Part shown: one piece after another, positions 1 through 64,000 of the stretch | Layout of the letters: the number at the start of each line of letters is the position of its first letter | How positions within the stretch are numbered: the first letter of the stretch is position 1 | Assembly (NCBI GenBank): GCA_035533475.1 | Contig: DATLTS010000025.1 | Coordinates: forward strand, 1-64,000 | DNA from: Mycobacteriales bacterium | Lineage (GTDB): Bacteria > Actinomycetota > Actinomycetes > DATLTS01 | Length of the DNA stretch: 64,000 nucleotides | Direction: 5' to 3' | Program-made: the position numbers and the translations under genes | The notes under the pieces: model-generated | Told to the model about the DNA's origin: nothing | The model's input: only the letters and a program-made list of their open reading frames with translations | Databases searched by the model: none

Positions 1-77
1 ACCGAGAGCTCGACCCGGCTCACCTCCCACGGGGCGACCACACCCAACAGATGCCGGTACAACTCGGTATCGCGCAT
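1..77 (-). CDS. ISL3-family transposase, N-terminal fragment
   Basis: Reading leftwards from an ATG at 77-75 gives 25 codons starting MRDTELYRHLLGV and continuing VAPWEVSRVELS before the window ends. This is the characteristic start of actinobacterial ISL3 transposases (a short helix, then a W-E-V-x-x-V-E-L strand preceding the zinc-finger domain); that assignment is from memory of the family. The rest, including the DDE catalytic domain, lies outside. Whether the complete gene is intact is unknown. Its location immediately beyond the 3' end of ctaB suggests insertion into the space after a housekeeping gene. Confidence 0.6.
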   Translation of the reverse strand, partial: MRDTELYRHLLGVVAPWEVSRVELS

Positions 78-150
78 CCCGGAATCATCCCGCCGACGAC
101 GTGATCACCGCTCAGAGACCCACGCAGAACCCGGAAGCGCCGTTAAAGTG
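1..150 (-). mobile_element. ISL3-family insertion sequence, one end only (runs off the window)
   Basis: The first 77 bases encode the N-terminus of an ISL3-type transposase on the minus strand, and the following ~70 bases are non-coding and should hold the element's terminal inverted repeat. The outer boundary cannot be fixed because the other end lies outside the window. It should fall between about 130 and 154, since ctaB's stop codon is at 155-157. No target duplication can be identified. Confidence 0.6.
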
Positions 151-154
151 AAGG

Positions 155-1093
155 TCAGCGAAGGAACTGACCAGCCGCGATCGCGCAGGACAGTAGGAAC
201 AGATACGTGATCGAGAAGTGGAACAGCCGCATCGCCACCGACGCCCCGGCCCCCGCCCGCACCCGGTGCAACAACCGGTGCGCCTCGACCAGGAAGAGCA
301 CGCCGAGCAGGACCGCGGCGGCCGCGTAGACCGGACCGCCGCCGAGCGGGATCAGCACGAGCGACGCGGCGACCATCGCGTACGAGTAGCCGAGGATCTT
401 GCGGGCGACGACGGCCGGCGCCGCGACCACCGGGAGCATCGGCACCCCGGCCGCCGCGTAGTCGTCCTTGAAACGCATGGCCAACGCCCAGAAATGCGGC
501 GGGGTCCAGAAGAAGACGATCGCGAACAGCACGACCGCCGGCCAGCCGACGGTGCCGGTGACCGCGGACCATCCGATGAGCACCGGGAAGCAGCCGGCCG
601 CCCCGCCGATCACGATGTTCGACGGGGTGCGGCGCTTGAGGCCGAGCGTGTAGACGAAGACGTAGAAGCCGATGGCCCCGTCGGCGAGCAGAGCCGACGG
701 CCAGTTCACGACCAGCCCGAGCAGCAGGGTGGCGGCCACGCCGAGCCCGATCCCGAAGCGCAGCGCCGCCGCCGGGCTGACCTCCGCCCGGACCATCGGC
801 CGCTGCCGGGTGCGGGCCATCAGGGCGTCGATGTCGCGGTCGGCGTAACAGTTGATCGTGTTCGCGCTGCCCGCGGCTAGCGTCCCACCGGCCAGCGTCG
901 CCGCCAGCAGTCCCCAGTGCGGCAGGCCCTTCGCGGCCAGGACCATGGCCGGGACGGTCGTGACCAGCAGCAACTCGATGATCCGCGGCTTGGTCAACGC
1001 CAGGTAGGACCGGACGACCGCCATCGGCCCGCGGCTGGCGGCCGGGGCCGGACCGAGCACCCCCGGGACGGCGGCGGAGCTGACGAGCGTCAC
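155..1093 (-). CDS. ctaB: Protoheme IX farnesyltransferase (heme O synthase)
   Basis: Integral membrane prenyltransferase that transfers a farnesyl group to protoheme IX to make heme O, the precursor of heme A for aa3-type cytochrome oxidase. The 312-residue protein has the UbiA-family signature N-x3-D-x3-D at N81, D85 and D89, a second conserved loop [12 protein letters not shown] around 148-159, and about nine hydrophobic segments. The GTG at 1093 gives a 23-residue extension; an internal ATG at residue 24 just before [13 protein letters not shown] is a possible alternative start. It is divergent from tkt, the usual arrangement in actinobacteria. An ISL3-type element lies directly downstream of its stop. 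Confidence 0.96.
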
Positions 1094-1268
1094 GCGGAGC
1101 AGTCACCTCGCGGGCACGGACTTCGGACTCGGTGTCGGCGTCATGGTAGCCGGGCCGCTGCGCGACCCCGGACCGGTGGATCCGGCGGCACGTACCGGTC
1201 GGCGCCGCTAGGCTCGCAGCGGGACCGGAGCCGGCCCGACCCGGCCGTGGAGAGGAGTTCAGCCGACG
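1094..1268. promoter_or_regulatory. Divergent intergenic region between ctaB and tkt
   Basis: These 175 bases separate two divergent genes and should hold both promoters. The + side ends with a good Shine-Dalgarno (gtggagaggag, about 1247-1257) ahead of the tkt GTG. I could not identify convincing -35/-10 pairs by eye. Confidence 0.4.
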
Positions 1269-3347
1269 GTGAGCACCACGTCGAAAACCTCACCCTCGTT
1301 GGAGTGGACCGACACCGACCGGCGCGCGGTCGACGTCGTGCGCGGGCTCGCGATGGACGCGGTGGAGGCAGCCGGTTCGGGGCACCCCGGCACCGCGATG
1401 AGCCTCGCACCGGCCGCGTTCCTACTGTTCCAGCGGCTGCTCCGCCACGACCCGACCGATCCGCAATGGCTCGGCCGCGACCGGTTCGTGCTGTCCTGCG
1501 GCCATTCCTCGCTGACCCTCTACATCCAGCTCTACCTGTCCGGTTACGGGCTGACCCTCGAGGACCTCAAGCTCTACCGGCAGTGGGGCAGCCGCACCCC
1601 GGGCCATCCCGAGCATGGCCACACGCTCGGTGTCGAGACGACGACCGGGCCGCTCGGTCAGGGCATCGGCAACGCGGTGGGCATGGCGATGGCGGCCCGG
1701 CGGGAGCGGGCGCTGTTCGACCCCGACGCCCCGGCCGGTCGGAGCGTCTTCGACCACACGATCTGGGCCTTCTCCTCCGACGGTGACATGGAAGAAGGCG
1801 TTCAGGCCGAGGCGGCCAGTCTGGCCGGGCACCAGCGGCTCGGGAACCTGGTCCTGCTCTACGACGACAACCACATCTCCATCGACGGCGACACCAAGGT
1901 GGCGTTCAGCGAAGACGTCTGTGCCCGCTACGCCGCCTACGGCTGGCACACCCAACGGGTCGAGCACTCCGAGGACGTCAACGCCCTGGACGCCGCCCTG
2001 ACCAAGGCCCGCGACGAAACCGGCCGGCCGTCGCTCGTGGCGGTGCGCTCGATCATCGCCTACCCGGCGCCGCATGCGCAGAACACCGGCAAGGCGCACG
2101 GTGCGGCGCTCGGAGCCGACGAGGTCGCGGCGACGAAGAAGGTCATGGGGATGGATCCCGACCGGACCTTCTGGGTGCCCGAAGACGTCCTGGCCCGGGC
2201 CCGCGAGGTCGTGGACCGTGGCCGGGCGCTGCACGCCGCCTGGGAGGAGCGATTCCAGGCGTGGAAGGCGAAGAACCCCGGCCGGGCCGACGACCTCGAG
2301 CGGATGCTCGCCGGACGGCTACCCGACGGCTGGGACGCGAAGCTGCCGACCTTCCCCCCGGGCGGCTCGGTGTCGACCCGCAAGGCGTCCGGGAAGGTGC
2401 TCAACGCCGTCGCCCCGCAGCTGCCGGAACTCTGGGGCGGCTCCGCCGACCTCACCGAGTCGAACAGCACCGAGATCGAGAGCGAGCAGGCGTTCCTGCC
2501 GGACATACCGAACGGGCGCTACGTCCACTTCGGGATCCGCGAGCACGCGATGGGATCGACGCTCAACGGGATCGCGCTGCACGGGCCGACCCGGCCCTTC
2601 GGCGCGACGTTCTTCGTCTTCAGCGACTACATGCGGCCGGCGGTCCGGCTCGCGGCGCTGATGAAACTTCCGGTCGTCTACGTCTGGACCCACGACTCGA
2701 TCGGGCTCGGCGAGGACGGCCCGACGCACCAGCCGATCGAGCAGCTGGCCGCCCTTCGGGCGATGCCCGGACTCGACGTGGTCCGGCCGGCGGACGCCAC
2801 CGAAACCGTCGTCGCCTGGCGGACCATCCTCGAACGCCGTGGCGGCCCCGCCGGACTCTGCCTCTCCCGGCAGAACCTCCCGGTCCTCGACCGGACGGTG
2901 CACGGCTCGGTCGAAGGCGTCGCCCGCGGCGGCTACGTGCTGGCCGAGGCGAGCACCGGGATCCCCCGGGTCATCCTCATCGGCACCGGCAGCGAGGTGC
3001 ATCTCGCGGTCGCCGCACGGGAACGGCTCGAGGCCGACGGCATCCCGACCCGGGTCGTGTCGTTGCCCTGCCGGGAGTGGTTCTTCGAGCAGGACCAGGC
3101 GTACCGGCAGACCGTGCTCCCGCCCGCGGTCCGGACGCGGGTATCGGTGGAAGCGGCGGTCGGATTCGGCTGGCGCGAACTGGTCGGTGACGACGGGGAG
3201 ATCCTCAGCATCGAGCACTACGGCGCGTCAGCCGCGGCCGAGATCCTCTACGAGCAGTTCGGGCTCACGCCCGACCGGGTCGTCGCCGCGGCGCACGCCA
3301 GCCTTTCCAAGGTTGGTGCGGAGCACGGGGAGACGACCGGCAACTAG
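1269..3347 (+). CDS. tkt: Transketolase
   Basis: Thiamine-diphosphate enzyme of the non-oxidative pentose phosphate pathway, moving two-carbon ketol units between sugar phosphates. The 692-residue protein shows AGSGHPGTAMSLAP near residue 35, the ThDP/metal-binding segment GDMEEGVQAEAAS near 172, the Pyr domain with GIREHAMGSTLNGIA near 420 (catalytic glutamate), and a GLGEDGPTHQPIEQL sugar-phosphate loop. Length is normal. The GTG at 1269 is preceded by a strong Shine-Dalgarno. It is the first gene of tkt-tal-pgi-zwf-opcA-pgl. Confidence 0.97.
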   Translation: MSTTSKTSPSLEWTDTDRRAVDVVRGLAMDAVEAAGSGHPGTAMSLAPAAFLLFQRLLRHDPTDPQWLGRDRFVLSCGHSSLTLYIQLYLSGYGLTLEDLKLYRQWGSRTPGHPEHGHTLGVETTTGPLGQGIGNAVGMAMAARRERALFDPDAPAGRSVFDHTIWAFSSDGDMEEGVQAEAASLAGHQRLGNLVLLYDDNHISIDGDTKVAFSEDVCARYAAYGWHTQRVEHSEDVNALDAALTKARDETGRPSLVAVRSIIAYPAPHAQNTGKAHGAALGADEVAATKKVMGMDPDRTFWVPEDVLARAREVVDRGRALHAAWEERFQAWKAKNPGRADDLERMLAGRLPDGWDAKLPTFPPGGSVSTRKASGKVLNAVAPQLPELWGGSADLTESNSTEIESEQAFLPDIPNGRYVHFGIREHAMGSTLNGIALHGPTRPFGATFFVFSDYMRPAVRLAALMKLPVVYVWTHDSIGLGEDGPTHQPIEQLAALRAMPGLDVVRPADATETVVAWRTILERRGGPAGLCLSRQNLPVLDRTVHGSVEGVARGGYVLAEASTGIPRVILIGTGSEVHLAVAARERLEADGIPTRVVSLPCREWFFEQDQAYRQTVLPPAVRTRVSVEAAVGFGWRELVGDDGEILSIEHYGASAAAEILYEQFGLTPDRVVAAAHASLSKVGAEHGETTGN

Positions 3348-3359
3348 TAGGGAGTGGAC

Positions 3360-4505
3360 ATGACGGATCCGCTGGCAGCGCTAACCGAGCTCGGCGTCGC
3401 GGTGTGGCTCGACGACCTGTCCCGGGCCCGGCTCGACTCCGGCAACCTGGCGCAACTCGTGCGGGACCGCCACGTCGTCGGGGTGACTACCAACCCGACC
3501 ATCTTCGACAAGGCGATCTCCGGCAGCGACGTCTACGACGACCAGCTCCTGGACCTGGCCCGCCGGGGGGTCGACATCGGCGAGGCGCTGCGCTCGCTCA
3601 CCGCGACCGACGTCCGGCGCGCCTGCGACGTGCTGCGCCCGGTCTACGACGCGAGCGACGGTCTCGACGGCCGGGTCTCGCTCGAGGTCGATCCGCGGAT
3701 CGCGGATCAGACCGAGACCACGATCGCCGAGGCGCGGGCCCTGTGGTGGCTCGTCGACCGGCCGAACGCCTTCATCAAGATCCCCGCGACCCGGCCCGGG
3801 CTGCCCGCGATCAGCCAGGCCCTCGCCGAGGGGATCAGCGTCAACGTGACGCTGATCTTCTCGCTCGCGCGCTACCGGGAAGTCATGGCGGCGTTCCTCG
3901 ACGGCCTCGAGCGGGCGCAGAAGGCCGGCCACGACCTGCACGGGATCACGTCGGTCGCGTCGTTCTTCGTCTCCCGGGTCGACACCGAGGTCGACGCCCG
4001 CCTCGACAAGTTGGGCTCCAAGGAGGCGAAGGCGTTGCGCGGCCAGGCCGCCATCGCGAACACCCGGCTCGCCTACCGCGAATACGAGAAGGTCTTCGCC
4101 GAACCTCGCTGGGCGGCGCTGGCCGGAGCCGGGGCCCGCCCGCAGCGCCCGCTGTGGGCGTCGACTTCGACGAAGGACCCGGCGTACGAGGACACCCGCT
4201 ACGTGGTCGACCTCGCCGCGCCCGGAACCGTCAACACCATGCCGGAGTCGACGATCGAGGCGGTGCACGACCACGGCGCGATCCGCGGCAACCAGATCAG
4301 CAGCCACTACCCGGAGGCCGAGGCGACCCTCGCCGGACTCGCCGGACTCGGAATCGAATACGACGACGTCGTGCGGGTGCTCGAGGAGGAGGGGGTCACG
4401 AAGTTCGCCGAGTCCTGGGCGGAGCTGATCAGCTCGGTCGACGCCCGGCTGTCCGCGTTCCGCTCCGAGACCAAGGCCGCGTCCACCGTCAAGCCGGCCA
4501 AGTGA
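3360..4505 (+). CDS. tal: Transaldolase
   Basis: Class I aldolase-type enzyme that transfers dihydroxyacetone units between sedoheptulose-7-phosphate and glyceraldehyde-3-phosphate. The Schiff-base lysine is K140 in [27 protein letters not shown] near residue 44, [13 protein letters not shown] and a C-terminal [18 protein letters not shown] are typical of the long actinobacterial form. The ATG at 3360 sits 5 bases after GGAG, so I prefer it to the in-frame GTG at 3354, which overlaps that ribosome site. Length is 381 residues. It lies 12 bases after tkt and 7 before pgi. Some bacteria carry a fused tal-pgi gene; here they are separate, with a stop between them. Confidence 0.95.
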
Positions 4506-4512
4506 CCGCCCG

Positions 4513-6144
4513 GTGAGCGACCCCGGCTCGGTGACCGTCCGGGTCGACGACCGAGAGCTCCAGGCGATGAGCGACGCACTGGTCACGCAGGCCGGTGCCG
4601 AAGGTGTCCCGGCGGCCCTGGCCGCGAAGGACGACACGCTGTGGGGGCCGGACGCCCAGCCCGAAGCCGCAAACCGGCTCGGCTGGCTCGACTGCGCCAC
4701 GGCGTCCCGACCCCTGATCCCGGAACTCGCCGGGCTGCGGCGCGACCTCGCCGACCGGGGGGTCGACCGGGTCGTGCTGGCCGGGATGGGTGGCTCGTCG
4801 CTCGCGCCGGAGGTCATCGCAGGCAGCTACGGCGTCCCCCTCGTCGTCGTGGACACCACCGATCCGGGGCAGATCCGCGCCGCCGCCGGGCAGGCCGACG
4901 AGCTGGCCCGCACGGTCGTCGTCGTCTCGTCGAAGTCCGGCGGGACGCTGGAGACCGACAGTCACCGGCGTTTCTTCGAAGCCGCCTTCCGGGCTGCGGG
5001 AATCGATCCGGTCGAGCGGCTCGTCGTCGTCACCGACCCGGACTCCCCGCTCGACGGTTCGGCCCGCCAGGCCGGCTACCGGGTCATCAACGCCGATCCG
5101 TCTGTCGGCGGCCGGTACAGCGCGCTCACGGCGTTCGGGCTGGTGCCCGCCGCGCTCGCCGGGGTCCCGGTCGTCGAGTTGCTGGATGCGGCGGCCACCG
5201 TGCTGCCGGCACTCTCCCGACCGGACGGGAATCCGGGCCTGTCGCTCGGCGCGACGCTCGCCGGCGGTGCCCGGCTCGGCCGGGACAAGGTCATCCTGGT
5301 CCCGGGTGCGGCCGGCCCGGGGGTCCCGGTCGGATTCGGGGACTGGGCCGAGCAACTGATCGCCGAATCGACCGGGAAACGGGGCACCGGGCTGCTACCG
5401 GTCGTGGTCGAAGCCGCCGACGCCCCTGGGACCGGCCCCGAACCGGACAGCCATCTGGTCCGGCTCGGCGGAGAGCCGCCGACCGCCGGCACGTCGGTGT
5501 CCGGCCCGCTCGGCGCCCAGTTCCTCGTCTGGGAGTACGCGACGGCGTTCGCCGGGCGGCTGCTCGGGATCGACCCGTTCGACCAGCCGAACGTCCAGGA
5601 GTCCAAGGACAACACCAACCGTGTTCTCGAGGCCGCCGGGGACGGGGAGTTGCCCGACGAGGCCCCCGCCTTCGTCGAGCGGGCCGTCGCGATCTACGCC
5701 GACCCGGACCTGCTCGCCGGGGCGACGTCGCTGGCCGGCGCGCTGACCGCTCTGCTGGCCACGGTTCCGGACCGGGGCTATCTAGCGGTCATGGCCTATC
5801 TCGACCGTTTCGCCGACGCTGCCGCCGCGCAGGTCCGGGGGGCGCTGGCCGCCCGGCTGCCGCACCCGGTGACCTTCGGCTGGGCACCGCGTTTCCTGCA
5901 TTCGACCGGGCAGTTCCACAAGGGTGGGCCCGCAGTCGGGGCCTTCCTGCAGATCAGCGGTGTCGTGGCCGACGACCTCGCCATCCCCGGAAGACCGTTC
6001 TCGTTCGGCAAGCTCCAGCAAGCCCAGGCTCTCGGGGACCGGCAAGCCCTGTCCAGCCGGCATCGTCCGCTGCTCCGGCTGCATCTGCTGGACCGGGCGG
6101 CCGGCCTCGAGCAGCTCCTCGAGCAGCTCCTCGGTGCGGCATGA
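4513..6144 (+). CDS. pgi: Glucose-6-phosphate isomerase (SIS-domain, actinobacterial type)
   Basis: Interconverts glucose-6-phosphate and fructose-6-phosphate, linking glycolysis to the pentose phosphate operon around it. The 543-residue protein has two sugar-isomerase domains: VLAGMGGSSLAPEV near residue 88, VVSSKSGGTLETDSH near 140, FGDWAEQLIAESTGK near 275, FDQPNVQESKDNTN near 358, and the catalytic-histidine segment HSTGQFHKGGP near 460. The GTG start is 7 bases after the tal stop. Its stop overlaps the proposed zwf ATG in an ATGA motif, suggesting translational coupling. Confidence 0.92.
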   Translation: MSDPGSVTVRVDDRELQAMSDALVTQAGAEGVPAALAAKDDTLWGPDAQPEAANRLGWLDCATASRPLIPELAGLRRDLADRGVDRVVLAGMGGSSLAPEVIAGSYGVPLVVVDTTDPGQIRAAAGQADELARTVVVVSSKSGGTLETDSHRRFFEAAFRAAGIDPVERLVVVTDPDSPLDGSARQAGYRVINADPSVGGRYSALTAFGLVPAALAGVPVVELLDAAATVLPALSRPDGNPGLSLGATLAGGARLGRDKVILVPGAAGPGVPVGFGDWAEQLIAESTGKRGTGLLPVVVEAADAPGTGPEPDSHLVRLGGEPPTAGTSVSGPLGAQFLVWEYATAFAGRLLGIDPFDQPNVQESKDNTNRVLEAAGDGELPDEAPAFVERAVAIYADPDLLAGATSLAGALTALLATVPDRGYLAVMAYLDRFADAAAAQVRGALAARLPHPVTFGWAPRFLHSTGQFHKGGPAVGAFLQISGVVADDLAIPGRPFSFGKLQQAQALGDRQALSSRHRPLLRLHLLDRAAGLEQLLEQLLGAA

Positions 6145-7763
6145 GCCCGGCCGGACCGGAACCGGTGAGCGACCTGCCGGTGAGCGACCTGCCGGTCGGA
6201 GCCGCGCAGGCGGGCGCCAGTGGGCCGGCGGCGAGCGGCCAGCGACCGGTGAATCCGCTAAGGGACCCCCGGGACCGGCGGCTGCCCAGGGTCCCCGACC
6301 CCTGCGCCATCGTCGTGTTCGGCGTGACCGGGGACCTCGCCCGGAAAAAGCTCATCCCCGCGGTGTACGACCTGGGGAACCGTGGCCTGCTACCACCGGG
6401 CTTCGTCCTGCTCGGGTTCGCCCGGCGGGACTGGGATCACGGCGACTTCGCGGACCTGGCCCGGGATTCGGCGGCGCAGTACGCACGGACCGAGTTCCGC
6501 GAGGACGTCTGGCAGCGGATCGCCGACAGCGTGCGCTTCGTCCCCGGCTCGTTCGAGGATGACGCGGGCTTCGACACCCTGGCCGAAACCCTCCGTTCGC
6601 TGGAGGAGAGCCACGGCATCGCCGGGAACGCCGCGTTCTACCTGTCGATCCCACCAGCCGCGTTCCCGGTGGTCCTCAAGCAACTGGCCCGCACCGGGCT
6701 GGCGGACAACCGCCGGGGCGGCGGGTGGCGCCGGGTGGTCGTCGAGAAGCCGTTCGGCCACGATCTCGACTCCTCGCGAGAGCTCAACCAGCTCGTCGAC
6801 TCCGTCTTCGGCGTGCAGGACGTCTTCCGGATCGACCACTATCTGGGCAAAGAGACGGTGCAGAACCTGCTGGCGCTCCGGTTCGCCAACACGCTGTTCG
6901 AGCCCCTGTGGAACTCCCATTTCGTCGACTCCGTGCAGTTCACCATGGCCGAGGACGTCGGCATCGGCGGCCGAGCCGGCTTCTACGACAGCGCCGGCGC
7001 CGCCCGGGACGTTCTCCAGAACCACATGCTCCAGCTCCTCGCGCTCACCGCCATGGAGGAACCGGTCTCCTTCGACGCCGAGGCGCTCCGCATCGAGAAG
7101 CGCAAGGTGCTCGGGGCGATCTCGCTGCCGGAAGACCTCGAGCACGGCGCGATCCGCGGCCAGTACGAGCAGGGGTGGTTGGCCGGGCAACGGGTGGCCG
7201 GCTACCTCGACGAGAAGGACGTGCCCGACGACTCCCGGACCGAGACCTACGCCGCGGTGCGGCTGGGCGTCGAAACCCGGCGTTGGGCGGGGGTCCCGTT
7301 CTACCTGCGGACCGGCAAACGCCTGCCCCGGCGGGTCACCGAGATCGCGGTCCTGTTCAAGAAGGCGCCGCACCTGCCGTTCGCCAGCACGGACACCACC
7401 GAGCTGGGGCAGAACCAGCTCGTCGTGCGGGTCCAGCCCGACGAAGGAGTGACCCTGCGGTTCGGGTCGAAAGTGCCAGGTTCGGCGATGGAGGTCCGCG
7501 ACGTGTCGATGGACTTCCTCTACGGCGCTTCGTTCACCGAGTCGAGCCCGGAGGCGTACGAGCGGCTGGTGCTCGACGTCCTGCTCGGCGACAAGACGCT
7601 GTTCCCCGACCACGAGGAGGTCGAGGCCTCCTGGCGGGTCGTCGACCCGCTCGAGGCCTTCTGGTCCGGGACGACCCCGCACCGCTACCGGGCCGGGGAA
7701 TGGGGACCTGCCGCGGCCGACGACATGCTGGCCCGCGAGGGCCGATCCTGGAGGCGGCCGTGA
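6141..7763 (+). CDS. zwf: Glucose-6-phosphate 1-dehydrogenase
   Basis: First committed step of the oxidative pentose phosphate pathway, producing 6-phosphogluconolactone and NADPH. It contains the dinucleotide-binding start VVFGVTGDLARKKLIPAVYD and the active-site motif RIDHYLGKETVQNLLALRF (binding lysine and catalytic histidine region). From the ATG at 6141, which overlaps the pgi stop, the protein is 540 residues, about 30 longer than usual. Two in-frame GTGs (6165 and 6180, inside a duplicated 15-base unit) and a GTG at 6249 just before NPLRDPRDRRLPR are alternatives; the last would give 504 residues, the usual size. The stop overlaps the opcA GTG. Confidence 0.93.
   Translation: MSPAGPEPVSDLPVSDLPVGAAQAGASGPAASGQRPVNPLRDPRDRRLPRVPDPCAIVVFGVTGDLARKKLIPAVYDLGNRGLLPPGFVLLGFARRDWDHGDFADLARDSAAQYARTEFREDVWQRIADSVRFVPGSFEDDAGFDTLAETLRSLEESHGIAGNAAFYLSIPPAAFPVVLKQLARTGLADNRRGGGWRRVVVEKPFGHDLDSSRELNQLVDSVFGVQDVFRIDHYLGKETVQNLLALRFANTLFEPLWNSHFVDSVQFTMAEDVGIGGRAGFYDSAGAARDVLQNHMLQLLALTAMEEPVSFDAEALRIEKRKVLGAISLPEDLEHGAIRGQYEQGWLAGQRVAGYLDEKDVPDDSRTETYAAVRLGVETRRWAGVPFYLRTGKRLPRRVTEIAVLFKKAPHLPFASTDTTELGQNQLVVRVQPDEGVTLRFGSKVPGSAMEVRDVSMDFLYGASFTESSPEAYERLVLDVLLGDKTLFPDHEEVEASWRVVDPLEAFWSGTTPHRYRAGEWGPAAADDMLAREGRSWRRP
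6165..6194 (+). repeat. Two tandem copies of a 15-base unit in the zwf leader
   Basis: Two perfect copies of gtgagcgacctgccg (6165-6179 and 6180-6194) encode V-S-D-L-P twice. Each copy starts with an in-frame GTG. The unit is outside the conserved enzyme, so it is most likely a neutral slippage duplication. Confidence 0.85.
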
Positions 7764-8737
7764 CCACCACGCTCTGGGACACCACCGGCGGGGACGTGGT
7801 GAAGGCGCTGGGCGCCGAAGGCCGGGCGGGCGGTGCGGTCGCCGCCGGACTCGCCCTGACGTTGATCGTCATCGTCGACGAGCGTCAGGTCGCCGCTGCC
7901 GAGCAGGCGGCGACGGTCGCCGCCCAGGCCCATCCGTGCCGGCTGCTCATCGTGGTCCGCCGACAGCTCGACACCGCCGATCGCCTGGACGCCGAAGTCC
8001 AGGTCGGCGGCCGGCTCGGCCCCACCGAGGCGGTCGTCCTGCGGATGTACGGCCGGCTCACGCTGCACGCCGAGTCGGTGGTGCTGCCCTTGCTCGCTCC
8101 CGACGCCCCGGTCGTCACCTGGTGGCACGGGCCGCCGCCGGACGAGATAGCCACCGACCCGCTGGGAGTCCTCGCCGATCGCCGGGTCACCGACTGCGCG
8201 CTGGCGCCCGACCCGGGCGCCGCCCTGCGGCAACGGGCGGTCGATTTCGCCCCCGGCGACACCGACCTCGCGTGGGGGCGCACCACACCCTGGCGGGCGC
8301 TGCTCGCCTCCGCGTTCGACTCCCGAGCCCTCACGCCGGACGCGGCCCGGGTCGAGGCCGAAGCCGGCAACCCCAGTGCCGCGTTGCTCGCCGGGTGGCT
8401 CGGTGACCGGCTGAGCCTGACCCCCGGCACCGAGGCCTCGGCCGGCCCGGGGGTCACCGATGTCGAGATCTCCTGCGGCCGCGAGCAGGTCTTCCGGATC
8501 AGCCGGCCGGACGGCCGGCTGGCGACGTTCTCCCGCACCGGTCAGCCGGACCGCCAGCTTCCGCTCCCCCGCCGCGGCCTGGGCGAGCTGCTCGCTGAAG
8601 AAGTGCGGCGTCTCGACGCCGACGCGGTATACGCCGAGGCGCTGGCCGCGACGACGGGGATTGCCGGCCTGCGCGATCGGTCCCCGGCGCGGACCCACCG
8701 CTGGCAGGACCCGATTATGGCCGGGTCGGACCGATGA
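7760..8737 (+). CDS. opcA: Glucose-6-phosphate dehydrogenase assembly protein OpcA
   Basis: OpcA-family protein, known in cyanobacteria and actinobacteria to assemble or activate glucose-6-phosphate dehydrogenase; it always sits beside zwf. The 325-residue sequence begins TTTLWDTTGGDVVKALGAE and has the family's LIVVRRQLDTADRLDAEV segment near 60-80 and VTWWHGPPPDEIATDPLG near 117. The GTG start overlaps the zwf stop (GTGA) and its own stop overlaps the pgl ATG (ATGA), so expression is probably coupled through all three genes. Confidence 0.92.
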   Translation: MTTTLWDTTGGDVVKALGAEGRAGGAVAAGLALTLIVIVDERQVAAAEQAATVAAQAHPCRLLIVVRRQLDTADRLDAEVQVGGRLGPTEAVVLRMYGRLTLHAESVVLPLLAPDAPVVTWWHGPPPDEIATDPLGVLADRRVTDCALAPDPGAALRQRAVDFAPGDTDLAWGRTTPWRALLASAFDSRALTPDAARVEAEAGNPSAALLAGWLGDRLSLTPGTEASAGPGVTDVEISCGREQVFRISRPDGRLATFSRTGQPDRQLPLPRRGLGELLAEEVRRLDADAVYAEALAATTGIAGLRDRSPARTHRWQDPIMAGSDR

Positions 8738-9513
8738 CCCCACCGGCCATCGTCATCCACCGCGACGCGGACCTGCTGGCCCGGGCGGTGACGGCGCGGA
8801 TCGTCACCGCACTGGTCGATGCACAGTCCGCACGGGGCAACGGCTCGATCGTACTCACCGGAGGCGGAATCGGAACGGCAACCCTGGCCGGGCTCCGCGC
8901 GGCGCCGGCCCGTGACGCCATCGACTGGCGCCGGCTCGACGTCTGGTGGGGGGACGAGCGCTTCCTCCCGGCCGGGGACCCGGACCGCAACGAGACCCAG
9001 GCCCGGGCCGCACTGCTCGACGACGTCGGTCTCGACCCGGCCCGGGTGCACCCGATGGCAGCGAGCGACGGTGCGGACGGCGCGGACCCCGAGGCCGCCG
9101 CCGCCAGCTACGCCGCACAGCTGGCCGCCGCCGCCCGCCCGGAGGACCACGGGCCGGTCCCGGCCTTCGACCTGCTACTCCTCGGGATCGGACCGGACGG
9201 TCACATCGCCTCGATGTTCCCGGAGGCACCGGCCGTACACGACGAGCGCCCGGTAGTTGCCGTTCGCGGCTCGCTGAAACCGCCGCCGGTCCGGCTGACC
9301 CTCACCTTTCCGGCGATCAACGCCGCGCGGGAGGTGTGGATCCTCGCCGCCGGCGAGGAGAAGGCCCGAGCGGTCCGGCTGGCGCTGTCCGGGGCCGGTC
9401 CGGTCCAGCTGCCGGCCGCCGGGGTGCGCGGGCGGGTGGCCACCCGCTTCCTCCTCGATCGGGCGGCCGCCTCCGCGCTGCCGCAAAGCCTCGCCCGGTT
9501 CGCTTCCCCCTGA
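8734..9513 (+). CDS. pgl: 6-Phosphogluconolactonase
   Basis: Hydrolyses the lactone made by Zwf to 6-phosphogluconate. The 259-residue protein has the NagB/Pgl family motifs LTGGGIGTATLAGL near residue 40, LDVWWGDERFLPAGDPDRN near 70 and LLLGIGPDGHIASMFPE near 150. It is the last gene of the operon; its stop is 7 bases from the convergent rbpA stop, with no obvious terminator hairpin between them. Confidence 0.95.
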   Translation: MTPPAIVIHRDADLLARAVTARIVTALVDAQSARGNGSIVLTGGGIGTATLAGLRAAPARDAIDWRRLDVWWGDERFLPAGDPDRNETQARAALLDDVGLDPARVHPMAASDGADGADPEAAAASYAAQLAAAARPEDHGPVPAFDLLLLGIGPDGHIASMFPEAPAVHDERPVVAVRGSLKPPPVRLTLTFPAINAAREVWILAAGEEKARAVRLALSGAGPVQLPAAGVRGRVATRFLLDRAAASALPQSLARFASP

Positions 9514-9520
9514 CCTTCGC

Positions 9521-9853
9521 TCAGCGCTCGCGCAGCCGGGCCAGGGCCTCGGCGAGGATCGCCTCTCCGTCCGCGTCGTCGCGTCGCTCGCGAACATAGG
9601 CCAGGTGGGTCTTGTAGGGCTCGTTCCTCGGCGGCGCCGGGGTGTTATGCCGCTCGCGGCCGGCCGGGAAGCCGCAACGTGGGCAGTCCCACAGATCCGG
9701 TACCGCGGCGTCGACGGCGAAGGACGGCCGGGTCTCGTGACGGTTCGCGCACCAGAACGACACCCGCTGACGCGGGGCGACCTCCCCACGCTCGGCCTCC
9801 CCCATCGGCCCAGCGCCGACCCGACTCCCGCGGATCGCGTTCCCACCCGCCAC
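9521..9853 (-). CDS. rbpA: RNA polymerase-binding protein RbpA
   Basis: Small actinobacteria-specific transcription factor that binds RNA polymerase and the principal sigma factor and stabilises open complexes. The 110-residue protein has the N-terminal basic region, the zinc-binding core CANRHETRPSF...WDCPRCG (two cysteine pairs near 35 and 56-59), the basic linker and the C-terminal sigma-interaction helix. The GTG at 9853 has an AGGAGG six bases upstream. It is transcribed separately from secG, 39 bases away on the same strand. Confidence 0.95.
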   Translation of the reverse strand: MAGGNAIRGSRVGAGPMGEAERGEVAPRQRVSFWCANRHETRPSFAVDAAVPDLWDCPRCGFPAGRERHNTPAPPRNEPYKTHLAYVRERRDDADGEAILAEALARLRER

Positions 9854-9892
9854 CGGTTGCCTCCTCGTGCCGGACCGGCCGCCTTCGACGGG

Positions 9893-10123
9893 TCAGTGTT
9901 TCATGAGCAGACCGACCCCGATGATGGAAAGCACCCAGGTGACCCCCGCGAAGATGGTGATTCGGTCGAGGTTCTTTTCCACCACCGATGAGCCGGCCAG
10001 GGTGGATGACACCCCTCCGCCGAACAGGTCCGACAGCCCACCACCCTTGCCCCGGTGCAACAGGATGAGGACCACCAGCAGCAGGCTGGTGAGAACGACG
10101 AGGATCGACAAGCCGAGGATCAT
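9893..10123 (-). CDS. secG: Preprotein translocase subunit SecG
   Basis: Small accessory subunit of the SecYEG export channel. The 76-residue protein has two membrane segments (about 2-22 and 54-74) joined by a conserved loop containing HRGKGGGLSDLFGG. Its ATG directly abuts the oppF stop codon with no gap, so it is presumably translated from the opp transcript. In most actinobacteria secG follows tpiA; here the opp cassette stands between them. Confidence 0.94.
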   Translation of the reverse strand: MILGLSILVVLTSLLLVVLILLHRGKGGGLSDLFGGGVSSTLAGSSVVEKNLDRITIFAGVTWVLSIIGVGLLMKH

Positions 10124-11170
10124 CTAGAAGACGGCCTTCTCTTCGGGGAAATGGCAGGCGGCCTGGTGCCCGGGGCTGAGCTCGACGAGCAACGGCTCGA
10201 CCGTCCGGCAGATCTCCTGCGCCTTCCAGCAGCGGGTGTGGAACCGGCAGGCCGCCGGCGGATTGAGCGGGCTCGGCACATCCCCGGTCAAGAAGATGCG
10301 CTCGCGGGCATGCCCCTTGTCCGGGTCGGGAATCGGCACCGCGGAGAGCAGGGCCTGAGTGTAGGGATGCATCGCGTGCTCGTAGAGCCCGACCCGGTCC
10401 GCCAGTTCCACGATCTTGCCGAGGTACATGACCGCGACCCGGTCCGAGATGTGCCGGACCACCGACAGGTCGTGGGCGATGAACAGGTAGGTGAGGTCGA
10501 ACTCGTTCTGCAGGTCCTCGAGCAGGTTGATGACCTGGGCCTGGATTGACACGTCGAGCGCGGAGACCGGCTCGTCGGCGATCACCATCTTGGGGCGCAG
10601 GGCCAGTGCCCGGGCGATCCCGATCCGCTGCCGCTGGCCGCCGGAGAACTCGTGCGGATAGCGGTTGTAGTGCTCGGGGTTCAGCCCGACCAGTTCGAGG
10701 AGGTCCTGGACCGCGCGCTTGACGCCCCGCTCGGTCTTGACCTTCTGGAGCCGGTACGGCGTGCCGACGATCGTGCCGATCGTGTGCCGCGGGTTCAGCG
10801 ACGAATATGGATCCTGGAAGATCACCTGGATGTCACGGCGCACCGGGCGCATCGCGCCGGCCGAAAGATGGGTGATGTCCCGCCCCTGGAACCGGATCGA
10901 GCCAGCGGTCGGCTCCAGCAACCGGGCCAATAACCGCCCGGTCGTCGACTTGCCGCACCCGGTCTCGCCGACCAGGCCGAGCGTCTCGCCCTTGGCGATC
11001 GAGAAGCTCAGGCCGTCCACCGCCTGCACGTCACCGATCTTGCGCTGGAAGATGATCCCGCGCCGGACGGGGAAGTACTTCTGCAATCCACTGACCTGCA
11101 ACAGGGCGTCGCCGTTGCCCGGCGCACCGTACCCGCCGGTCATCACCTCCGCCGCGACCCGATCAGCCAT
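10124..11170 (-). CDS. oppF: Oligopeptide ABC transporter ATP-binding protein (OppF-like)
   Basis: One of two nucleotide-binding subunits of a peptide importer. The 348-residue protein has Walker A GLVGETGCGKSTTG near 62, Q-loop VIFQDPYSSLNPRH, signature SGGQRQRIGIARAL, Walker B MVIADEPVSALDVS, and the C-terminal oligopeptide-family extension with cysteines (CRFHTRCWKAQEIC). It ends exactly where secG starts and begins 36 bases after oppD. It could serve dipeptides, oligopeptides or nickel; nothing here decides the substrate. Confidence 0.9.
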   Translation of the reverse strand: MADRVAAEVMTGGYGAPGNGDALLQVSGLQKYFPVRRGIIFQRKIGDVQAVDGLSFSIAKGETLGLVGETGCGKSTTGRLLARLLEPTAGSIRFQGRDITHLSAGAMRPVRRDIQVIFQDPYSSLNPRHTIGTIVGTPYRLQKVKTERGVKRAVQDLLELVGLNPEHYNRYPHEFSGGQRQRIGIARALALRPKMVIADEPVSALDVSIQAQVINLLEDLQNEFDLTYLFIAHDLSVVRHISDRVAVMYLGKIVELADRVGLYEHAMHPYTQALLSAVPIPDPDKGHARERIFLTGDVPSPLNPPAACRFHTRCWKAQEICRTVEPLLVELSPGHQAACHFPEEKAVF

Positions 11171-11206
11171 CGGTTCGCCGGCCGCTCGCGTTGAACGGAT
11201 ATCCGG

Positions 11207-12271
11207 TCATAGCGTCGGCGCCACTTCGTCCTTGAAGATCTGGCGTCGGGTCTTGACCGGCAGGTGGCAGGCGACCATATGTCCGGGCGCGGTCTCGAGC
11301 AGCTCGGGGATCTCGGTCCGACATCGGTCACCGTTCCGGTCGGCGTACTTGCACCGCGGATGGAAAGGGCAGCCGTCCGGCACGTTGATCAGCGACGGCG
11401 GGTTACCGCTGATCGGCTGCAACCGCTCCTGCCGGTCCCGGTCGAGCCGGGTCACCGAGGTCAGCAGCCCCCAGGTGTAGGGGTGCTCGGGCTTGTAGAA
11501 GGTGTCCTGGGCCGATGCGTACTCGGCGACCCGGCCGGCGTACATCACCAGCACGTCGTCGGCGACCTCGGCGACGACCCCGAGGTCGTGGGTGATGAGG
11601 ATGACCGCCGAGTTGAATTCCCGCTGGAGCGTGTTGACCAGCTCGAGGATTTGCGCCTGCACGGTCACGTCGAGCGCCGTGGTCGGCTCGTCGGCGATCA
11701 GCAGGGCCGGGTCGCAGGACAGCGCCATCCCGATCATCGCCCGCTGCCGCATACCGCCGGAGAACTGGTGCGGGTAGTCGTCGACCCGGCTCTCCGGATT
11801 CGGGATGCCCACGAGCCGGAGCATCTGGACGGCCCGTTCCCGAGCCTCCTTGCGGCTGACCTTGTTGTGGAGCCGGTAGGCCTCGGCGATTTGCGAGCCG
11901 ACCGTGAAGTACGGATGCAAGCTCGACAACGGGTCCTGGAAGATCATCGCCATCTTGGCGCCGCGGAGCGCACGCACCGCCTCCGGGTCGGCGCTCACCA
12001 GTTCCAGCCCGTCGAGCCAGATCTCCCCGGAGACCCGGGCATTGCCCCGGTTGTGCAGGCCCAGGACCCCGAGGCTGGTCACGCTCTTCCCGGAACCCGA
12101 CTCGCCGACGATGCTCAGTGAACGGCCCCGTTCGAGGGTGAAGCTCAGACCGTCGACCGCCTTGACCAGGCCGTCGTCGGTCGGAAAGGAAATCTTGAGA
12201 CCCCGGACGCTGAGGAAGGCGTCTCCGGGTGCCGGGGCCGGTCCGGTCTGTTCGACTTGCCGGACGGTCAC
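11207..12271 (-). CDS. oppD: Oligopeptide ABC transporter ATP-binding protein (OppD-like)
   Basis: Second nucleotide-binding subunit of the importer. The protein is 354 residues: Walker [21 protein letters not shown]-loop [14 protein letters not shown], signature [15 protein letters not shown], Walker [15 protein letters not shown], and the C-terminal extension with cysteines ([17 protein letters not shown]). I chose the GTG at 12271 because GGAGG lies a few bases upstream; starting at 12337 would overlap oppB by 44 bases. Confidence 0.9.
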
Positions 12272-12293
12272 GCTTCCTCCGGTGACGAGGCGA

Positions 12294-13304
12294 TCAGCTG
12301 TACTGGACCCGCGGGTCCACCACAGCGTAGAGGACATCGACGATCAGGTTGGCCACGACGATGAAGACCGCCGCCAGCAGCGTGGTCCCGAGGATGATCG
12401 GCAGGTCCTCCGCGCCGATCGCATCGTAGGCCAGCTTGCCGAGGCCCGGCAGGTTGAACACGGTCTCGGTGAGGATCGCGCCGCCGAGCAGGCCGCCGAG
12501 GTCCAGCCCGAAGATCGTCACGATCGGGGTCAGGGCGGCGCGCAGGCCGTGTTTGAAGATCACCGTCCGTTCCGGCAGGCCCTTCGCGCGGGCGGTCCGG
12601 ACGTAGTCCTCGGCCATGGTCTCGAGCATGCTGGCCCGGGTCAGCCGGGCGTATAGCGCGGCATAGAGGAAAGCCAGCGCCAGCCACGGCAGCAGCAGGT
12701 TGTGCGCCCAACTCAGCGGGTTCGTGCCGAACGACACGTAGTGCAGGTTGGGGAACCACTGCAACCAGCTGGGCCCGTATTCGAAGATCGCGGTTAGCAG
12801 CAACCCGGTGAAGAACACCGGCAACGAGACCCCCGCGAGGGCCACCGTCATCGACGCCCGGTCGACGAAGCTGCGCCGACGAAGCGCGGACGCGATCCCG
12901 GTAAGGACCCCCGCGACCAGCCAGATCACGGCCGCGCCGAGGGCCAGCGACAGCGTCACCGGAAAGCGGTTGGCGATCAGCGTCGTCACCGGCGTCTGGT
13001 ACCGGTAGGAGTAGCCCAGGCAGGGCGCCGGGCACCGGTCAACGGTGGTGCCGTCGGTGACGGTCCGGCCGAGGAAGATCCCGGACATGTAGTCGACGTA
13101 CTGGGCGGCGAGCGGCTTGTCGAGGCCGAGCTTGTGCTCGACCGCCTTGATCTGCGCCGGACTGGTGATCTTGCCCACGTAGAGGTAGGCGGGATTTGCC
13201 CCGGTCAATCGGGGCCCGACGTTGAAGATGCCGAAGGTCACGATGCTGAGAATGACCAGCACCAGTCCGGCCCCGAGGGACCGCCGAATGATGTATCGGA
13301 TCAC
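12294..13304 (-). CDS. oppB: Oligopeptide ABC transporter permease (OppB-like)
   Basis: Membrane permease with six predicted transmembrane segments. It starts IRYIIRRSLGAGLVLVILS, typical of the OppB/DppB family, and has the long first periplasmic loop and the cytoplasmic EAA-type loop DYVRTARAKGLPERTVI near residue 225. The GTG at 13304 lies only 6 bases below a perfect 22-bp hairpin and no Shine-Dalgarno is visible between them. This suggests reduced or regulated translation compared with oppA. Confidence 0.9.
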   Translation of the reverse strand: MIRYIIRRSLGAGLVLVILSIVTFGIFNVGPRLTGANPAYLYVGKITSPAQIKAVEHKLGLDKPLAAQYVDYMSGIFLGRTVTDGTTVDRCPAPCLGYSYRYQTPVTTLIANRFPVTLSLALGAAVIWLVAGVLTGIASALRRRSFVDRASMTVALAGVSLPVFFTGLLLTAIFEYGPSWLQWFPNLHYVSFGTNPLSWAHNLLLPWLALAFLYAALYARLTRASMLETMAEDYVRTARAKGLPERTVIFKHGLRAALTPIVTIFGLDLGGLLGGAILTETVFNLPGLGKLAYDAIGAEDLPIILGTTLLAAVFIVVANLIVDVLYAVVDPRVQYS

Positions 13305-13310
13305 GAAGTC

Positions 13311-13359
13311 CGCCGACCGCGGTGGGCGAGGGGTTCACCCTCGCCCACCGCGGTCGGCG
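13311..13359 (-). promoter_or_regulatory. Perfect 22-bp hairpin between oppA and oppB
   Basis: Arms at 13311-13332 and 13338-13359 are exact reverse complements with a 5-base loop. On the transcribed minus strand it follows oppA by 55 bases and ends 6 bases before the oppB start codon. No U-tract follows, so it is not a standard intrinsic terminator. It may protect the oppA mRNA end, attenuate transcription, or hide the oppB ribosome site. Confidence 0.85.
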
Positions 13360-13414
13360 TCACCTTCCTTCGGCTGTCTCGGTCAGCGGCACTGCCGACG
13401 CGTCGCTGCGTACT

Positions 13415-15184
13415 TTAGGAGACGACACCCAGCGACACGAAGTCGTAGATGCCGAAGGAACCCTGGATGTAGATGTCGGTGACCCGCGGGTTGCGGTAGG
13501 TCAGGTCAGCTTCGTCCAGGAACGGCGCGAAGTCGGCCTGGTTCATGACCTCGACGTCGATCTGGTGGTCGAGGCTCGCTCGAGTCGCCGGATCGGTGGT
13601 CTTCTCCAAGGCGTTGATGTCGTTGTTCACGATCGGGTCGTTCAGGCTCGGGATGTTCGAGTTTCCACCCGAGACCGCGATGGCCTGACCGTCGACGATC
13701 GAGTACCACCAGCCGACACCGGTCGGGAAGTCGGCACCCCAGCCGTACTGGGTCATGCCCAGGTTGTGCTGGACGATGCTCGCCGGAGTCCCCACCCAGG
13801 TCGAGTAGTACGAGGACGCCTGCCCCGCACCCGGAAGCAGCGTGATGCCGACCCGGGCCAGCGCCTGCTGGGCCGCGTTGAAGACCTTCACCGACTTGCC
13901 CTCGTTGATGTAGGCCATGTGCGTGGAGAACCCGTGCGGGTGCCCACAGGCCGTCAGCTCCTGCTTGGCCATGGCGAGGTCACCCGTGTTGCCCGCACCG
14001 TTCGGGTACGGGTCGAAGGTGGAGTCGAAGCCGGCGATGTTCGGTGCGAGCATCGAACCGGTGATCTTCCCCGCGTAGTCGCCACCCCGGGCCAACTGGA
14101 GGTCGGACTTGTTGAGGGCGTACATGATCGCCAGCCGGCACGCCTTGTTGTTCAGCGGCGGGACGGTCGGGTCGATCGTGAAGTACCGGACGAAGTTGTC
14201 GGTCGGGTCGTCCGCGTTCGCCTTGAGCGCGGGCGTCGTGACGATCTTCGCCTGGGCGGCCGACTGCACCCCGGTGCCGCCGATGTCGACGTCGGCGGTG
14301 CCGGCCAGCAGGTGACTGTCGACGTCGGCCGGGTTGGAGTCGATCAGCAGGCTGATCGCGTCCGGCAGCGCCTTGCGGATCGGGTCGGTGCTGCGCACCC
14401 AGTACGGGTTACGGATCCAGCTCGCCGACTTGCCGGGCGAGTAGGAGACGAACTCGTACGGGCCGGATGCGACCGGCTTCAGCGCGTACTTGGCGCCGGT
14501 GTCCAGCGCCGCGGGAACGGGCGCGGAGCCGGGCAGCGCCATGATGTAGTTCCAGTCCGAGTACGGCTTCACCAGGTGGAAGACGATGGTGTTGGCGTCC
14601 GGCGTCACGATGCTGGAGAGCGACGGGTGACCCGCACCGTAGGGACCCAGGTAGGGCGAAGCGCCGCTCGCGTTGCACGTCGTGAGCAGGCAGATCACGT
14701 AGGTCGGACCGCCGCTGATCACGGTCGTCGCGAAGATCCGCTCGATCGCGTACTTGATGTCCTGGCTGGTGATCACCGCGCCGGTCTGGAACTTGATCCC
14801 GCTGCGCAGGTGGTAGGTCCACACCGTGGCGTCGGCGTTCGCCGTGCCCGGGGCGGAGGCCAGGTCCGGTACGACCTGGGTGCCGGCCGCGCCGGGAGCC
14901 GCGGCGTACGCCATCAGGGTCCGCTCGAACAGCCGCTGCATGTCCCAGCAGAACGCGTAGTACGTCCGCGCCGGGTCCCACGAGTCGCAGTCGCCGGAAC
15001 TGATCAGATTGAGGGTGCCGCCGGGCTTGTTGGAGGCGTTGACGATGCCGGTTGTGGCGGCGTTGTAGCCGGTGAGCTTCGGTGGCGGCGTGTTGGGGCT
15101 GCTGCCCCCGCCGCACGCGGTGACGGCGAGCGGCAGCGCCGCGGCTACCGCCAGCAGCTTCATTTTCGAGAGATGTCTGATCAT
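13415..15184 (-). CDS. oppA: Oligopeptide ABC transporter substrate-binding lipoprotein (OppA-like)
   Basis: Extracellular solute-binding protein of family 5, tethered to the membrane. The 589-residue protein has a lipoprotein signal peptide with lipobox LAVTAC, lipidated cysteine about residue 24, then a GGGSS linker. Further motifs include WDPARTYYAFCWDMQRLFE and DPTVPPLNNKACRLAIMYAL, typical of the fold. It lies between two permease genes (oppC upstream, oppB downstream), an unusual order. The hairpin after it probably raises its level relative to the permeases. Confidence 0.92.
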   Translation of the reverse strand: MIRHLSKMKLLAVAAALPLAVTACGGGSSPNTPPPKLTGYNAATTGIVNASNKPGGTLNLISSGDCDSWDPARTYYAFCWDMQRLFERTLMAYAAAPGAAGTQVVPDLASAPGTANADATVWTYHLRSGIKFQTGAVITSQDIKYAIERIFATTVISGGPTYVICLLTTCNASGASPYLGPYGAGHPSLSSIVTPDANTIVFHLVKPYSDWNYIMALPGSAPVPAALDTGAKYALKPVASGPYEFVSYSPGKSASWIRNPYWVRSTDPIRKALPDAISLLIDSNPADVDSHLLAGTADVDIGGTGVQSAAQAKIVTTPALKANADDPTDNFVRYFTIDPTVPPLNNKACRLAIMYALNKSDLQLARGGDYAGKITGSMLAPNIAGFDSTFDPYPNGAGNTGDLAMAKQELTACGHPHGFSTHMAYINEGKSVKVFNAAQQALARVGITLLPGAGQASSYYSTWVGTPASIVQHNLGMTQYGWGADFPTGVGWWYSIVDGQAIAVSGGNSNIPSLNDPIVNNDINALEKTTDPATRASLDHQIDVEVMNQADFAPFLDEADLTYRNPRVTDIYIQGSFGIYDFVSLGVVS

Positions 15185-15247
15185 GTGTCCGTCCGTTCCT
15201 CTTCCTCTACTCGGTCCTGGGGCCAGGACGCCGGGCGTGCATGGCGG

Positions 15248-16255
15248 TCAGCGGATGGTCCTCGGGTCGAGGGCATCGCGCAGACCGTCGCCGAACAGGT
15301 TGAAAGCCATGACCGTGATGAAGATGGCCAGGCCGGGGACGAGCATGTAGGCCGGGTCGACCTGATAGATGCTGGTCGCGTCGGAGAGCATCTGGCCCCA
15401 CGACGCGGTCGGTGGCTGGACCCCGACCCCGAGGTAGGACAGCGCGGCCTCGCTGAGGATGTTCGTCGGGATGAGCAGGGTGGAGTAGACCAGGATCGGC
15501 GCCCAGAGGTTGGGTAGCAGCTGGCGGAGCAGGATGTGCGGCGAGCGAGCGCCCATGCTGCGGGCGGCCTCGACGAACTCCTTCTCCCGCAGCGACAGCA
15601 CCTGCCCACGAATGATTCGGCCGATGTAGGGCCCGCTGAAACCACCGATCACGAAGATCAGCACGACGATGTGCAAGGTGCTGCCCGACAATCCGATGAA
15701 CGACCCGGGCGCCGCCTGGATGATCACCAGCAGGGCGATCGCGAATAGCAGCTGCGGGATGGACAGCAAGAGGTCCATGGTCCGGGCGATGAACGTATCG
15801 GCGATCCCGCCGAAGAAACCCGCGATCCCGCCGAAGAAGACGCCGATGACGACAGCGAGCAGGGTGGAGCCGAGGGCCACGATCAACGACACCCGGGCGC
15901 CGTAGACGATCCGGGCGAAGATGTCCCGCCCGCTGGTGGGTTCCACGCCGAGCAGGTGGGTCCCGCTGATTCCGCCGAAATGTCCGAACGGAACCAGGGT
16001 GTCCCGACTGAGCAGAGCGGTGTGGAAGGCGTACGGAGATTGCCCGTCGAGCGCGGTGATCACTGGTGCGAGCACCGCAACGATGACCAGGCAAACGACG
16101 ATTACGCCGCCGCCCAGCGCCACCTTGTCCCGCTTTAGGCGCATCCAGGCGATCTGGCCGAGCGAGCGGCCCTCGATTCGGTGCCCCTCGGCGATCGCCA
16201 CAGCTTCGGGCTGCGCCTCGAGGGCGCTGCCCTGCACTTCCAGCGGTGCGGTCAT
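15248..16255 (-). CDS. oppC: Oligopeptide ABC transporter permease (OppC-like)
   Basis: Second permease of the importer, with a cytoplasmic N-terminus, a first membrane segment near residue 45 and five further segments. The EAA loop FVEAARSMGARSPHILLRQ lies near 215 and the protein ends RDALDPRTIR, as in OppC/DppC. I use the ATG at 16255 (335 residues) because the 41 residues upstream in the longer frame are arginine-rich and unlike the family. It is the first gene of the opp operon. Confidence 0.9.
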   Translation of the reverse strand: MTAPLEVQGSALEAQPEAVAIAEGHRIEGRSLGQIAWMRLKRDKVALGGGVIVVCLVIVAVLAPVITALDGQSPYAFHTALLSRDTLVPFGHFGGISGTHLLGVEPTSGRDIFARIVYGARVSLIVALGSTLLAVVIGVFFGGIAGFFGGIADTFIARTMDLLLSIPQLLFAIALLVIIQAAPGSFIGLSGSTLHIVVLIFVIGGFSGPYIGRIIRGQVLSLREKEFVEAARSMGARSPHILLRQLLPNLWAPILVYSTLLIPTNILSEAALSYLGVGVQPPTASWGQMLSDATSIYQVDPAYMLVPGLAIFITVMAFNLFGDGLRDALDPRTIR

Positions 16256-16491
16256 CCGGCGTCGTTGCCTCTCCCGCGGAACGCGACGCCGCCCGTGACG
16301 GCGCGCCGCACGTGGCGGTATCGGACCGAAGCATAGGACGCGGCGGCCGCGGCGCCACGCCGGGAGGGCCGACGTCATCTAATCGTGACCAAGCGGTGAT
16401 CTAGGCGTTGCACGGGGCCGACGGACCCGACCGGAGATGATGTCCGTGAACCGCCGGCGAGCGTCGGCGGGAACGAAGGGCAGTGGCGTCG
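16256..16491. promoter_or_regulatory. Divergent region between oppC and an unknown membrane-anchored protein
   Basis: About 236 bases between divergent genes; the opp promoter should lie here. A small inverted repeat ccgccg...cggcgg is visible around 16451-16470. I see no recognisable operator or riboswitch. Confidence 0.3.
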
Positions 16492-17073
16492 ATGACGAGC
16501 GGGCCACCCCCGGCGGAGCGTGGCTGGCGAAGCTGGGCGCCGATCTTCGGCCGTCCCGGTCGCCGCGCGACCGGGCTGTTCCGGCCGCCGCCGCTGCTCG
16601 ACGCCAGCGGCCGACCGAACCGGTCGGCGCAGTGGAAGCTCGCGCTGGCCGTGCTCGTCCTTGCGGTGCTCGCCGGCGTGCTGCACCACACCCGGCTGCC
16701 GAAGCCGCCGCCGATCGCCCTCGACTGCCACCATCCGGCGATCAAGCTCTCCAGTTCGACCGCGCGGACCCGGCAGATCCTCGCCTGGTCGGGCACCGGA
16801 CCCGCGTCCGACCAGGTAGAGCTCGCGATCGGCAGGACCCTGCACCCGGCCGGTGCCGACGTGCTGACGGCGGAGCCCGCACCCGGGCAACCGAGCGACA
16901 CCGCGGAGGCGCTGGGCGCACTCCAGGGCCTGAACGGCTGCTCGGTCCAGGGCACGTTCGTGCTCACCGTGCCCGCCGGGAGCTACACGGTGACCCTGTT
17001 CCAGGTCACCGGCAGTGGAGCCGCGGCGACCGGCCGACCGATCGCGACCGCACCGCTCACCGTGTCGTCGTAG
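16492..17073 (+). CDS. Unknown membrane-anchored protein
   Basis: I do not recognise this 193-residue protein. It has a proline/arginine-rich cytoplasmic N-terminus of about 45 residues, one membrane segment (LALAVLVLAVLAGVL, near 50-64), and an extracellular part of about 125 residues rich in Ser, Thr and Gly. That part contains two cysteines (C77 and C152, possibly paired) and ends in alternating beta-strand-like sequence (FVLTVPAGSYTVTLFQV), so a beta-sandwich fold is plausible. The ATG at 16492 follows GAAGGG by 11 bases; the GTG at 16483 is too close. It is convergent with tpiA, 3 bases apart, and lies beside the opp cassette. Confidence 0.7.
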   Translation: MTSGPPPAERGWRSWAPIFGRPGRRATGLFRPPPLLDASGRPNRSAQWKLALAVLVLAVLAGVLHHTRLPKPPPIALDCHHPAIKLSSSTARTRQILAWSGTGPASDQVELAIGRTLHPAGADVLTAEPAPGQPSDTAEALGALQGLNGCSVQGTFVLTVPAGSYTVTLFQVTGSGAAATGRPIATAPLTVSS

Positions 17074-17076
17074 CGC

Positions 17077-17844
17077 TCACGGCTGGAACCGGACGATCCG
17101 GACGAACTCGTCCACGTCGAGGCTGGCGCCTCCGACCAGCGCCCCGTCAACGTCTCGGCCGGCCATCATGTCGTCGATGTTGTCCGCCTTCACCGAACCG
17201 CCGTAGAGGATCCGCACCAGATCGGCCGACGACCCGGCCAGCTCGGCCAACCGTCCGCGCAGCGCCGCGCACACCTGCTGTGCATCGTCGGGGGTGGCGA
17301 CCTCGCCGGTTCCGATCGCCCAGATCGGCTCGTATGCCAATACCACCCGGCCGACCGCCTCGGCGGTCAGCCCGGCCAACGCGGCCGAAAGTTGGTCAAG
17401 GCAGTGCTCGACCTGCCGGCCCTCCCGGCGCACCTCTAGCGGCTCGCCGACGCAGAGGATCGGCGTCAGCTCCACCCGGTGGGCGGCCCGCAGCTTGGCC
17501 GCGACATCGTCGTCGCTCTCAGCGTGGTGCAGGCGACGCTCCGAATGCCCGACGATGACGTAGGAGCAGCCGAGCCGAGCCAGCATCGCGCCACTGACGT
17601 CACCGGTGTGGGCCCCGGCCGGGTGGGCGGAAAGATCCTGGGCGCCGTAGCTGAGCAGCAGTCGCTCCCCGTCCACGACTGTCTGCACGCTCCGCAAGTC
17701 GGTGAACGGCGGCAGCACGGTGACGTCCACCCGGGCAAAGTCCTCGTCCCGGAGGGTGTAGGCGAGTCGCTCCAGATGCGCGATCGCCTCCAGGTGGTTG
17801 AGGTTCATCTTCCAATTGCCGGCGATCAACGGTTTGCGGGTCAC
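17077..17844 (-). CDS. tpiA: Triosephosphate isomerase
   Basis: Interconverts dihydroxyacetone phosphate and glyceraldehyde-3-phosphate. The 255-residue protein has the catalytic lysine in AGNWKMNLN near residue 12, the catalytic histidine in VIVGHSERR near 98, the catalytic glutamate in [20 protein letters not shown] near 170 (which includes the flexible loop), and the phosphate-binding [11 protein letters not shown]. Its GTG overlaps the pgk stop (GTGA), so the two are coupled. Confidence 0.97.
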
Positions 17845-19057
17845 GGCACCGCCAATGCGAGCAGGCCGGGCAGGTCCCGGCCCTCGAGGTACTCGAGGCT
17901 GGCGCCTCCCCCGGTGGAGATGTGGCCGAACGACGCGTCATCGAGGCCGAGCGCGCGCACCGCGGCCGCGGAGTCGCCGCCGCCGATGACGGTGAAGCCG
18001 CCCCGGACGGCGGAGACCTCGGCCACCGCCGCGGCCACCCCCTTCGTGCCGTTCGCGAATGCGTCGAGCTCGAAGACACCCATCGGGCCGTTCCAGAACA
18101 CGGTCCGGGCGTCGGTCAGCGCGGCGGCGAATTGTGCAACCGTGGCCGGCCCGATGTCGAGGCCGGTGAACCCGGGCGGGATCCGCTCGGCATCGACTAC
18201 CGAGCACGCCGCATCGGGCTCGACGTGGGCTGCCGCGACGATGTCGGAGGGCAGCCGCAACTCGATCCCGCGGGAGGCTGCCAGCTCGAGGAACCCGCGG
18301 CAGGCATCCAGCTGGTCGGCCTCGAGCAGCGAGTCCCCCACTTCGTGGCCCTGCGCGGCGAGAAACGTGTAGCACATGCCGCCGCCAATGAGCAGCCGGT
18401 CCACCCGCTCCAGCAGACGGGCAATCACCCCGAGCTTGTCGGAGACCTTGGCACCGCCGAGGATGACGACGTACGGTCGCTCCGGTGCCTCGGTGAGCCG
18501 GCGAAGCACGGCCAGTTCGCGCAGGACGAGCTCGCCGGCCGCATGCGGCAGCCGGGCCGGCAGGTCGTAGACGCTGGCGTGTTTGCGATGTATTGCGCCG
18601 AACGCGTCATCGACGTAGCAGTCGGTCAGGCCGGCCAGCCGGTCGGCGAACGCCGCCCGCTCCGCGTCGGACGGGCTGGTCTCGGCCGACTCGAAGCGCA
18701 GGTTCTCGAGCAACGCGACGCCGCCGTCATCGAGTGAGCGGACCGTCTCGGCGGCATCGTCGCCGGCCACGTCCTCGGTGAAGGCCACCGGCGCCGCGAG
18801 TAGCTCGCCGAGCCGTTCGGCCGCGGGCCGGAGCGTGAGTTCCGGGACACGCTGCCCTTTCGGCCGGCCAAGATGCGCGCCTACCACCACCCGCGCGCCT
18901 CGGCCGGTGAGCTCACGGATCGTGGCGACGCTGGCGCGGATCCGACCGTCGTCGGTGATCCGAGTGCCGTCGAGCGGCACGTTGAGGTCGGCCCGGACGA
19001 AAACCCGACGACCCGCGACGTCACCCAAACTCTGCACGGACGGAAGGCGACCGCCCA

Positions 19058-19058
<1 letters not shown>
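17841..19058 (-). CDS. pgk: Phosphoglycerate kinase
   Basis: ATP-producing step of lower glycolysis. Visible motifs are [65 protein letters not shown] and the C-terminal [12 protein letters not shown]. The start is uncertain: the GTG at 19058 shares one base with the gap stop (TAGTG) and gives 405 residues, while a GTG at 19037 gives 398, closer to the usual N-terminus. I favour the coupled start. Confidence 0.95.
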
Positions 19059-20068
<1,010 letters not shown>

Positions 20069-20115
20069 GTGAGCCTCCCTCATCGATCGGTCCCCGGCGC
20101 GGACCTTACCGCCGG

Positions 20116-21096
20116 TCAGGGCGCGAGCATCTCCGGGGTCAGGTTCGCCTCGGTACCCGGGATGCCGAGATCCTCGGCACGGCGGTCGGCGAGCGCAAGC
20201 AACCGGCGGATCCGGCCGGCGATGGCGTCCTTGGTCAGCTGGGGGTCGGCCAGCGACCCCAGTTCCTCCAGGCTCGCCTGGGCGTGATCGAGTCGGAGCC
20301 GGCCCGATGCAAGCAGGTGCTCTGGAGCATCCGGACCGAGGATCTCCAGCGCCCGCTGGACCCGCGCGCCCGCGGCCACCGCCGCCCGGGCGGAGCGGCG
20401 GAGGTTGGCGTCGTCGAAATTGGCGAGCCGGTTCGCCGTCGCGCGGACCTCGCGGCGCATCCGGCGTTCCTCCCACGCGAGCACGCTGCCGTGGGCTCCG
20501 AGCTTGGTGAGCAGCACCCCGATCGCATCGCCGTCGCGCACGACGACGCGATCGACGCCGCGGACCTCCCTCGCCTTCGCCGACACGCCCAGGCGGCGGG
20601 CCGCCCCGACGAGCGCCAGGGCGGACTCCGGCCCGGGACACGTGATCTCGAGGGATGAAGATCGGCCGGGCTCGGTGAGCGAACCGTGGGCCAGGAAGGC
20701 CCCGCGCCAGGCGGCTGCCGCATCACACACCCCACCGGAAACCACCTGGGGCGGCAGACCACGAACCGGTCGGCCGCGCTGGTCGATCAGACCGGTCTGG
20801 CGGGCCAGGCTGTCGCCGTCCCTGGCCACCCGGACGAGGTAGCGGGTGCCCCGACGCAGCCCCCCAGCCGCCATGACGGCGATGTCGGTCGGGTGTCCGA
20901 AGACCTCGCCGATGTCCCGACGCAACCTGCGGGCCACTGCGCCGGTATCGAGCTCGGCTTCGACGACGAGGCGCCCGCTGACCAGATGCAGGCCTCCGGC
21001 GAACCGCAGCAGGGCAGACATCTCCGCCTTGCGGCAGCACGGCTTGGTGACCGAGAGTCGCGAGAGCTCGTCCTTGACCGCCGCCGTCATTGCCAT
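20116..21096 (-). CDS. whiA: Sporulation/cell-division transcription factor WhiA
   Basis: WhiA is a conserved Gram-positive DNA-binding protein; in Streptomyces it works with WhiB to start sporulation septation. The 326-residue protein has two LAGLIDADG-like halves ([20 protein letters not shown] near the start, [20 protein letters not shown] near 130) and a C-terminal helix-turn-helix ([20 protein letters not shown]). The ATG at 21096 follows GGAGAG. It overlaps the yvcK end by 10 bases. Confidence 0.96.
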
Positions 21097-22061
21097 GGTC
21101 GCTCTCCTCGGTACCGCGTAAATATCTCGTCGAAAGCGGCCGCCAGCCGAGTGGGATCGTGCCGTGGACTGCCGTCGCCACCAGCAAGCGGCCGGACAAC
21201 CAGTTCGGCACCGAAGCCGGCTGCGCACTCGGCCAGCGCCGGCGTTCCCGCCGGATCGATGCTCGTCGGGTCGGCAAGCACGACATCGAAGCGGAGCTGG
21301 GGGGCGTGCGCCGCCAACACCTCCAGATGGGTCTCCGCCGAGAAGCCCTCAGTCTCCCCCGGCTGTGGGACCAGGTTGAGTGCAAGCAACCGGCGGCCGG
21401 CGGTTGACTCGATCGCCTTCGCCAGGCCCGGCACGAGCAGATGGGGAATGACGCTCGTGAACCACGAGCCGGGACCGAGGATCAACCAGTCCGCGTCGAG
21501 CACGGCCTCCACAGCCGCCGGGCACGCGACCGCGTCGTCCGGCTCGAGCCGGACGTCGACTACCCGGCCGGTCGTCGTGGCGACCGCTACCTGACCGCGG
21601 ACCTCGGTATGCGTCAGCCGGTTATTGGGGTCGAGGCCGGTGACGTCCGCGACGATGTCGAGCGGCTCGGTGGCCAACGGCAGGACCCGGCCGCGGATCC
21701 CCAGGAGCCGACCGAGCAGGTCGAGCGCTGGTACCGGACCCCCGACCACGTCAGCCAGCCCGGTGAGCAGCAAGTTTCCGATCGGGTGACCGGCCAGCGG
21801 GCCGATGCCGGTGAATCGGTGCTGGACCAGGTCGGTCCAGGTGCGCCCCCACGCATCGTCCGCGGCCAACGCGGCCAACGCCATCCGCAGGTCCCCGGGC
21901 GGCAGCGCACCGAGCTCAGCCCGCAGCCGTCCACTCGAGCCGCCATCGTCGGCGACGGTGACCACGGCGGTGAGCCGGTCGGTGAGCGACCGCAGGGCGG
22001 CGAGCGACGCGGCCAGGCCGTGCCCGCCGCCGCAGGCAACCACCCGCGGGCCGGCACTCAT
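21087..22061 (-). CDS. yvcK: Gluconeogenesis factor YvcK/CofD-like (UPF0052)
   Basis: YvcK-family protein, required in Bacillus for growth on gluconeogenic carbon sources and in mycobacteria (CuvA) linked to cell-wall growth; it binds UDP-sugars. The 324-residue protein shows [16 protein letters not shown] at the start, [15 protein letters not shown] near 36, [14 protein letters not shown] near 55 and [19 protein letters not shown] near 200. The ATG overlaps the rapZ stop (ATGA). Confidence 0.93.
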
Positions 22062-22930
22062 TCGCGTCCCAGGTCGCGATGGACCACCTGGACATCGACA
22101 TCCTGGCCAGCCAGGTCGCCGGCGAGCACCTCCGCCATGGCTACGCTGCGATGTTTTCCGCCGGTGCAGCCCACGGCGAGGGTGAGGTAGCGCTTCCCCT
22201 CACGACGGTATCCGTCCGTGACCACCCGCAACAGCTCGCCGTAGCCCGCGGCGAACTCGCGGGCGCCCGGCTGGGCGAAGACGTACTCGGCAACGCGCGG
22301 GTCGAGCCCGTTGAATGGCTGGAGAGCCTCGACCCAGTTCGGGTTCGGGAGGAACCGGCAGTCGACGACGAGGTCGGCGTCGGCCGGCAGGCCGTACTTG
22401 TAGCCGAACGACACGACGGTAGCCCGCAACCGCTCCTCGGCGTCGCCGCTGAACGCCGCGTCGACCTTTGCCCGAAGCTCGTGCACGTTGAGCACGCTGG
22501 TGTCGATGACGAGGTCCGACTCGCCGCGCAAATCTCGGAGCAACGCCCGCTCCGCTTCGATCCCGTCGACCAGCCGCCCATCTTCTTGCAAGGGATGTGG
22601 CCGCCGGACGTTCTCGAAACGCCGGACCAGCGCTTCGTCGGTGGCCTCGAGAAAGACCACGCGAGGGGCCAGGCCGCGGCGGTCCAGGTCTTCGAGAGCC
22701 GTCCGCAGATCCGAGGAGAAGGCCCGGCTGCGCACGTCGACCACCGCCGCGATGCGCGACACCGCACCCTGAGAGCGGCTTCCGAGGTCGGCGAGCGTCG
22801 CGAGCAGCGAGGGCGGCAGGTTGTCGACGACGTACCAGCCGAGGTCTTCGAGACACTTCGCCGCAGTGCTCCGCCCGGCACCCGACAACCCGGTGATGAT
22901 GGCGATCTCGAGCCCGCCCACGCCGGTCAC
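22058..22930 (-). CDS. rapZ: RNase adapter RapZ (YvcJ-type nucleotide-binding protein)
   Basis: P-loop protein. In E. coli RapZ binds the small RNA GlmZ and glucosamine-6-phosphate, but actinobacteria lack that RNA, so the target here is unknown. The 290-residue protein has Walker [13 protein letters not shown] near 15, [31 protein letters not shown] and a C-terminal [16 protein letters not shown] phosphosugar-binding segment. The GTG overlaps the uvrC stop. The uvrC-rapZ-yvcK-whiA order is widely conserved. Confidence 0.94.
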
Positions 22931-24942
22931 ACCGGCACCTCCCCGTCGATGTCTCGCACCGAGACAGCCGCCGCCAGCGGCAGCGGGTCCGGTGGCGGGT
23001 CGAGGATCTCACCCGTCGCAGCATCGACCGCGCCCGCCACCGGTTCCGCGGCCAGGGAGGCATGGACCGCGGCCGCGGTCCGCGGGCCCACGCCGGGCAC
23101 GGCGGCGATCTCCTCGACGGTCGCCGCACGAAGCCGCTTCACCGACCCGAACCGCCGGAGTAGTGCGGCACGCCGGGTCTCACCCAACCCCGGCACGGTG
23201 TCCAGCGCGCTGACCGTCATCGACCGCGATCGCTTCTGCCGGTGGTAGGTGATAGCGAAACGGTGCGCCTCGTCCCGGACCCGTTGCAGCAGATACAAAC
23301 CCTCGCTGGTCCGCGGAAGGATCACCGGATCGGGGTCCGCGGGCAGCCAGACTTCCTCGAGCCGCTTGGCCAACCCGACCAGGGCGACGTCGTCGATCCG
23401 CAGATCGCGCAGCGCCCGAGCACCGGCCGACACCTGCGGCGCGCCGCCGTCGACAACGACGAGGTTCGGCGGATAGGCGAATTTCCGCGGCCGCCCGGTT
23501 GCCGGGTCGATCGGTCGGATTTCGGCCCCGGCCGCTGCCGTGCGGGCCTGCTCCTCGAGGTAGCGGCGGAAGCGCCTAGCCACGACTTCGTAGATAGCGG
23601 CGACGTCCCCCTCGCCAGCGAACCCGCGGATCGCGAATCGGCGGTACTCCGACTTGCGGGGCAGGCCGTCCTCGAACACCACCATGCTGGCAACCACGTC
23701 GCTCGCCTGAAGGTTGGAAACGTCGAAGCACTCGATCCGCAGCGGCGCGGCGGGTAGTCCGAGCGCGTCCTGCACTTCCTGGAGCGCGCGGCTTCGGGCC
23801 GTGAGGTCGCTAGCGCGGCGCAATTTGTGCCGGGCAAAGGAATCCCGGGCGTTGCGCTCTACGGTCTCCAGCAGCGCGCGCTTGTCCCCGCGCCGGGGCA
23901 CGCGCAAGGAAACCCGGGCGCCCCGGGCTCCTTCGAGGAGTCCGGTGACCGCTGCGAAATCCGGCGGCAACACCGGAACCAGGATCTCCCGCGGCACCTC
24001 GTTGCCCTCGTCGAGGTAGGCCTGGCCGAGGAATTGTTCGACGAGACCGCCCAGATCGATGTCCTCCACCTTGTCGACGACCCAGCCGCGCTGCCCGCGG
24101 ACCCGGCCACCGCGGACATAGAAGACCTGGACCGCAGCCTCGAGCGGATCCTCCGCGAAAGCGACGACATCGGCGTCCGTGCCGTCGCCCAGGACGACGG
24201 CTTGTTTTTCCATCGCCCGGCGCAGGGCGCCGATGTCATCACGCAGCCGCGCGGCCCGCTCATACTCCTGGGCCGCAGCGGCAGCGGCCATCTCCCGTTC
24301 CAACCGACGCAGGTAGGTGGTCGTGGAGCCACTCATGAAGTCGCAGAAATCCTCGACGATGCGCCGGTGTTCGGGGGCCCCGACCCGCCCGACGCAGGGC
24401 GCCGAGCACTTGTCGATGTAGCCGAGCAGGCAGGGTCGGCCCACCTGGTGGGCTCGGCGGAACACGCCGGCGGAACAGGTACGGGCCGGGAACACGCGCA
24501 GAAGCAGGTCCAGGGTTTCCCGGATGGCCCAGGCATGCGCGTACGGACCGAAGTACCGGACACCCTTGCGTCGCGGGCCACGCATGACCTGCAGTCGTGG
24601 GAATTCCTCGTCGAGGGTGACCGCGAGCGAGGGATAGCTCTTGTCGTCCCGGTACCGCACGTTGAATCGCGGGTCGTACTCCTTGATCCAGTTGTACTCG
24701 AGCTGGAGAGCCTCGACCTCGGTCGCGACGACGGTCCAATCCACCCCGGCCGCCGCGCGGACCATCGCCTGGGTCCGCACGTGCAGATGATGGATGTCCT
24801 GGAAGTACGACCCGAGCCGAGCGCGCAGGCTCTTCGCCTTGCCGACGTAAAGGACCCGACCGTGCTCGTCGCGAAAACGGTAGACACCCGGCCCGTCGGG
24901 GACCGAGCCGGCCGGCGGTCGGTAACTCGCCGGATCTGCCAC
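22927..24942 (-). CDS. uvrC: Excinuclease ABC subunit C
   Basis: Makes both incisions in nucleotide excision repair after UvrB loads at damage. The 671-residue protein has the GIY-YIG nuclease domain ([19 protein letters not shown], 3' incision), a UVR motif ([20 protein letters not shown]) that contacts UvrB, an RNase-H-like domain with [20 protein letters not shown] and [11 protein letters not shown] (5' incision), and a C-terminal double helix-hairpin-helix ([20 protein letters not shown]). The GTG at 24942 follows AGGG by 7 bases. It heads the uvrC-rapZ-yvcK-whiA unit. Confidence 0.96.
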
Positions 24943-25038
24943 GAGCTCAACCCTAGTCGCCGACCCCTCCCGGTTTGGCGGGTTGCAGGGGCGATATGCG
25001 ACCCTTTGCGACGCGGTGGATATCTCGACGGAGAACCC

Positions 25039-25464
25039 ATGACACGACACGACGACGTAGGTGTCGAGATCGTCGTCGAGGACGGCGATCAGCACGGTCA
25101 CAGTCGACCGATCGTGCTCCGGCTCGGTTGGCGTCGCGACGAGCCGATGGCGGTCCAGTTCACCCTCCGCGGCATCCCCGACCACCCCGTGTTGTACTGG
25201 GGGGACTGGGCGATCCTGCGGGACTTTCTCCGCTACGGCCTAGAGGAACCGACCGGCGACGGCGATGTGCGGATCACCCCGGAGTCCCCCGCGGGAACGA
25301 TCCGCCTCGACCTCGGCTCGGCCGGCGGACGACCCTGCGCGGTGCGGCTGCCGATGGCGACGGTTCGCGGTTTCCTCGCAGCCACCGAAGCGATCGTGCC
25401 ATCCGGCGAAGAGGCCAGCGAGGCGCTGCTCGAGGCGCTCATCGAGCGGCTGCTACAGCGCTGA
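25039..25464 (+). CDS. SsgA-family sporulation/cell division regulator (SsgA-like protein)
   Basis: SALPs are found only in morphologically complex actinobacteria; SsgA and SsgB localise FtsZ for sporulation septation. The 141-residue protein matches the pattern: [10 protein letters not shown] strand near 38, [23 protein letters not shown] near 60-82 (the conserved W-x-F-R-D-L-L, G-L, G-D-V-R-V block), then [14 protein letters not shown] near 116. The ATG at 25039 follows GGAG by 5 bases. It is divergent from uvrC, and its last 26 bases overlap the convergent uvrA end. The N-terminus is shorter and more acidic than in SsgB, so it is a divergent paralogue. Confidence 0.82.
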
Positions 25465-28312
25465 GCTGCGGGGGGCGACCCACGACCCGACGCAGGAACT
25501 CCCCGGTGTGGCTGCCCGGTATCCGGGCGATGTCTTCCGGTGTCCCCTCGGCGATCACCAGACCGCCCCCGGAACCGCCTTCCGGACCGAGGTCGACAAC
25601 CCAATCCGCGGTCTTGATCACGTCGAGGTTGTGCTCGATGACTATGACGGTGTTCCCGGAATCGACCAGCCGGCCGAGCACACCGAGGAGCTTGCGGATG
25701 TCCTCGAAGTGCAGACCGGTGGTTGGCTCGTCGAGGACGTAGACCGTGCGCCCGGTCGACCGGCGCTGCAGTTCCGAGGCCAGCTTCACCCGCTGCGCCT
25801 CGCCGCCGGAGAGCGTCGGTGCCGGCTGACCGAGTCGCACGTAGCCGAGCCCGACGTCATCCAGGGTCGTCAGGTGCCTGGCTATCGCCGGGATCGCCGC
25901 GAAGAATGCGCCTGCCTCCTCGATCGGCATGTCCAGCACGTCGGAGATCGTCCGGCCCTTGAAGTGCACCTCGAGCGTCTCCCGGTTGTACCGCGCGCCG
26001 TGGCAGACCTCGCAGGGGACGTACACGTCCGGGAGGAAGTTCATCTCGATCTTGATCGTGCCGTCGCCGGCGCACGCCTCGCAGCGGCCCCCCTTGACAT
26101 TGAAGGAGAACCGTCCAGGCAGGTACCCGCGGACCTTCGCCTCGGTGGTCTCGGCGAACAACCGGCGCACGTGATCGAAAACGCCGGTGTAGGTCGCCGG
26201 ATTGGACCGGGGGGTCCGCCCGATCGCCGACTGGTCGACGTGCACGACCTTGTCGATGAACTCGACACCGTCGACCCCGCGGTGCCGCCCGGGGACGACC
26301 CGGGCGCCGTGCAGCCGATTCGCCAGGGAGGCATAGAGGATGTCGTTGACCAAGGTCGACTTCCCCGAGCCCGAGACCCCGCTGACCGCCACGAAACAGC
26401 CGAGCGGGAAAGAAACCGTGACGTCGCGCAGGTTGTGCTCGCGGGCGCCCCGAACGGTGAGCTGCCGCCCCCGGTCGATCCGGCGTCGGATGTCCGGCAC
26501 GGGGATCGATCGACGGCCGGTGAGGTAGGCCCCGGTCAACGAACGCTCACTGGCCAGTAGCTGATCGAGGGGTCCGGACACGACGATCTCGCCGCCGTGC
26601 TCGCCGGCACCCGGCCCGATGTCGACGATCCAATCGGCGGTGCGGATCGTGTCCTCGTCGTGCTCGACGACGATCAGGGTGTTACCCAGGTCGCGGAGCC
26701 GGACCAGCGTCTCGATCAGCCGGTGGTTGTCCCTCTGATGCAGACCGATGGACGGCTCGTCGAGCACGTAGAGCACGCCAACCAGACCGGAGCCGATCTG
26801 GGTGGCGAGGCGGATCCGCTGCGCCTCACCACCGGCGAGGGTAGCCGCCGGGCGGTTCAGGGAGAGGTAGTCGAGCCCGACGTCGAGCAGGAACCGCAGG
26901 CGCTCGTTCACCTCCTTCAAAACCCGTTCGGCGATCGTCCGGTCCCGCGGGCTGAGGCGCAGGCCGCCGAGGAAGGCCGCGCATTCCGAGATCGGCTTCG
27001 CGGCGATGTCCGCGATCGTGGCCCCGCCGACGGTGACCGCGAGGGAGGCCGGCTTGAGCCGGGAGCCGTGGCAGTCCGGGCACGGGACTTGCCGCATGAA
27101 GCCCTCGAATCGTTCTCGCCCACTCTCGCTCTCCGCCTCGCTGTGGCGGCGCTCGAGATAGGGGAGGACGCCCTCGAAACTCGTGTAATACGACCGCTCG
27201 CGCCCGTACCGGTTCCGGTAGCGGACGTGGACCTGCCCGGGATGGCCGTTCAAAACAGCGCGTCGAACCCGGATCGGGAGCTTCTCCCAGGGGGTGTCCA
27301 TGGCGAAGTTCAGCGTCGTCGCCAGCGCCTCGAGGAGTCGGCCGAAGTAGTCGCTCGTGTGGCCGCCGGCCCAAGGAGCGATCGCGCCCTGGGCCAGCGA
27401 CCGGGCCGGGTCGGGGATCACCAGCTCCGGATCCACCTCCATCCGGGTACCGAGCCCGGTGCAACTCGGGCAGGCGCCGTACGGCGAGTTGAACGAGAAC
27501 GAGCGCGGCTCCAGCTCCTCGAAGGACAAGTCGTCGTCGAGGCACGCCAGGTGCTCGGAGTAGGTCCGCTCCCGAGTCGGGTCGTCGGCCGACCGGTCGA
27601 CGAAGTCGAAGATCACCAAGCCGCCGCCGAGCCCGAGGGCGGTCTCAACCGAGTCGGTCAGCCGGCGCCGGGCACCGGACTTGGCGGTCAGCCGATCGAC
27701 GACCACCTCGATCGTGTGCTTCTCGTACTTGACGAGCTTCGGCGGTTCGCTGAGCGGGGCCACCGTCCCGTCCACCCGGACCCGGCTGTAGCCCTTGCTC
27801 GCTAGATCCCGGAACAGCTCCCCGTACTCCCCCTTGCGGCCGCGGACCACAGGCGCGAGGACCTGGAAGCGGGTGCCCTCCGGGATCTCGAGAACCCGGT
27901 CGACGATCTGCTGCGGCGTCTGCCGGGCGATCGGCTTGCCGCACACCGGACAGTGCGGCTGGCCGATCCGGGCGAACAGGAGCCGGAGGTAGTCGTACAC
28001 CTCGGTGATCGTGCCGACCGTCGAGCGCGGATTGCGCGACGTCGACTTCTGGTCGATCGACACGGCTGGCGACAGGCCCTCGATGAAGTCCACGTCCGGC
28101 TTGTCCATCTGGCCCAGGAACTGCCGGGCATAGGCGGAGAGGGATTCGACGTATCGTCGCTGACCTTCGGCGAAGATCGTGTCGAACGCGAGGCTCGACT
28201 TGCCGGACCCGGACAGGCCGGTGAACACGATCAGCGCGTCGCGCGGCAAATCGAGGTTGACGTCGCGCAGGTTGTGTTCGCGGGCGCCGCGAATGAGGAG
28301 ACGATCGGCCAC
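25439..28312 (-). CDS. uvrA: Excinuclease ABC subunit A
   Basis: Damage-recognition ATPase of nucleotide excision repair. The 957-residue protein has two ABC modules: Walker [15 protein letters not shown] near 31 and [15 protein letters not shown] in the second half, signatures in [16 protein letters not shown] and [16 protein letters not shown], and zinc-finger cysteines ([30 protein letters not shown]...[10 protein letters not shown]). The GTG at 28312 matches the family start [18 protein letters not shown] looked for an actinobacterial LexA box upstream and saw none. Confidence 0.97.
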
Positions 28313-28402
28313 GGGGCGGGCGCTCCCAAGCTCGCAGTTTTCGGGTTTCCAGGCAGACTAACCGGCGTGAGTGACACTGTCCTTCCAGATCATGGAGGTC
28401 GG

Positions 28403-29062
28403 ATGAGCAGCGAGTACACCGGCGCGGTCCGGGTCGGCGGTCCCGCCGACGTCCGCGAACTACCCGACCTCACGATCACCAAGATCGCGGTCGGGCCGAT
28501 GGACAACAACGCCTACCTGCTCCGCTGCCGATCGACCGGCGATCTCGTGCTCGTCGACGCGGCGAACGAGCCGGACCGGCTGCTCTCCGAGATCGGCAGC
28601 GGCGGGCTGACCCGGGTGGTCACCACCCATCAACACTTCGACCACTGGCAGGCCCTGGCCGCCGTCTCGGCGGCCACCGGCGCTCGACTCGTCGCGCACC
28701 CGCTCGACGCCGACGCGCTGCCGAGCGCGGTCGACGAGCTGGTGACCGATGGTGACCGGATCGCGGTGGGCCGCTGCGAGCTGGAGGTCATCCATCTCAC
28801 CGGCCACACCCCCGGCTCGATCGCGCTGCTCTACAACGGACCCGACCGGCCGCACCTGATCACCGGAGACTCGCTGTTCCCGGGGGGCCCGGGGAACACT
28901 TTCGGAGACGCCGACGCCTTCGCCAGCTTGATGACCGACCTCGAGGACAAGGTGTTCGCCCGGCTCCCGGACGAAACCTGGGTCTACCCGGGGCACGGGG
29001 CGGACACGACGATCGGCGCCGAACGACCTTCGGTCCCGGCATGGCGGGCCCGCGGCTGGTAG
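28403..29062 (+). CDS. Metallo-beta-lactamase-fold hydrolase (glyoxalase II-like)
   Basis: Binuclear-zinc hydrolase of the MBL superfamily. The 219-residue protein has TTHQHFDHW (H-x-H-x-D-H core) near 76, a histidine in HLTGHTPGSIALLYN near 132, the bridging aspartate in LITGDSLFPGG near 153, and a final YPGHGADTTIGAERP. The ATG at 28403 has GGAGG 4 bases upstream. A gene of this type next to uvrA is conserved in actinobacteria (in M. tuberculosis the neighbour Rv1637c, as I recall). The substrate is unknown; thioester and sulfur substrates are both possible. Confidence 0.9.
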   Translation: MSSEYTGAVRVGGPADVRELPDLTITKIAVGPMDNNAYLLRCRSTGDLVLVDAANEPDRLLSEIGSGGLTRVVTTHQHFDHWQALAAVSAATGARLVAHPLDADALPSAVDELVTDGDRIAVGRCELEVIHLTGHTPGSIALLYNGPDRPHLITGDSLFPGGPGNTFGDADAFASLMTDLEDKVFARLPDETWVYPGHGADTTIGAERPSVPAWRARGW

Positions 29063-29095
29063 CCCGAATCGGCCCCGTCGGGACCACCCGGGACC

Positions 29096-29165
29096 GCGAG
29101 TGTGCAATTTCCGACGGGACCCCAGCGTGGATCGGCCGGATTTGCGTCGGAAATTGCACACTCGC
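29096..29165. terminator. Perfect 21-bp inverted repeat between convergent genes
   Basis: Arms at 29096-29116 and 29145-29165 are exact reverse complements (core tgtgcaatttccgac) separated by 28 bases. The repeat sits in the 118-base gap between the ends of the MBL hydrolase and the glyoxalase-like gene. It could act as a bidirectional terminator, but the arms are relatively AT-rich for this genome and lack a T-run, so it may instead be a dispersed palindromic element. Confidence 0.6.
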
Positions 29166-29180
29166 CGCTGGGCCGGCCGG

Positions 29181-29543
29181 TCAGCCCGCCTCGATCAGCT
29201 CGATCCGGTTCCCGAACGGATCGTCGACGTAGACCCGCGCGCGCCCGTCCAGCCGCTCGCCGGCGCTCACCGGGTGACCCCCGGCGGCCAGGACCGCCGT
29301 CAGGCCGGCCAGATCGGTGACGACGAGCGCCGGGTGCGCCTTGCGAGCCGGCCGGAAGTCCTCCTCCACCCCCAGGTGGATGTTCACGTCGCTGCCCCCG
29401 AACCAGGCGCCGCCACGGCCGGCGAGCACGGCCGGCTTCGGTTGGCGGGGCAGGCCCAGGAGGTCCTGGTAGAAGGCGACGGCCAGGTCCTCCGCCCCGA
29501 CCGGCATCGCCAGCTGCACGTGATCGATCCGCTGCACGCCCAC
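29181..29543 (-). CDS. Glyoxalase/bleomycin-resistance (VOC) family protein
   Basis: Small vicinal-oxygen-chelate metalloprotein. The 120-residue sequence reads QRIDHVQLAMPVGAED at the start (metal histidine), then AVAFYQDLLGLPRQPKP, a second metal position in VNIHLGVEEDF, HPALVVTDLAGL, and the closing YVDDPFGNRIELIE (metal glutamate). One chain holds a pair of beta-alpha-beta-beta-beta units. The GTG at 29543 is the first start fitting the family; the longer frame adds unrelated basic residues. The actual reaction (isomerase, dioxygenase or resistance) cannot be read from sequence. Confidence 0.85.
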   Translation of the reverse strand: MGVQRIDHVQLAMPVGAEDLAVAFYQDLLGLPRQPKPAVLAGRGGAWFGGSDVNIHLGVEEDFRPARKAHPALVVTDLAGLTAVLAAGGHPVSAGERLDGRARVYVDDPFGNRIELIEAG

Positions 29544-29627
29544 CCGCCCATCATGCCGTCCGGGCGCCGGCGGGAGGGAAGCTGGGCATCGGGAGCGAGA
29601 GGGGTAGCTGTTGGTTCTCAACCCACC

Positions 29628-29797
29628 GTGCTGGGTCGTTCGCGGCGCGTCTCCGTCGCCATTCCACTGCTCGCCGCCGCCGAGCTCGGCGGTTTCGCCG
29701 GAGCGCCGGCGCCCGGGTCGCCCTCGGCGGCGGCATCGGTCTCGCGCTGTTCGCGATCGCCTGGAGGTTGGGCCGCCTGCGCCGACGGCTCGGCTAG
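29628..29797 (+). pseudogene. Possible frameshifted small membrane protein in the glyoxalase-uvrB gap
   Basis: The gap 29544-29804 holds no clear gene. In one + frame a GTG at 29628 reads GRSRRVSVAIPLLAAAELGG; in another, the stretch ending at a TAG (29795-29797) reads ARVALGGGIGLALFAIAWRL followed by a basic tail, which looks like a genuine membrane helix. No single frame joins them. This could be a small gene broken by a frameshift, a sequencing error, or coincidence in GC-rich DNA. Confidence 0.2.
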
Positions 29798-29804
29798 GGC
29801 GCGA

Positions 29805-31913
29805 TCAGACGACTCCGGCCGCCTGCATGCCGCGCATCTCCCGCTTCAGCTCGTTGACCTCGTCGCGGAGGCGCGCGGCCAGCTCGAACTGCAACTCGGT
29901 CGCCGCCTGGTGCATCTGGTCGGAGAGCTGCTGGATCAGCGCGGCCAGCTCGGCCCGGGGCAGTCCGGCCAGCTCGGCCGCGTGCCGGCCGGGTGCCGAG
30001 GACCGCGAACCCATTCCGGAGGCGGGGGTGCGCCCGCGGCTCTGCTGACGGCCGCCCCCGCCGATCAGCTCCTCCCGGGCGACGTCGCGGACGACGTCGT
30101 CGAGGATGTCGGCGATCCGCTTCCGCAACGGCTGCGGATCGAGTCCCCGCGCGGTGTTGTAGCTCACCTGTTTCGCGCGCCGACGGGTGGTCTCCTCGAT
30201 CGCCTTCCGCATCGACGGGGTGATCCCGTCGGCGTACATGTGCACCTGTCCGGACACGTGGCGGGCGGCCCGGCCGATGGTCTGGATCAGTGAGGTGCCG
30301 GAGCGGAGGAAGCCCTCCTTGTCCGCGTCGAGAATCGCCACCAGCGAGACCTCCGGCAGGTCGAGGCCCTCGCGGAGCAGGTTGATCCCGACGAGAACGT
30401 CGTACTCGCCGAGCCGCAGCTCGCGCAGCAGTTCGACCCGGCGGAGGGTGTCCACCTCGCTGTGCAGGTAGCGCACCCGGATCCCGAGATCGAGCAGATA
30501 GTCGGTGAGGTCCTCGGCCATCTTCTTGGTCAGCGTCGTCACGAGCACCCGCTCGTCGCGGTCCGCGCGCAGGCGGATCTCGTGGACGAGGTCGTCGACC
30601 TGGCCCTTCGTCGGCTTGACCACGATCTCCGGGTCGATCAGCCCCGTCGGACGGATGATCTGCTCGACCACGCCGTCCCCGCGGCCGAGCTCGTACGGGC
30701 CGGGCGTAGCGGACAGGTACACGGTCTGCGCGATCCGGTCGAGGAACTCCTCGAACTTCAACGGCCGGTTGTCCATCGCGCTCGGCAGCCGGAACCCGTG
30801 CTCCACCAGTGTCCGCTTGCGCGACATGTCGCCTTCGTACATTCCGCCGATCTGCGGCACCGTCACGTGCGACTCGTCTATCACGAGCAGGAAGTCGTCC
30901 GGGAAGTAGTCGAGCAGGGTGTGTGGCGGCGTGCCGGGACCGCGGCCGTCGATGTGCCGCGAATAGTTCTCGATGCCGGAGCAGAAGCCGACCTGGCGCA
31001 TCATCTCGATGTCGTAGGTCGTGCGCATCCGCAGCCGTTGCGCCTCCAGCAGCTTGCCCTGCCGGTCCAGCTCCGCCAGCCGCTCCGCGAGCTCCAGCTC
31101 GATCCCGGTGATCGCCCGCTCCATGCGCTCCGGACCCGCGACATAGTGGGTCGCCGGGAAGACGAGGACCTGCTCGTCCTCGCGGATGACCTCCCCGGTC
31201 AGCGGGTGGAGGGTCGAGATCCGCTCGATCTCGTCGCCGAACAGTTCCACGCGGACGGCAAGTTCCTGGTAGACCGGATAGATCTCGACGGTATCCCCGC
31301 GGGCCCGGAACGTGCCCCGGGTGAACGCCAGGTCGTTGCGGGTGTACTGAATGTCGACCAGCCCGCGGAGGAGCGCCTCCCGGTCGACCTGGCCGCCGAG
31401 CTCGAGCCGCAGGCAGCGGTCGATGTACTCCTGCGGGGTGCCGAGCCCGTAGATGCACGAGACCGAGGCGACCACGACGACATCGCGCCTGGTCAGCAGG
31501 GACATCGTCGCCGAGTGCCGGAGCCGCTCGACCTCCTCGTTGATCGAGGAGTCCTTCTCGATGTAGGTGTCGGTCTGCGGAACGTAGGCCTCGGGCTGGT
31601 AGTAGTCGTAGTACGAGACGAAGTACTCGACGGCGTTGTCCGGCAGCAACTCGCGGAACTCGTTGGCCAGCTGGGCGGCCAGGGTCTTGTTCGGCGCGAT
31701 GACCAGGGTCGGCCGCTGGACTTTCTCGACCAGCCAGGCCGCGGTGGCCGACTTCCCGGTGCCCGTGGCCCCGAGCAGCACGATGTCGGGCTCCCCGGCC
31801 CGCACCCGGCGCTCGAGCTCCTCGATCGCCTGCGGCTGGTCGCCCGACGGCTCGAAGTCCGACACCACCCGGAACGGCGCATCGCGCCGCTGGTACCCAC
31901 CGGTGCTGCCCAT
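29805..31913 (-). CDS. uvrB: Excinuclease ABC subunit B
   Basis: Helicase-like damage-verification subunit of nucleotide excision repair. The 702-residue protein has Walker [15 protein letters not shown] near 47, the damage-probing hairpin [20 protein letters not shown] near 96, [17 protein letters not shown], motif V/VI in [11 protein letters not shown], and a C-terminal UVR motif ([16 protein letters not shown]) that binds UvrC. I chose the ATG at 31913; the longer frame starts at a TTG. It is followed by no same-strand partner. Confidence 0.97.
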
Positions 31914-31973
31914 ACCGACGAAACTACGCGGCGACGTGGACAATTTCCGGCCGGGCCCGCCGGGCCGGACGGC

Positions 31974-32579
31974 TCACCGGGCCGAGGCCGCCCGCTCGCT
32001 CAGCCGCGACCAGAGCAGCTCGACCTGCGCAGGGAGGTGAGCGAGGGGGCCGTCGTTGTCGACGATGAAGTCGGCGACCGCCAGCTTGGCGTCGAGCGGG
32101 GCTTGGGCGGTGATCCGCGACCGGGCCGCTGACTCGGTCATCCCACGGATCTCGGTGAGCCTCCGGACCTGGGTTTCGACGCCGGCCGCGACGACGACCA
32201 CGAAGTCGTAGTTCCGGGCGAGACCGGCCTCGACGAGCAGGGGGACGTCGTGGACGACGATCGCGTCGGCGGGCGCCGCGCCGGTGAGCGCCGCGACCCG
32301 CGCCCCCACCAGCGGATGCACGATGGCCTCGAGCCGCGCACGCAGTTCCGGGTCGGCGAAGACGATCTCGCCGAGGCGTTCCCGGTCAAGCGACCCGTCG
32401 GGCCCCGCCAGGTCCGGCCCGAAGGCGTCGAGGACGGCGGTCAGGCCTGGCGTGCCCGGCGCCACCACCTCGCGGGCCAGCGCGTCGGCGTCGATCACTA
32501 GCGCCCCATGGTCGGCCAGCCGGCGGGCCACTTCGCTCTTCCCCGAACCGATGCCTCCGGTGAGGCCGACGGTGAGCAC
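31974..32579 (-). CDS. coaE: Dephospho-CoA kinase
   Basis: Last step of coenzyme A synthesis: phosphorylation of the 3'-hydroxyl of dephospho-CoA. The 201-residue protein has P-loop [17 protein letters not shown] from residue 5, [15 protein letters not shown] near 27, and [19 protein letters not shown] near 105. The GTG at 32579 lies 10 bases after the rpsA stop, which removes the repetitive upstream frame. Cotranscription with rpsA is likely. Some mycobacterial homologues carry a C-terminal UPF0157 domain; this one does not. Confidence 0.93.
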
Positions 32580-32589
32580 GGCCTCGGGG

Positions 32590-34146
32590 TCAGGCCTCGG
32601 GGGTGCTCTCGTCGGGAGCGACGTCGGCGGGAGCGACGTCGGCGGGAGCCGGGCCGGGCTCGCCACCAGCGAGCTTCTCGCGCAGCGCGGCCAGCGCCTC
32701 GTCCGACGCGAGCGAGCCGGCGGAGTCCCCGTCGGTCGAGGAGTACGACGAGGAGCCGGCTTCGGTCTCCTCGGCGACGTCGGCCTGGGCGGCCCGCTCG
32801 ACCTGCTGACGGTGCGCCTCGAAGCGGGCTTGCGCCTCGGCGTACTGGCGCTCCCACTCGGCCTGCTGCGTTTCGTACCCCGGCAGCCACTCGCCGGTGT
32901 CCGGGTCGAAGCCCTCCGGGTAGACGTAGTTGCCGGACTCGTCGTAGGTGGCCGCCATCCCGTAGATGCTCGGGTCGAACTGGCCGGCGACGGCCTCGCC
33001 GATCGTGCCCTCGTTCGCCTGCTTCAGCGAGAGCGAGATCCGCCGGCGCTCGAGGTCGATGTCGATGACCTTGACGAAGATCTCGTCACCGACGTTCACG
33101 ACCTGCTCGGGAATCTCGACGTGCCGCTCGGCGAGCTCGCTGATGTGAACCAGGCCCTCGATCCCCTCCTCGACGCGGACGAAGACCCCGAACGGCACCA
33201 GCTTCGTGACCCGCCCAGGCACGACCTGGCCGATCTGGTGGGTCCGGGCGAACTGCTGCCAGGGGTCCTCCTGGGTCGCCTTCAGCGACAACGAAACCCG
33301 TTCACGGTCCATGTCGACGTCGAGGACTTCCACGGTCACGTCCTGACCGACCTCGACGACCTCGCTCGGGTGGTCGATGTGCTTCCAGGAAAGCTCGGAA
33401 ACGTGCACGAGCCCGTCCACCCCGCCCAGGTCGACGAACGCGCCGAAGTTGACGATCGAGGAAACGACACCCTGCCGGACCTGGCCCTTCTGGAGGGTGG
33501 TGAGGAAGGTCTGGCGGACCTCGGACTGGGTCTGCTCGAGCCACGCCCGGCGGGACAGCACCACGTTGTTCCGGTTCTTGTCCAGCTCGATGATCTTCGC
33601 TTCGAGCTCGCGGCCGACGTAGGGCTGAAGGTCGCGCACCCGGCGCATCTCGACGAGGCTGGCCGGGAGGAAGCCCCGGAGCCCGATATCGAGGATCAGG
33701 CCGCCCTTGACGACCTCGATGACCGAGCCGGTCACGATGCCGTCCTCGCCCTTGATCTTCTCGATCGTGCCCCAGGCGCGCTCGTACTGCGCCCGCTTCT
33801 TCGACAGGATCAGCCGGCCTTCTTTGTCCTCCTTCTGCAGGACCAAGGCCTCGATCTGGTCACCGACCTTCACGACCTCGTTCGGGTCGACGTCGTGTTT
33901 GATCGACAGTTCCCGGGAGGGAATGACGCCCTCGGTCTTGTAGCTGATGTCGAGCAGGACCTCGTCCCGGTCGACCTTGACGACCACCCCTTCGACTATG
34001 TCGCCGTCGTTGAAGTATTTGATCGTCGAGTCGATCGCCGCGAGGAAATCCTCCGAGGAACCGATGTCGTTGATCGCGACCTGCGCGGGAACGCGACTGC
34101 CGGGCGGCTCAGGGGTCTCGGGTCGGACGTCGATGGCGCTCGTCAT
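32590..34146 (-). CDS. rpsA: 30S ribosomal protein S1
   Basis: mRNA-binding ribosomal protein. The 518-residue protein has four S1 RNA-binding domains (about 50-120, 135-205, 225-295, 310-380; for example [19 protein letters not shown] and [19 protein letters not shown]), as usual in actinobacteria, which have fewer S1 repeats than E. coli. The long C-terminal tail is acidic and Ala/Glu-rich, with a Tyr-rich segment near 400. Its end carries a tandem P-A-D-V-A duplication. The ATG at 34146 is divergent from a methyltransferase gene. Confidence 0.96.
32614..32643 (-). repeat. Two tandem copies of a 15-base unit in the rpsA tail
   Basis: Two perfect copies of gggagcgacgtcggc (32614-32628 and 32629-32643, + strand) encode the repeated A-P-A-D-V residues near the S1 C-terminus. 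The region is disordered and tolerant of length change, so replication slippage is the simplest explanation. Confidence 0.8.
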
Positions 34147-34305
34147 CAGGGGTAGGTCTCCGGCTGGTGGCTCGTGGTACGAAGCGCGGAGGGCCCTTTT
34201 CGTCGGCTGCCGATGGACTGGAGTGGTCGAACGACATAAACGAGCGCGAGCCTGCTCCGTCCGAGGTCGCGCAGGCCCACAGCGCAGCGGTCAGAATACG
34301 GGGCG

Positions 34306-35199
34306 GTGGTGACCATGGTCAATGTCGGCGGTTCCGGAGCGGACGGCGGAGCGGCCCCCGAGCCCGGGTCCGGGACGTCGCAACCGGCTCCGCAAGCGGT
34401 GGCGCGGGTGGCCCGGCGACCCTCGGGGCAGCTGGAGACCACCCGGGCGAACCGGCGCTGGTGGGACGCCAGCGCGGATGACTACCAGGCGGAACACGGC
34501 GGGTTCCTCGGGCCGGTCCGCTTCATCTGGGGTCCGGAGGGTCTCGACGAGGCCCACGCCCGGCTGCTCGGCCCGGTGCGCGCCAAACGCGTCCTCGAAG
34601 TGGGCTGTGGTGCCGCCCAGTGCGGGCGCTGGCTGGTGACCGAGGGGGCGCGGGTGGTGGGGGCGGACGTTTCGGCGAGGCAGCTGGACTGGGCCCGACG
34701 GCTGGGGAGCGGCAGCGGCGTGGCGGTCGAACTGGTGCAGGCGGAGGCGACCGCCCTGCCGTTCCGTGACGGGGCGTTCGATCTTGCCTGCTCCGCTTAC
34801 GGTGCGGTGCCTTTCGTCGCCGACGCCGCGCGGTTGTTCGCCGAAGTGGCCCGGGTGCTGCGCCCCGGCGGGCGCTGGGTGTTCTCGGTGACTCACCCGA
34901 TCCGCTGGTCGTTCCCGGACGACCCCGGATCGGCCGGACTCATCGCCCGGGACTCCTACTTCGACCGCCGGCCCTACGTCGAGGAGGACTCGGCCGGCCA
35001 CGCGGTCTACGTCGAGCACCACCGCACCCTCGGGGACCGGGTTCGGGAGCTCGTCGGCGCAGGCTTCGCCGTCCTCGACGTCGTCGAACCGGAGTGGCCG
35101 GACGGCCATCAACGCACGTGGGGCCAGTGGAGCCCGCTGCGGGGGCGGCTCCTGCCCGGCACCGCGATCTTCGTCACCGAGCGCCGGCGGAGCGGCTGA
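34306..35199 (+). CDS. Class I SAM-dependent methyltransferase
   Basis: The 297-residue protein has a Gly/Ala/Pro-rich N-terminal 40 residues, then a typical Rossmann methyltransferase: motif I VLEVGCGAAQCGRWL near 103, acidic residue in VVGADVSARQLDWARRL, motif II AFDLACSAYGAVPFV, and motif III LRPGGRWVFSVTHPIRWS. The segment RRWWDASADDYQAEHGGFLG precedes the fold and is characteristic of its actinobacterial group. Starts are uncertain (GTG 34306, GTG 34309 or ATG 34315). A methyltransferase gene between rpsA and polA is conserved in related genomes. The substrate is unknown. Confidence 0.88.
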   Translation: MVTMVNVGGSGADGGAAPEPGSGTSQPAPQAVARVARRPSGQLETTRANRRWWDASADDYQAEHGGFLGPVRFIWGPEGLDEAHARLLGPVRAKRVLEVGCGAAQCGRWLVTEGARVVGADVSARQLDWARRLGSGSGVAVELVQAEATALPFRDGAFDLACSAYGAVPFVADAARLFAEVARVLRPGGRWVFSVTHPIRWSFPDDPGSAGLIARDSYFDRRPYVEEDSAGHAVYVEHHRTLGDRVRELVGAGFAVLDVVEPEWPDGHQRTWGQWSPLRGRLLPGTAIFVTERRRSG

Positions 35200-35216
35200 G
35201 CGGATTCCCGCCCCGC

Positions 35217-37907
35217 TCAGTGTCCGGCGTCGTCCCAGGTGCGACCGACCCCGATCGAGACGTCGAGCGGTACGTCGAGCGGGAAGGCACCGCCCATCTC
35301 GGCCCGTACGACGGCTTCAACGGACGCCCTCTCCCCCGGCGCGATCTCGAGCACTAGTTCGTCGTGTACCTGGAGAAGCAACCTGGAGCGGAGCCCGCCC
35401 GCGGCCAATGCCCGGGCGACCCGGAGCATCGCGACCTTGATGATGTCCGCAGCCGAGCCCTGGATTGGCGCGTTGAGGGCCATTCGTTCGGCCATCTGGC
35501 GACGCTGGCCGTTATCGCTCGTCAGGTCGGGGAGGTAGCGGCGGCGGCCCAGGATCGTCTCGGTGTAGCCGTCCTGGCGGGCCTGGTCGACGACGCCGGT
35601 GAGGTAGTCGCGCACCCCGCCGAAGCGCTCGAAATAGGCGTCCATCTGAGCGCGGGCCTCGTCGGCGCCGATCCCGAGCTGCTGGGCGAGCCCGAACGCG
35701 GACAGTCCGTACGCGAGCCCGTAGGACATCGCCTTGATCCGCCGGCGCACCTCCGGTCCGACGTCACCGACCGGGATCCCGAAGGCCCGCGCGGCGACGA
35801 CGGTGTGCAGGTCCTCGCCGGACTGAAAGGCCTCGAGCAAACCCGGGTCACCGGACAGATGGGCCATGATGCGCATCTCGATCTGGCTGTAGTCGGCGGT
35901 CATCAGCGACTCGAAGCCCACTCCGACGACGAACGCCCGGCGGATCTCCCGGCCCTCGGCCGTCCGGATCGGGATGTTCTGCAGGTTCGGGTCGGTGGAC
36001 GAGAGCCGGCCGGTGGCCGCGATCATCTGCTGGAACGTCGTGTGGATCCGACCGCGGCCGTCGACCATCGGGATCAGCGAGTCGACCACGGTTTTCAGCC
36101 GCGCGACGTCCCGATGGCGGAGCAGGTGCCCGAGCAGGGGGTGTTCGCTCTGCGTGGCCAGCCAGACGAGGGCGTCCGCGTCGGTCGTGTAGCCGGTCTT
36201 GATCCGCTTGGTCTTCGGCAGCTTGAGCTCGTCGAAGAGGATCTGCTGGAGCTGCTTCGGGGACCCGAGGTTGAACTCCCGCCCGACGCAGGCGTACGCC
36301 TCCTGGGCTACCCGCTTTACCTCGCCGCCGAACCGGGCCTCCAGCTCCGCCAGGTAGTCGACATCGGCGGCGATCCCGGTGCGTTCCATGTCGGCGAGTA
36401 GCGCGACGAGCGGAAGTTCCACGTCGTGGAGCAAGCTGGTGCCGCCGCGCCGCTCGAGATCCGCGTCCAGGGCGGACGCGAGGTCGAGGATCGCCCGGGC
36501 GCGGACGATCTCGACCCGCGCGGGGTCGGCCGCGTCGCCAACCTCGAGGGTCAGCTGGCCGTCGGCGCTCGCCTCGGCGCGGAGCTCCCGGCGCAGGTAT
36601 CGGACCGAGAGGTCCCCGAGGTCGAAGGATCGCTGACCGGGCAGCGCCAGGTAGGCGGCGAGGGCGGTGTCGCTGGTGACCCCGGACAGCGTCCAGCCGC
36701 GCTCCGCGAACGCCAGCAGGAGGCCCTTGCCGTCGTGCACCGCCTTGGGCACCGCCGGGTCGTCGAGCCAGCTGGCGAGAGCCCGCTCGTCGTCTTCCGG
36801 AAGCTCCACCGGGTCCACGTAGGCACCGGCGCCGTCCTGGCTGGCCAGCGCCAGACCGGTCACCACCCCGGTCCCCCGACCGGCCGGCCCGGCGACCGCG
36901 AGTCCGACCCGGTCCCCCCCGGCGGCGTGCTCGGCCAGCCAACCGGACAGCTCGCCGGGTTCGAGCCGGCCACCGGTGACCTCGAACCCGGCCTCGGTCT
37001 CCGGCTCGACGGTTTGCAGCGTCGCGTACAGGCGCTCCCGGAGGACCCGGAACTGGAGGGTGTCGAAGAGTCTATGCACCTCGTCGCGGTCCCACTGCCC
37101 GAGGTGCAGGTCGTGCGGACCGACGTCGAGGGGAACGTCGCGAACCAGCTCGGTGAGCTGACGGTTCTGCACGACCGAGGCCAGGTGCTCCCGGACCGCG
37201 GCGCCGACCTTCCCGGGGATCTCCTCGACGCGCGCGACCAGTTGGTCGAGGTCGCCGAACTGCTGGACGAGCTTGATGGCGGTCTTCTCCCCCACGCCGG
37301 GAATTCCCGGCAGATTGTCGGAGGGGTCACCGCGCAGGGCGGCGAAGTCCGGGTACTGGCTCGGCGTGAGCCCGTACTTCTCGGCCACCGCCGCCGGCGT
37401 GAACCGCGTCATGTCGCTGATCCCCTTGCGGGTCATGAGCACGGTGACCCGGTCGTTCACCAGCTGGTAGGTGTCCCGGTCCCCGGTGACGACGAGCACG
37501 TCCATGCCCACCCGCTCGGCCTGGGTGGCCAGGGTGGCTATGACGTCGTCCGCCTCGTAGCCCGGCGCGGTGACGGTCGGGACGGCCAGCGCGGCCAACA
37601 CCTCGCGGATGAGGCTCACCTGGCCACGGAAGTCGGTCGGCGTCTCCGAACGACCGGCCTTGTAATCGGCATAGGCGGCATGGCGGAAGGTCGGCTGGGA
37701 CTCGTCGAAGGCCACCGCCATGTGCGTCGGCTGCTCGTCGCGCAGCACGTTGATCAGCATCGCGGTGAAGCCGTAGACGGCGTTCGTGGGCTGGCCGGTT
37801 GTGGTCGCGAAGTTCTCCACCGGCAGGGCGAAGAACGCCCGGTAGGCGAGCGAGTGACCGTCGAGCAGGAGCAGCCGGCCGGCGCTCGGTGGGTCAGTGG
37901 GGGGCAC
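35217..37907 (-). CDS. polA: DNA polymerase I
   Basis: Okazaki-fragment processing and repair polymerase. The 896-residue protein has an intact 5' nuclease domain (LLLDGHSLAYRAFFALP; APGYEADDVIATLA; VVTGDRDTYQLV), a degenerate proofreading region (about 310-480) lacking the acidic exonuclease residues, as usual in actinobacteria, and a full polymerase domain: motif A LMTADYSQIEMRIMAHLS, motif B RRIKAMSYGLAYG, motif C LLQVHDELVLEI. It ends convergent with the methyltransferase gene, 17 bases away. Confidence 0.97.
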   Translation of the reverse strand: MPPTDPPSAGRLLLLDGHSLAYRAFFALPVENFATTTGQPTNAVYGFTAMLINVLRDEQPTHMAVAFDESQPTFRHAAYADYKAGRSETPTDFRGQVSLIREVLAALAVPTVTAPGYEADDVIATLATQAERVGMDVLVVTGDRDTYQLVNDRVTVLMTRKGISDMTRFTPAAVAEKYGLTPSQYPDFAALRGDPSDNLPGIPGVGEKTAIKLVQQFGDLDQLVARVEEIPGKVGAAVREHLASVVQNRQLTELVRDVPLDVGPHDLHLGQWDRDEVHRLFDTLQFRVLRERLYATLQTVEPETEAGFEVTGGRLEPGELSGWLAEHAAGGDRVGLAVAGPAGRGTGVVTGLALASQDGAGAYVDPVELPEDDERALASWLDDPAVPKAVHDGKGLLLAFAERGWTLSGVTSDTALAAYLALPGQRSFDLGDLSVRYLRRELRAEASADGQLTLEVGDAADPARVEIVRARAILDLASALDADLERRGGTSLLHDVELPLVALLADMERTGIAADVDYLAELEARFGGEVKRVAQEAYACVGREFNLGSPKQLQQILFDELKLPKTKRIKTGYTTDADALVWLATQSEHPLLGHLLRHRDVARLKTVVDSLIPMVDGRGRIHTTFQQMIAATGRLSSTDPNLQNIPIRTAEGREIRRAFVVGVGFESLMTADYSQIEMRIMAHLSGDPGLLEAFQSGEDLHTVVAARAFGIPVGDVGPEVRRRIKAMSYGLAYGLSAFGLAQQLGIGADEARAQMDAYFERFGGVRDYLTGVVDQARQDGYTETILGRRRYLPDLTSDNGQRRQMAERMALNAPIQGSAADIIKVAMLRVARALAAGGLRSRLLLQVHDELVLEIAPGERASVEAVVRAEMGGAFPLDVPLDVSIGVGRTWDDAGH

Positions 37908-37946
37908 GGCCCGATCCTAGGTTCCGGCCCCGAAGGGCCGCCCGGC

Positions 37947-38552
37947 TCAAGCCTTGCGGTCGCCGACCGGCGCCTCGCGATGGAAGGCCACGAGCCGAGG
38001 ATGTCGGCGCAACGTCCGCCGGCGGACGGCATCCACCGCTGCCGAGCGACGTTCGCCCTGCCCGAGCCGACGGCGCAGCACCGCGGTCGGGGCCACCCGG
38101 CGGACCACGAACGGCATGAAGCCGAGCCGCGCGTAGAAACGGTTCGCGTCACGCAGCGACGGATAGACATGCGCCACGACCTGGTCGATCCCCCGCTCCT
38201 CCGCCCACAGCGCGGTCGCCGCTACGAGGGCCCGCCCGACCCCGTGCCGGCGCTGGCCGGGGGCGACGACGAGGTGGCTGAGTTGCGCCATCGGACCGGC
38301 CGAGAGCGGGCCGAGCGAGGAAAGGCTCAGCACGGCCATCCCCGCCGGCTCGTCGCCGATCGTGGCGATCAGGGCGTCGCAATCGTCTGTCTCGAAGATC
38401 CCGTCCAGGCGCTCGTCGAGCTCCGCCGCGGCCATCGGGTTGATCGCCTTCTCGGCGCGCCCGCCCACGCCGCGCCATTCCTCGAGCAGCGAGCGCAGGG
38501 CCGGGAGATCCGCCGGCGCCGCGACGCGGGTCAACACCGGAAAGCGTGGCAC
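37947..38552 (-). CDS. GNAT-family N-acetyltransferase
   Basis: The 201-residue protein has the acetyl-CoA-binding motif A LSHLVVAPGQRRHGVGRALV near 91-110 (R/Q-x-x-G-x-G/A), followed by EERGIDQVVAHVYPSLRDAN and FYARLGFMPFVVRR. The C-terminal 50 residues are arginine-rich. The GTG at 38552 has GGAGG upstream. It may transfer acetyl to an amine or a protein N-terminus; the substrate cannot be told. It lies just upstream of polA on the same strand and is divergent from the DUF554 gene. Confidence 0.85.
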   Translation of the reverse strand: MPRFPVLTRVAAPADLPALRSLLEEWRGVGGRAEKAINPMAAAELDERLDGIFETDDCDALIATIGDEPAGMAVLSLSSLGPLSAGPMAQLSHLVVAPGQRRHGVGRALVAATALWAEERGIDQVVAHVYPSLRDANRFYARLGFMPFVVRRVAPTAVLRRRLGQGERRSAAVDAVRRRTLRRHPRLVAFHREAPVGDRKA

Positions 38553-38702
38553 CGGGCTCCCCTCCGAGCTAGCTGGGTGCGGGCCCTGGACATCGCGGCG
38601 GCCGTGGCCACCGTCGGACGCCTAGGCTTCCCGAAGGCTGCGGCGGACTGTACGCCCCCCCCGGGGCCGGCGCGCAGCACAGGAGCGGAACCGGAGGTCA
38701 GG

Positions 38703-39449
38703 GTGGTCCGCGGCACCGGGACGGCGCTCAACGTGGCTGCCGTCCTCGCCGGCAGCGGCCTCGGTCTGAGCCTCGGCTCGCGACTGCCGGAGCGGACCAG
38801 GACGGTGGTCACCGACGGCCTTGGGCTCGTCACCGCACTGATCGCGGCGCTCGATGCGGCGTCCGTTCTCGATCCGAGCCTCCGCCGGGCGGTTGGGGCG
38901 GAGGGCACCGTGCTCATCGTGCTCGCGGCGGTTCTGCTCGGCGGGATCGCCGGCTCGCTGCTCCGGCTACAGCAGCGCCTCGAACACGTGGGCGGGGCGC
39001 TGCTGCGACGGCTGGCCCCCACTGGCGCCTCCGCGGACCGGGCCCGTTTCGTCGAGGGCTTCGTCGTGGCCTCCCTGGTGTTCTGCGTCGGCCCGCTCAC
39101 CGTCCTCGGTGCCCTCCAGGACGGCCTGGGCCGCGGCATCGACCAGCTGGCGCTCAAGAGCGCGCTGGACGGCTTCGCGTCGGTCGCGTTCGCCGCCTCG
39201 CTCGGCTGGGGCGTCCCGCTGTCGGTCGTGACGATCGTCGCGGTCCAAGGTTCGCTCACGGCGATCGGCTACCTGGCCGGGAGTCTGCTTCCGGCCGCGG
39301 AGATCGCCGCGATGACCGCGACGGGCGGCCTGCTGCTCGCCGCCGTAGCCCTCCGACTCCTCGCGATCAAGCAGATCGCGGTCGTCGATCTGCTGCCCGC
39401 GCTGATCGTCGCGCCGGTGCTGACCGCTGCGGTCGCGGCGATTCGCTGA
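38703..39449 (+). CDS. DUF554 family membrane protein (YdfK-like)
   Basis: The 248-residue protein has six or seven hydrophobic segments and DUF554 motifs: GTALNVAAVLAGSGLGLSLG at the start, RFVEGFVVASLVFCVGPLTV near 113, LGALQDGLGRGIDQLALKS near 135-153 and YLAGSLLPAAEIAAMTATGG near 200. The GTG follows GGAGG by 5 bases. The function is not established; the family has been suggested to be a transporter. It ends convergent with livF; the gap holds a nested inverted repeat. Confidence 0.85.
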   Translation: MVRGTGTALNVAAVLAGSGLGLSLGSRLPERTRTVVTDGLGLVTALIAALDAASVLDPSLRRAVGAEGTVLIVLAAVLLGGIAGSLLRLQQRLEHVGGALLRRLAPTGASADRARFVEGFVVASLVFCVGPLTVLGALQDGLGRGIDQLALKSALDGFASVAFAASLGWGVPLSVVTIVAVQGSLTAIGYLAGSLLPAAEIAAMTATGGLLLAAVALRLLAIKQIAVVDLLPALIVAPVLTAAVAAIR

Positions 39450-39509
39450 CCAACACGCCGCAAGCCGTTGACCGACCCGGCCGGGCTCACTAGGTTCGGC
39501 CCACAGGAT

Positions 39510-39574
39510 CCCGGTCACCCAGTAGACAACGTCCGCGCGCGGGGAAGTCGCGGACGGACCCAACGGTGACCGGG
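39510..39574. terminator. Nested inverted repeat between DUF554 and livF (likely bidirectional terminator)
   Basis: An outer pair (39510-39519 with 39565-39574, cccggtcacc/ggtgaccggg) encloses an inner pair (39530-39537 with 39549-39556, cgtccgcg/cgcggacg). Both are perfect. The position between two convergent genes fits a terminator, though no T-run flanks it. Confidence 0.6.
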
Positions 39575-39578
39575 CTTC

Positions 39579-39620
39579 TGTGCGTTCGGGTCTGTGCGTT
39601 CGGGTCTGTGCGTCCGGGTC
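39579..39620. repeat. Three tandem copies of a 14-base unit
   Basis: tgtgcgttcgggtc occurs at 39579-39592 and 39593-39606, and a copy with one change (t to c) at 39607-39620. The last copy runs into the livF stop codon (39619-39621). It is likely a slippage-generated microsatellite. Confidence 0.85.
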
Positions 39621-40335
39621 AGCCCACGCCCTCCCCGAGGTAGGCCGCGCGGACCCTCGGGTCGCCCAGCAGGTTCGCCGCCGCATCCGACATGACGATC
39701 GACCCGGTCTCGAGAACGTAGCCGCGATCGGCCAGTCGCAACGCCTGGGCGGCGTTCTGCTCGACGAGCAACACCGTCGTGCCCTGCTCTCGGATCTCTT
39801 TGATGATCTCGAAGATCTTCGCCACGATGAGCGGCGCGAGGCCCATCGACGGCTCGTCCAGCAGCAGCAGCCGGGGATGGCTCATCAGGGCTCGGCCAAT
39901 GGCGAGCATCTGCTGCTCGCCACCGGAGAGAGTCCCGCCGTTCTGCCCGCGTCGCTCCGCGAGAACCGGAAACAGCTCGTAGACCCGCTCGAGGTCGGCC
40001 TTGATGTCCCCGCGGCGACGGTAGGCGCCCATCTGAAGGTTCTCGAGCACCGTCATTACCGGGAAGATCCGGCGACCCTCGGGGACGTGCCCGACGCCCA
40101 GCGCGACGATCTCGTGAGCCGCGACCGTGTCGATCGGGCCGCCTTCGAACGTCAGGCTCCCGGCGAACGGCCGGAGCAGGCCCGAGATGGTGCGCAGCGT
40201 CGTCGTCTTCCCGGCACCGTTCGCGCCGAGCAGCGCGACGATCTCCCCCTCGGCGACCTCGAGGCTCACGCCCTTGAGCGCCTCCACGACGCCGTAGCGG
40301 ACCCGGACGTCCGCCAGGGCGAGCATCGCGGTCAC
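39619..40335 (-). CDS. livF: Branched-chain amino-acid ABC transporter ATP-binding protein LivF
   Basis: Nucleotide-binding subunit of a high-affinity importer of the Liv type. The 238-residue protein has Walker A LGANGAGKTTTLRTI near 38, the LivF-type PEGRRIFPVMTVLENLQMG, signature LSGGEQQMLAIGRAL, Walker B LLLLDEPSMGLAPL and H-loop LVEQNA. The GTG overlaps the livG stop (GTGA). It is the last gene of livK-H-M-G-F. Confidence 0.93.
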   Translation of the reverse strand: MTAMLALADVRVRYGVVEALKGVSLEVAEGEIVALLGANGAGKTTTLRTISGLLRPFAGSLTFEGGPIDTVAAHEIVALGVGHVPEGRRIFPVMTVLENLQMGAYRRRGDIKADLERVYELFPVLAERRGQNGGTLSGGEQQMLAIGRALMSHPRLLLLDEPSMGLAPLIVAKIFEIIKEIREQGTTVLLVEQNAAQALRLADRGYVLETGSIVMSDAAANLLGDPRVRAAYLGEGVG

Positions 40336-41152
40336 GGCGCGCTCCCCAGATACGCCTCGACCACCGTCGGGTCGTGCTGCACCTGGGCGGGGAGTCCGGC
40401 CGCGATGACGCGCCCGAAGTTCAGGACGACCACGCGGGTCGCGACGGACATCACCAGGCGCATGTCGTGCTCGATGAGCAGGACACTGATCCCCATCTCG
40501 GCGTTGAGCTTCCGGATGAGGCCTTCCAGCTCCACCTTCTCCACCGGATTGGTGCCCGCAGCCGGCTCGTCGAGGAGCAGCAACTGCGGGCCGGTGCCCA
40601 ACGCCCGGGCGATCTCCAACCGGCGTTGCGCGCCGTACGGCAGGCCACTCGCGACCTCGTTGGACCTGGCTCGAAGGCCGACGAAGTCGAGGAGCTCGAA
40701 CGCGCGGGCGTCGCCTTCGCCCTCCTCCCGGCGGGTTCGTGGCAGTCGCAGCATGGCGCCCACCGGTCCGGTGTGCTGGCGGGCTTCGACCCCGATCTTG
40801 ACGTTCTCGAAGGCGGTCAAGGCGTTGAACAGGCGGATGTTCTGGAACGTCCGGGCGATCCCCAGGCCGGTGACCCGGCTGGGCTTGCGACCTACGACAC
40901 CGGTCTCCTGGCCATCGGCGTCGCGCAGCGTGATCGAGCCCTGCTGCGGCTGGTAGACCCCCGACACGCAATTGAACAGCGACGTCTTGCCGGCCCCGTT
41001 GGGTCCGATGACGGCGAGGATCTCGCCGCGCTCCTGAGCCAGGGTGACGTCGGCCAGGCTGGTCACTCCGCCGAAGCGCAGGGTGACCTCACGCACCGAC
41101 AGGATCGGGTCCCGGACGTCGGCGGCCGGCGGGGCGGCCGGCGGGGCCGCCG

Positions 41153-41156
<4 letters not shown>
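40332..41156 (-). CDS. livG: Branched-chain amino-acid ABC transporter ATP-binding protein LivG
   Basis: Second ATPase of the Liv importer. The 274-residue protein has Walker A VIGPNGAGKTSLFNCVSG near 48, the LivG signature GIARTFQNIRLFNALTAFEN, GLPYGAQRRLEIARAL (signature region), Walker B LLLLDEPAAGTNP and VLLIEHDMRLVMSVA. The start overlaps the livM stop (GTGA). A short Pro/Ala-rich N-terminus precedes the domain. Confidence 0.93.
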
Positions 41157-42546
<1,390 letters not shown>

Positions 42547-42550
<4 letters not shown>

Positions 42551-43473
42551 GCGGACCGCCCCAGCCGTTCGCCGAGCAAACCGGTCGGTCGCACCATCAG
42601 CACCAACACGAGGATGCCGAAGGCGATGACGTCCTGCCAGCTGAACGGGATGCAGGAGACCCCGAGGCTCTCCACGACGCCGAGGAGCAGGCCGCCGAGC
42701 ATCGCCCCCCGGATGTTGCCGATCCCACCGAGGACGGCCGCGGTGAAGGCCTTCAGCCCGGGGGTGAACCCCATGGTGAAAACCACCCCGGAGTTCAGGC
42801 CGTACAGAAAGCCGGCGGCCCCCCCGAGCAGACCGCCGATGACGAACGTCTGGGAGATGACCCGGTTGATGTTCACCCCCATCAGGCTCGCCGTGTCGGC
42901 GTCCTGGGCTACCGCGCGGATGCCCTGGCCCAGCCTGGTGGAGGCGACGAGCCGGTCGAGCAGCAGCATCATCACCAGGGCGACCCCGGCGACGACGAGG
43001 TAGTACGTCTGCACCTGGGCCCCGAACACGTGGAACAGGGTGCCGTTGGTGTAGGGCGTCGGGATGTTCGCCGACTGGCGACCGAACTCCTTGCCGGCGA
43101 TGTTGAACAGGAAATACGACGCCCCGATGGCGCTGATCAGGTAGGCGAGTTTCGGCGCGTTGCGCCGGCGAAGCGGTCGGTAGGCGACCCGCTCGAGGAT
43201 GAAGGCGACCGTCCCGCCCGCGGCCGCTCCACCCAGTGTCCCGACGACGAGCAGCAGCACCGACGCGGCACCGTGCGGCTGCCGGCTACCGACCAGCTGG
43301 TCCATGACGAACAGGCCGCCGAACCCGCCGCTCATGAAGACCTCGCTGTGCGCGAAGTTGATCAGCTGGAGCACCCCGTAGACCAGGGTGTAGCCCAGGG
43401 CGATCAGCGCGTAGACGAAACCGTTCGCCAGCCCGGAGATCAGCAGGCTCCAGAAGTTCTGGGTGAAGCACAT
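42547..43473 (-). CDS. livH: Branched-chain amino-acid ABC transporter permease LivH
   Basis: Partner permease, 308 residues with about eight hydrophobic segments. It has the LivH opening NFWSLLISGLANGFVYALIA and YGVLQLINFAHSEVFMSGG, the EAA loop GIRAVAQDADTASLMGVNIN near 195 and GFTPGLKAFTAAVLGGIGNI. The ATG at 43473 is preferred; the 27 residues upstream in the longer frame are not family-like. It lies 99 bases downstream of livK, with a strong hairpin in between. Confidence 0.92.
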
Positions 43474-43521
43474 CGCCAGTCGGCTCCGTCGCGGTCCGGT
43501 CCCTGGGCCTTTCACGCTGGT

Positions 43522-43560
43522 GGCCGGGTGCCCCGCCGCCGCACGGCGAGGCACCCGGCC
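43522..43560 (-). promoter_or_regulatory. Hairpin between livK and livH
   Basis: An 11-bp perfect outer stem (43522-43532 with 43550-43560, ggccgggtgcc/ggcacccggcc) with an inner 5-bp pair (43534-43538 with 43544-43548). It begins 12 bases after the livK stop on the minus strand. A stabilising or attenuating role between binding protein and permease is likely. Confidence 0.7.
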
Positions 43561-43572
43561 ATCCAGGAGCGG

Positions 43573-44790
43573 CTAGCCGGCCAGCGTGCTGATCAGGCCG
43601 AGCTCGTTGATCTTCCCGTCGGAGCCGACCTTGTACATGTAGACCGCGCTGCCGCCGTAGTTTCCGTCGGCCTGGAACTGCACGGTCTTGCTGATCCCGG
43701 CGTAGGAGAAGCCGGACGCGTGCAGCCCGGCGACGATAGCCGCCCGGGTGACGCTGGCGCCGAGCCCCTTCATCACCGAGAGGATCGCGTTCGTCGCGTC
43801 GTAGGACTCCGCGGAGTAGGTCCCGGGCGCGAACCCGGCCAGGGCCTGGAACTGCGGCGCGAACGCCTGGTACCCGGCGCTGTTGATCGTCTCCTGGCAG
43901 GCACAGCTGATCACGGTGCCGGTGGCGATGGAGACCCCCGCCTGGCTGACGTAGTGCGGGTCGTCGCTGCCGTCGTCGGACACCAGCTGACCGGTGTAGC
44001 CGGCCGAGCGCAGGGCCTTGGCGAGCAGCGCGAAGTCGCAGTAGTAGCCGGCGTAGAAGACCGCCGACGGGTTCGCCGTCTTCACCGTGATGGCTACGGC
44101 CGAGTACTCCTGCACGTTGCCGGTCCCGGCCTGGCACTGGGTAGTGCCGGGCACGGTCTTGTGGGTGACCGCGATGCCGTCGGCCTGCGCGGCCGAGTCG
44201 AACGTGCCGGCCAGACCCGCGGCGTAGGAGCTGGCATCGTCGATCGAGTACACGCTGGTGCCGTGGAGCACCTTCTTGACGTACGTGGCGTCTGCCGGGC
44301 CCTGCGAGTTGTCGTCGGCGACGACCCGGAAGAAGTTCGTCCACCCGGACTGGGCGAGCCCCGGTGCGGTGGCCGACGGGCTCACCGTCGCGAGGTTGGC
44401 CGCCGAGAAGTACGGCTCGGCGGCCTTGGTCGCACCGGAGAAGGCCGGGCCGACGACGGCGACCACGCTGGTGTTCTGGATCAGCGCCTGAGCCGCGGCC
44501 GGGGAGGCGGTCGCCGACCCCTGGTCGTCCTCGGAGGTGAAAGCGAGCTTGAACGGCAACGTCCCGAACGTCGTCCCGGCGTTGGCCTGGTTGATCGCGA
44601 GCTGCACGGCGAACTTCATGTTGAGGCCAAGTTGCTGGTTGCCGCCGGACAGCGGCCCCTCGTAGGCGATTGTGTAGGTGGGCTTGGAGCCGGCGGTGGT
44701 GCCGCCCTTGCTCCCGCCGCCGCACGCGGTGAGCGCCAGCGCGCCAACCGCGAGCGGGACCGCAAGTTTCAGAACCCGACTTTCCAGCAC
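43573..44790 (-). CDS. livK: Branched-chain amino-acid ABC transporter substrate-binding lipoprotein LivK
   Basis: Periplasmic-type binding protein (Peripla_BP_6 family), 405 residues, with a lipoprotein signal (VGALALTAC, lipidated cysteine near 23). Then come YTIAYEGPLSGGNQQLG near 40, VVGPAFSGATKAAEPYFSAA near 113, and a two-lobed mature domain. Internal cysteines (CQAG, CDFALL, CACQ) may form disulfides. The GTG at 44790 has GGGGAG upstream. Leu/Ile/Val are the usual ligands, but the specificity is unproven. Confidence 0.92.
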   Translation of the reverse strand: MLESRVLKLAVPLAVGALALTACGGGSKGGTTAGSKPTYTIAYEGPLSGGNQQLGLNMKFAVQLAINQANAGTTFGTLPFKLAFTSEDDQGSATASPAAAQALIQNTSVVAVVGPAFSGATKAAEPYFSAANLATVSPSATAPGLAQSGWTNFFRVVADDNSQGPADATYVKKVLHGTSVYSIDDASSYAAGLAGTFDSAAQADGIAVTHKTVPGTTQCQAGTGNVQEYSAVAITVKTANPSAVFYAGYYCDFALLAKALRSAGYTGQLVSDDGSDDPHYVSQAGVSIATGTVISCACQETINSAGYQAFAPQFQALAGFAPGTYSAESYDATNAILSVMKGLGASVTRAAIVAGLHASGFSYAGISKTVQFQADGNYGGSAVYMYKVGSDGKINELGLISTLAG

Positions 44791-44936
44791 GACGTCTCCC
44801 CTGTCCGCACCTCACCGGGCGTGCCCGGGACCACCGCAGCTCCGCGTGGTGGCGCGAACCTACTCCTCCCCGCCAGGCGAAGGCACTACCCGACGCTCGG
44901 CCGTGATCAGGTCGTGACCGGAGGCGACCGGCCGGC

Positions 44937-45536
44937 TCAGCGGCCGCTCGGCTCCTCGCCGGCGAGGACCGCCTCGGCGACGGCCCGCATCGACAGGCGC
45001 CGGTCCATCGAGGTCTTCTGGATCCACCGGAAGGCCTCCGGCTCGGTAAGGCCGCGGTCGGTCTGCAGGCGACCCTTCGCCCGCTCGAGCGTCTTACGAG
45101 TTTCCAGCCGCTCGCTCAGGTCGCCGACCTGCTCCTCCAGGCTCACGATCTGGGCGTATCGGCTCAGCGCAATCTCGATCTGCGGCGTGAGGTCGCTCTT
45201 CGAGACCGGCTTCACCAGGTAGGCCATCGCCCCGGCGTCGCCGGCGCGCTCGACAAGGTCGCGCTGGGAGAAGGCGGTCAGCATGACGACCGGCGCGATC
45301 CGTGCGCCGGTGATCCTTTCCGCGGCGCTGATCCCGTCGAGAACCGGCATCTTCACGTCGAGGAGGACGACGTCGGGGCGCAGCTGCTCGGCGAGCGCGA
45401 CCGCCTGCTCACCGTCGGCGGCTTCCCCGACGACGTCGTAGCCCTCCTCCTCCAGCATCTCCTTGAGATCGAGCCGGATCAGCGCCTCGTCCTCGGCGAG
45501 CAGCACCCGGCGGGGGCGGCCTACGGAGGCGGTCAT
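44937..45536 (-). CDS. pdtaR: Response regulator with ANTAR RNA-binding output domain (PdtaR-like)
   Basis: Receiver domain with E15/D16 acid pocket, phospho-acceptor D60 in VVLLDVKMPVLDG and the conserved lysine in AYLVKPVSKSD. The C-terminal ANTAR domain is about residues 125-187 (LETRKTLERAKGRLQTDRGL), which binds stem-loop RNA to prevent termination. Its M. tuberculosis counterpart Rv1626 pairs with kinase PdtaS (Rv3220c), encoded elsewhere. The 199-residue protein starts at an ATG and is divergent from the tRNA gene. Confidence 0.93.
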   Translation of the reverse strand: MTASVGRPRRVLLAEDEALIRLDLKEMLEEEGYDVVGEAADGEQAVALAEQLRPDVVLLDVKMPVLDGISAAERITGARIAPVVMLTAFSQRDLVERAGDAGAMAYLVKPVSKSDLTPQIEIALSRYAQIVSLEEQVGDLSERLETRKTLERAKGRLQTDRGLTEPEAFRWIQKTSMDRRLSMRAVAEAVLAGEEPSGR

Positions 45537-45600
45537 ACCGGCCAGCCTACCGAGCGTCGCAGCCGGGTCGGCCGGCTGCCGGTTCTCTACGCTGTACCCG

Positions 45601-45673
45601 GCCCCGGTAGTCCAACGGCAGAGACAGTCGCCTCAAACGCGATCCAGTGTCGGTTCGAATCCGACCCGGGGCA
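45601..45673 (+). tRNA. tRNA with CAA anticodon, class I (short variable arm) body
   Basis: The cloverleaf folds well: acceptor stem 45601-45607 with 45666-45672 (seven Watson-Crick pairs), anticodon stem 45627-45631 with 45639-45643 (one G-U), loop CTCAAAC, a five-base variable region, and a perfect T arm with TTCGAAT loop. The anticodon at 45634-45636 is CAA, which reads UUG (leucine). Normal bacterial tRNA-Leu has a long variable arm; this one does not. The D stem has only three pairs with an enlarged loop. After A73 the DNA reads CCC, so CCA is not encoded. Confidence 0.85.
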
Positions 45674-45832
45674 CCCGGCCGTGCGAAACCTCCGTTGCGA
45701 CGAGCCCTGTCCGCATCCGGCCGGACCCTGGTCGGGTTGGCGTCGCCACCGGAGCGCATGAGACCCTCGGGACCGCTCGGTCGGGGGCCACCGCCGATCG
45801 CCGGGAGCGATCCTCGCCTGGAGGGGACCGAA

Positions 45833-46507
45833 GTGAGCGACGTCCCGCCAGACTCTCCCTACGGGGCCCCTCCCGACCCGGACGCCCCGCCCTACGGTGC
45901 GCCGGCGCCCTGGAGCCAACAGGCCTACCCGGCTACGGGCTACCCGACCGACCGGCCGGGTACGGGCGTCGTCCCCGGGGTCCCGGGACGGCTGGCCCGC
46001 TGGTGGCAGCGTGCGCTCGCCCGGGTGTTCGACGGAGTGCTCATCGCCGCCGCGGGCGCGGCGGTCGCGGTGCCGCTGCTGCTCCCGCAGATCCGGCTGT
46101 ACTCCCGCGAGCTGGCCGCCCTGCCGAGCGGAGCCACTCCGCCGCCGCTCAGCTCGGCGTTCGGTAACCGGATCCTGGTCGCGACCGTGCTGTTCGCGCT
46201 GGGCGGGTACCTCTACGAATGGCTGTTCATCGCGGTCCGGGGGGCGACGTTGGGGAAGATGGCCCTGGGGATCCGGGTCGTGCAGGTGGACGGATCCGTC
46301 CCCGGCTGGGCCCGCTCCTTGCGCCGGATGGCCGTCCCGCTGGCCGGAGCGGTAATCCAGTTCACCGCGATCGGCGCGCTCGGCGGGCTGGCCGGCCTTG
46401 CGGTTTTCGTGGTGTACGTGTCGTTCCTGTGGGATCCGCGACGGCAGAGCTACAACGACAAGCTGGCCGGAACGTTCGTCGTCGTGAAGCCCGGCCGCAT
46501 GGCCTAG
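45833..46507 (+). CDS. RDD-family membrane protein
   Basis: The 224-residue protein has a Pro/Tyr/Gly-rich cytoplasmic N-terminus of about 60 residues (repeats of P-Y-G-A-P type), then an RDD domain: [20 protein letters not shown] near 66 (R-x-x-D variant), [19 protein letters not shown] near 120, [16 protein letters not shown] near 140, and closing [19 protein letters not shown] precedes the GTG by about 8 bases. The function is unknown; some RDD proteins are ion exchangers. Its stop shares bases with the convergent gltD stop (ctag). Confidence 0.85.
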
Positions 46508-47938
46508 AGCGGGCGGTCGGTGACCGTGACCGGTGCCGGCAGAGTGGTGTCTCCCATCAGGTAGCGGTCGACCGCGGCGGCGGCCGAGCGACCTTCGGCG
46601 ATCGCCCAGACGATCAGGGACTGCCCGCGACCCATGTCACCGGCGACGAACACACCGGGCACGGACGTCGACCAGTCGGGCGAGCGGGCGACGTTCCCCT
46701 GGTCGAAGTCGACGCCGAGGTTCGCCAACAGCCCGGCCCGCGCCGGCCCGACGAATCCCATGGCGATCAGGACCAGGTCGGCGTCCACCACCCGCTCGCT
46801 GCCTTCGATCTTCTCGAACCGCCCGTCGACCGGGCGCACCTCGTGGAGCAGGAGCCCGCTGACCCGACCATCCGCACCGAGGAATCGCTCGGTGTTCACC
46901 GAGAACACCCGCTCCCCGCCCTCCTCGTGCGCGCCGGAGGTGCGCAGGATCAGCGGCCAGGTCGGCCAGGGGGTGGCTTCCGGGCGACGGTCGGGGGGGA
47001 GCGGGAGGATCTCCAGCTGGGTGACCGCGGCCGCGCCTTGCCGGTGAGCCGTGCCGAGGCAGTCGGCACCGGTGTCACCGCCCCCGATGATGATCACCCG
47101 CTTGCCGGCCGCGCTGATCGGGCTGGCCTCCAGGTCGCCCTGCTGGACCCGGTTGGCCGGCGGCAGGTAGTCCATCGCGAAGTGGATACCGGCGAGCTCG
47201 CGGCCCGGGACCGGCAGGTCGCGCGGCTCCGTGGCGCCGCCGGCGAGGACGACGGCGTCGTGGGCGTCCCGCAGGTCCTCGACGGTGAGGTCGACCCCGA
47301 CGTCGACCCCGGTCCGAAAGACCGTGCCTTCGGCGGACATCTGCGCCAACCGCCGGTCCAGAACCCACTTCTCCATCTTGAATTCGGGGATCCCGTAGCG
47401 GAGCAGGCCGCCGATCCGGTCGGCCCGTTCGAACACGGTGACGGCGTGACCGGCTCGGGTCAGCTGCTGGGCGGCGGCCAGCCCCGCCGGCCCCGAGCCG
47501 ACGACCGCGACGGCCCGCCCGGTCGACGTCGTCGCGGGAACCGCCTCCACCCAGCCGTGGTCCCACGCACCGTCCGCGATGCTCAGTTCCACCTGCTTGA
47601 TGGTCACCGGGTCGGCGTTGATCCCGAGCACGCATGCGGTCTCGCACGGGGCGGGACAGAGCCGGCCGGTGAACTCGGGAAAGTTGTTCGTCGCGTGCAG
47701 CCGCTCGGCCGCCTCCCGCTCGTCATCGCGCCAGACCAGGTCGTTCCACTCCGGGATCAGGTTGCCGAGCGGGCAGCCCTGGTGGCAGAACGGGATGCCG
47801 CAGTCCATGCAACGCCCGGCCTGCGCCCGCAGCCGCTCGGCGCCGAACTCGTCGTAGACCTCACGCCAGTCCCGGATCCGGACGTCGACCGGGCGGCGCG
47901 CCGCGGTTTCGCGCGCGGTGGTGAGGAATCCGGTCGGG

Positions 47939-47946
<8 letters not shown>
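46504..47946 (-). CDS. gltD: Glutamate synthase small (beta) subunit
   Basis: Supplies electrons from NADPH to GltB. The 480-residue protein has cysteine clusters for Fe-S binding ([17 protein letters not shown] near 45, [14 protein letters not shown] near 95), the FAD motif [15 protein letters not shown] near 150, [16 protein letters not shown], the NADPH motif [17 protein letters not shown] near 290 and a final [19 protein letters not shown]. The GTG at 47946 overlaps the gltB end by 8 bases; earlier starts would run deeper into gltB. Confidence 0.96.
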
Positions 47947-52444
<4,498 letters not shown>

Positions 52445-52541
52445 CGGTCTCGTCCCGTCGTCTCGTGGGGCCGGAGGTGAGCGGGACGACGTCGGCCCTG
52501 CGATCGCCAGGTTACACGACCCGGCCCGGCCCCGCGACGAC

Positions 52542-53264
52542 TTAGGACACGCCGCCGGCGCCGAAGAGGTGGCCGATTCCGAACGCCACCGAGGCGGTCA
52601 CCGCCCCGAGCAGAAGCTGCCGGAGGCCGCTCACCAGCCAGGACCGGCGGGTGAACCGGGTGACCGCCGAGCCGAGCAGGAACAGTCCCACGCCGGCGAG
52701 GAGCATCGAGACTCCCAACGTGCGGGCCCCGAACAGGTAGGGCAGCAGCGGGACGACCGCCCCCACCGCGAAGGACACCAGAGACGATCCGGCCGCCACG
52801 TACGGCGACGGCAGGTCGTCCGGGTCGACGCCGAGCTCCTCGCGGGCATGGATCCGCCACACCTGGTCGGGGTCCCGGGAGAGCACCTGCGCGACTTCCG
52901 CGGCCAGCTCGGCGTTGAGACCCCGGCGGCGGTACAGCATCGCCAGCTCGGCCTCCTCGGCCCGGGGCCGAGCCTGGATCTCGGCTCGCTCGACGGCGAT
53001 CTCCGCCATCGTCGCCTCGGTCTGCGACGAGACCGACGTGTACTCGCCGACCGCCATCGAACAGGCTCCGGCGACCAGCCCGGCCAGCCCGGTCAGCGCC
53101 ACCGTGTGCGCCGAGACGTGGGCGCCGGCAACGCCGGCGATCAGGGCGAAGTTCGACACCAGCCCGTCCATCGCCCCGAACACCGCCGGCCGCAACGCAC
53201 CACCGGTGACGTCGCGATGACCGTGCGCCGAATGGGCCTCAGCGGCCTGGGTCGGACTGCTCAC
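52542..53264 (-). CDS. VIT1/CCC1-family transporter
   Basis: Membrane protein of the vacuolar iron transporter family, 240 residues, with about five membrane segments. Motifs include [20 protein letters not shown] near 30-49, [20 protein letters not shown] near 64, a long cytoplasmic helix bundle rich in Glu (where metal is bound in the plant protein), and C-terminal hydrophobic hairpins. It probably exports Fe2+ or Mn2+. The GTG at 53264 overlaps the lgt end by 26 bases; a close internal start would also be possible. It lies between lgt and gltB. Confidence 0.87.
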
Positions 53265-54108
53265 CGCTCCAGGGTACGGGGGTGTCGGTCGAAGCCACGC
53301 CGGCCGACGCATCGGTGCCGTCATCCATGACGAGCCGCTCCCGCGGACCGCGGCGCACCACCAGGAACGTCACGGCGCCGAGAAACACGGCAATGCTGGT
53401 CCAGTCGTTGAGCCGAAGTCCGAAAAAGTGGTTGGCGTGGTCGATCCGGAGTGCCTCGATCCACCCACGCCCGACGGTGTACACGGCAACGTAGAGCGCG
53501 AACGCACGGCCCCGGCCGAGCCGGAAGCGCCGGTCGGCCCAGATGACCAGGGCCGCGACACCGATGTCCCACAGCGATTCGTAGAGGAACGTCGGCTGGA
53601 AATGGCCCGGCTGGCCGCTGACCGTAAGACCCCAGGGCAGGCTCGTATGTCCCCCGTACAACTCCTGGTTGAAGTAGTTGCCGAACCGGCCGATCCCCTG
53701 CCCGATCGCGATGCCCGGGGCGGCGGCGTCCGCAAACGAGGCGAGGGAGACTCCGTATCGCTTGCAGGCGATGTAGGCGCCCAGCGCGCCGGCGGCGACG
53801 GCCCCCCAGATCCCCAGGCCGCCGTGCCAGATCTCGAACGCCCCCACCCAGTCCTTGCCCTTGGGGAAGTAGAGCTCGGGGTCGGTGGCGACGTGGTAGA
53901 GCCGGGCGCCGACCAGGCCGAAGGGGATCGCCCAGGTGGCGATGTCGGCGGTCACCCCGGGCCGGGCGCCGCGCGCGGTGAACCGGCGTTCGGTCACGAA
54001 GAAGGCGAGGACAACTCCGGCGATGATGCATAGCGCGTAGGCGCGGATCGGCACGGGACCGAGGTGCAGAACGCTGCCCGGGGGGCTGGGAATGTAGGCG
54101 GGTCTCAT
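53239..54108 (-). CDS. lgt: Prolipoprotein diacylglyceryl transferase
   Basis: First enzyme of lipoprotein maturation: adds diacylglycerol to the lipobox cysteine, for example on the OppA and LivK proteins of this window. It has IWHGGLGIWGAVAAG near 93, the Lgt signature GQGIGRFGNYFNQELYGG near 138, GRGWIEALRIDHANHFFG near 215 and about seven membrane segments. The ATG at 54108 is preferred over the adjacent GTG at 54111 (289 or 290 residues). The acidic C-terminal tail is variable. Confidence 0.96.
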   Translation of the reverse strand: MRPAYIPSPPGSVLHLGPVPIRAYALCIIAGVVLAFFVTERRFTARGARPGVTADIATWAIPFGLVGARLYHVATDPELYFPKGKDWVGAFEIWHGGLGIWGAVAAGALGAYIACKRYGVSLASFADAAAPGIAIGQGIGRFGNYFNQELYGGHTSLPWGLTVSGQPGHFQPTFLYESLWDIGVAALVIWADRRFRLGRGRAFALYVAVYTVGRGWIEALRIDHANHFFGLRLNDWTSIAVFLGAVTFLVVRRGPRERLVMDDGTDASAGVASTDTPVPWSGEQSDPGR

Positions 54109-54140
54109 CACGGTTCACGCTACGGCACGGCCGGATCCGC

Positions 54141-55451
54141 TCAGCTGAACGTGTGCCCGATCCAGGTCAGCCCGCCGTCGCGGGTGGTCTCGACGGTTAC
54201 CCGGGCCACGATCACCCGCCCGTACCGCGGGTCCTCGAAGCCCAGTGCGGCGAACTCGGTGCCGGTGAGCTTCCCTTCGGCGGGCGCGGCGAGCCGGGCG
54301 GACCAGGTCCGACCGGCGTCGGTGCTGACGTACAACGACGGGGGGACGTCGAGGACGAGGACACCGGCTCGCGGGGAAGCCAGGGAGATCGGTCGCAGGA
54401 CCGCGGGCAACGGGCGCAGCGGCCCGAACCTGTCGCCGGCGTCGGTCGATGCGACCACGGCATCCGTGCCGGAACCAGAGCTGGCGGAGCAGAGCACGGC
54501 TAGGTACCCGCCTTGCGCCCCGGTGAGGTCGACGACGCTGCGATGGAAGGCCACGCAGGGGTCGACGATCCGGTTCCAGCGGTCACTCATCCCGCCGTCG
54601 TCGGAGCGGTAGAGCTCGCTGACCGGGCCGATCCCCGCGACGTACACCCGGTCGCCGCCGTCCCGGACCACCCTGGTGGTCGCCCCGTGCACGACCAGGC
54701 CGGTCGGCCGGAAGGCCGCCGTCCCGACCGCGGCTTCCTCGACCGCGCAGCCGGCGTCGCAGCTGCCCGATCCGGCTGACCCGATGATCGCCACGGCGGT
54801 CCCACCGGCCACCTCGAGGGCGGACACCGTGCCGTCGATCGGCTGACGCTGCCAGGTGTCGCCGCCGTCGGTCGTGATGAACAGGTCGGGCCCATACGCG
54901 TAGCCGTTCCAGTGATCGGCGAAACGCAGGTGACCGACGCACGGCCGTCCCGGGCGGCAGGAGAACTCGGCCAGGTCGGCGTGCGGCGCCGGGATCCCCA
55001 CCCAGCTCGCACCACCGTCGGAGGTCCTGACCAGCGAGGTGCAGAAGCCGCTTGCGCAGGTCCCGGGGGTCGTTCCGAGCCCCCAGCCGTCCAGGTCGCT
55101 GACCCAGCTGAGGTCGACCAGTCCGAGATGTTCTGGCACGAAGGAGCCGGCCGGCGTGGGCCGGGCCGGCGACTGGGTCGCGCTCGGCGGCGCGGTGACC
55201 GGGACGCCGGGGGTTCCCTCGCCGATCGGGCGTTGCGCAGGCTGGGGGCGTGGCAAGCCACCGCCGATCGCGACCCCGACGACTACCGCCGCGGCAACCA
55301 GTGCGGCGGTGCTCATCGTGGTCATCGCCGCCCGCCACCGGCGGCGGTGGCGGGCCTGGCGTCGGATCCGCTCGAAGCGCGCCGGGCCGGGCGCCAACGG
55401 GATGACCGGCGGGCCGAGTCGGCGGCGCAGGTCATCGTCAGGTTCGACCAT
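54141..55451 (-). CDS. Membrane-anchored Asp-box (sialidase-like/Ycf48-like) beta-propeller protein
   Basis: The 436-residue protein has a short cytoplasmic N-terminus of about 40 residues rich in Arg, one membrane segment (TAALVAAAVVVGVAIGGG), a Pro-rich linker, then a secreted beta-propeller with six Asp-box-like repeats (RTSDGGASW, ITTDGGDTW, YRSDDGGMSDRW, STDAGDRFG, VSTDAGRTW, TTRDGGLTW). Cysteine pairs suggest disulfides. The ATG at 55451 overlaps the sigma-factor stop by 14 bases, so the two are cotranscribed. No anti-sigma zinc motif is visible; a surface sensor or regulator is plausible but unproven. Confidence 0.75.
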   Translation of the reverse strand: MVEPDDDLRRRLGPPVIPLAPGPARFERIRRQARHRRRWRAAMTTMSTAALVAAAVVVGVAIGGGLPRPQPAQRPIGEGTPGVPVTAPPSATQSPARPTPAGSFVPEHLGLVDLSWVSDLDGWGLGTTPGTCASGFCTSLVRTSDGGASWVGIPAPHADLAEFSCRPGRPCVGHLRFADHWNGYAYGPDLFITTDGGDTWQRQPIDGTVSALEVAGGTAVAIIGSAGSGSCDAGCAVEEAAVGTAAFRPTGLVVHGATTRVVRDGGDRVYVAGIGPVSELYRSDDGGMSDRWNRIVDPCVAFHRSVVDLTGAQGGYLAVLCSASSGSGTDAVVASTDAGDRFGPLRPLPAVLRPISLASPRAGVLVLDVPPSLYVSTDAGRTWSARLAAPAEGKLTGTEFAALGFEDPRYGRVIVARVTVETTRDGGLTWIGHTFS

Positions 55452-55956
55452 CACGGTCCCCGAGTTGGGCGAGCAGCCGGGCACGCGCGTCGAACAGGTC
55501 GCTCTTCACGGTGCCCTCCGCCCGGCCGAGCAGGATCGCAACCCGCCTGACCGGGAGGTCGGCGTAGTAGTGGAGCAGCACCGGGAGCCGGAGCCGGTCC
55601 GGCAACGCCGCGACGAGCACCCGCAGCCCGACGTCACCGGCCGGGGTCGGGTCGAGCTCGTCGGGCGGCCCGATCCGGCGCAACGCACGGCGCTCGCGCT
55701 CCAGCTTGCGCCAACGGTCCCGAACCAGGTTCGCGGCAACGACGTAGAGGTAGCCACGGGGGTCGTCGACGCTGGACCACTTCGCGAGCAGCCGGGTGAA
55801 CGCCTCGGCCGCGATCTCGTGGGCCGTGTCGGCGTCGTCCACGAGGTTTCGGCACCAGCCGGCGAGCCTCGGGTAGTGCGCGGCGAACAGCTCGGCCGCG
55901 TCCGCATCGCGGGTACGACTTCGTACCAGCTCAGCCGACACCGCGAGCTCGGTCAC
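55438..55956 (-). CDS. RNA polymerase sigma factor, ECF-like (sigma-70 family)
   Basis: The 172-residue protein has region 2 ([18 protein letters not shown] through [19 protein letters not shown], residues about 18-65) and region 4 ([20 protein letters not shown] through [16 protein letters not shown], residues about 110-160), with no region 3, as in ECF or SigE-type factors. The GTG at 55956 has GGAG 6 bases upstream and is preferred to the one at 55986. It is the first gene of a two-gene unit with the Asp-box protein and is divergent from trpC. The regulon is unknown. Confidence 0.85.
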
Positions 55957-56171
55957 CTTCGGCTCCGGTCGGGCCCCACGTCTCACAGACGCCGCACCCC
56001 TCTCGCCGGTTGGCCAGCCACGTTCTACGCCCCCCGGGCCGACCCGGCCAATCCGACACGCGCCGAAGCGGCCGGCCGGCTCGCCGCTACCCTGGACCGA
56101 ACCCCGACCCCCCCGGCGCAGGGCCGGGGCGCGACCGCATCGCAGCGTCGAGGGAACTGGAGACCGGTCGC
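55957..56171. promoter_or_regulatory. Divergent region between the sigma factor and trpC
   Basis: These 215 bases hold the trpC promoter and leader. TACCCT at 56088-56093 fits a -10 (TANNNT) for trpC. In the leader a GC hairpin pairs ccccggc 56111-56117 with gccgggg 56123-56129. No Trp-codon leader peptide is evident. GGAG near 56158-56161 precedes the trpC GTG by about 10 bases. Confidence 0.35.
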
Positions 56172-56981
56172 GTGAGCGTCCTCGACGAGATCCTCGACGG
56201 CGTGCGAGCGGACCTGGCCGAACGTCAGGTCGAGGTTCCGCTGGACCGGCTCAAGGAAATCGCCGGCCGGCAGCCGAGCGCCCGGGACGCGATGTCTGCG
56301 CTGCGGCAGCCGGGGATCGCCGTGATCGCCGAGGTCAAGCGGGCCAGTCCCTCCCGGGGCGCGCTCGCGTCGATCGGCGACCCGGCGGCCCTCGCTCGCG
56401 ACTACGCGGCCGGCGGGGCTCATGTCATCAGCGTGTTGACCGAGGAGCGACGTTTCGCCGGGAGCCTCGCCGACCTCGACGCGATCCGCGCGGCCGTCGA
56501 CACCCCCCTGCTCCGCAAGGACTTCGTCGTCACGGCCTACCAGGTGTGGGAGGCCCGGGCGCACGGTGCCGACCTCGTGCTGCTGATCGTCGCGGCGCTC
56601 GAGCAGAACGCCCTGGTCGCGCTGGTGGAGCGGACCGAGAGCCTCGGCATGGTCCCCCTGGTCGAGGTTCACGACGCCGACGAGGTCGCCCGGGCGATCG
56701 ACGCCGGGGCGCGGGTCATCGGCGTCAACGCGCGCGACCTACGCACCCTGGAGGTCGACCGGAGCCGTTTCGCCGAGCTTGCGCCCCTGCTGCCGGACAG
56801 CGCGGTCAAGGTCGCCGAATCGGGGATCCGCGGGCCGCACGATCTGCTCGCCTACGCGGCCGTGGGCGCCGACGCCGTCCTCGTCGGCGAGGGACTGGTC
56901 ACCGGCAAGGACCCGCGGCAGGCAGTCGCCGACCTGGTCACCGCCGGAGCGCATCCGGCGGCCCGACACACCGCGCCGTGA
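56172..56981 (+). CDS. trpC: Indole-3-glycerol phosphate synthase
   Basis: Ring-closure step of tryptophan synthesis. The 269-residue TIM-barrel enzyme has [16 protein letters not shown] near 50 (catalytic lysine), [20 protein letters not shown] near 84, [20 protein letters not shown] near 112 (second catalytic lysine), [13 protein letters not shown] near 183 and the phosphate-binding [20 protein letters not shown] near 218. The GTG start is at 56172. The stop overlaps the trpB start (GTGA). Confidence 0.96.
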
Positions 56982-58186
56982 CCGCCGGCGCCGGGCAGCT
57001 GCCGGACCGGGACGGCCATTTCGGCCACTACGGCGGTCGATTCGTCCCGGAAGCCCTGATCGCCGCCCTGGACGAGCTCACCGCGGCGTACGCCGCGGCC
57101 CGGGAGGACCCCGAGTTCACCGCCCGCCTCGACGACCTGCTCTCGACCTATGCGGGACGGCCGACCCCGCTGACCGATGCCCGGCGGCTTTCGGCGGATG
57201 CCGGTGGCGCGCGGATCCTGCTCAAGCGGGAGGACCTCGCCCACACCGGCTCGCACAAGATCAACAACGTGCTCGGCCAGGCGCTGCTCACGCAGCGGAT
57301 GGGCAAGCCCCGGGTGATCGCCGAGACCGGGGCCGGGCAGCACGGGGTGGCGACGGCGACCGCCGCCGCCCTGCTCGGCCTGGAGTGCGTCGTCTACATG
57401 GGTGAGGAGGACACCCGCCGGCAGGCGCTGAACGTCGCCCGGATGCGCCTGCTCGGGGCCGAGGTGGTCCCGGTGCACACCGGCTCGAAGACCCTCAAGG
57501 ACGCGATCAACGAGGCGATGCGGGACTGGGTCACGAACGTCGAGACGACGCACTACGTGATCGGCTCGGTGGTGGGCCCGCACCCGTTCCCGATGATGGT
57601 GCGCGACTTCCAGCGGGTGATCGGCGTCGAGGCCCGCGCCCAGTGCCTGGACCGCCTGGGCCGGCTGCCCGACGCGGTGGTCGCCTGCGTCGGCGGCGGC
57701 TCGAACTCGATCGGCATCTTCCATCCCTTCCTCGCTGACGAGGGCGTGGCGCTGGTCGGCTGCGAAGCCGGCGGCGCCGGGGTGCGTTCCGGGCAGCACG
57801 CGGCCACCCTCGTGGCCGGTTCCCCGGGCGTGCTGCACGGGGCCCGGTCCTACCTGCTCCAGGACGGGGACGGGCAGACCAGCCCGACCCACTCGGTCTC
57901 GGCCGGCCTCGACTATCCGGGGGTCGGCCCGGAGCACGCGTGGCTCCGGGACACCGGTCGGGCCCGCTACATCGCGATCGACGACGCCGCCGCGATGGAC
58001 GCCTTCAGCCGGCTGGCCCGGACCGAGGGCATCCTGGCCGCGATCGAAACCGCGCACGCCGTCGCCGGGGCGTGCGGCGTCGCACGCGAACTCGGTCCGG
58101 GGTCCGCGGTCCTCGTCAGCTGCTCCGGCCGCGGTGACAAGGATGTCGACACCGCGGCCGCCTGGTTCGGGTTGGCGGAGGAGTGA
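56978..58186 (+). CDS. trpB: Tryptophan synthase beta chain
   Basis: Joins indole to serine with PLP. The 402-residue protein has [16 protein letters not shown] at the N-terminus, the PLP lysine K94 in [31 protein letters not shown] near 113, [17 protein letters not shown] near 230 (phosphate grip) and [15 protein letters not shown] near 305. The GTG overlaps the trpC stop and its own stop overlaps the trpA start, so trpC-B-A are coupled. Confidence 0.97.
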
Positions 58187-58971
58187 CCGGGCGCGTCGCC
58201 GAGGTATTCGCGAACGCGGCCCGGGACGGCCGGGCGGTTCTCGTCGGATACCTCCCGGCCGGGTTCCCGGCGGTCGACACCGCGGTCGCCGCGATGCGGG
58301 CGATGGTCGAGGGGGGCGTCGACGTGGTCGAGGTGGGGCTGCCCTACTCCGACCCGCTGATAGACGGGCCGGTGATCCAGGCCGCGGTCGACCGGGCCCT
58401 CGCCGGTGGCACCCGCGTGAGCGACGTGCTGGCCACCGTCGAGGCCGTCGCGTCGGCCGGCGCGCCGGTCCTCGTCATGACCTACTGGAATCCGATCGAG
58501 CGATACGGGGTCGAGCGGTTCGCGGCGGCGCTCGCGGCGGCCGGCGGGTCGGGCATGATCACCCCGGACCTCACCCCCGAGGAGGCCGGCCCGTGGCTGG
58601 CCGCGGCCGAGAAACACGGGCTCGATCCGGTGTTCCTCGTCGCCCCCTCGTCGAGCGACGACCGGATCCGCCGGGTCGGGGCGACCGGCCGGGGCTTCAT
58701 CTACGCCGCCTCCACGATGGGCGTGACCGGGGCGCGGGAGCGGGTGAGCGCGCGGGCCCCGGAACTCGTCGCGCGGGCCAAGGCGCTCGTCAGCCTTCCG
58801 GTGGCCGTCGGGCTCGGGGTGAGCAACGCCGAGCAGGCGGCCGAGGTGGCCGGCTACGCGGACGGGGTGATCGTCGGCTCGGCCTTCGTCCGCTGCCTGG
58901 ACGAGGCAGGGGTGGACGGCGTCCACGGGTTGGCCGAGGCGTTGGCGTCCGGCGTCCGGCGGCGGGTGTAG
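58183..58971 (+). CDS. trpA: Tryptophan synthase alpha chain
   Basis: Splits indole-3-glycerol phosphate to indole for TrpB. The 262-residue TIM barrel has catalytic E50 in [18 protein letters not shown], with D61 in the same segment, and [17 protein letters not shown] near 100, [12 protein letters not shown] near 150, and [20 protein letters not shown] near 208. It ends 4 bases from the convergent histidine kinase stop. Confidence 0.97.
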
Positions 58972-58975
58972 GGAC

Positions 58976-60403
58976 CTACCGCCGAGCGGGGGTTCCGTCG
59001 ACCGTGGCCAGCGGCAGTCGGACGGTGAACCGTGCGCCGCCCTCGGCGGCGTGCCCTGCCTCGACGGTGCCGCCCAGCCGGGCGGCCAGCCCCGCGACGA
59101 GGGCCAGCCCGACCCCGGTCCCCACCCGGCGCACCCCGCGGTAGCGGTCGTAGAGCGCCGAGCGCTCGAAGGCGACCGCGAGGTCGTCGTCGGTGAGGCC
59201 GGGGCCCCCGTCGCGCACCTCGAGCACCGCCTGCTGACGTTCCGGCCGAAGCGCGAGCACGATCGGTGCGCCGCGCGGGGCGACCCGCAGCGCGTTCTCG
59301 GCGAGCCCGTCGAGGATCTGCCGGACCCGGGTGGCGTCGGTCGTCGCCAGCAGCGGCCCGGCGGGGAACTCGGTGCGCAACTCGACCTGCTCCTTCGCGC
59401 ATCGCCGGACCCACACCGCCTCGGCCTGGTGCAGGACCTCGCCTAGGTCCACCTGCGCCAGGTCGATCCGGAAGTCGTCGGCCCCGAGCCGGGCCAGGTC
59501 CAGCAGGTCGGAGACCAGCCGCTCGAGCCGGGCCGATTCGGCCAGCACGGTGGCGCCGGTCGCCGCGAGCTCCGGCGCGGGGACGACCCCGTCGGCCAGC
59601 GCCTCGGCGTAGCCCTTGATCGACGTCAGCGGGGTCCGCAGCTCATGCGACACCGAGAGGAGGAACTCCCGCTGCCGGGCCTCGCTCGTCGCGAGCGCGC
59701 CGGCCAGGGAGTTCAGGGCGTCGGAGACCTCGGCGACCTCGGCCGGGCCCTCCGCGACCAGCCGGATGTCCCGGTCGCCGGCCGCCAGCCGATGCGCCGC
59801 GCCGGCCGCATGCTGGAGCGGCCGGGCCAGCCGACGGGCCAGCAGCACGCCGGCGGCGGCAGCGACGGCGAGCCCGATCGCCAAGGCGACGAGCAGCCGC
59901 CGGCCGACCGGCTGGCTCACCTGGGAAACCGCGCTCGCCGGTTCGAGGACCAGGTAGTCACCACCGGAGGCACTCGCGACCGGGTAGCCCGCCACCAGGA
60001 AGAGCGCGCCCCGGAACTGGGTGGTCGTCTCGAACGTCTGGCCGGCGGCGGCCTGGGCAAGCAGGGCGGCCGGCAGCGCCGTGACATGTCTCGGGTTGAG
60101 CCGGGTCGGGGTCAGCCCGAGCGCGTCGACCCGCAGGAAGTGGATTCCGAGGCCGCTCTCCACCCGGGTGTTGGCGAGCACCCGATCGAGGGCGGAGCCG
60201 GCCGTGCCGGGAGCCGCCTCGGCGGCCGCGGCGGCCACCGAAGCCAGCCGGGACAGCGTCTTGAGCTCCTGGGTTTCGGCGGCGCTGTGCACCAGGCGGT
60301 TCGAAACGAGGCCGCTGATGACCACGGTGACGAGCGCGACGGCCGTGGTCACGACGGCGATCCGGACGGCGAGTCCGGACCGGCGCGGCGAGGGCTCAGT
60401 CAC
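58976..60403 (-). CDS. Two-component sensor histidine kinase
   Basis: Membrane kinase of 475 residues: membrane segments near 14-36 and 168-189 enclose an extracytoplasmic sensor region of about 130 residues; then a HAMP domain (190-243); the phospho-acceptor H253 in SVSHELRTPLTSIKG; an N-box with GLAENALRVAPRG; and G-boxes VRDGGPGLTDDDL and GTGVGLALVAGLAARLGG. The first residues overlap the response-regulator stop by 8 bases. The ligand is not evident; the sensor region matches no family I recognise. The pair stands between trpA and the trpE group. Confidence 0.93.
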   Translation of the reverse strand: MTEPSPRRSGLAVRIAVVTTAVALVTVVISGLVSNRLVHSAAETQELKTLSRLASVAAAAAEAAPGTAGSALDRVLANTRVESGLGIHFLRVDALGLTPTRLNPRHVTALPAALLAQAAAGQTFETTTQFRGALFLVAGYPVASASGGDYLVLEPASAVSQVSQPVGRRLLVALAIGLAVAAAAGVLLARRLARPLQHAAGAAHRLAAGDRDIRLVAEGPAEVAEVSDALNSLAGALATSEARQREFLLSVSHELRTPLTSIKGYAEALADGVVPAPELAATGATVLAESARLERLVSDLLDLARLGADDFRIDLAQVDLGEVLHQAEAVWVRRCAKEQVELRTEFPAGPLLATTDATRVRQILDGLAENALRVAPRGAPIVLALRPERQQAVLEVRDGGPGLTDDDLAVAFERSALYDRYRGVRRVGTGVGLALVAGLAARLGGTVEAGHAAEGGARFTVRLPLATVDGTPARR

Positions 60404-61070
60404 CCGCGGCGTAGCCCACCCCACGCAACGTTCGGATCGGACTGGCCTCCCCGAGCTTGGCCCGCAACTGGGCCACGTGGACGTCGACGGTGCGGGTGCC
60501 AGCCGCCGCCTCGTACCCCCAGACCTCGGAGAGCAGTTGCTCGCGCGAGTACACCCGGCCGGGACGGCGGAGCAGGAAAGCCAACAGGTCGAACTCGGTG
60601 CTGGTCAGCACGACCTCGGCGCCGGCCGCCACGACCCGGCGGCGGGACGGCTCGAGACTGACCGCGCCGACCGTCAGCACGCGCTCATCCGTGCCGGTGC
60701 CCCGTCGAAGCACGGTCTTGACCCGGGCCACGAGCTCCCTCGGGCTGAACGGCTTGGTTATGTAGTCGTCCGCGCCCAGCTCGAGACCGAGTACCCGGTC
60801 CACCTCGTCGTCCCGGGCGGTGACGAACAGGATGGGCGTCCAGTCGCCGTCGGCCCGCAGCCGCCGGCACACCTCGGTGCCGTCGAGTTCCGGCAGCCCG
60901 ACGTCGAGAACGATCGCGACCGGGTGCAGCTTGCGCGCGGCAGCCAGCCCGGCCCGGCCGTCGGCCTCCACATGAACCCCGAAACCCTCCCGGGTCAGAT
61001 AGAGCCGCTCGAGGTCCGCGATCGCCCGCTCGTCCTCGATGACCAGGACGAGTCCCTTGCCTTCGACCAC
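60396..61070 (-). CDS. Two-component response regulator, OmpR/PhoB type
   Basis: The 224-residue protein has a receiver domain with acidic pocket E12/D13, phospho-acceptor D56 in VLDVGLPELDG, T84, and K106 in DDYITKPFSPREL, followed by a winged-helix DNA-binding domain (VLTSTEFDLLAFLLRRPG; YEAAAGTRTVDVHVAQLRAK). The GTG at 61070 has AGGGGG just upstream and is chosen over an ATG further out. It is transcribed first, with the kinase following. The target genes are unknown. Confidence 0.94.
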   Translation of the reverse strand: MVEGKGLVLVIEDERAIADLERLYLTREGFGVHVEADGRAGLAAARKLHPVAIVLDVGLPELDGTEVCRRLRADGDWTPILFVTARDDEVDRVLGLELGADDYITKPFSPRELVARVKTVLRRGTGTDERVLTVGAVSLEPSRRRVVAAGAEVVLTSTEFDLLAFLLRRPGRVYSREQLLSEVWGYEAAAGTRTVDVHVAQLRAKLGEASPIRTLRGVGYAAGD

Positions 61071-61144
61071 GTCGCCCCCTCGGCCCGCCGCTGAAGTCAT
61101 CTTCGTCCAGCCCACGGCAGAAGCCGGTGAAGTCGATGTTCGGA

Positions 61145-61648
61145 TCAGGTCAGCGTCGGGTCTTCTCCCCGGTCGAGGGCATCCCAAGCGGACAGCTCGG
61201 GATCCCGGCCGGCCGGCCCCGATCGGGCGCCGGCGGCAGCGTAGCGTTCGGACAGGCCGTGCCAGCGCCGACCGAACGCGACCGCGGTGAGCCCCGCTCC
61301 GGCGACGAACAAGCCTCCGGCGATGGCGACGGCCGGCCAGGCATTCGGCCGCGGGTAACCAAGGACGTGGACAACGGCGGCGAGGGCACCGGCACCGGCC
61401 ATGACCAGCACCGCGCCGACGAGGATCCGTCCGACCCGGCGCAGCGCGAGAAGCAACGCGGCCGCCGGCAGGGCGATCAGACCGCACACGTCGGGCACGG
61501 CACTGCGATCGTGCCCGGTCGGGCTGGACACCGACAGGCCGGCATGGGCCGCCGTGCCGCCCCAGGGCCGGCCGGCGGAGATGACGAGCAGCGCAGCCCC
61601 GAACAGCGCGCCGACGACCGCGACGGCCTGGCCCCGCCGGGCGCTCAC
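61145..61648 (-). CDS. Trp-region conserved membrane protein (Trp_oprn_chp family)
   Basis: The 167-residue protein has four hydrophobic segments (AVAVVGALFGAALLVISAGR, LIALPAAALLLAL, ILVGAVLVMAGAGALAAVV, AWPAVAIAGGLFVAGAGLTA). It is in the position of the actinobacterial trp-region membrane protein (TIGR02234), normally between trpE and trpC. The GTG overlaps the trpE stop (GTGA). Its role is unknown. The normal next gene, trpC, is here 5 kb away on the other strand. Confidence 0.85.
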   Translation of the reverse strand: MSARRGQAVAVVGALFGAALLVISAGRPWGGTAAHAGLSVSSPTGHDRSAVPDVCGLIALPAAALLLALRRVGRILVGAVLVMAGAGALAAVVHVLGYPRPNAWPAVAIAGGLFVAGAGLTAVAFGRRWHGLSERYAAAGARSGPAGRDPELSAWDALDRGEDPTLT

Positions 61649-63153
61649 GCCCGCGGCGCTGGCGCGCCGGTCAGGGCCTCGGCCGCACTCACCGCCGCCA
61701 ACACCGCCGCCGCCTTCCGCCGCGACTCGTCGTCCTCGGAATCCGGATCCGAGTCGGCGACGATCCCCGCGCCGGCCTGGACGTAGGCGACCCCTTCGCG
61801 CAGCACCGCTGTCCGGATCGCGATCGCGGTATCCAGATCGCCGCCGACGTCGAAGTAGCCGATCGCGCCGCCGTACACGCCGCGCCGGGTCGGTTCGAGC
61901 TCCTCGATGATCTCCATCGCCCGGACCTTCGGGGCGCCGGAGAGCGTTCCCGCCGGAAAGCAGGCCTCCAGGACGTCGAGCGAGGTGAGGTCGGGGCGGA
62001 CCTCGCCGACGACGGTCGACACCAGGTGCATCACATGCGAGTACCGCTCGACGCTCATGAAGTCGACGACGTCGACACTGCCCGGACGACAGACCCGCCC
62101 CAGGTCGTTGCGGCCGAGGTCCACGAGCATGACGTGCTCGCTGCGTTCCTTGGGGTCGGCCAGCAGCTCGGTGGCCAGGAGGGCGTCCGCCTCGGGGGTG
62201 GCGCCGCGCGGCCGGGTGCCGGCGATCGGGTGGAGCAGCGCCCGACCCGCGGTCACCTTGACCAGCGCCTCCGGTGAGGAGCCGACCACGTCGAGGTCCC
62301 CGAAGCGCAACAGATACATGTAGGGACTCGGGTTCGACGCACGCAGGACCCGGTAGATGTCGAACGCGTCGGCCGCCGTGGGCGCCGCGAAACGCTGGCT
62401 CAGGACCACCTGGAAGATGTCGCCCGCGAAAATGTGCTCCTTCGCGGTCCGGACGGCGTCGAGGAACTGCTGTCTCGACATGTTCGTCGAGTGCTCCGGC
62501 AGGCCGCTCGGACTCAGGGCGGCCACCGTGGACGGGGACGGCTGGCGAAGATCGGCCGTCATCCGTTCCAGTCGCTCGACGGCGTCGTCGTAGCCCGCGT
62601 CGGCGGATGGTGCCCCAGGCACGACGTTGGCGATGAGCATCAGCGAGCCGTCGGTGTGGTCGAGCACCGCCAGGTCCGCCGCCAGCAACAACATGATCTC
62701 CGGGATCGGCAGGTCCGCTTCGGCGTGCTCCGGCAGCCGCTCGAGCCGGCGCACGACGTCGTAGCCGAGGAAGCCGACCAGCCCACCGGTGAGCGGGGGG
62801 AGGCCGGGCGACCTGGGGGACCGCAACGCGGTCACGGTCCGGCGAAGCACCTCCAACGGGTCGCCGTCGAGGGGGACGCCGGCCGGGGGGGTGCCCAGCC
62901 AGCATGCCCGGCCGTCCTGGACGGTGAGCGTCGCCGGCGAGCGGACCCCGATGAAGGAATAGCGGGACCAGACACCGCCGTGCTCCGCCGATTCCAGGAG
63001 GAAGGTGCCCGGGCGGCTCGCCGACAGTTTGCGATAGACCCCGACCGGGGTCTCGCCGTCGGCGAGCAGTGCGCGCGTGACGGGCACGACCGGTGCGGTG
63101 GCCCAGGCGGCCCGGAACTGCTCCCGGGTCGGGCTGATCACGCCTGATGTCAC
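61645..63153 (-). CDS. trpE: Anthranilate synthase component I
   Basis: Makes anthranilate from chorismate, using ammonia from a TrpG partner not found in this window. The 502-residue protein carries the feedback motif [20 protein letters not shown] near 48, and the chorismate-binding core: [19 protein letters not shown] near 322, [15 protein letters not shown] near 355, [15 protein letters not shown] near 383, [19 protein letters not shown] near 410. The GTG overlaps the hisI stop (GTGA). The next gene is the trp-region membrane protein. Confidence 0.96.
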
Positions 63154-63539
63154 GGGGCGCCGACGGTGGCTTCGAGCACCTGCCGGTCGAAGCACGTCCG
63201 GTCCCCGGTGTGACAGGCGGCGCCGACCTGATCCACCCGGACCAGCACGGTGTCGGCATCGCAGTCGAGCGCCACGGCCTTTACCCACTGCTGGTGCCCG
63301 GAGGTCTCCCCCTTGACCCAGTACGCTCGGCGACTACGAGACCAGTAGGTCGCTCGACCGGTCGTGAGGGTGCGGTGCAGGGCTTCGTCATCCATCCAAC
63401 CGACCATGAGCACTTCGCCGGTGTCGTACTGCTGGGCGACCGCGGGAAAGAGGCCATCACGGTCCCGCTTGAGCCGAACGGCGATCTCCGGATCGAGGTT
63501 CGACGGGCGGGCGGGGGGAACCGAAGATTCAACGGACAC
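63150..63539 (-). CDS. hisI: Phosphoribosyl-AMP cyclohydrolase
   Basis: Third step of histidine synthesis. The 129-residue protein has [19 protein letters not shown] near 42, [19 protein letters not shown] near 64, the aspartate cluster [15 protein letters not shown] near 92 that binds Mg2+, and the zinc-binding CHTGDRTCF. There is no HisE-type domain, as usual in actinobacteria. Starts are weak; the GTG at 63539 is used. It heads hisI-trpE on the minus strand. Confidence 0.95.
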
Positions 63540-63628
63540 CGCACCATTGTGTCCCGGGAGCGCCACCACCCGAGCCGGGGAGGGGACAACTGACGCCGAC
63601 CCGAGGGCGGTCCGAACCGCGAACGCGG

Positions 63629-64000
63629 GTGAGCCGGGGGCAGGCGCTGATCGCGCTGTGCGTCGCCGCGGCCGTCGTCGAGGCGTTGCTCGTCGTCCTG
63701 CTCGGGCCCGCGGCGGCGATCGCCCTGGCCCCCCAGGTGAGTGGACTTGCACCGATCGGCGTGTTCCACGACCTGCGCTGGCTGCTCGTGTTCACCGACT
63801 CGTGGACGACGTTCGGATTCGAGCTGGGGGCCCTGCTCGTCGTGCGCACGGTGTTCACCGCGGCCTGCGTCCGGCTGGCCTGGCCGGCCGGGCGGGCGGC
63901 TCCCTCCTGGCGCTCCCTGCTGCTCCGATCGCTGTCGATCACGTTGGTCACCGGTGTGCTGCTCTTCCCGTTCGCCAGCCTGCTGTTCGGGATGGCCGTC
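63629..64000 (+). CDS. Unknown integral membrane protein, N-terminal part (runs off the window)
   Basis: I do not recognise this protein. The 124 visible residues begin [20 protein letters not shown] and contain three or so hydrophobic stretches with a loop reading [19 protein letters not shown]. The first GTG is at 63629, without a clear ribosome site. The frame is open upstream, and a CTG at 63590 lies 3 bases after a strong GGGGAGGGGA, so that could be the true start (13 extra, arginine-rich residues). It is divergent from hisI. Confidence 0.75.

What the first reader, a model, noticed from the sequence alone, without database searches (positions are those of the whole stretch)
45601..45675. 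A leucine-anticodon (CAA) tRNA with a class I body
The cloverleaf is nearly perfect, so the gene looks functional. Yet it has a five-base variable region, while bacterial tRNA-Leu is class II with a long variable arm that LeuRS-related identity usually reflects. The D arm has only three pairs and an enlarged loop, and CCA is not encoded. It may be charged with another amino acid (misreading UUG), be a regulatory or rarely used tRNA, or be a decayed copy. It sits next to an RNA-binding (ANTAR) regulator.
Basis: partly seen in the sequence, partly recalled or inferred. Interest (0 to 1): 0.62.

Follow-up and report, generated by a model that had tools for sequence, protein, structure and literature searches.

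The report
Short-armed leucine tRNA of actinobacteria
This is a working leucine tRNA that lacks the long extra arm which bacterial leucine tRNAs are said always to have; the same short form has replaced the usual one in many actinobacteria and is also carried by many phages, so a textbook rule about tRNA shape has an unnoticed, widespread exception.

Summary
Window 45601-45673(+) is a complete tRNA with anticodon CAA, a 5-nt variable region and A73. It is not decayed, and the evidence speaks against mischarging. The same class I tRNA-Leu(CAA) recurs across Actinomycetota, usually beside the same ANTAR response-regulator gene (132 of 141 loci with enough flank). Orthologous loci in other genomes carry a class II tRNA-Leu(CAA) (14 of 16). 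Class I and class II forms of one isoacceptor were never found together (UAA: 0 seen, 13.2 expected; CAA: 0 seen, 8.0 expected). In two complete genomes read in full, class I tRNAs are the only readers of UUA and UUG. There UUA/UUG still sit at conserved leucine positions. Every genome tested has one LeuRS, and the known LeuRS determinants A73, A14, A15:U48, G18G19 and A20a are kept. The class I bodies form one sequence family with a rewired core, shared with phages. A 2023 review says tRNA-Leu has a long arm everywhere except animal mitochondria (PMC9976931); I found no paper reporting otherwise as a general feature. Charging was not measured.

The parts
45601..45673 (+). class I tRNA-Leu(CAA), mature body without CCA (1-72 plus A73)
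   Evidence: ARAGORN, Rfam 55.1 bits, fold
45610..45625 (+). D arm: 3 pairs (GUC/GAC), loop CAACGGCAGA with A14, A15, G18, G19, A20a
   Evidence: leucine-type D arm, same layout as class II tRNA-Leu of the genome
45634..45636 (+). anticodon CAA, followed by A37
45644..45648 (+). variable region CCAGU (5 nt) in place of the class II arm (11-15 nt in the class II tRNA-Leu read here); U48 pairs with A15
45673..45673 (+). discriminator base A73
   Evidence: A73 in 75 of 75 distinct class I CAA sequences
45588..45593 (+). likely -10 promoter box TACGCT
   Evidence: TAnnnT at this distance in 85 of 140 distinct upstream regions against 10 of 140 in control stretches
44937..45536 (-). response-regulator/ANTAR protein gene (PdtaR-like), divergent; conserved neighbour, not part of the tRNA
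   Evidence: Pfam PF00072 and PF03861; synteny

Best explanation
This is a genuine leucine tRNA for UUG codons whose long variable arm has been replaced by a 5-nt variable loop. It belongs to a coherent family of class I tRNA-Leu with anticodons UAA, CAA or UAG. In Actinomycetota this family has replaced the class II isoacceptor of the same anticodon, one isoacceptor at a time. Inferred mechanism: the single ordinary LeuRS charges it with leucine through A73, A14, the A15:U48 Levitt pair and the G18/G19/A20a elbow, without needing the variable arm. The short loop is accommodated by a changed core (A9, C12-G23, C13, A26 instead of G9, G12-C23, G13, G26). Lack of the arm also removes what SerRS needs. 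Shown here: structure, conservation, mutual exclusion, sole-reader status in two complete genomes, UUA/UUG at leucine positions, one LeuRS. Inferred: charging by LeuRS, expression, and how the class was switched.
For: Complete cloverleaf. 75 distinct class I CAA sequences keep A73, A15:U48 and a 5-nt variable region in 75/75 and a 3-pair D stem in 75/75, with many double compensations, e.g. 33 and 35 at the two variable D-stem pairs. The 22 not selected by the narrower pattern agree. Class I and class II forms of UAA and of CAA never co-occur in 150 phylum genomes (0 against 13.2 and 8.0 expected, P about 2e-9 and 3e-6). In complete genomes G048 and G043 all long tRNAs were read: only class I tRNAs can read UUA/UUG. 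At columns at least 70% conserved in 20 LeuRS genes, UUG falls on Leu 31/32 and UUA 9/10; in G043, G024 and G048 alone 12/13, 12/13 and 4/4. One LeuRS per genome in 20 genomes, in two divergent LeuRS types, both with class I tRNAs. Orthologous locus beside the ANTAR gene holds class I or class II. Conserved -10 box. In E. coli, A73, A15-U48, G18G19 and A20a matter for leucylation and arm-less variants remain active (PMC9976931, read).
Against: No charging, expression or proteomic data. The source assembly is a 68-contig draft that lacks several expected tRNAs (e.g. Asp, Phe, His not found), so absence of a class II CAA gene there proves little by itself, and its class II UAA tRNA could also read UUG by wobble. 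The UUA/UUG test uses one gene per genome. Most sequences were collected with patterns that fix part of the D loop and variable region.
Confidence: 0.92

Rival explanations
1. The tRNA is charged with an amino acid other than leucine and recodes or misreads UUG.
For: A class I body with a leucine anticodon is unexpected in bacteria; A73 is shared with several other isotypes in this genome.
Against: UUG and UUA stay at conserved leucine positions in genomes where only class I tRNAs read them; one-for-one replacement of class II tRNA-Leu; leucine-type D arm and determinants.
Confidence: 0.03
2. It is a pseudogene or a decaying copy of class II tRNA-Leu.
For: The variable arm is missing and CCA is not encoded.
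Against: All stems intact; phylum-wide conservation with compensatory changes; conserved -10 box; other tRNA genes of this genome also lack an encoded CCA.
Confidence: 0.01
3. It is a regulatory or moonlighting tRNA linked to the neighbouring ANTAR regulator (e.g. a leader or RNA target), not mainly a decoding tRNA.
For: Adjacency to the ANTAR gene is conserved (132 of 141 loci).
Against: Class II tRNA-Leu(CAA) sits at the same place (14 of 16); mostly divergent, not co-transcribed; class I UAA and UAG genes are elsewhere; sole-reader status.
Confidence: 0.03
4. It is an ordinary class I tRNA of another isotype whose anticodon mutated to CAA (an origin question rather than a function question; compatible with the best explanation).
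For: Overall similarity to other class I tRNAs of the genome (e.g. Gln, Val, Gly) is about as high as to class II tRNA-Leu; A9 and C13 are also common in other class I tRNAs.
Against: N13.A22 mismatch, AA-GGYAGA D loop and A15:U48 plus A73 together are the leucine combination; these tRNAs act as leucine readers whatever the origin.
Confidence: 0.25

Closest known systems
Bacterial class II tRNA-Leu (all five isoacceptors in E. coli)
   Same: Leucine anticodons, A73, A14, A15:U48, G18G19, A20a, 3-pair D stem with mismatched 13/22
   Different: Class II has an 11-15 nt variable arm in the actinobacterial genes read here; class I has 5 nt and a different core (A9, C12-G23, C13, A26)
Animal mitochondrial tRNA-Leu(UUR)/(CUN)
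   Same: Leucine tRNA without long variable arm, charged by LeuRS through A73 and A14 (PMC9976931)
   Different: Organellar, weakly structured, independent arm loss; here a fully paired bacterial tRNA used alongside class II isoacceptors in one cytoplasm
Short-variable-loop tRNA-Leu(TAG) in the tRNA gene cluster of Mycobacterium phocaicum/mucogenicum (PMC6582537)
   Same: Short variable loop, leucine anticodon, actinobacterium
   Different: Reported as one oddity of an accessory tRNA cluster while the normal long-loop isoacceptor is also present; not recognised as a phylum-wide family or as sole isoacceptor
Phage tRNA-Leu genes (Lactobacillus phage LP65, Synechococcus phage S-CREM1, Streptomyces phage Tomas)
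   Same: 5-nt variable region, A9, A15:U48, A73, anticodons UAA, UAG, CAA
   Different: On phage genomes, in tRNA arrays; annotated simply as tRNA-Leu
Nematode nev-tRNAs
   Same: Break of the rule linking variable-arm class and amino acid (PMC4300185 abstract)
   Different: The mirror case: class II bodies with non-leucine anticodons that are leucylated

Membership tests
tRNA-Leu (leucine acceptor and decoder) | anticodon of a leucine codon (CAA reads UUG) | tested here: met
tRNA-Leu (leucine acceptor and decoder) | bacterial LeuRS determinants A73, A14, A15:U48, G18G19, A20a | tested here: met
   determinants from PMC9976931
tRNA-Leu (leucine acceptor and decoder) | codon it reads stands for leucine | tested here: met
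   UUG on Leu 31/32, UUA 9/10 at conserved LeuRS columns, including genomes with only class I readers
tRNA-Leu (leucine acceptor and decoder) | accepts leucine from LeuRS | not testable with these tools
   needs aminoacylation assay
class II tRNA | variable region of 10 or more nucleotides with a stem | tested here: not met
   5 nt, CCAGU
class I tRNA-Leu family of Actinomycetota and phages (defined in this report) | A9, C12-G23, C13, 5-nt variable region ending in U48, usually [A/G]GU, and A73 | tested here: met
pseudogene | broken stems or relaxed constraint | tested here: not met
   intact stems and compensatory changes

The most novel reading that the evidence does not exclude
A single ancient family of short-arm tRNA-Leu, shared by actinobacterial chromosomes and tailed phages of several host phyla, has repeatedly displaced class II tRNA-Leu for the UAA, CAA and UAG isoacceptors (not seen on the chromosomes sampled here for CAG and GAG). 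It would be the first general exception to the long-arm rule for tRNA-Leu outside animal mitochondria, with phages as a plausible vehicle.
Probability: 0.6. Interest if true: 0.78.

Novelty: new variant of a known kind. Interest (0 to 1): 0.66.

Why it matters
Tools, reviews and tRNA-sequencing pipelines treat a long variable arm as a fixed property of bacterial tRNA-Leu. Here many genomes of a whole phylum, including Nocardioides, Frankia and Cellulomonas, use short-arm tRNA-Leu in place of the class II form for some leucine codons, next to class II tRNA-Leu in the same cell. This gives natural pairs (class I and class II at the same locus) for testing how LeuRS recognises tRNA and how the arm can be lost. 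It also makes testable whether phages spread compact tRNAs that escape arm-dependent nucleases or modification enzymes. A practical point: isotype or expression pipelines that expect 13-22 nt for Leu (as in PMC6297222) may misassign or discard these reads.

Tried and rejected
(2) A second class II CAA candidate in the own genome (G000:C19:10000) gave no tRNA with ARAGORN (L095): chance match. (3) First codon test picked wrong reading frames for many LeuRS genes and the second crashed; only one search is used. (4) Idea that a special LeuRS serves class I tRNAs: rejected, one LeuRS per genome, and both LeuRS types (about 60% or about 40% identical to that of the own genome) co-occur with class I tRNAs. 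(5) ANTAR link as function: rejected because class II genes share the locus. (6) Sigma-70 consensus and terminator scan found nothing; the conserved -10 came from comparison instead. (7) Origin from another isotype by anticodon mutation could not be settled from similarity. (8) Attempts to sample the phyla of the Chloroflexi and Patescibacteria hits failed. The Patescibacteria genome has a class II-type CAA match elsewhere, and its class I gene sits on a contig with 23 tRNAs, probably a phage contig. (9) Literature searches for a prior general report found only the single mycobacterial remark; subscription journals are not covered.

Full report
WHAT IS THERE. Window 45601-45673(+) is a complete tRNA: 7-pair acceptor stem, 3-pair D stem, 5-pair anticodon stem, CCAGU variable region, 5-pair T stem, anticodon CAA, A73, no encoded CCA. 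It is the only tRNA in the window. The divergent neighbour is a response-regulator/ANTAR protein at 44937-45536(-).

THE OWN GENOME. The window lies in a 3.27-Mb, 68-contig assembly, 98.7% complete. Its leucine tRNAs are class II for CAG, GAG and UAA and class I for CAA (this gene) and UAG. No class II CAA or UAG was found, but the draft also lacks some essential tRNAs, so this alone proves little. There is one LeuRS.

CONSERVATION AND LOCUS. A BLAST search of 60 relatives found matching genes in 36; the best-matching loci read as class I tRNA-Leu with CAA or UAA. A pattern scan of named genomes stopped at its limit with 118 stretches, mostly Nocardioides, Frankia, Cellulomonas, Nocardiopsis, Actinomadura, Kribbella and others, with a few Acidimicrobiia and one Solirubrobacterales. 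The gene is within 1 kb of the ANTAR regulator in 132 of 141 class I CAA loci with enough flank, and in 14 of 16 class II CAA loci (some loci come from the same genus or genome, so these are not independent events). The locus is therefore orthologous and holds either class.

MUTUAL EXCLUSION. In 28 genomes the CAG and GAG genes found were class II, whereas UAA, CAA and UAG were class I or class II. In 150 genomes of the phylum, class I UAA (31 genomes) and class II UAA (at least 64) never coincide (13.2 expected); class I CAA (14) and class II CAA (at least 86) never coincide (8.0 expected). Genomes are related and the patterns miss some genes, so the P values (2e-9, 3e-6) are only indicative. 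In the complete genomes G048 and G043 every long tRNA was read: Ser, Tyr and class II Leu for GAG, UAG (and CAG in G048) only; UUA and UUG are read solely by class I genes.

WHAT AMINO ACID. In 20 LeuRS genes, at columns at least 70% conserved among genes not using UUA/UUG there, UUG falls on leucine 31 of 32 times and UUA 9 of 10. In G043, G024 and G048, where class I CAA and UAA genes were found, the figures are 12/13, 12/13 and 4/4 (G024 was not read exhaustively). So UUR means leucine where these class I tRNAs read it.

HOW IT COULD BE CHARGED. According to the review PMC9976931, E. coli LeuRS needs A73, A15-U48, G18G19, A20a and the D/T-loop contacts, not the variable arm; variants lacking the arm stay active. 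All of these are kept: A73 and A15:U48 in 75 of 75 distinct class I CAA sequences, including the 22 not chosen by the narrower pattern. The D-stem pairs vary but always pair (75/75, up to four pair types). Both divergent LeuRS types of these genomes occur with class I tRNAs, so no special LeuRS seems needed. Charging itself is inferred.

ONE FAMILY, MANY ANTICODONS, ALSO IN PHAGES. With the columns fixed by the searches removed, a tree puts all 163 class I sequences together, with 1 of 23 class II sequences among them (local support 0.895); the class label changes twice on the tree (shuffles at least 19), the anticodon 34 times. Diagnostic differences are A9, C12-G23, C13 and A26 against G9, G12-C23, G13 and G26. 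(The search pattern itself fixes G23 in class I.) The family includes phage genes: Lactobacillus phage LP65 carries class I UAA, UAG and CAA together; Synechococcus phage S-CREM1 carries UAA; Streptomyces phage Tomas carries CAA. Whether bacteria took it from phages or the reverse, and whether the family came from class II by arm loss or from another class I tRNA, is open.

EXPRESSION. A TAnnnT box starts 20 to 9 nt upstream of the tRNA in 85 of 140 distinct upstream regions against 10 of 140 in control stretches; in the window it is TACGCT, 45588-45593. This supports transcription without proving it.

NOVELTY. [quoted passage not shown] The one contrary remark found is a short-loop tRNA-Leu(TAG) in an accessory mycobacterial tRNA cluster (PMC6582537). 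I found no paper describing the phylum-wide family, but subscription literature and tRNA databases were not searchable, and annotated genomes already contain these genes.

VERDICT. An ordinary, working leucine tRNA in function; an apparently unrecorded, widespread exception in structure.

Noticed in passing
G000:C20:56640-56712 (L030, L069): A second class I tRNA-Leu, anticodon UAG, in the same genome; no class II UAG was found.
   Followed up: partly
L384 (Lactobacillus phage LP65), L385 (Synechococcus phage S-CREM1), L386 (Streptomyces phage Tomas), L264-L343 (IMG/VR): Class I tRNA-Leu genes are common on phage genomes of several host phyla, mostly UAA.
   Followed up: partly
L185: A contig binned as Patescibacteria with 23 tRNA genes in 8 kb, including class I Leu(CAA) beside class II Leu(UAA) and Leu(UAG); probably a phage contig.
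   Followed up: partly
L071, L107-L125: Two divergent LeuRS types occur in the class, one about 56-63% and one about 35-42% identical to the LeuRS of this genome.
   Followed up: partly
class I CAA genes, position 38: Chromosomal class I tRNA-Leu mostly has A37-C38, while class II and phage class I mostly have A37-A38, which may affect A37 isopentenylation (MiaA) and wobble methylation (TrmL).
   Followed up: no
window 46504-52444: Glutamate synthase small and large subunit genes (gltD, gltB) downstream on the minus strand, and a branched-chain amino-acid-type ABC transporter operon at 40332-44790.
   Followed up: no

Follow-up and report, generated by a model that had tools for sequence, protein, structure and literature searches.

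Why is the gene of a surface propeller protein joined to that of an ECF sigma factor? In the window, that is, the whole 64,000-nt stretch of contig DATLTS010000025.1 from a Mycobacteriales bacterium that was analysed here, the ATG at 55451 of a gene for a single-pass membrane protein overlaps the stop of a sigma factor gene by 14 nt, both on the minus strand (Table 1), and this overlap suggests that the two genes are co-transcribed. For many ECF sigma factors of actinobacteria, no regulator has been recognised. An earlier note on this DNA had proposed that the membrane protein might be a sensor controlling the sigma factor. The comparisons and structural models described below point the same way: the pair is probably a sigma/anti-sigma switch, in which the cytoplasmic tail of the membrane protein clamps the sigma factor and the propeller senses the outside.

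Table 1 Features of the sigma factor locus, with positions in the window.
Feature	Positions	Strand	Basis
ECF sigma factor, SigE-family-like	55438..55956	(-)	Pfam r2 and r4, NCBIfam TIGR02983 and TIGR02937, sequence
Single-pass membrane protein, 436 aa, proposed anti-sigma factor with propeller	54141..55451	(-)	
Cytoplasmic tail, residues 1-42, proposed minimal anti-sigma domain	55326..55451	(-)	Conserved in alignments A2 and A4
Membrane helix, residues ~43-65	55257..55325	(-)	Hydrophobic sequence
Extracytoplasmic Asp-box propeller, residues ~106-436	54144..55136	(-)	Pfam BNR, modelled strands, fold matches
Predicted ECF-type promoter AACC-N16-CGTCTG, upstream of the sigma gene	55986..56011	(-)	Exact sequence match
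lgt, prolipoprotein diacylglyceryl transferase	53239..54111	(-)	Pfam LGT 6.8e-61

The sigma factor consists of domains 2 and 4 only, the composition of ECF (group 4) sigma factors: Pfam Sigma70_r2 (8.5e-11) and Sigma70_r4_2 (1.7e-10) match, no further sigma domain was found, and TIGR02937 scores above its cut-off. Together with the 14-nt overlap and the single membrane helix, these matches bear out the earlier description of an ECF-like sigma factor next to a single-pass protein. Against the NCBIfam SigE family model TIGR02983 the protein reaches 89.5 bits, below the curated cut-off of 141.55, and by that rule it would rank as a relative of the SigE family and not as a member. Its longest open reading frame begins at 55986; because the −10 box of the predicted promoter ends at this position and GGAG lies just upstream of the GTG at 55956, this GTG is the likely start.

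The predicted promoter has counterparts in related loci. AACC and CGTC separated by a 16-nt spacer precede the sigma gene in 36 of 76 non-redundant discovery pairs, the set in which this spacer was first noticed. They do so in 7 of the 49 further pairs, also non-redundant, which form the independent part of the count. Other spacers between 8 and 25 nt were found at most three times (discovery) and twice (further), and the opposite strand yielded two occurrences and none, respectively. The element has the form of ECF promoters such as those in the sigma-E target list of PMC6767563, and the window sigma factor may well recognise AACC-N16-CGTCTG. A search of the host genome for this sequence returned four exact sites, compared with three for the reversed control, and we therefore claim no regulon.

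From its N-terminus, the membrane protein comprises a basic tail of 42 residues and one hydrophobic helix, followed after a proline-rich linker by the Asp-box propeller; the basic residues on the tail side of the helix suggest that the N-terminus lies inside. Pfam BNR matches with an E-value of 1.4e-7, and six Asp-box-like repeats of the S-x-D-x-G-x-T-W type are readable in the sequence. An AlphaFold model (19-row alignment; mean pLDDT 81.5) places strands at residues 110-434, giving the propeller fold expected of Asp-box proteins, and helices at residues 4-12 and 23-58 in the tail region. Foldseek ranked Ycf48 first (E 1.1e-11), followed by GH74 enzymes and sortilin and, lower down, Streptomyces DAIP. 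The six-repeat extracellular propeller that had been read from the sequence is thus confirmed by domain match, repeats, modelled strands and fold matches alike, as is the absence of a known anti-sigma domain, since none of the Pfam and NCBIfam anti-sigma families scored above its cut-off in this protein.

Fold similarity also bears on what the propeller does. We consider it very unlikely that the propeller acts as an enzyme (a glycoside hydrolase, for example) and not as a sensor: GH74 enzymes are among the fold matches and the F510_1955 glycosylhydrolase model matches weakly (24.6 bits against a cut-off of 175), but the best fold matches are Ycf48 structures, some of which contain a bound peptide according to their titles. 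Ycf48 is an assembly factor and not an enzyme. We know of no Ycf48 or sortilin propeller that is joined to an anti-sigma tail, although both share the Asp-box fold with the window protein. The sortilin propeller is described as binding peptides (PMC2716378). In the host genome, two paralogues of the propeller (L017 on contig C42 and L022 on contig C9) are apparent lipoproteins with no adjoining sigma gene, and the propeller therefore also exists alone. By eye, a further propeller lipoprotein (L003) seems to lie beside a trpA-like gene, reminiscent of the trp genes in the window.

If the tail is the part that acts on the sigma factor, it should be kept beside sigma genes wherever it occurs. We searched with a profile (A2) built from 14 tail-plus-membrane-helix sequences and containing no sigma sequence, which matched 192 of 296 genomes of the class at E ≤1e-3. 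At the first 30 loci, a sigma open reading frame ended at the tail in every case; 11 of these loci were training rows of the profile, so the remaining 19 of 19 are new, and the 11 were removed from the overall count. Among 106 listed matches examined further down (a few listed rows were left out), a sigma gene lay upstream on the same strand in 60 of 60 stronger cases (52 within 40 nt) and in 43 of 46 weaker ones (36 within 40 nt). In total, 122 of 125 non-training tail loci have a same-strand sigma gene just upstream, 107 of them within 40 nt, the opposite of the wide separation of the two genes in relatives that would have spoken against the earlier proposal. In 103 of 114 distinct pairs, the two genes are within 40 nt of each other. 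The arrangement seen most often, in 62 of the 114, is an overlap of precisely 4 nt. In one Streptomyces locus (L144), the tail gene seems to shift frame in mid-tail, and the partner may be broken there.

The association extends beyond the class. In a draw of 149 genomes from the phylum, mostly from other classes, 37 matched the tail profile at E ≤1e-6, and a sigma gene was present at 24 of the 27 loci examined. In the host genome itself, five of seven tail matches (E ≤1e-3) lie beside a sigma gene, with a sixth pair at E 0.006; the matches L197 and L198 have no adjoining sigma gene. Starting instead from the sigma factor, a scan of named genomes gave 29 relatives, 24 of which have an adjoining tail by HMM. 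Four of the other five show, by eye, a short basic tail and a membrane helix downstream, and the fifth is a distant Bradyrhizobium protein. Among 34 sigma matches taken later, the HMM found a tail in 21 and none was detectable in 13, of which some look like diverged tails and others may have other partners. Like anti-sigma factors generally, the tail gene is thus found directly downstream of, and co-inherited with, its sigma gene.

What is conserved in the tail is a motif of two short helices, D-x-L-R-x-x-L and F/Y-x-x-I-R, linked by L-x-P-x-P. The tail had been described as arginine-rich, and arginine is indeed conserved; it is not the sole motif, since the other positions of these elements are kept as well. 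In a Pfam search of 60 tails, no family was found beyond stray matches in one or two members, and NCBIfam gave sub-threshold matches to CU044_5270 in 14 of the 60. This model (NF038083) matches 3 of 126 full tail proteins (best 1.2e-35), so that part of the tail class already carries this functionless name. Neither the term CU044_5270 nor the tail class was found in the literature searched; the 2021 ECF reclassification (10.1093/nar/gkaa1229) or the survey PMC4518836 may already list such partners as putative anti-sigma factors.

The domains beyond the membrane are far less constant. In a Pfam census of 126 of the 168 non-redundant complete tail proteins, the Asp-box models, whose sets overlap, matched 14 (BNR), 12 (Sortilin-Vps10) and 9 (YCF48) proteins. 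Others carry DUF4232 (9), FG-GAP_3 (5), GerMN, Gmad2 or a carboxypeptidase-regulatory domain (3 each), BsuPI or PknH_C (2 each), and PASTA, PD40 or cupredoxin (1 each), and some tail proteins have no outer domain. The same exchange is seen among relatives of the window sigma factor: in Streptomyces (mostly 62-64% identical), the tail is followed by a short proline-rich outer part with no propeller, and relatives in Asanoa, Fodinicola and a Streptosporangiales bacterium carry the propeller. This swapping points to the sigma factor and the tail as the constant core, with the outer domain exchanged; the propeller would then be one sensor among several, outside the conserved core.

Conservation of this kind has to be weighed against a simpler account, in which the membrane protein is a surface product co-expressed with, and under the control of, the sigma factor, and its basic tail a mere topology signal. 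Topology by itself would account for basic residues ahead of a membrane helix, and the free host lipoproteins show the propeller without a sigma gene. However, D-x-L-R, L-x-P-x-P and I-R are conserved positions with no topology role, the tail survives loss or replacement of the outer domain, and matches to the tail alone adjoin a sigma gene almost throughout. We regard this account as quite unlikely. The sensor role proposed in the earlier note gains support from the same two observations, a tail kept beside the sigma gene and an outer domain that is swapped.

Precedents exist for so small an anti-sigma domain. Thermoanaerobacter tengcongensis belongs to another phylum than the window host. 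Its Tt-RpoE1/Tt-TolB pair resembles the window pair in that the downstream gene encodes a protein with a 39-residue cytoplasmic N-terminus and one membrane span (PMC3397946). As reported there, Tt-RpoE1, to which the window sigma factor can be likened, is an autoregulated ECF sigma factor, residues 1-39 of Tt-TolB bind it in a two-hybrid test, and Tt-TolB inhibits transcription (PMC3397946). The outer part of Tt-TolB is TolB-type (PMC3397946), in contrast to the Asp-box propeller of the window protein; a short tail, a membrane helix and a TolB-type outer domain acting as an anti-sigma factor are therefore already known. A second parallel is CnrY of Cupriavidus metallidurans, a class II anti-sigma factor (PDB 4CXF) that, like the window tail, has a very short two-helix cytoplasmic domain. 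The two predicted helices of the window protein form such a class II arrangement, a two-helix domain of fewer than 50 residues before the membrane helix, and the modelled window sigma factor is compact in the same way as CnrH, on which it superimposes with an rmsd of 3.0 over 140 residues. CnrY depends on another protein, CnrX, for sensing (PMC4598750), whereas the window protein unites sensor and tail in one chain. Membrane-bound sensing is further known from SigV/RsiV of Bacillus subtilis. RsiV is a membrane anti-sigma factor whose anti-sigma and outer domains differ from those of the window protein. Its outer domain is described as binding lysozyme directly (PMC4598750).

The window protein departs from class I anti-sigma factors, which have four helices over about 100 residues and known models: its tail has 42 residues and no Pfam match. 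Still, the tail could be a shrunken class I (RseA/RskA) domain, reduced to the last helix before the membrane and slotted between sigma domains 2 and 4 where a full domain would wrap around both. Among 60 tails, the anti-sigma model NF052375 matches 18 (best 8.3e-4) and RseA a single one, with every score well short of the cut-off, and an RseA match in the window protein covers residues 21-60. The window-tail matches fall mostly in the basic and membrane part, though, no Pfam anti-sigma family was matched, and some 42 residues compare with a class I average of 101 (PMC7406223), so that we hold a class I origin to be unlikely. The best reading of the tail is an unnamed minimal anti-sigma domain, similar to that of CnrY or to the Tt-TolB tail, which would work with exchangeable sensors.

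Whether such a domain inhibits or activates is a separate matter, as the sign of regulation is not given by sequence alone. The membrane protein might activate its sigma factor, or both activate and inhibit it, for instance by delivering it to RNA polymerase on a signal; one study of RskA reportedly describes that protein as an activator-inhibitor. An anti-sigma factor is nevertheless the usual partner in this gene order (PMC8103513), and Tt-TolB, built to the same plan, inhibits (PMC3397946), which makes an activating role highly improbable.

Covariation between tail and sigma columns was used to ask whether the tail binds the sigma factor. We compared covariation for helix 1/domain 4 and helix 2/domain 2, the arrangement of CnrY on CnrH (PMC7406223), with that of the crossed combinations, a statistic chosen after the first data set. 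For 147 discovery pairs, the observed value was reached by none of 150 random and none of 150 broad-cluster re-pairings. The regions were set in advance for 60 new pairs; there the signal was weak, its value being reached by 9 of 300 random re-pairings and by 17 of 300 made within clusters. For both sets together, 0 of 300 and 1 of 300, respectively, reached it. The signal did not exceed tight-cluster re-pairing, which keeps nearly all of the pairing. Correlation between tail and sigma distances was rejected as evidence, as it was 0.76 overall and −0.02 where the sigma factors are less than 40% identical.

At one locus (L180, 1389-3410, minus strand), one open frame of 673 codons runs from the sigma factor through the tail and the membrane helix to the outer domain; such a fusion was seen in 1 of 393 genomes searched with the fused reading and is possibly a sequencing error. 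An AlphaFold model of fused sigma factor and tail, made from an alignment (A7) of sigma rows, this natural fusion and one in-frame pair (L182), had a mean pLDDT of 85.6 and a pTM of 0.66. It shows two tail helices, the helix-1 region at a pLDDT of only ~64, and a sigma factor as compact as in complexes with RsiW, CnrY and NepR. The covariation lends modest support to binding of the sigma factor by the tail. In a search of the PDB with the tail profile, no CnrY (up to E 10) or other anti-sigma chain was found; the complexes of CnrY and NepR can be superimposed although their sequences are not similar (PMC4598750), so the missing CnrY match says little. The best PDB sequence matches to the tail were dismissed as low-complexity or membrane stretches.

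Taken as a sigma/anti-sigma switch, the locus could work as follows. The 42-residue tail, two short amphipathic helices with a proline-containing link, would clamp the sigma factor at the membrane the way CnrY does, with helix 1 against domain 4 and helix 2 against domain 2. Outside, the propeller would meet a ligand, which by analogy with Ycf48 and sortilin is most plausibly a peptide or protein; on contact, the tail would be released or cut and the sigma factor freed. The freed sigma factor would then transcribe its own operon from AACC-N16-CGTCTG, perhaps including lgt. That gene follows the membrane protein gene after 29 nt on the same strand and may share its transcript; the switch may therefore also drive lipoprotein maturation.

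Neighbouring genes in relatives point to the cell surface as well. A sortase gene adjoins the pair in Streptomyces and Actinacidiphila relatives: three of ten neighbouring proteins scanned are sortases (one each in L055, L061 and L063). Genes for LytR-CpsA-Psr and DUF4232 proteins lie near the pair in a relative with the propeller (L054). A public record (L321) annotates a sortase, as class F, beside an orthologous sigma gene. In another locus (L016, 2700-3218), a second sigma-like open reading frame starts directly after the membrane protein gene, and tandem switches are possible there.

What appears to be new is the breadth of the tail class in Actinomycetota, its absence from Pfam, the exchange of its sensors and its combination with an Asp-box propeller. 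Three public Streptomyces plasmid records label the gene that follows the sigma gene 'hypothetical protein' (twice) or 'DUF4232 domain-containing protein' (once). We put forward, tentatively and with rather more doubt than confidence, that Actinomycetota possess an unnamed minimal anti-sigma class of about 40 residues and two helices that controls a large share of their SigE-family ECF sigma factors and became joined during evolution to many sensors, and that its member in the window is a surface receptor for extracellular peptides or proteins, with a Ycf48- or sortilin-like propeller, wired to lipoprotein maturation by lgt in the same operon. Should the tail prove to be an anti-sigma domain, a regulator could be assigned to hundreds of switches from one short motif, and the outer domain of each would hint at its likely class of signal. 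The class as a whole could be tested on a single tail-sigma complex, and a tail of this size lends itself to two-hybrid tests and to orthogonal synthetic switches.
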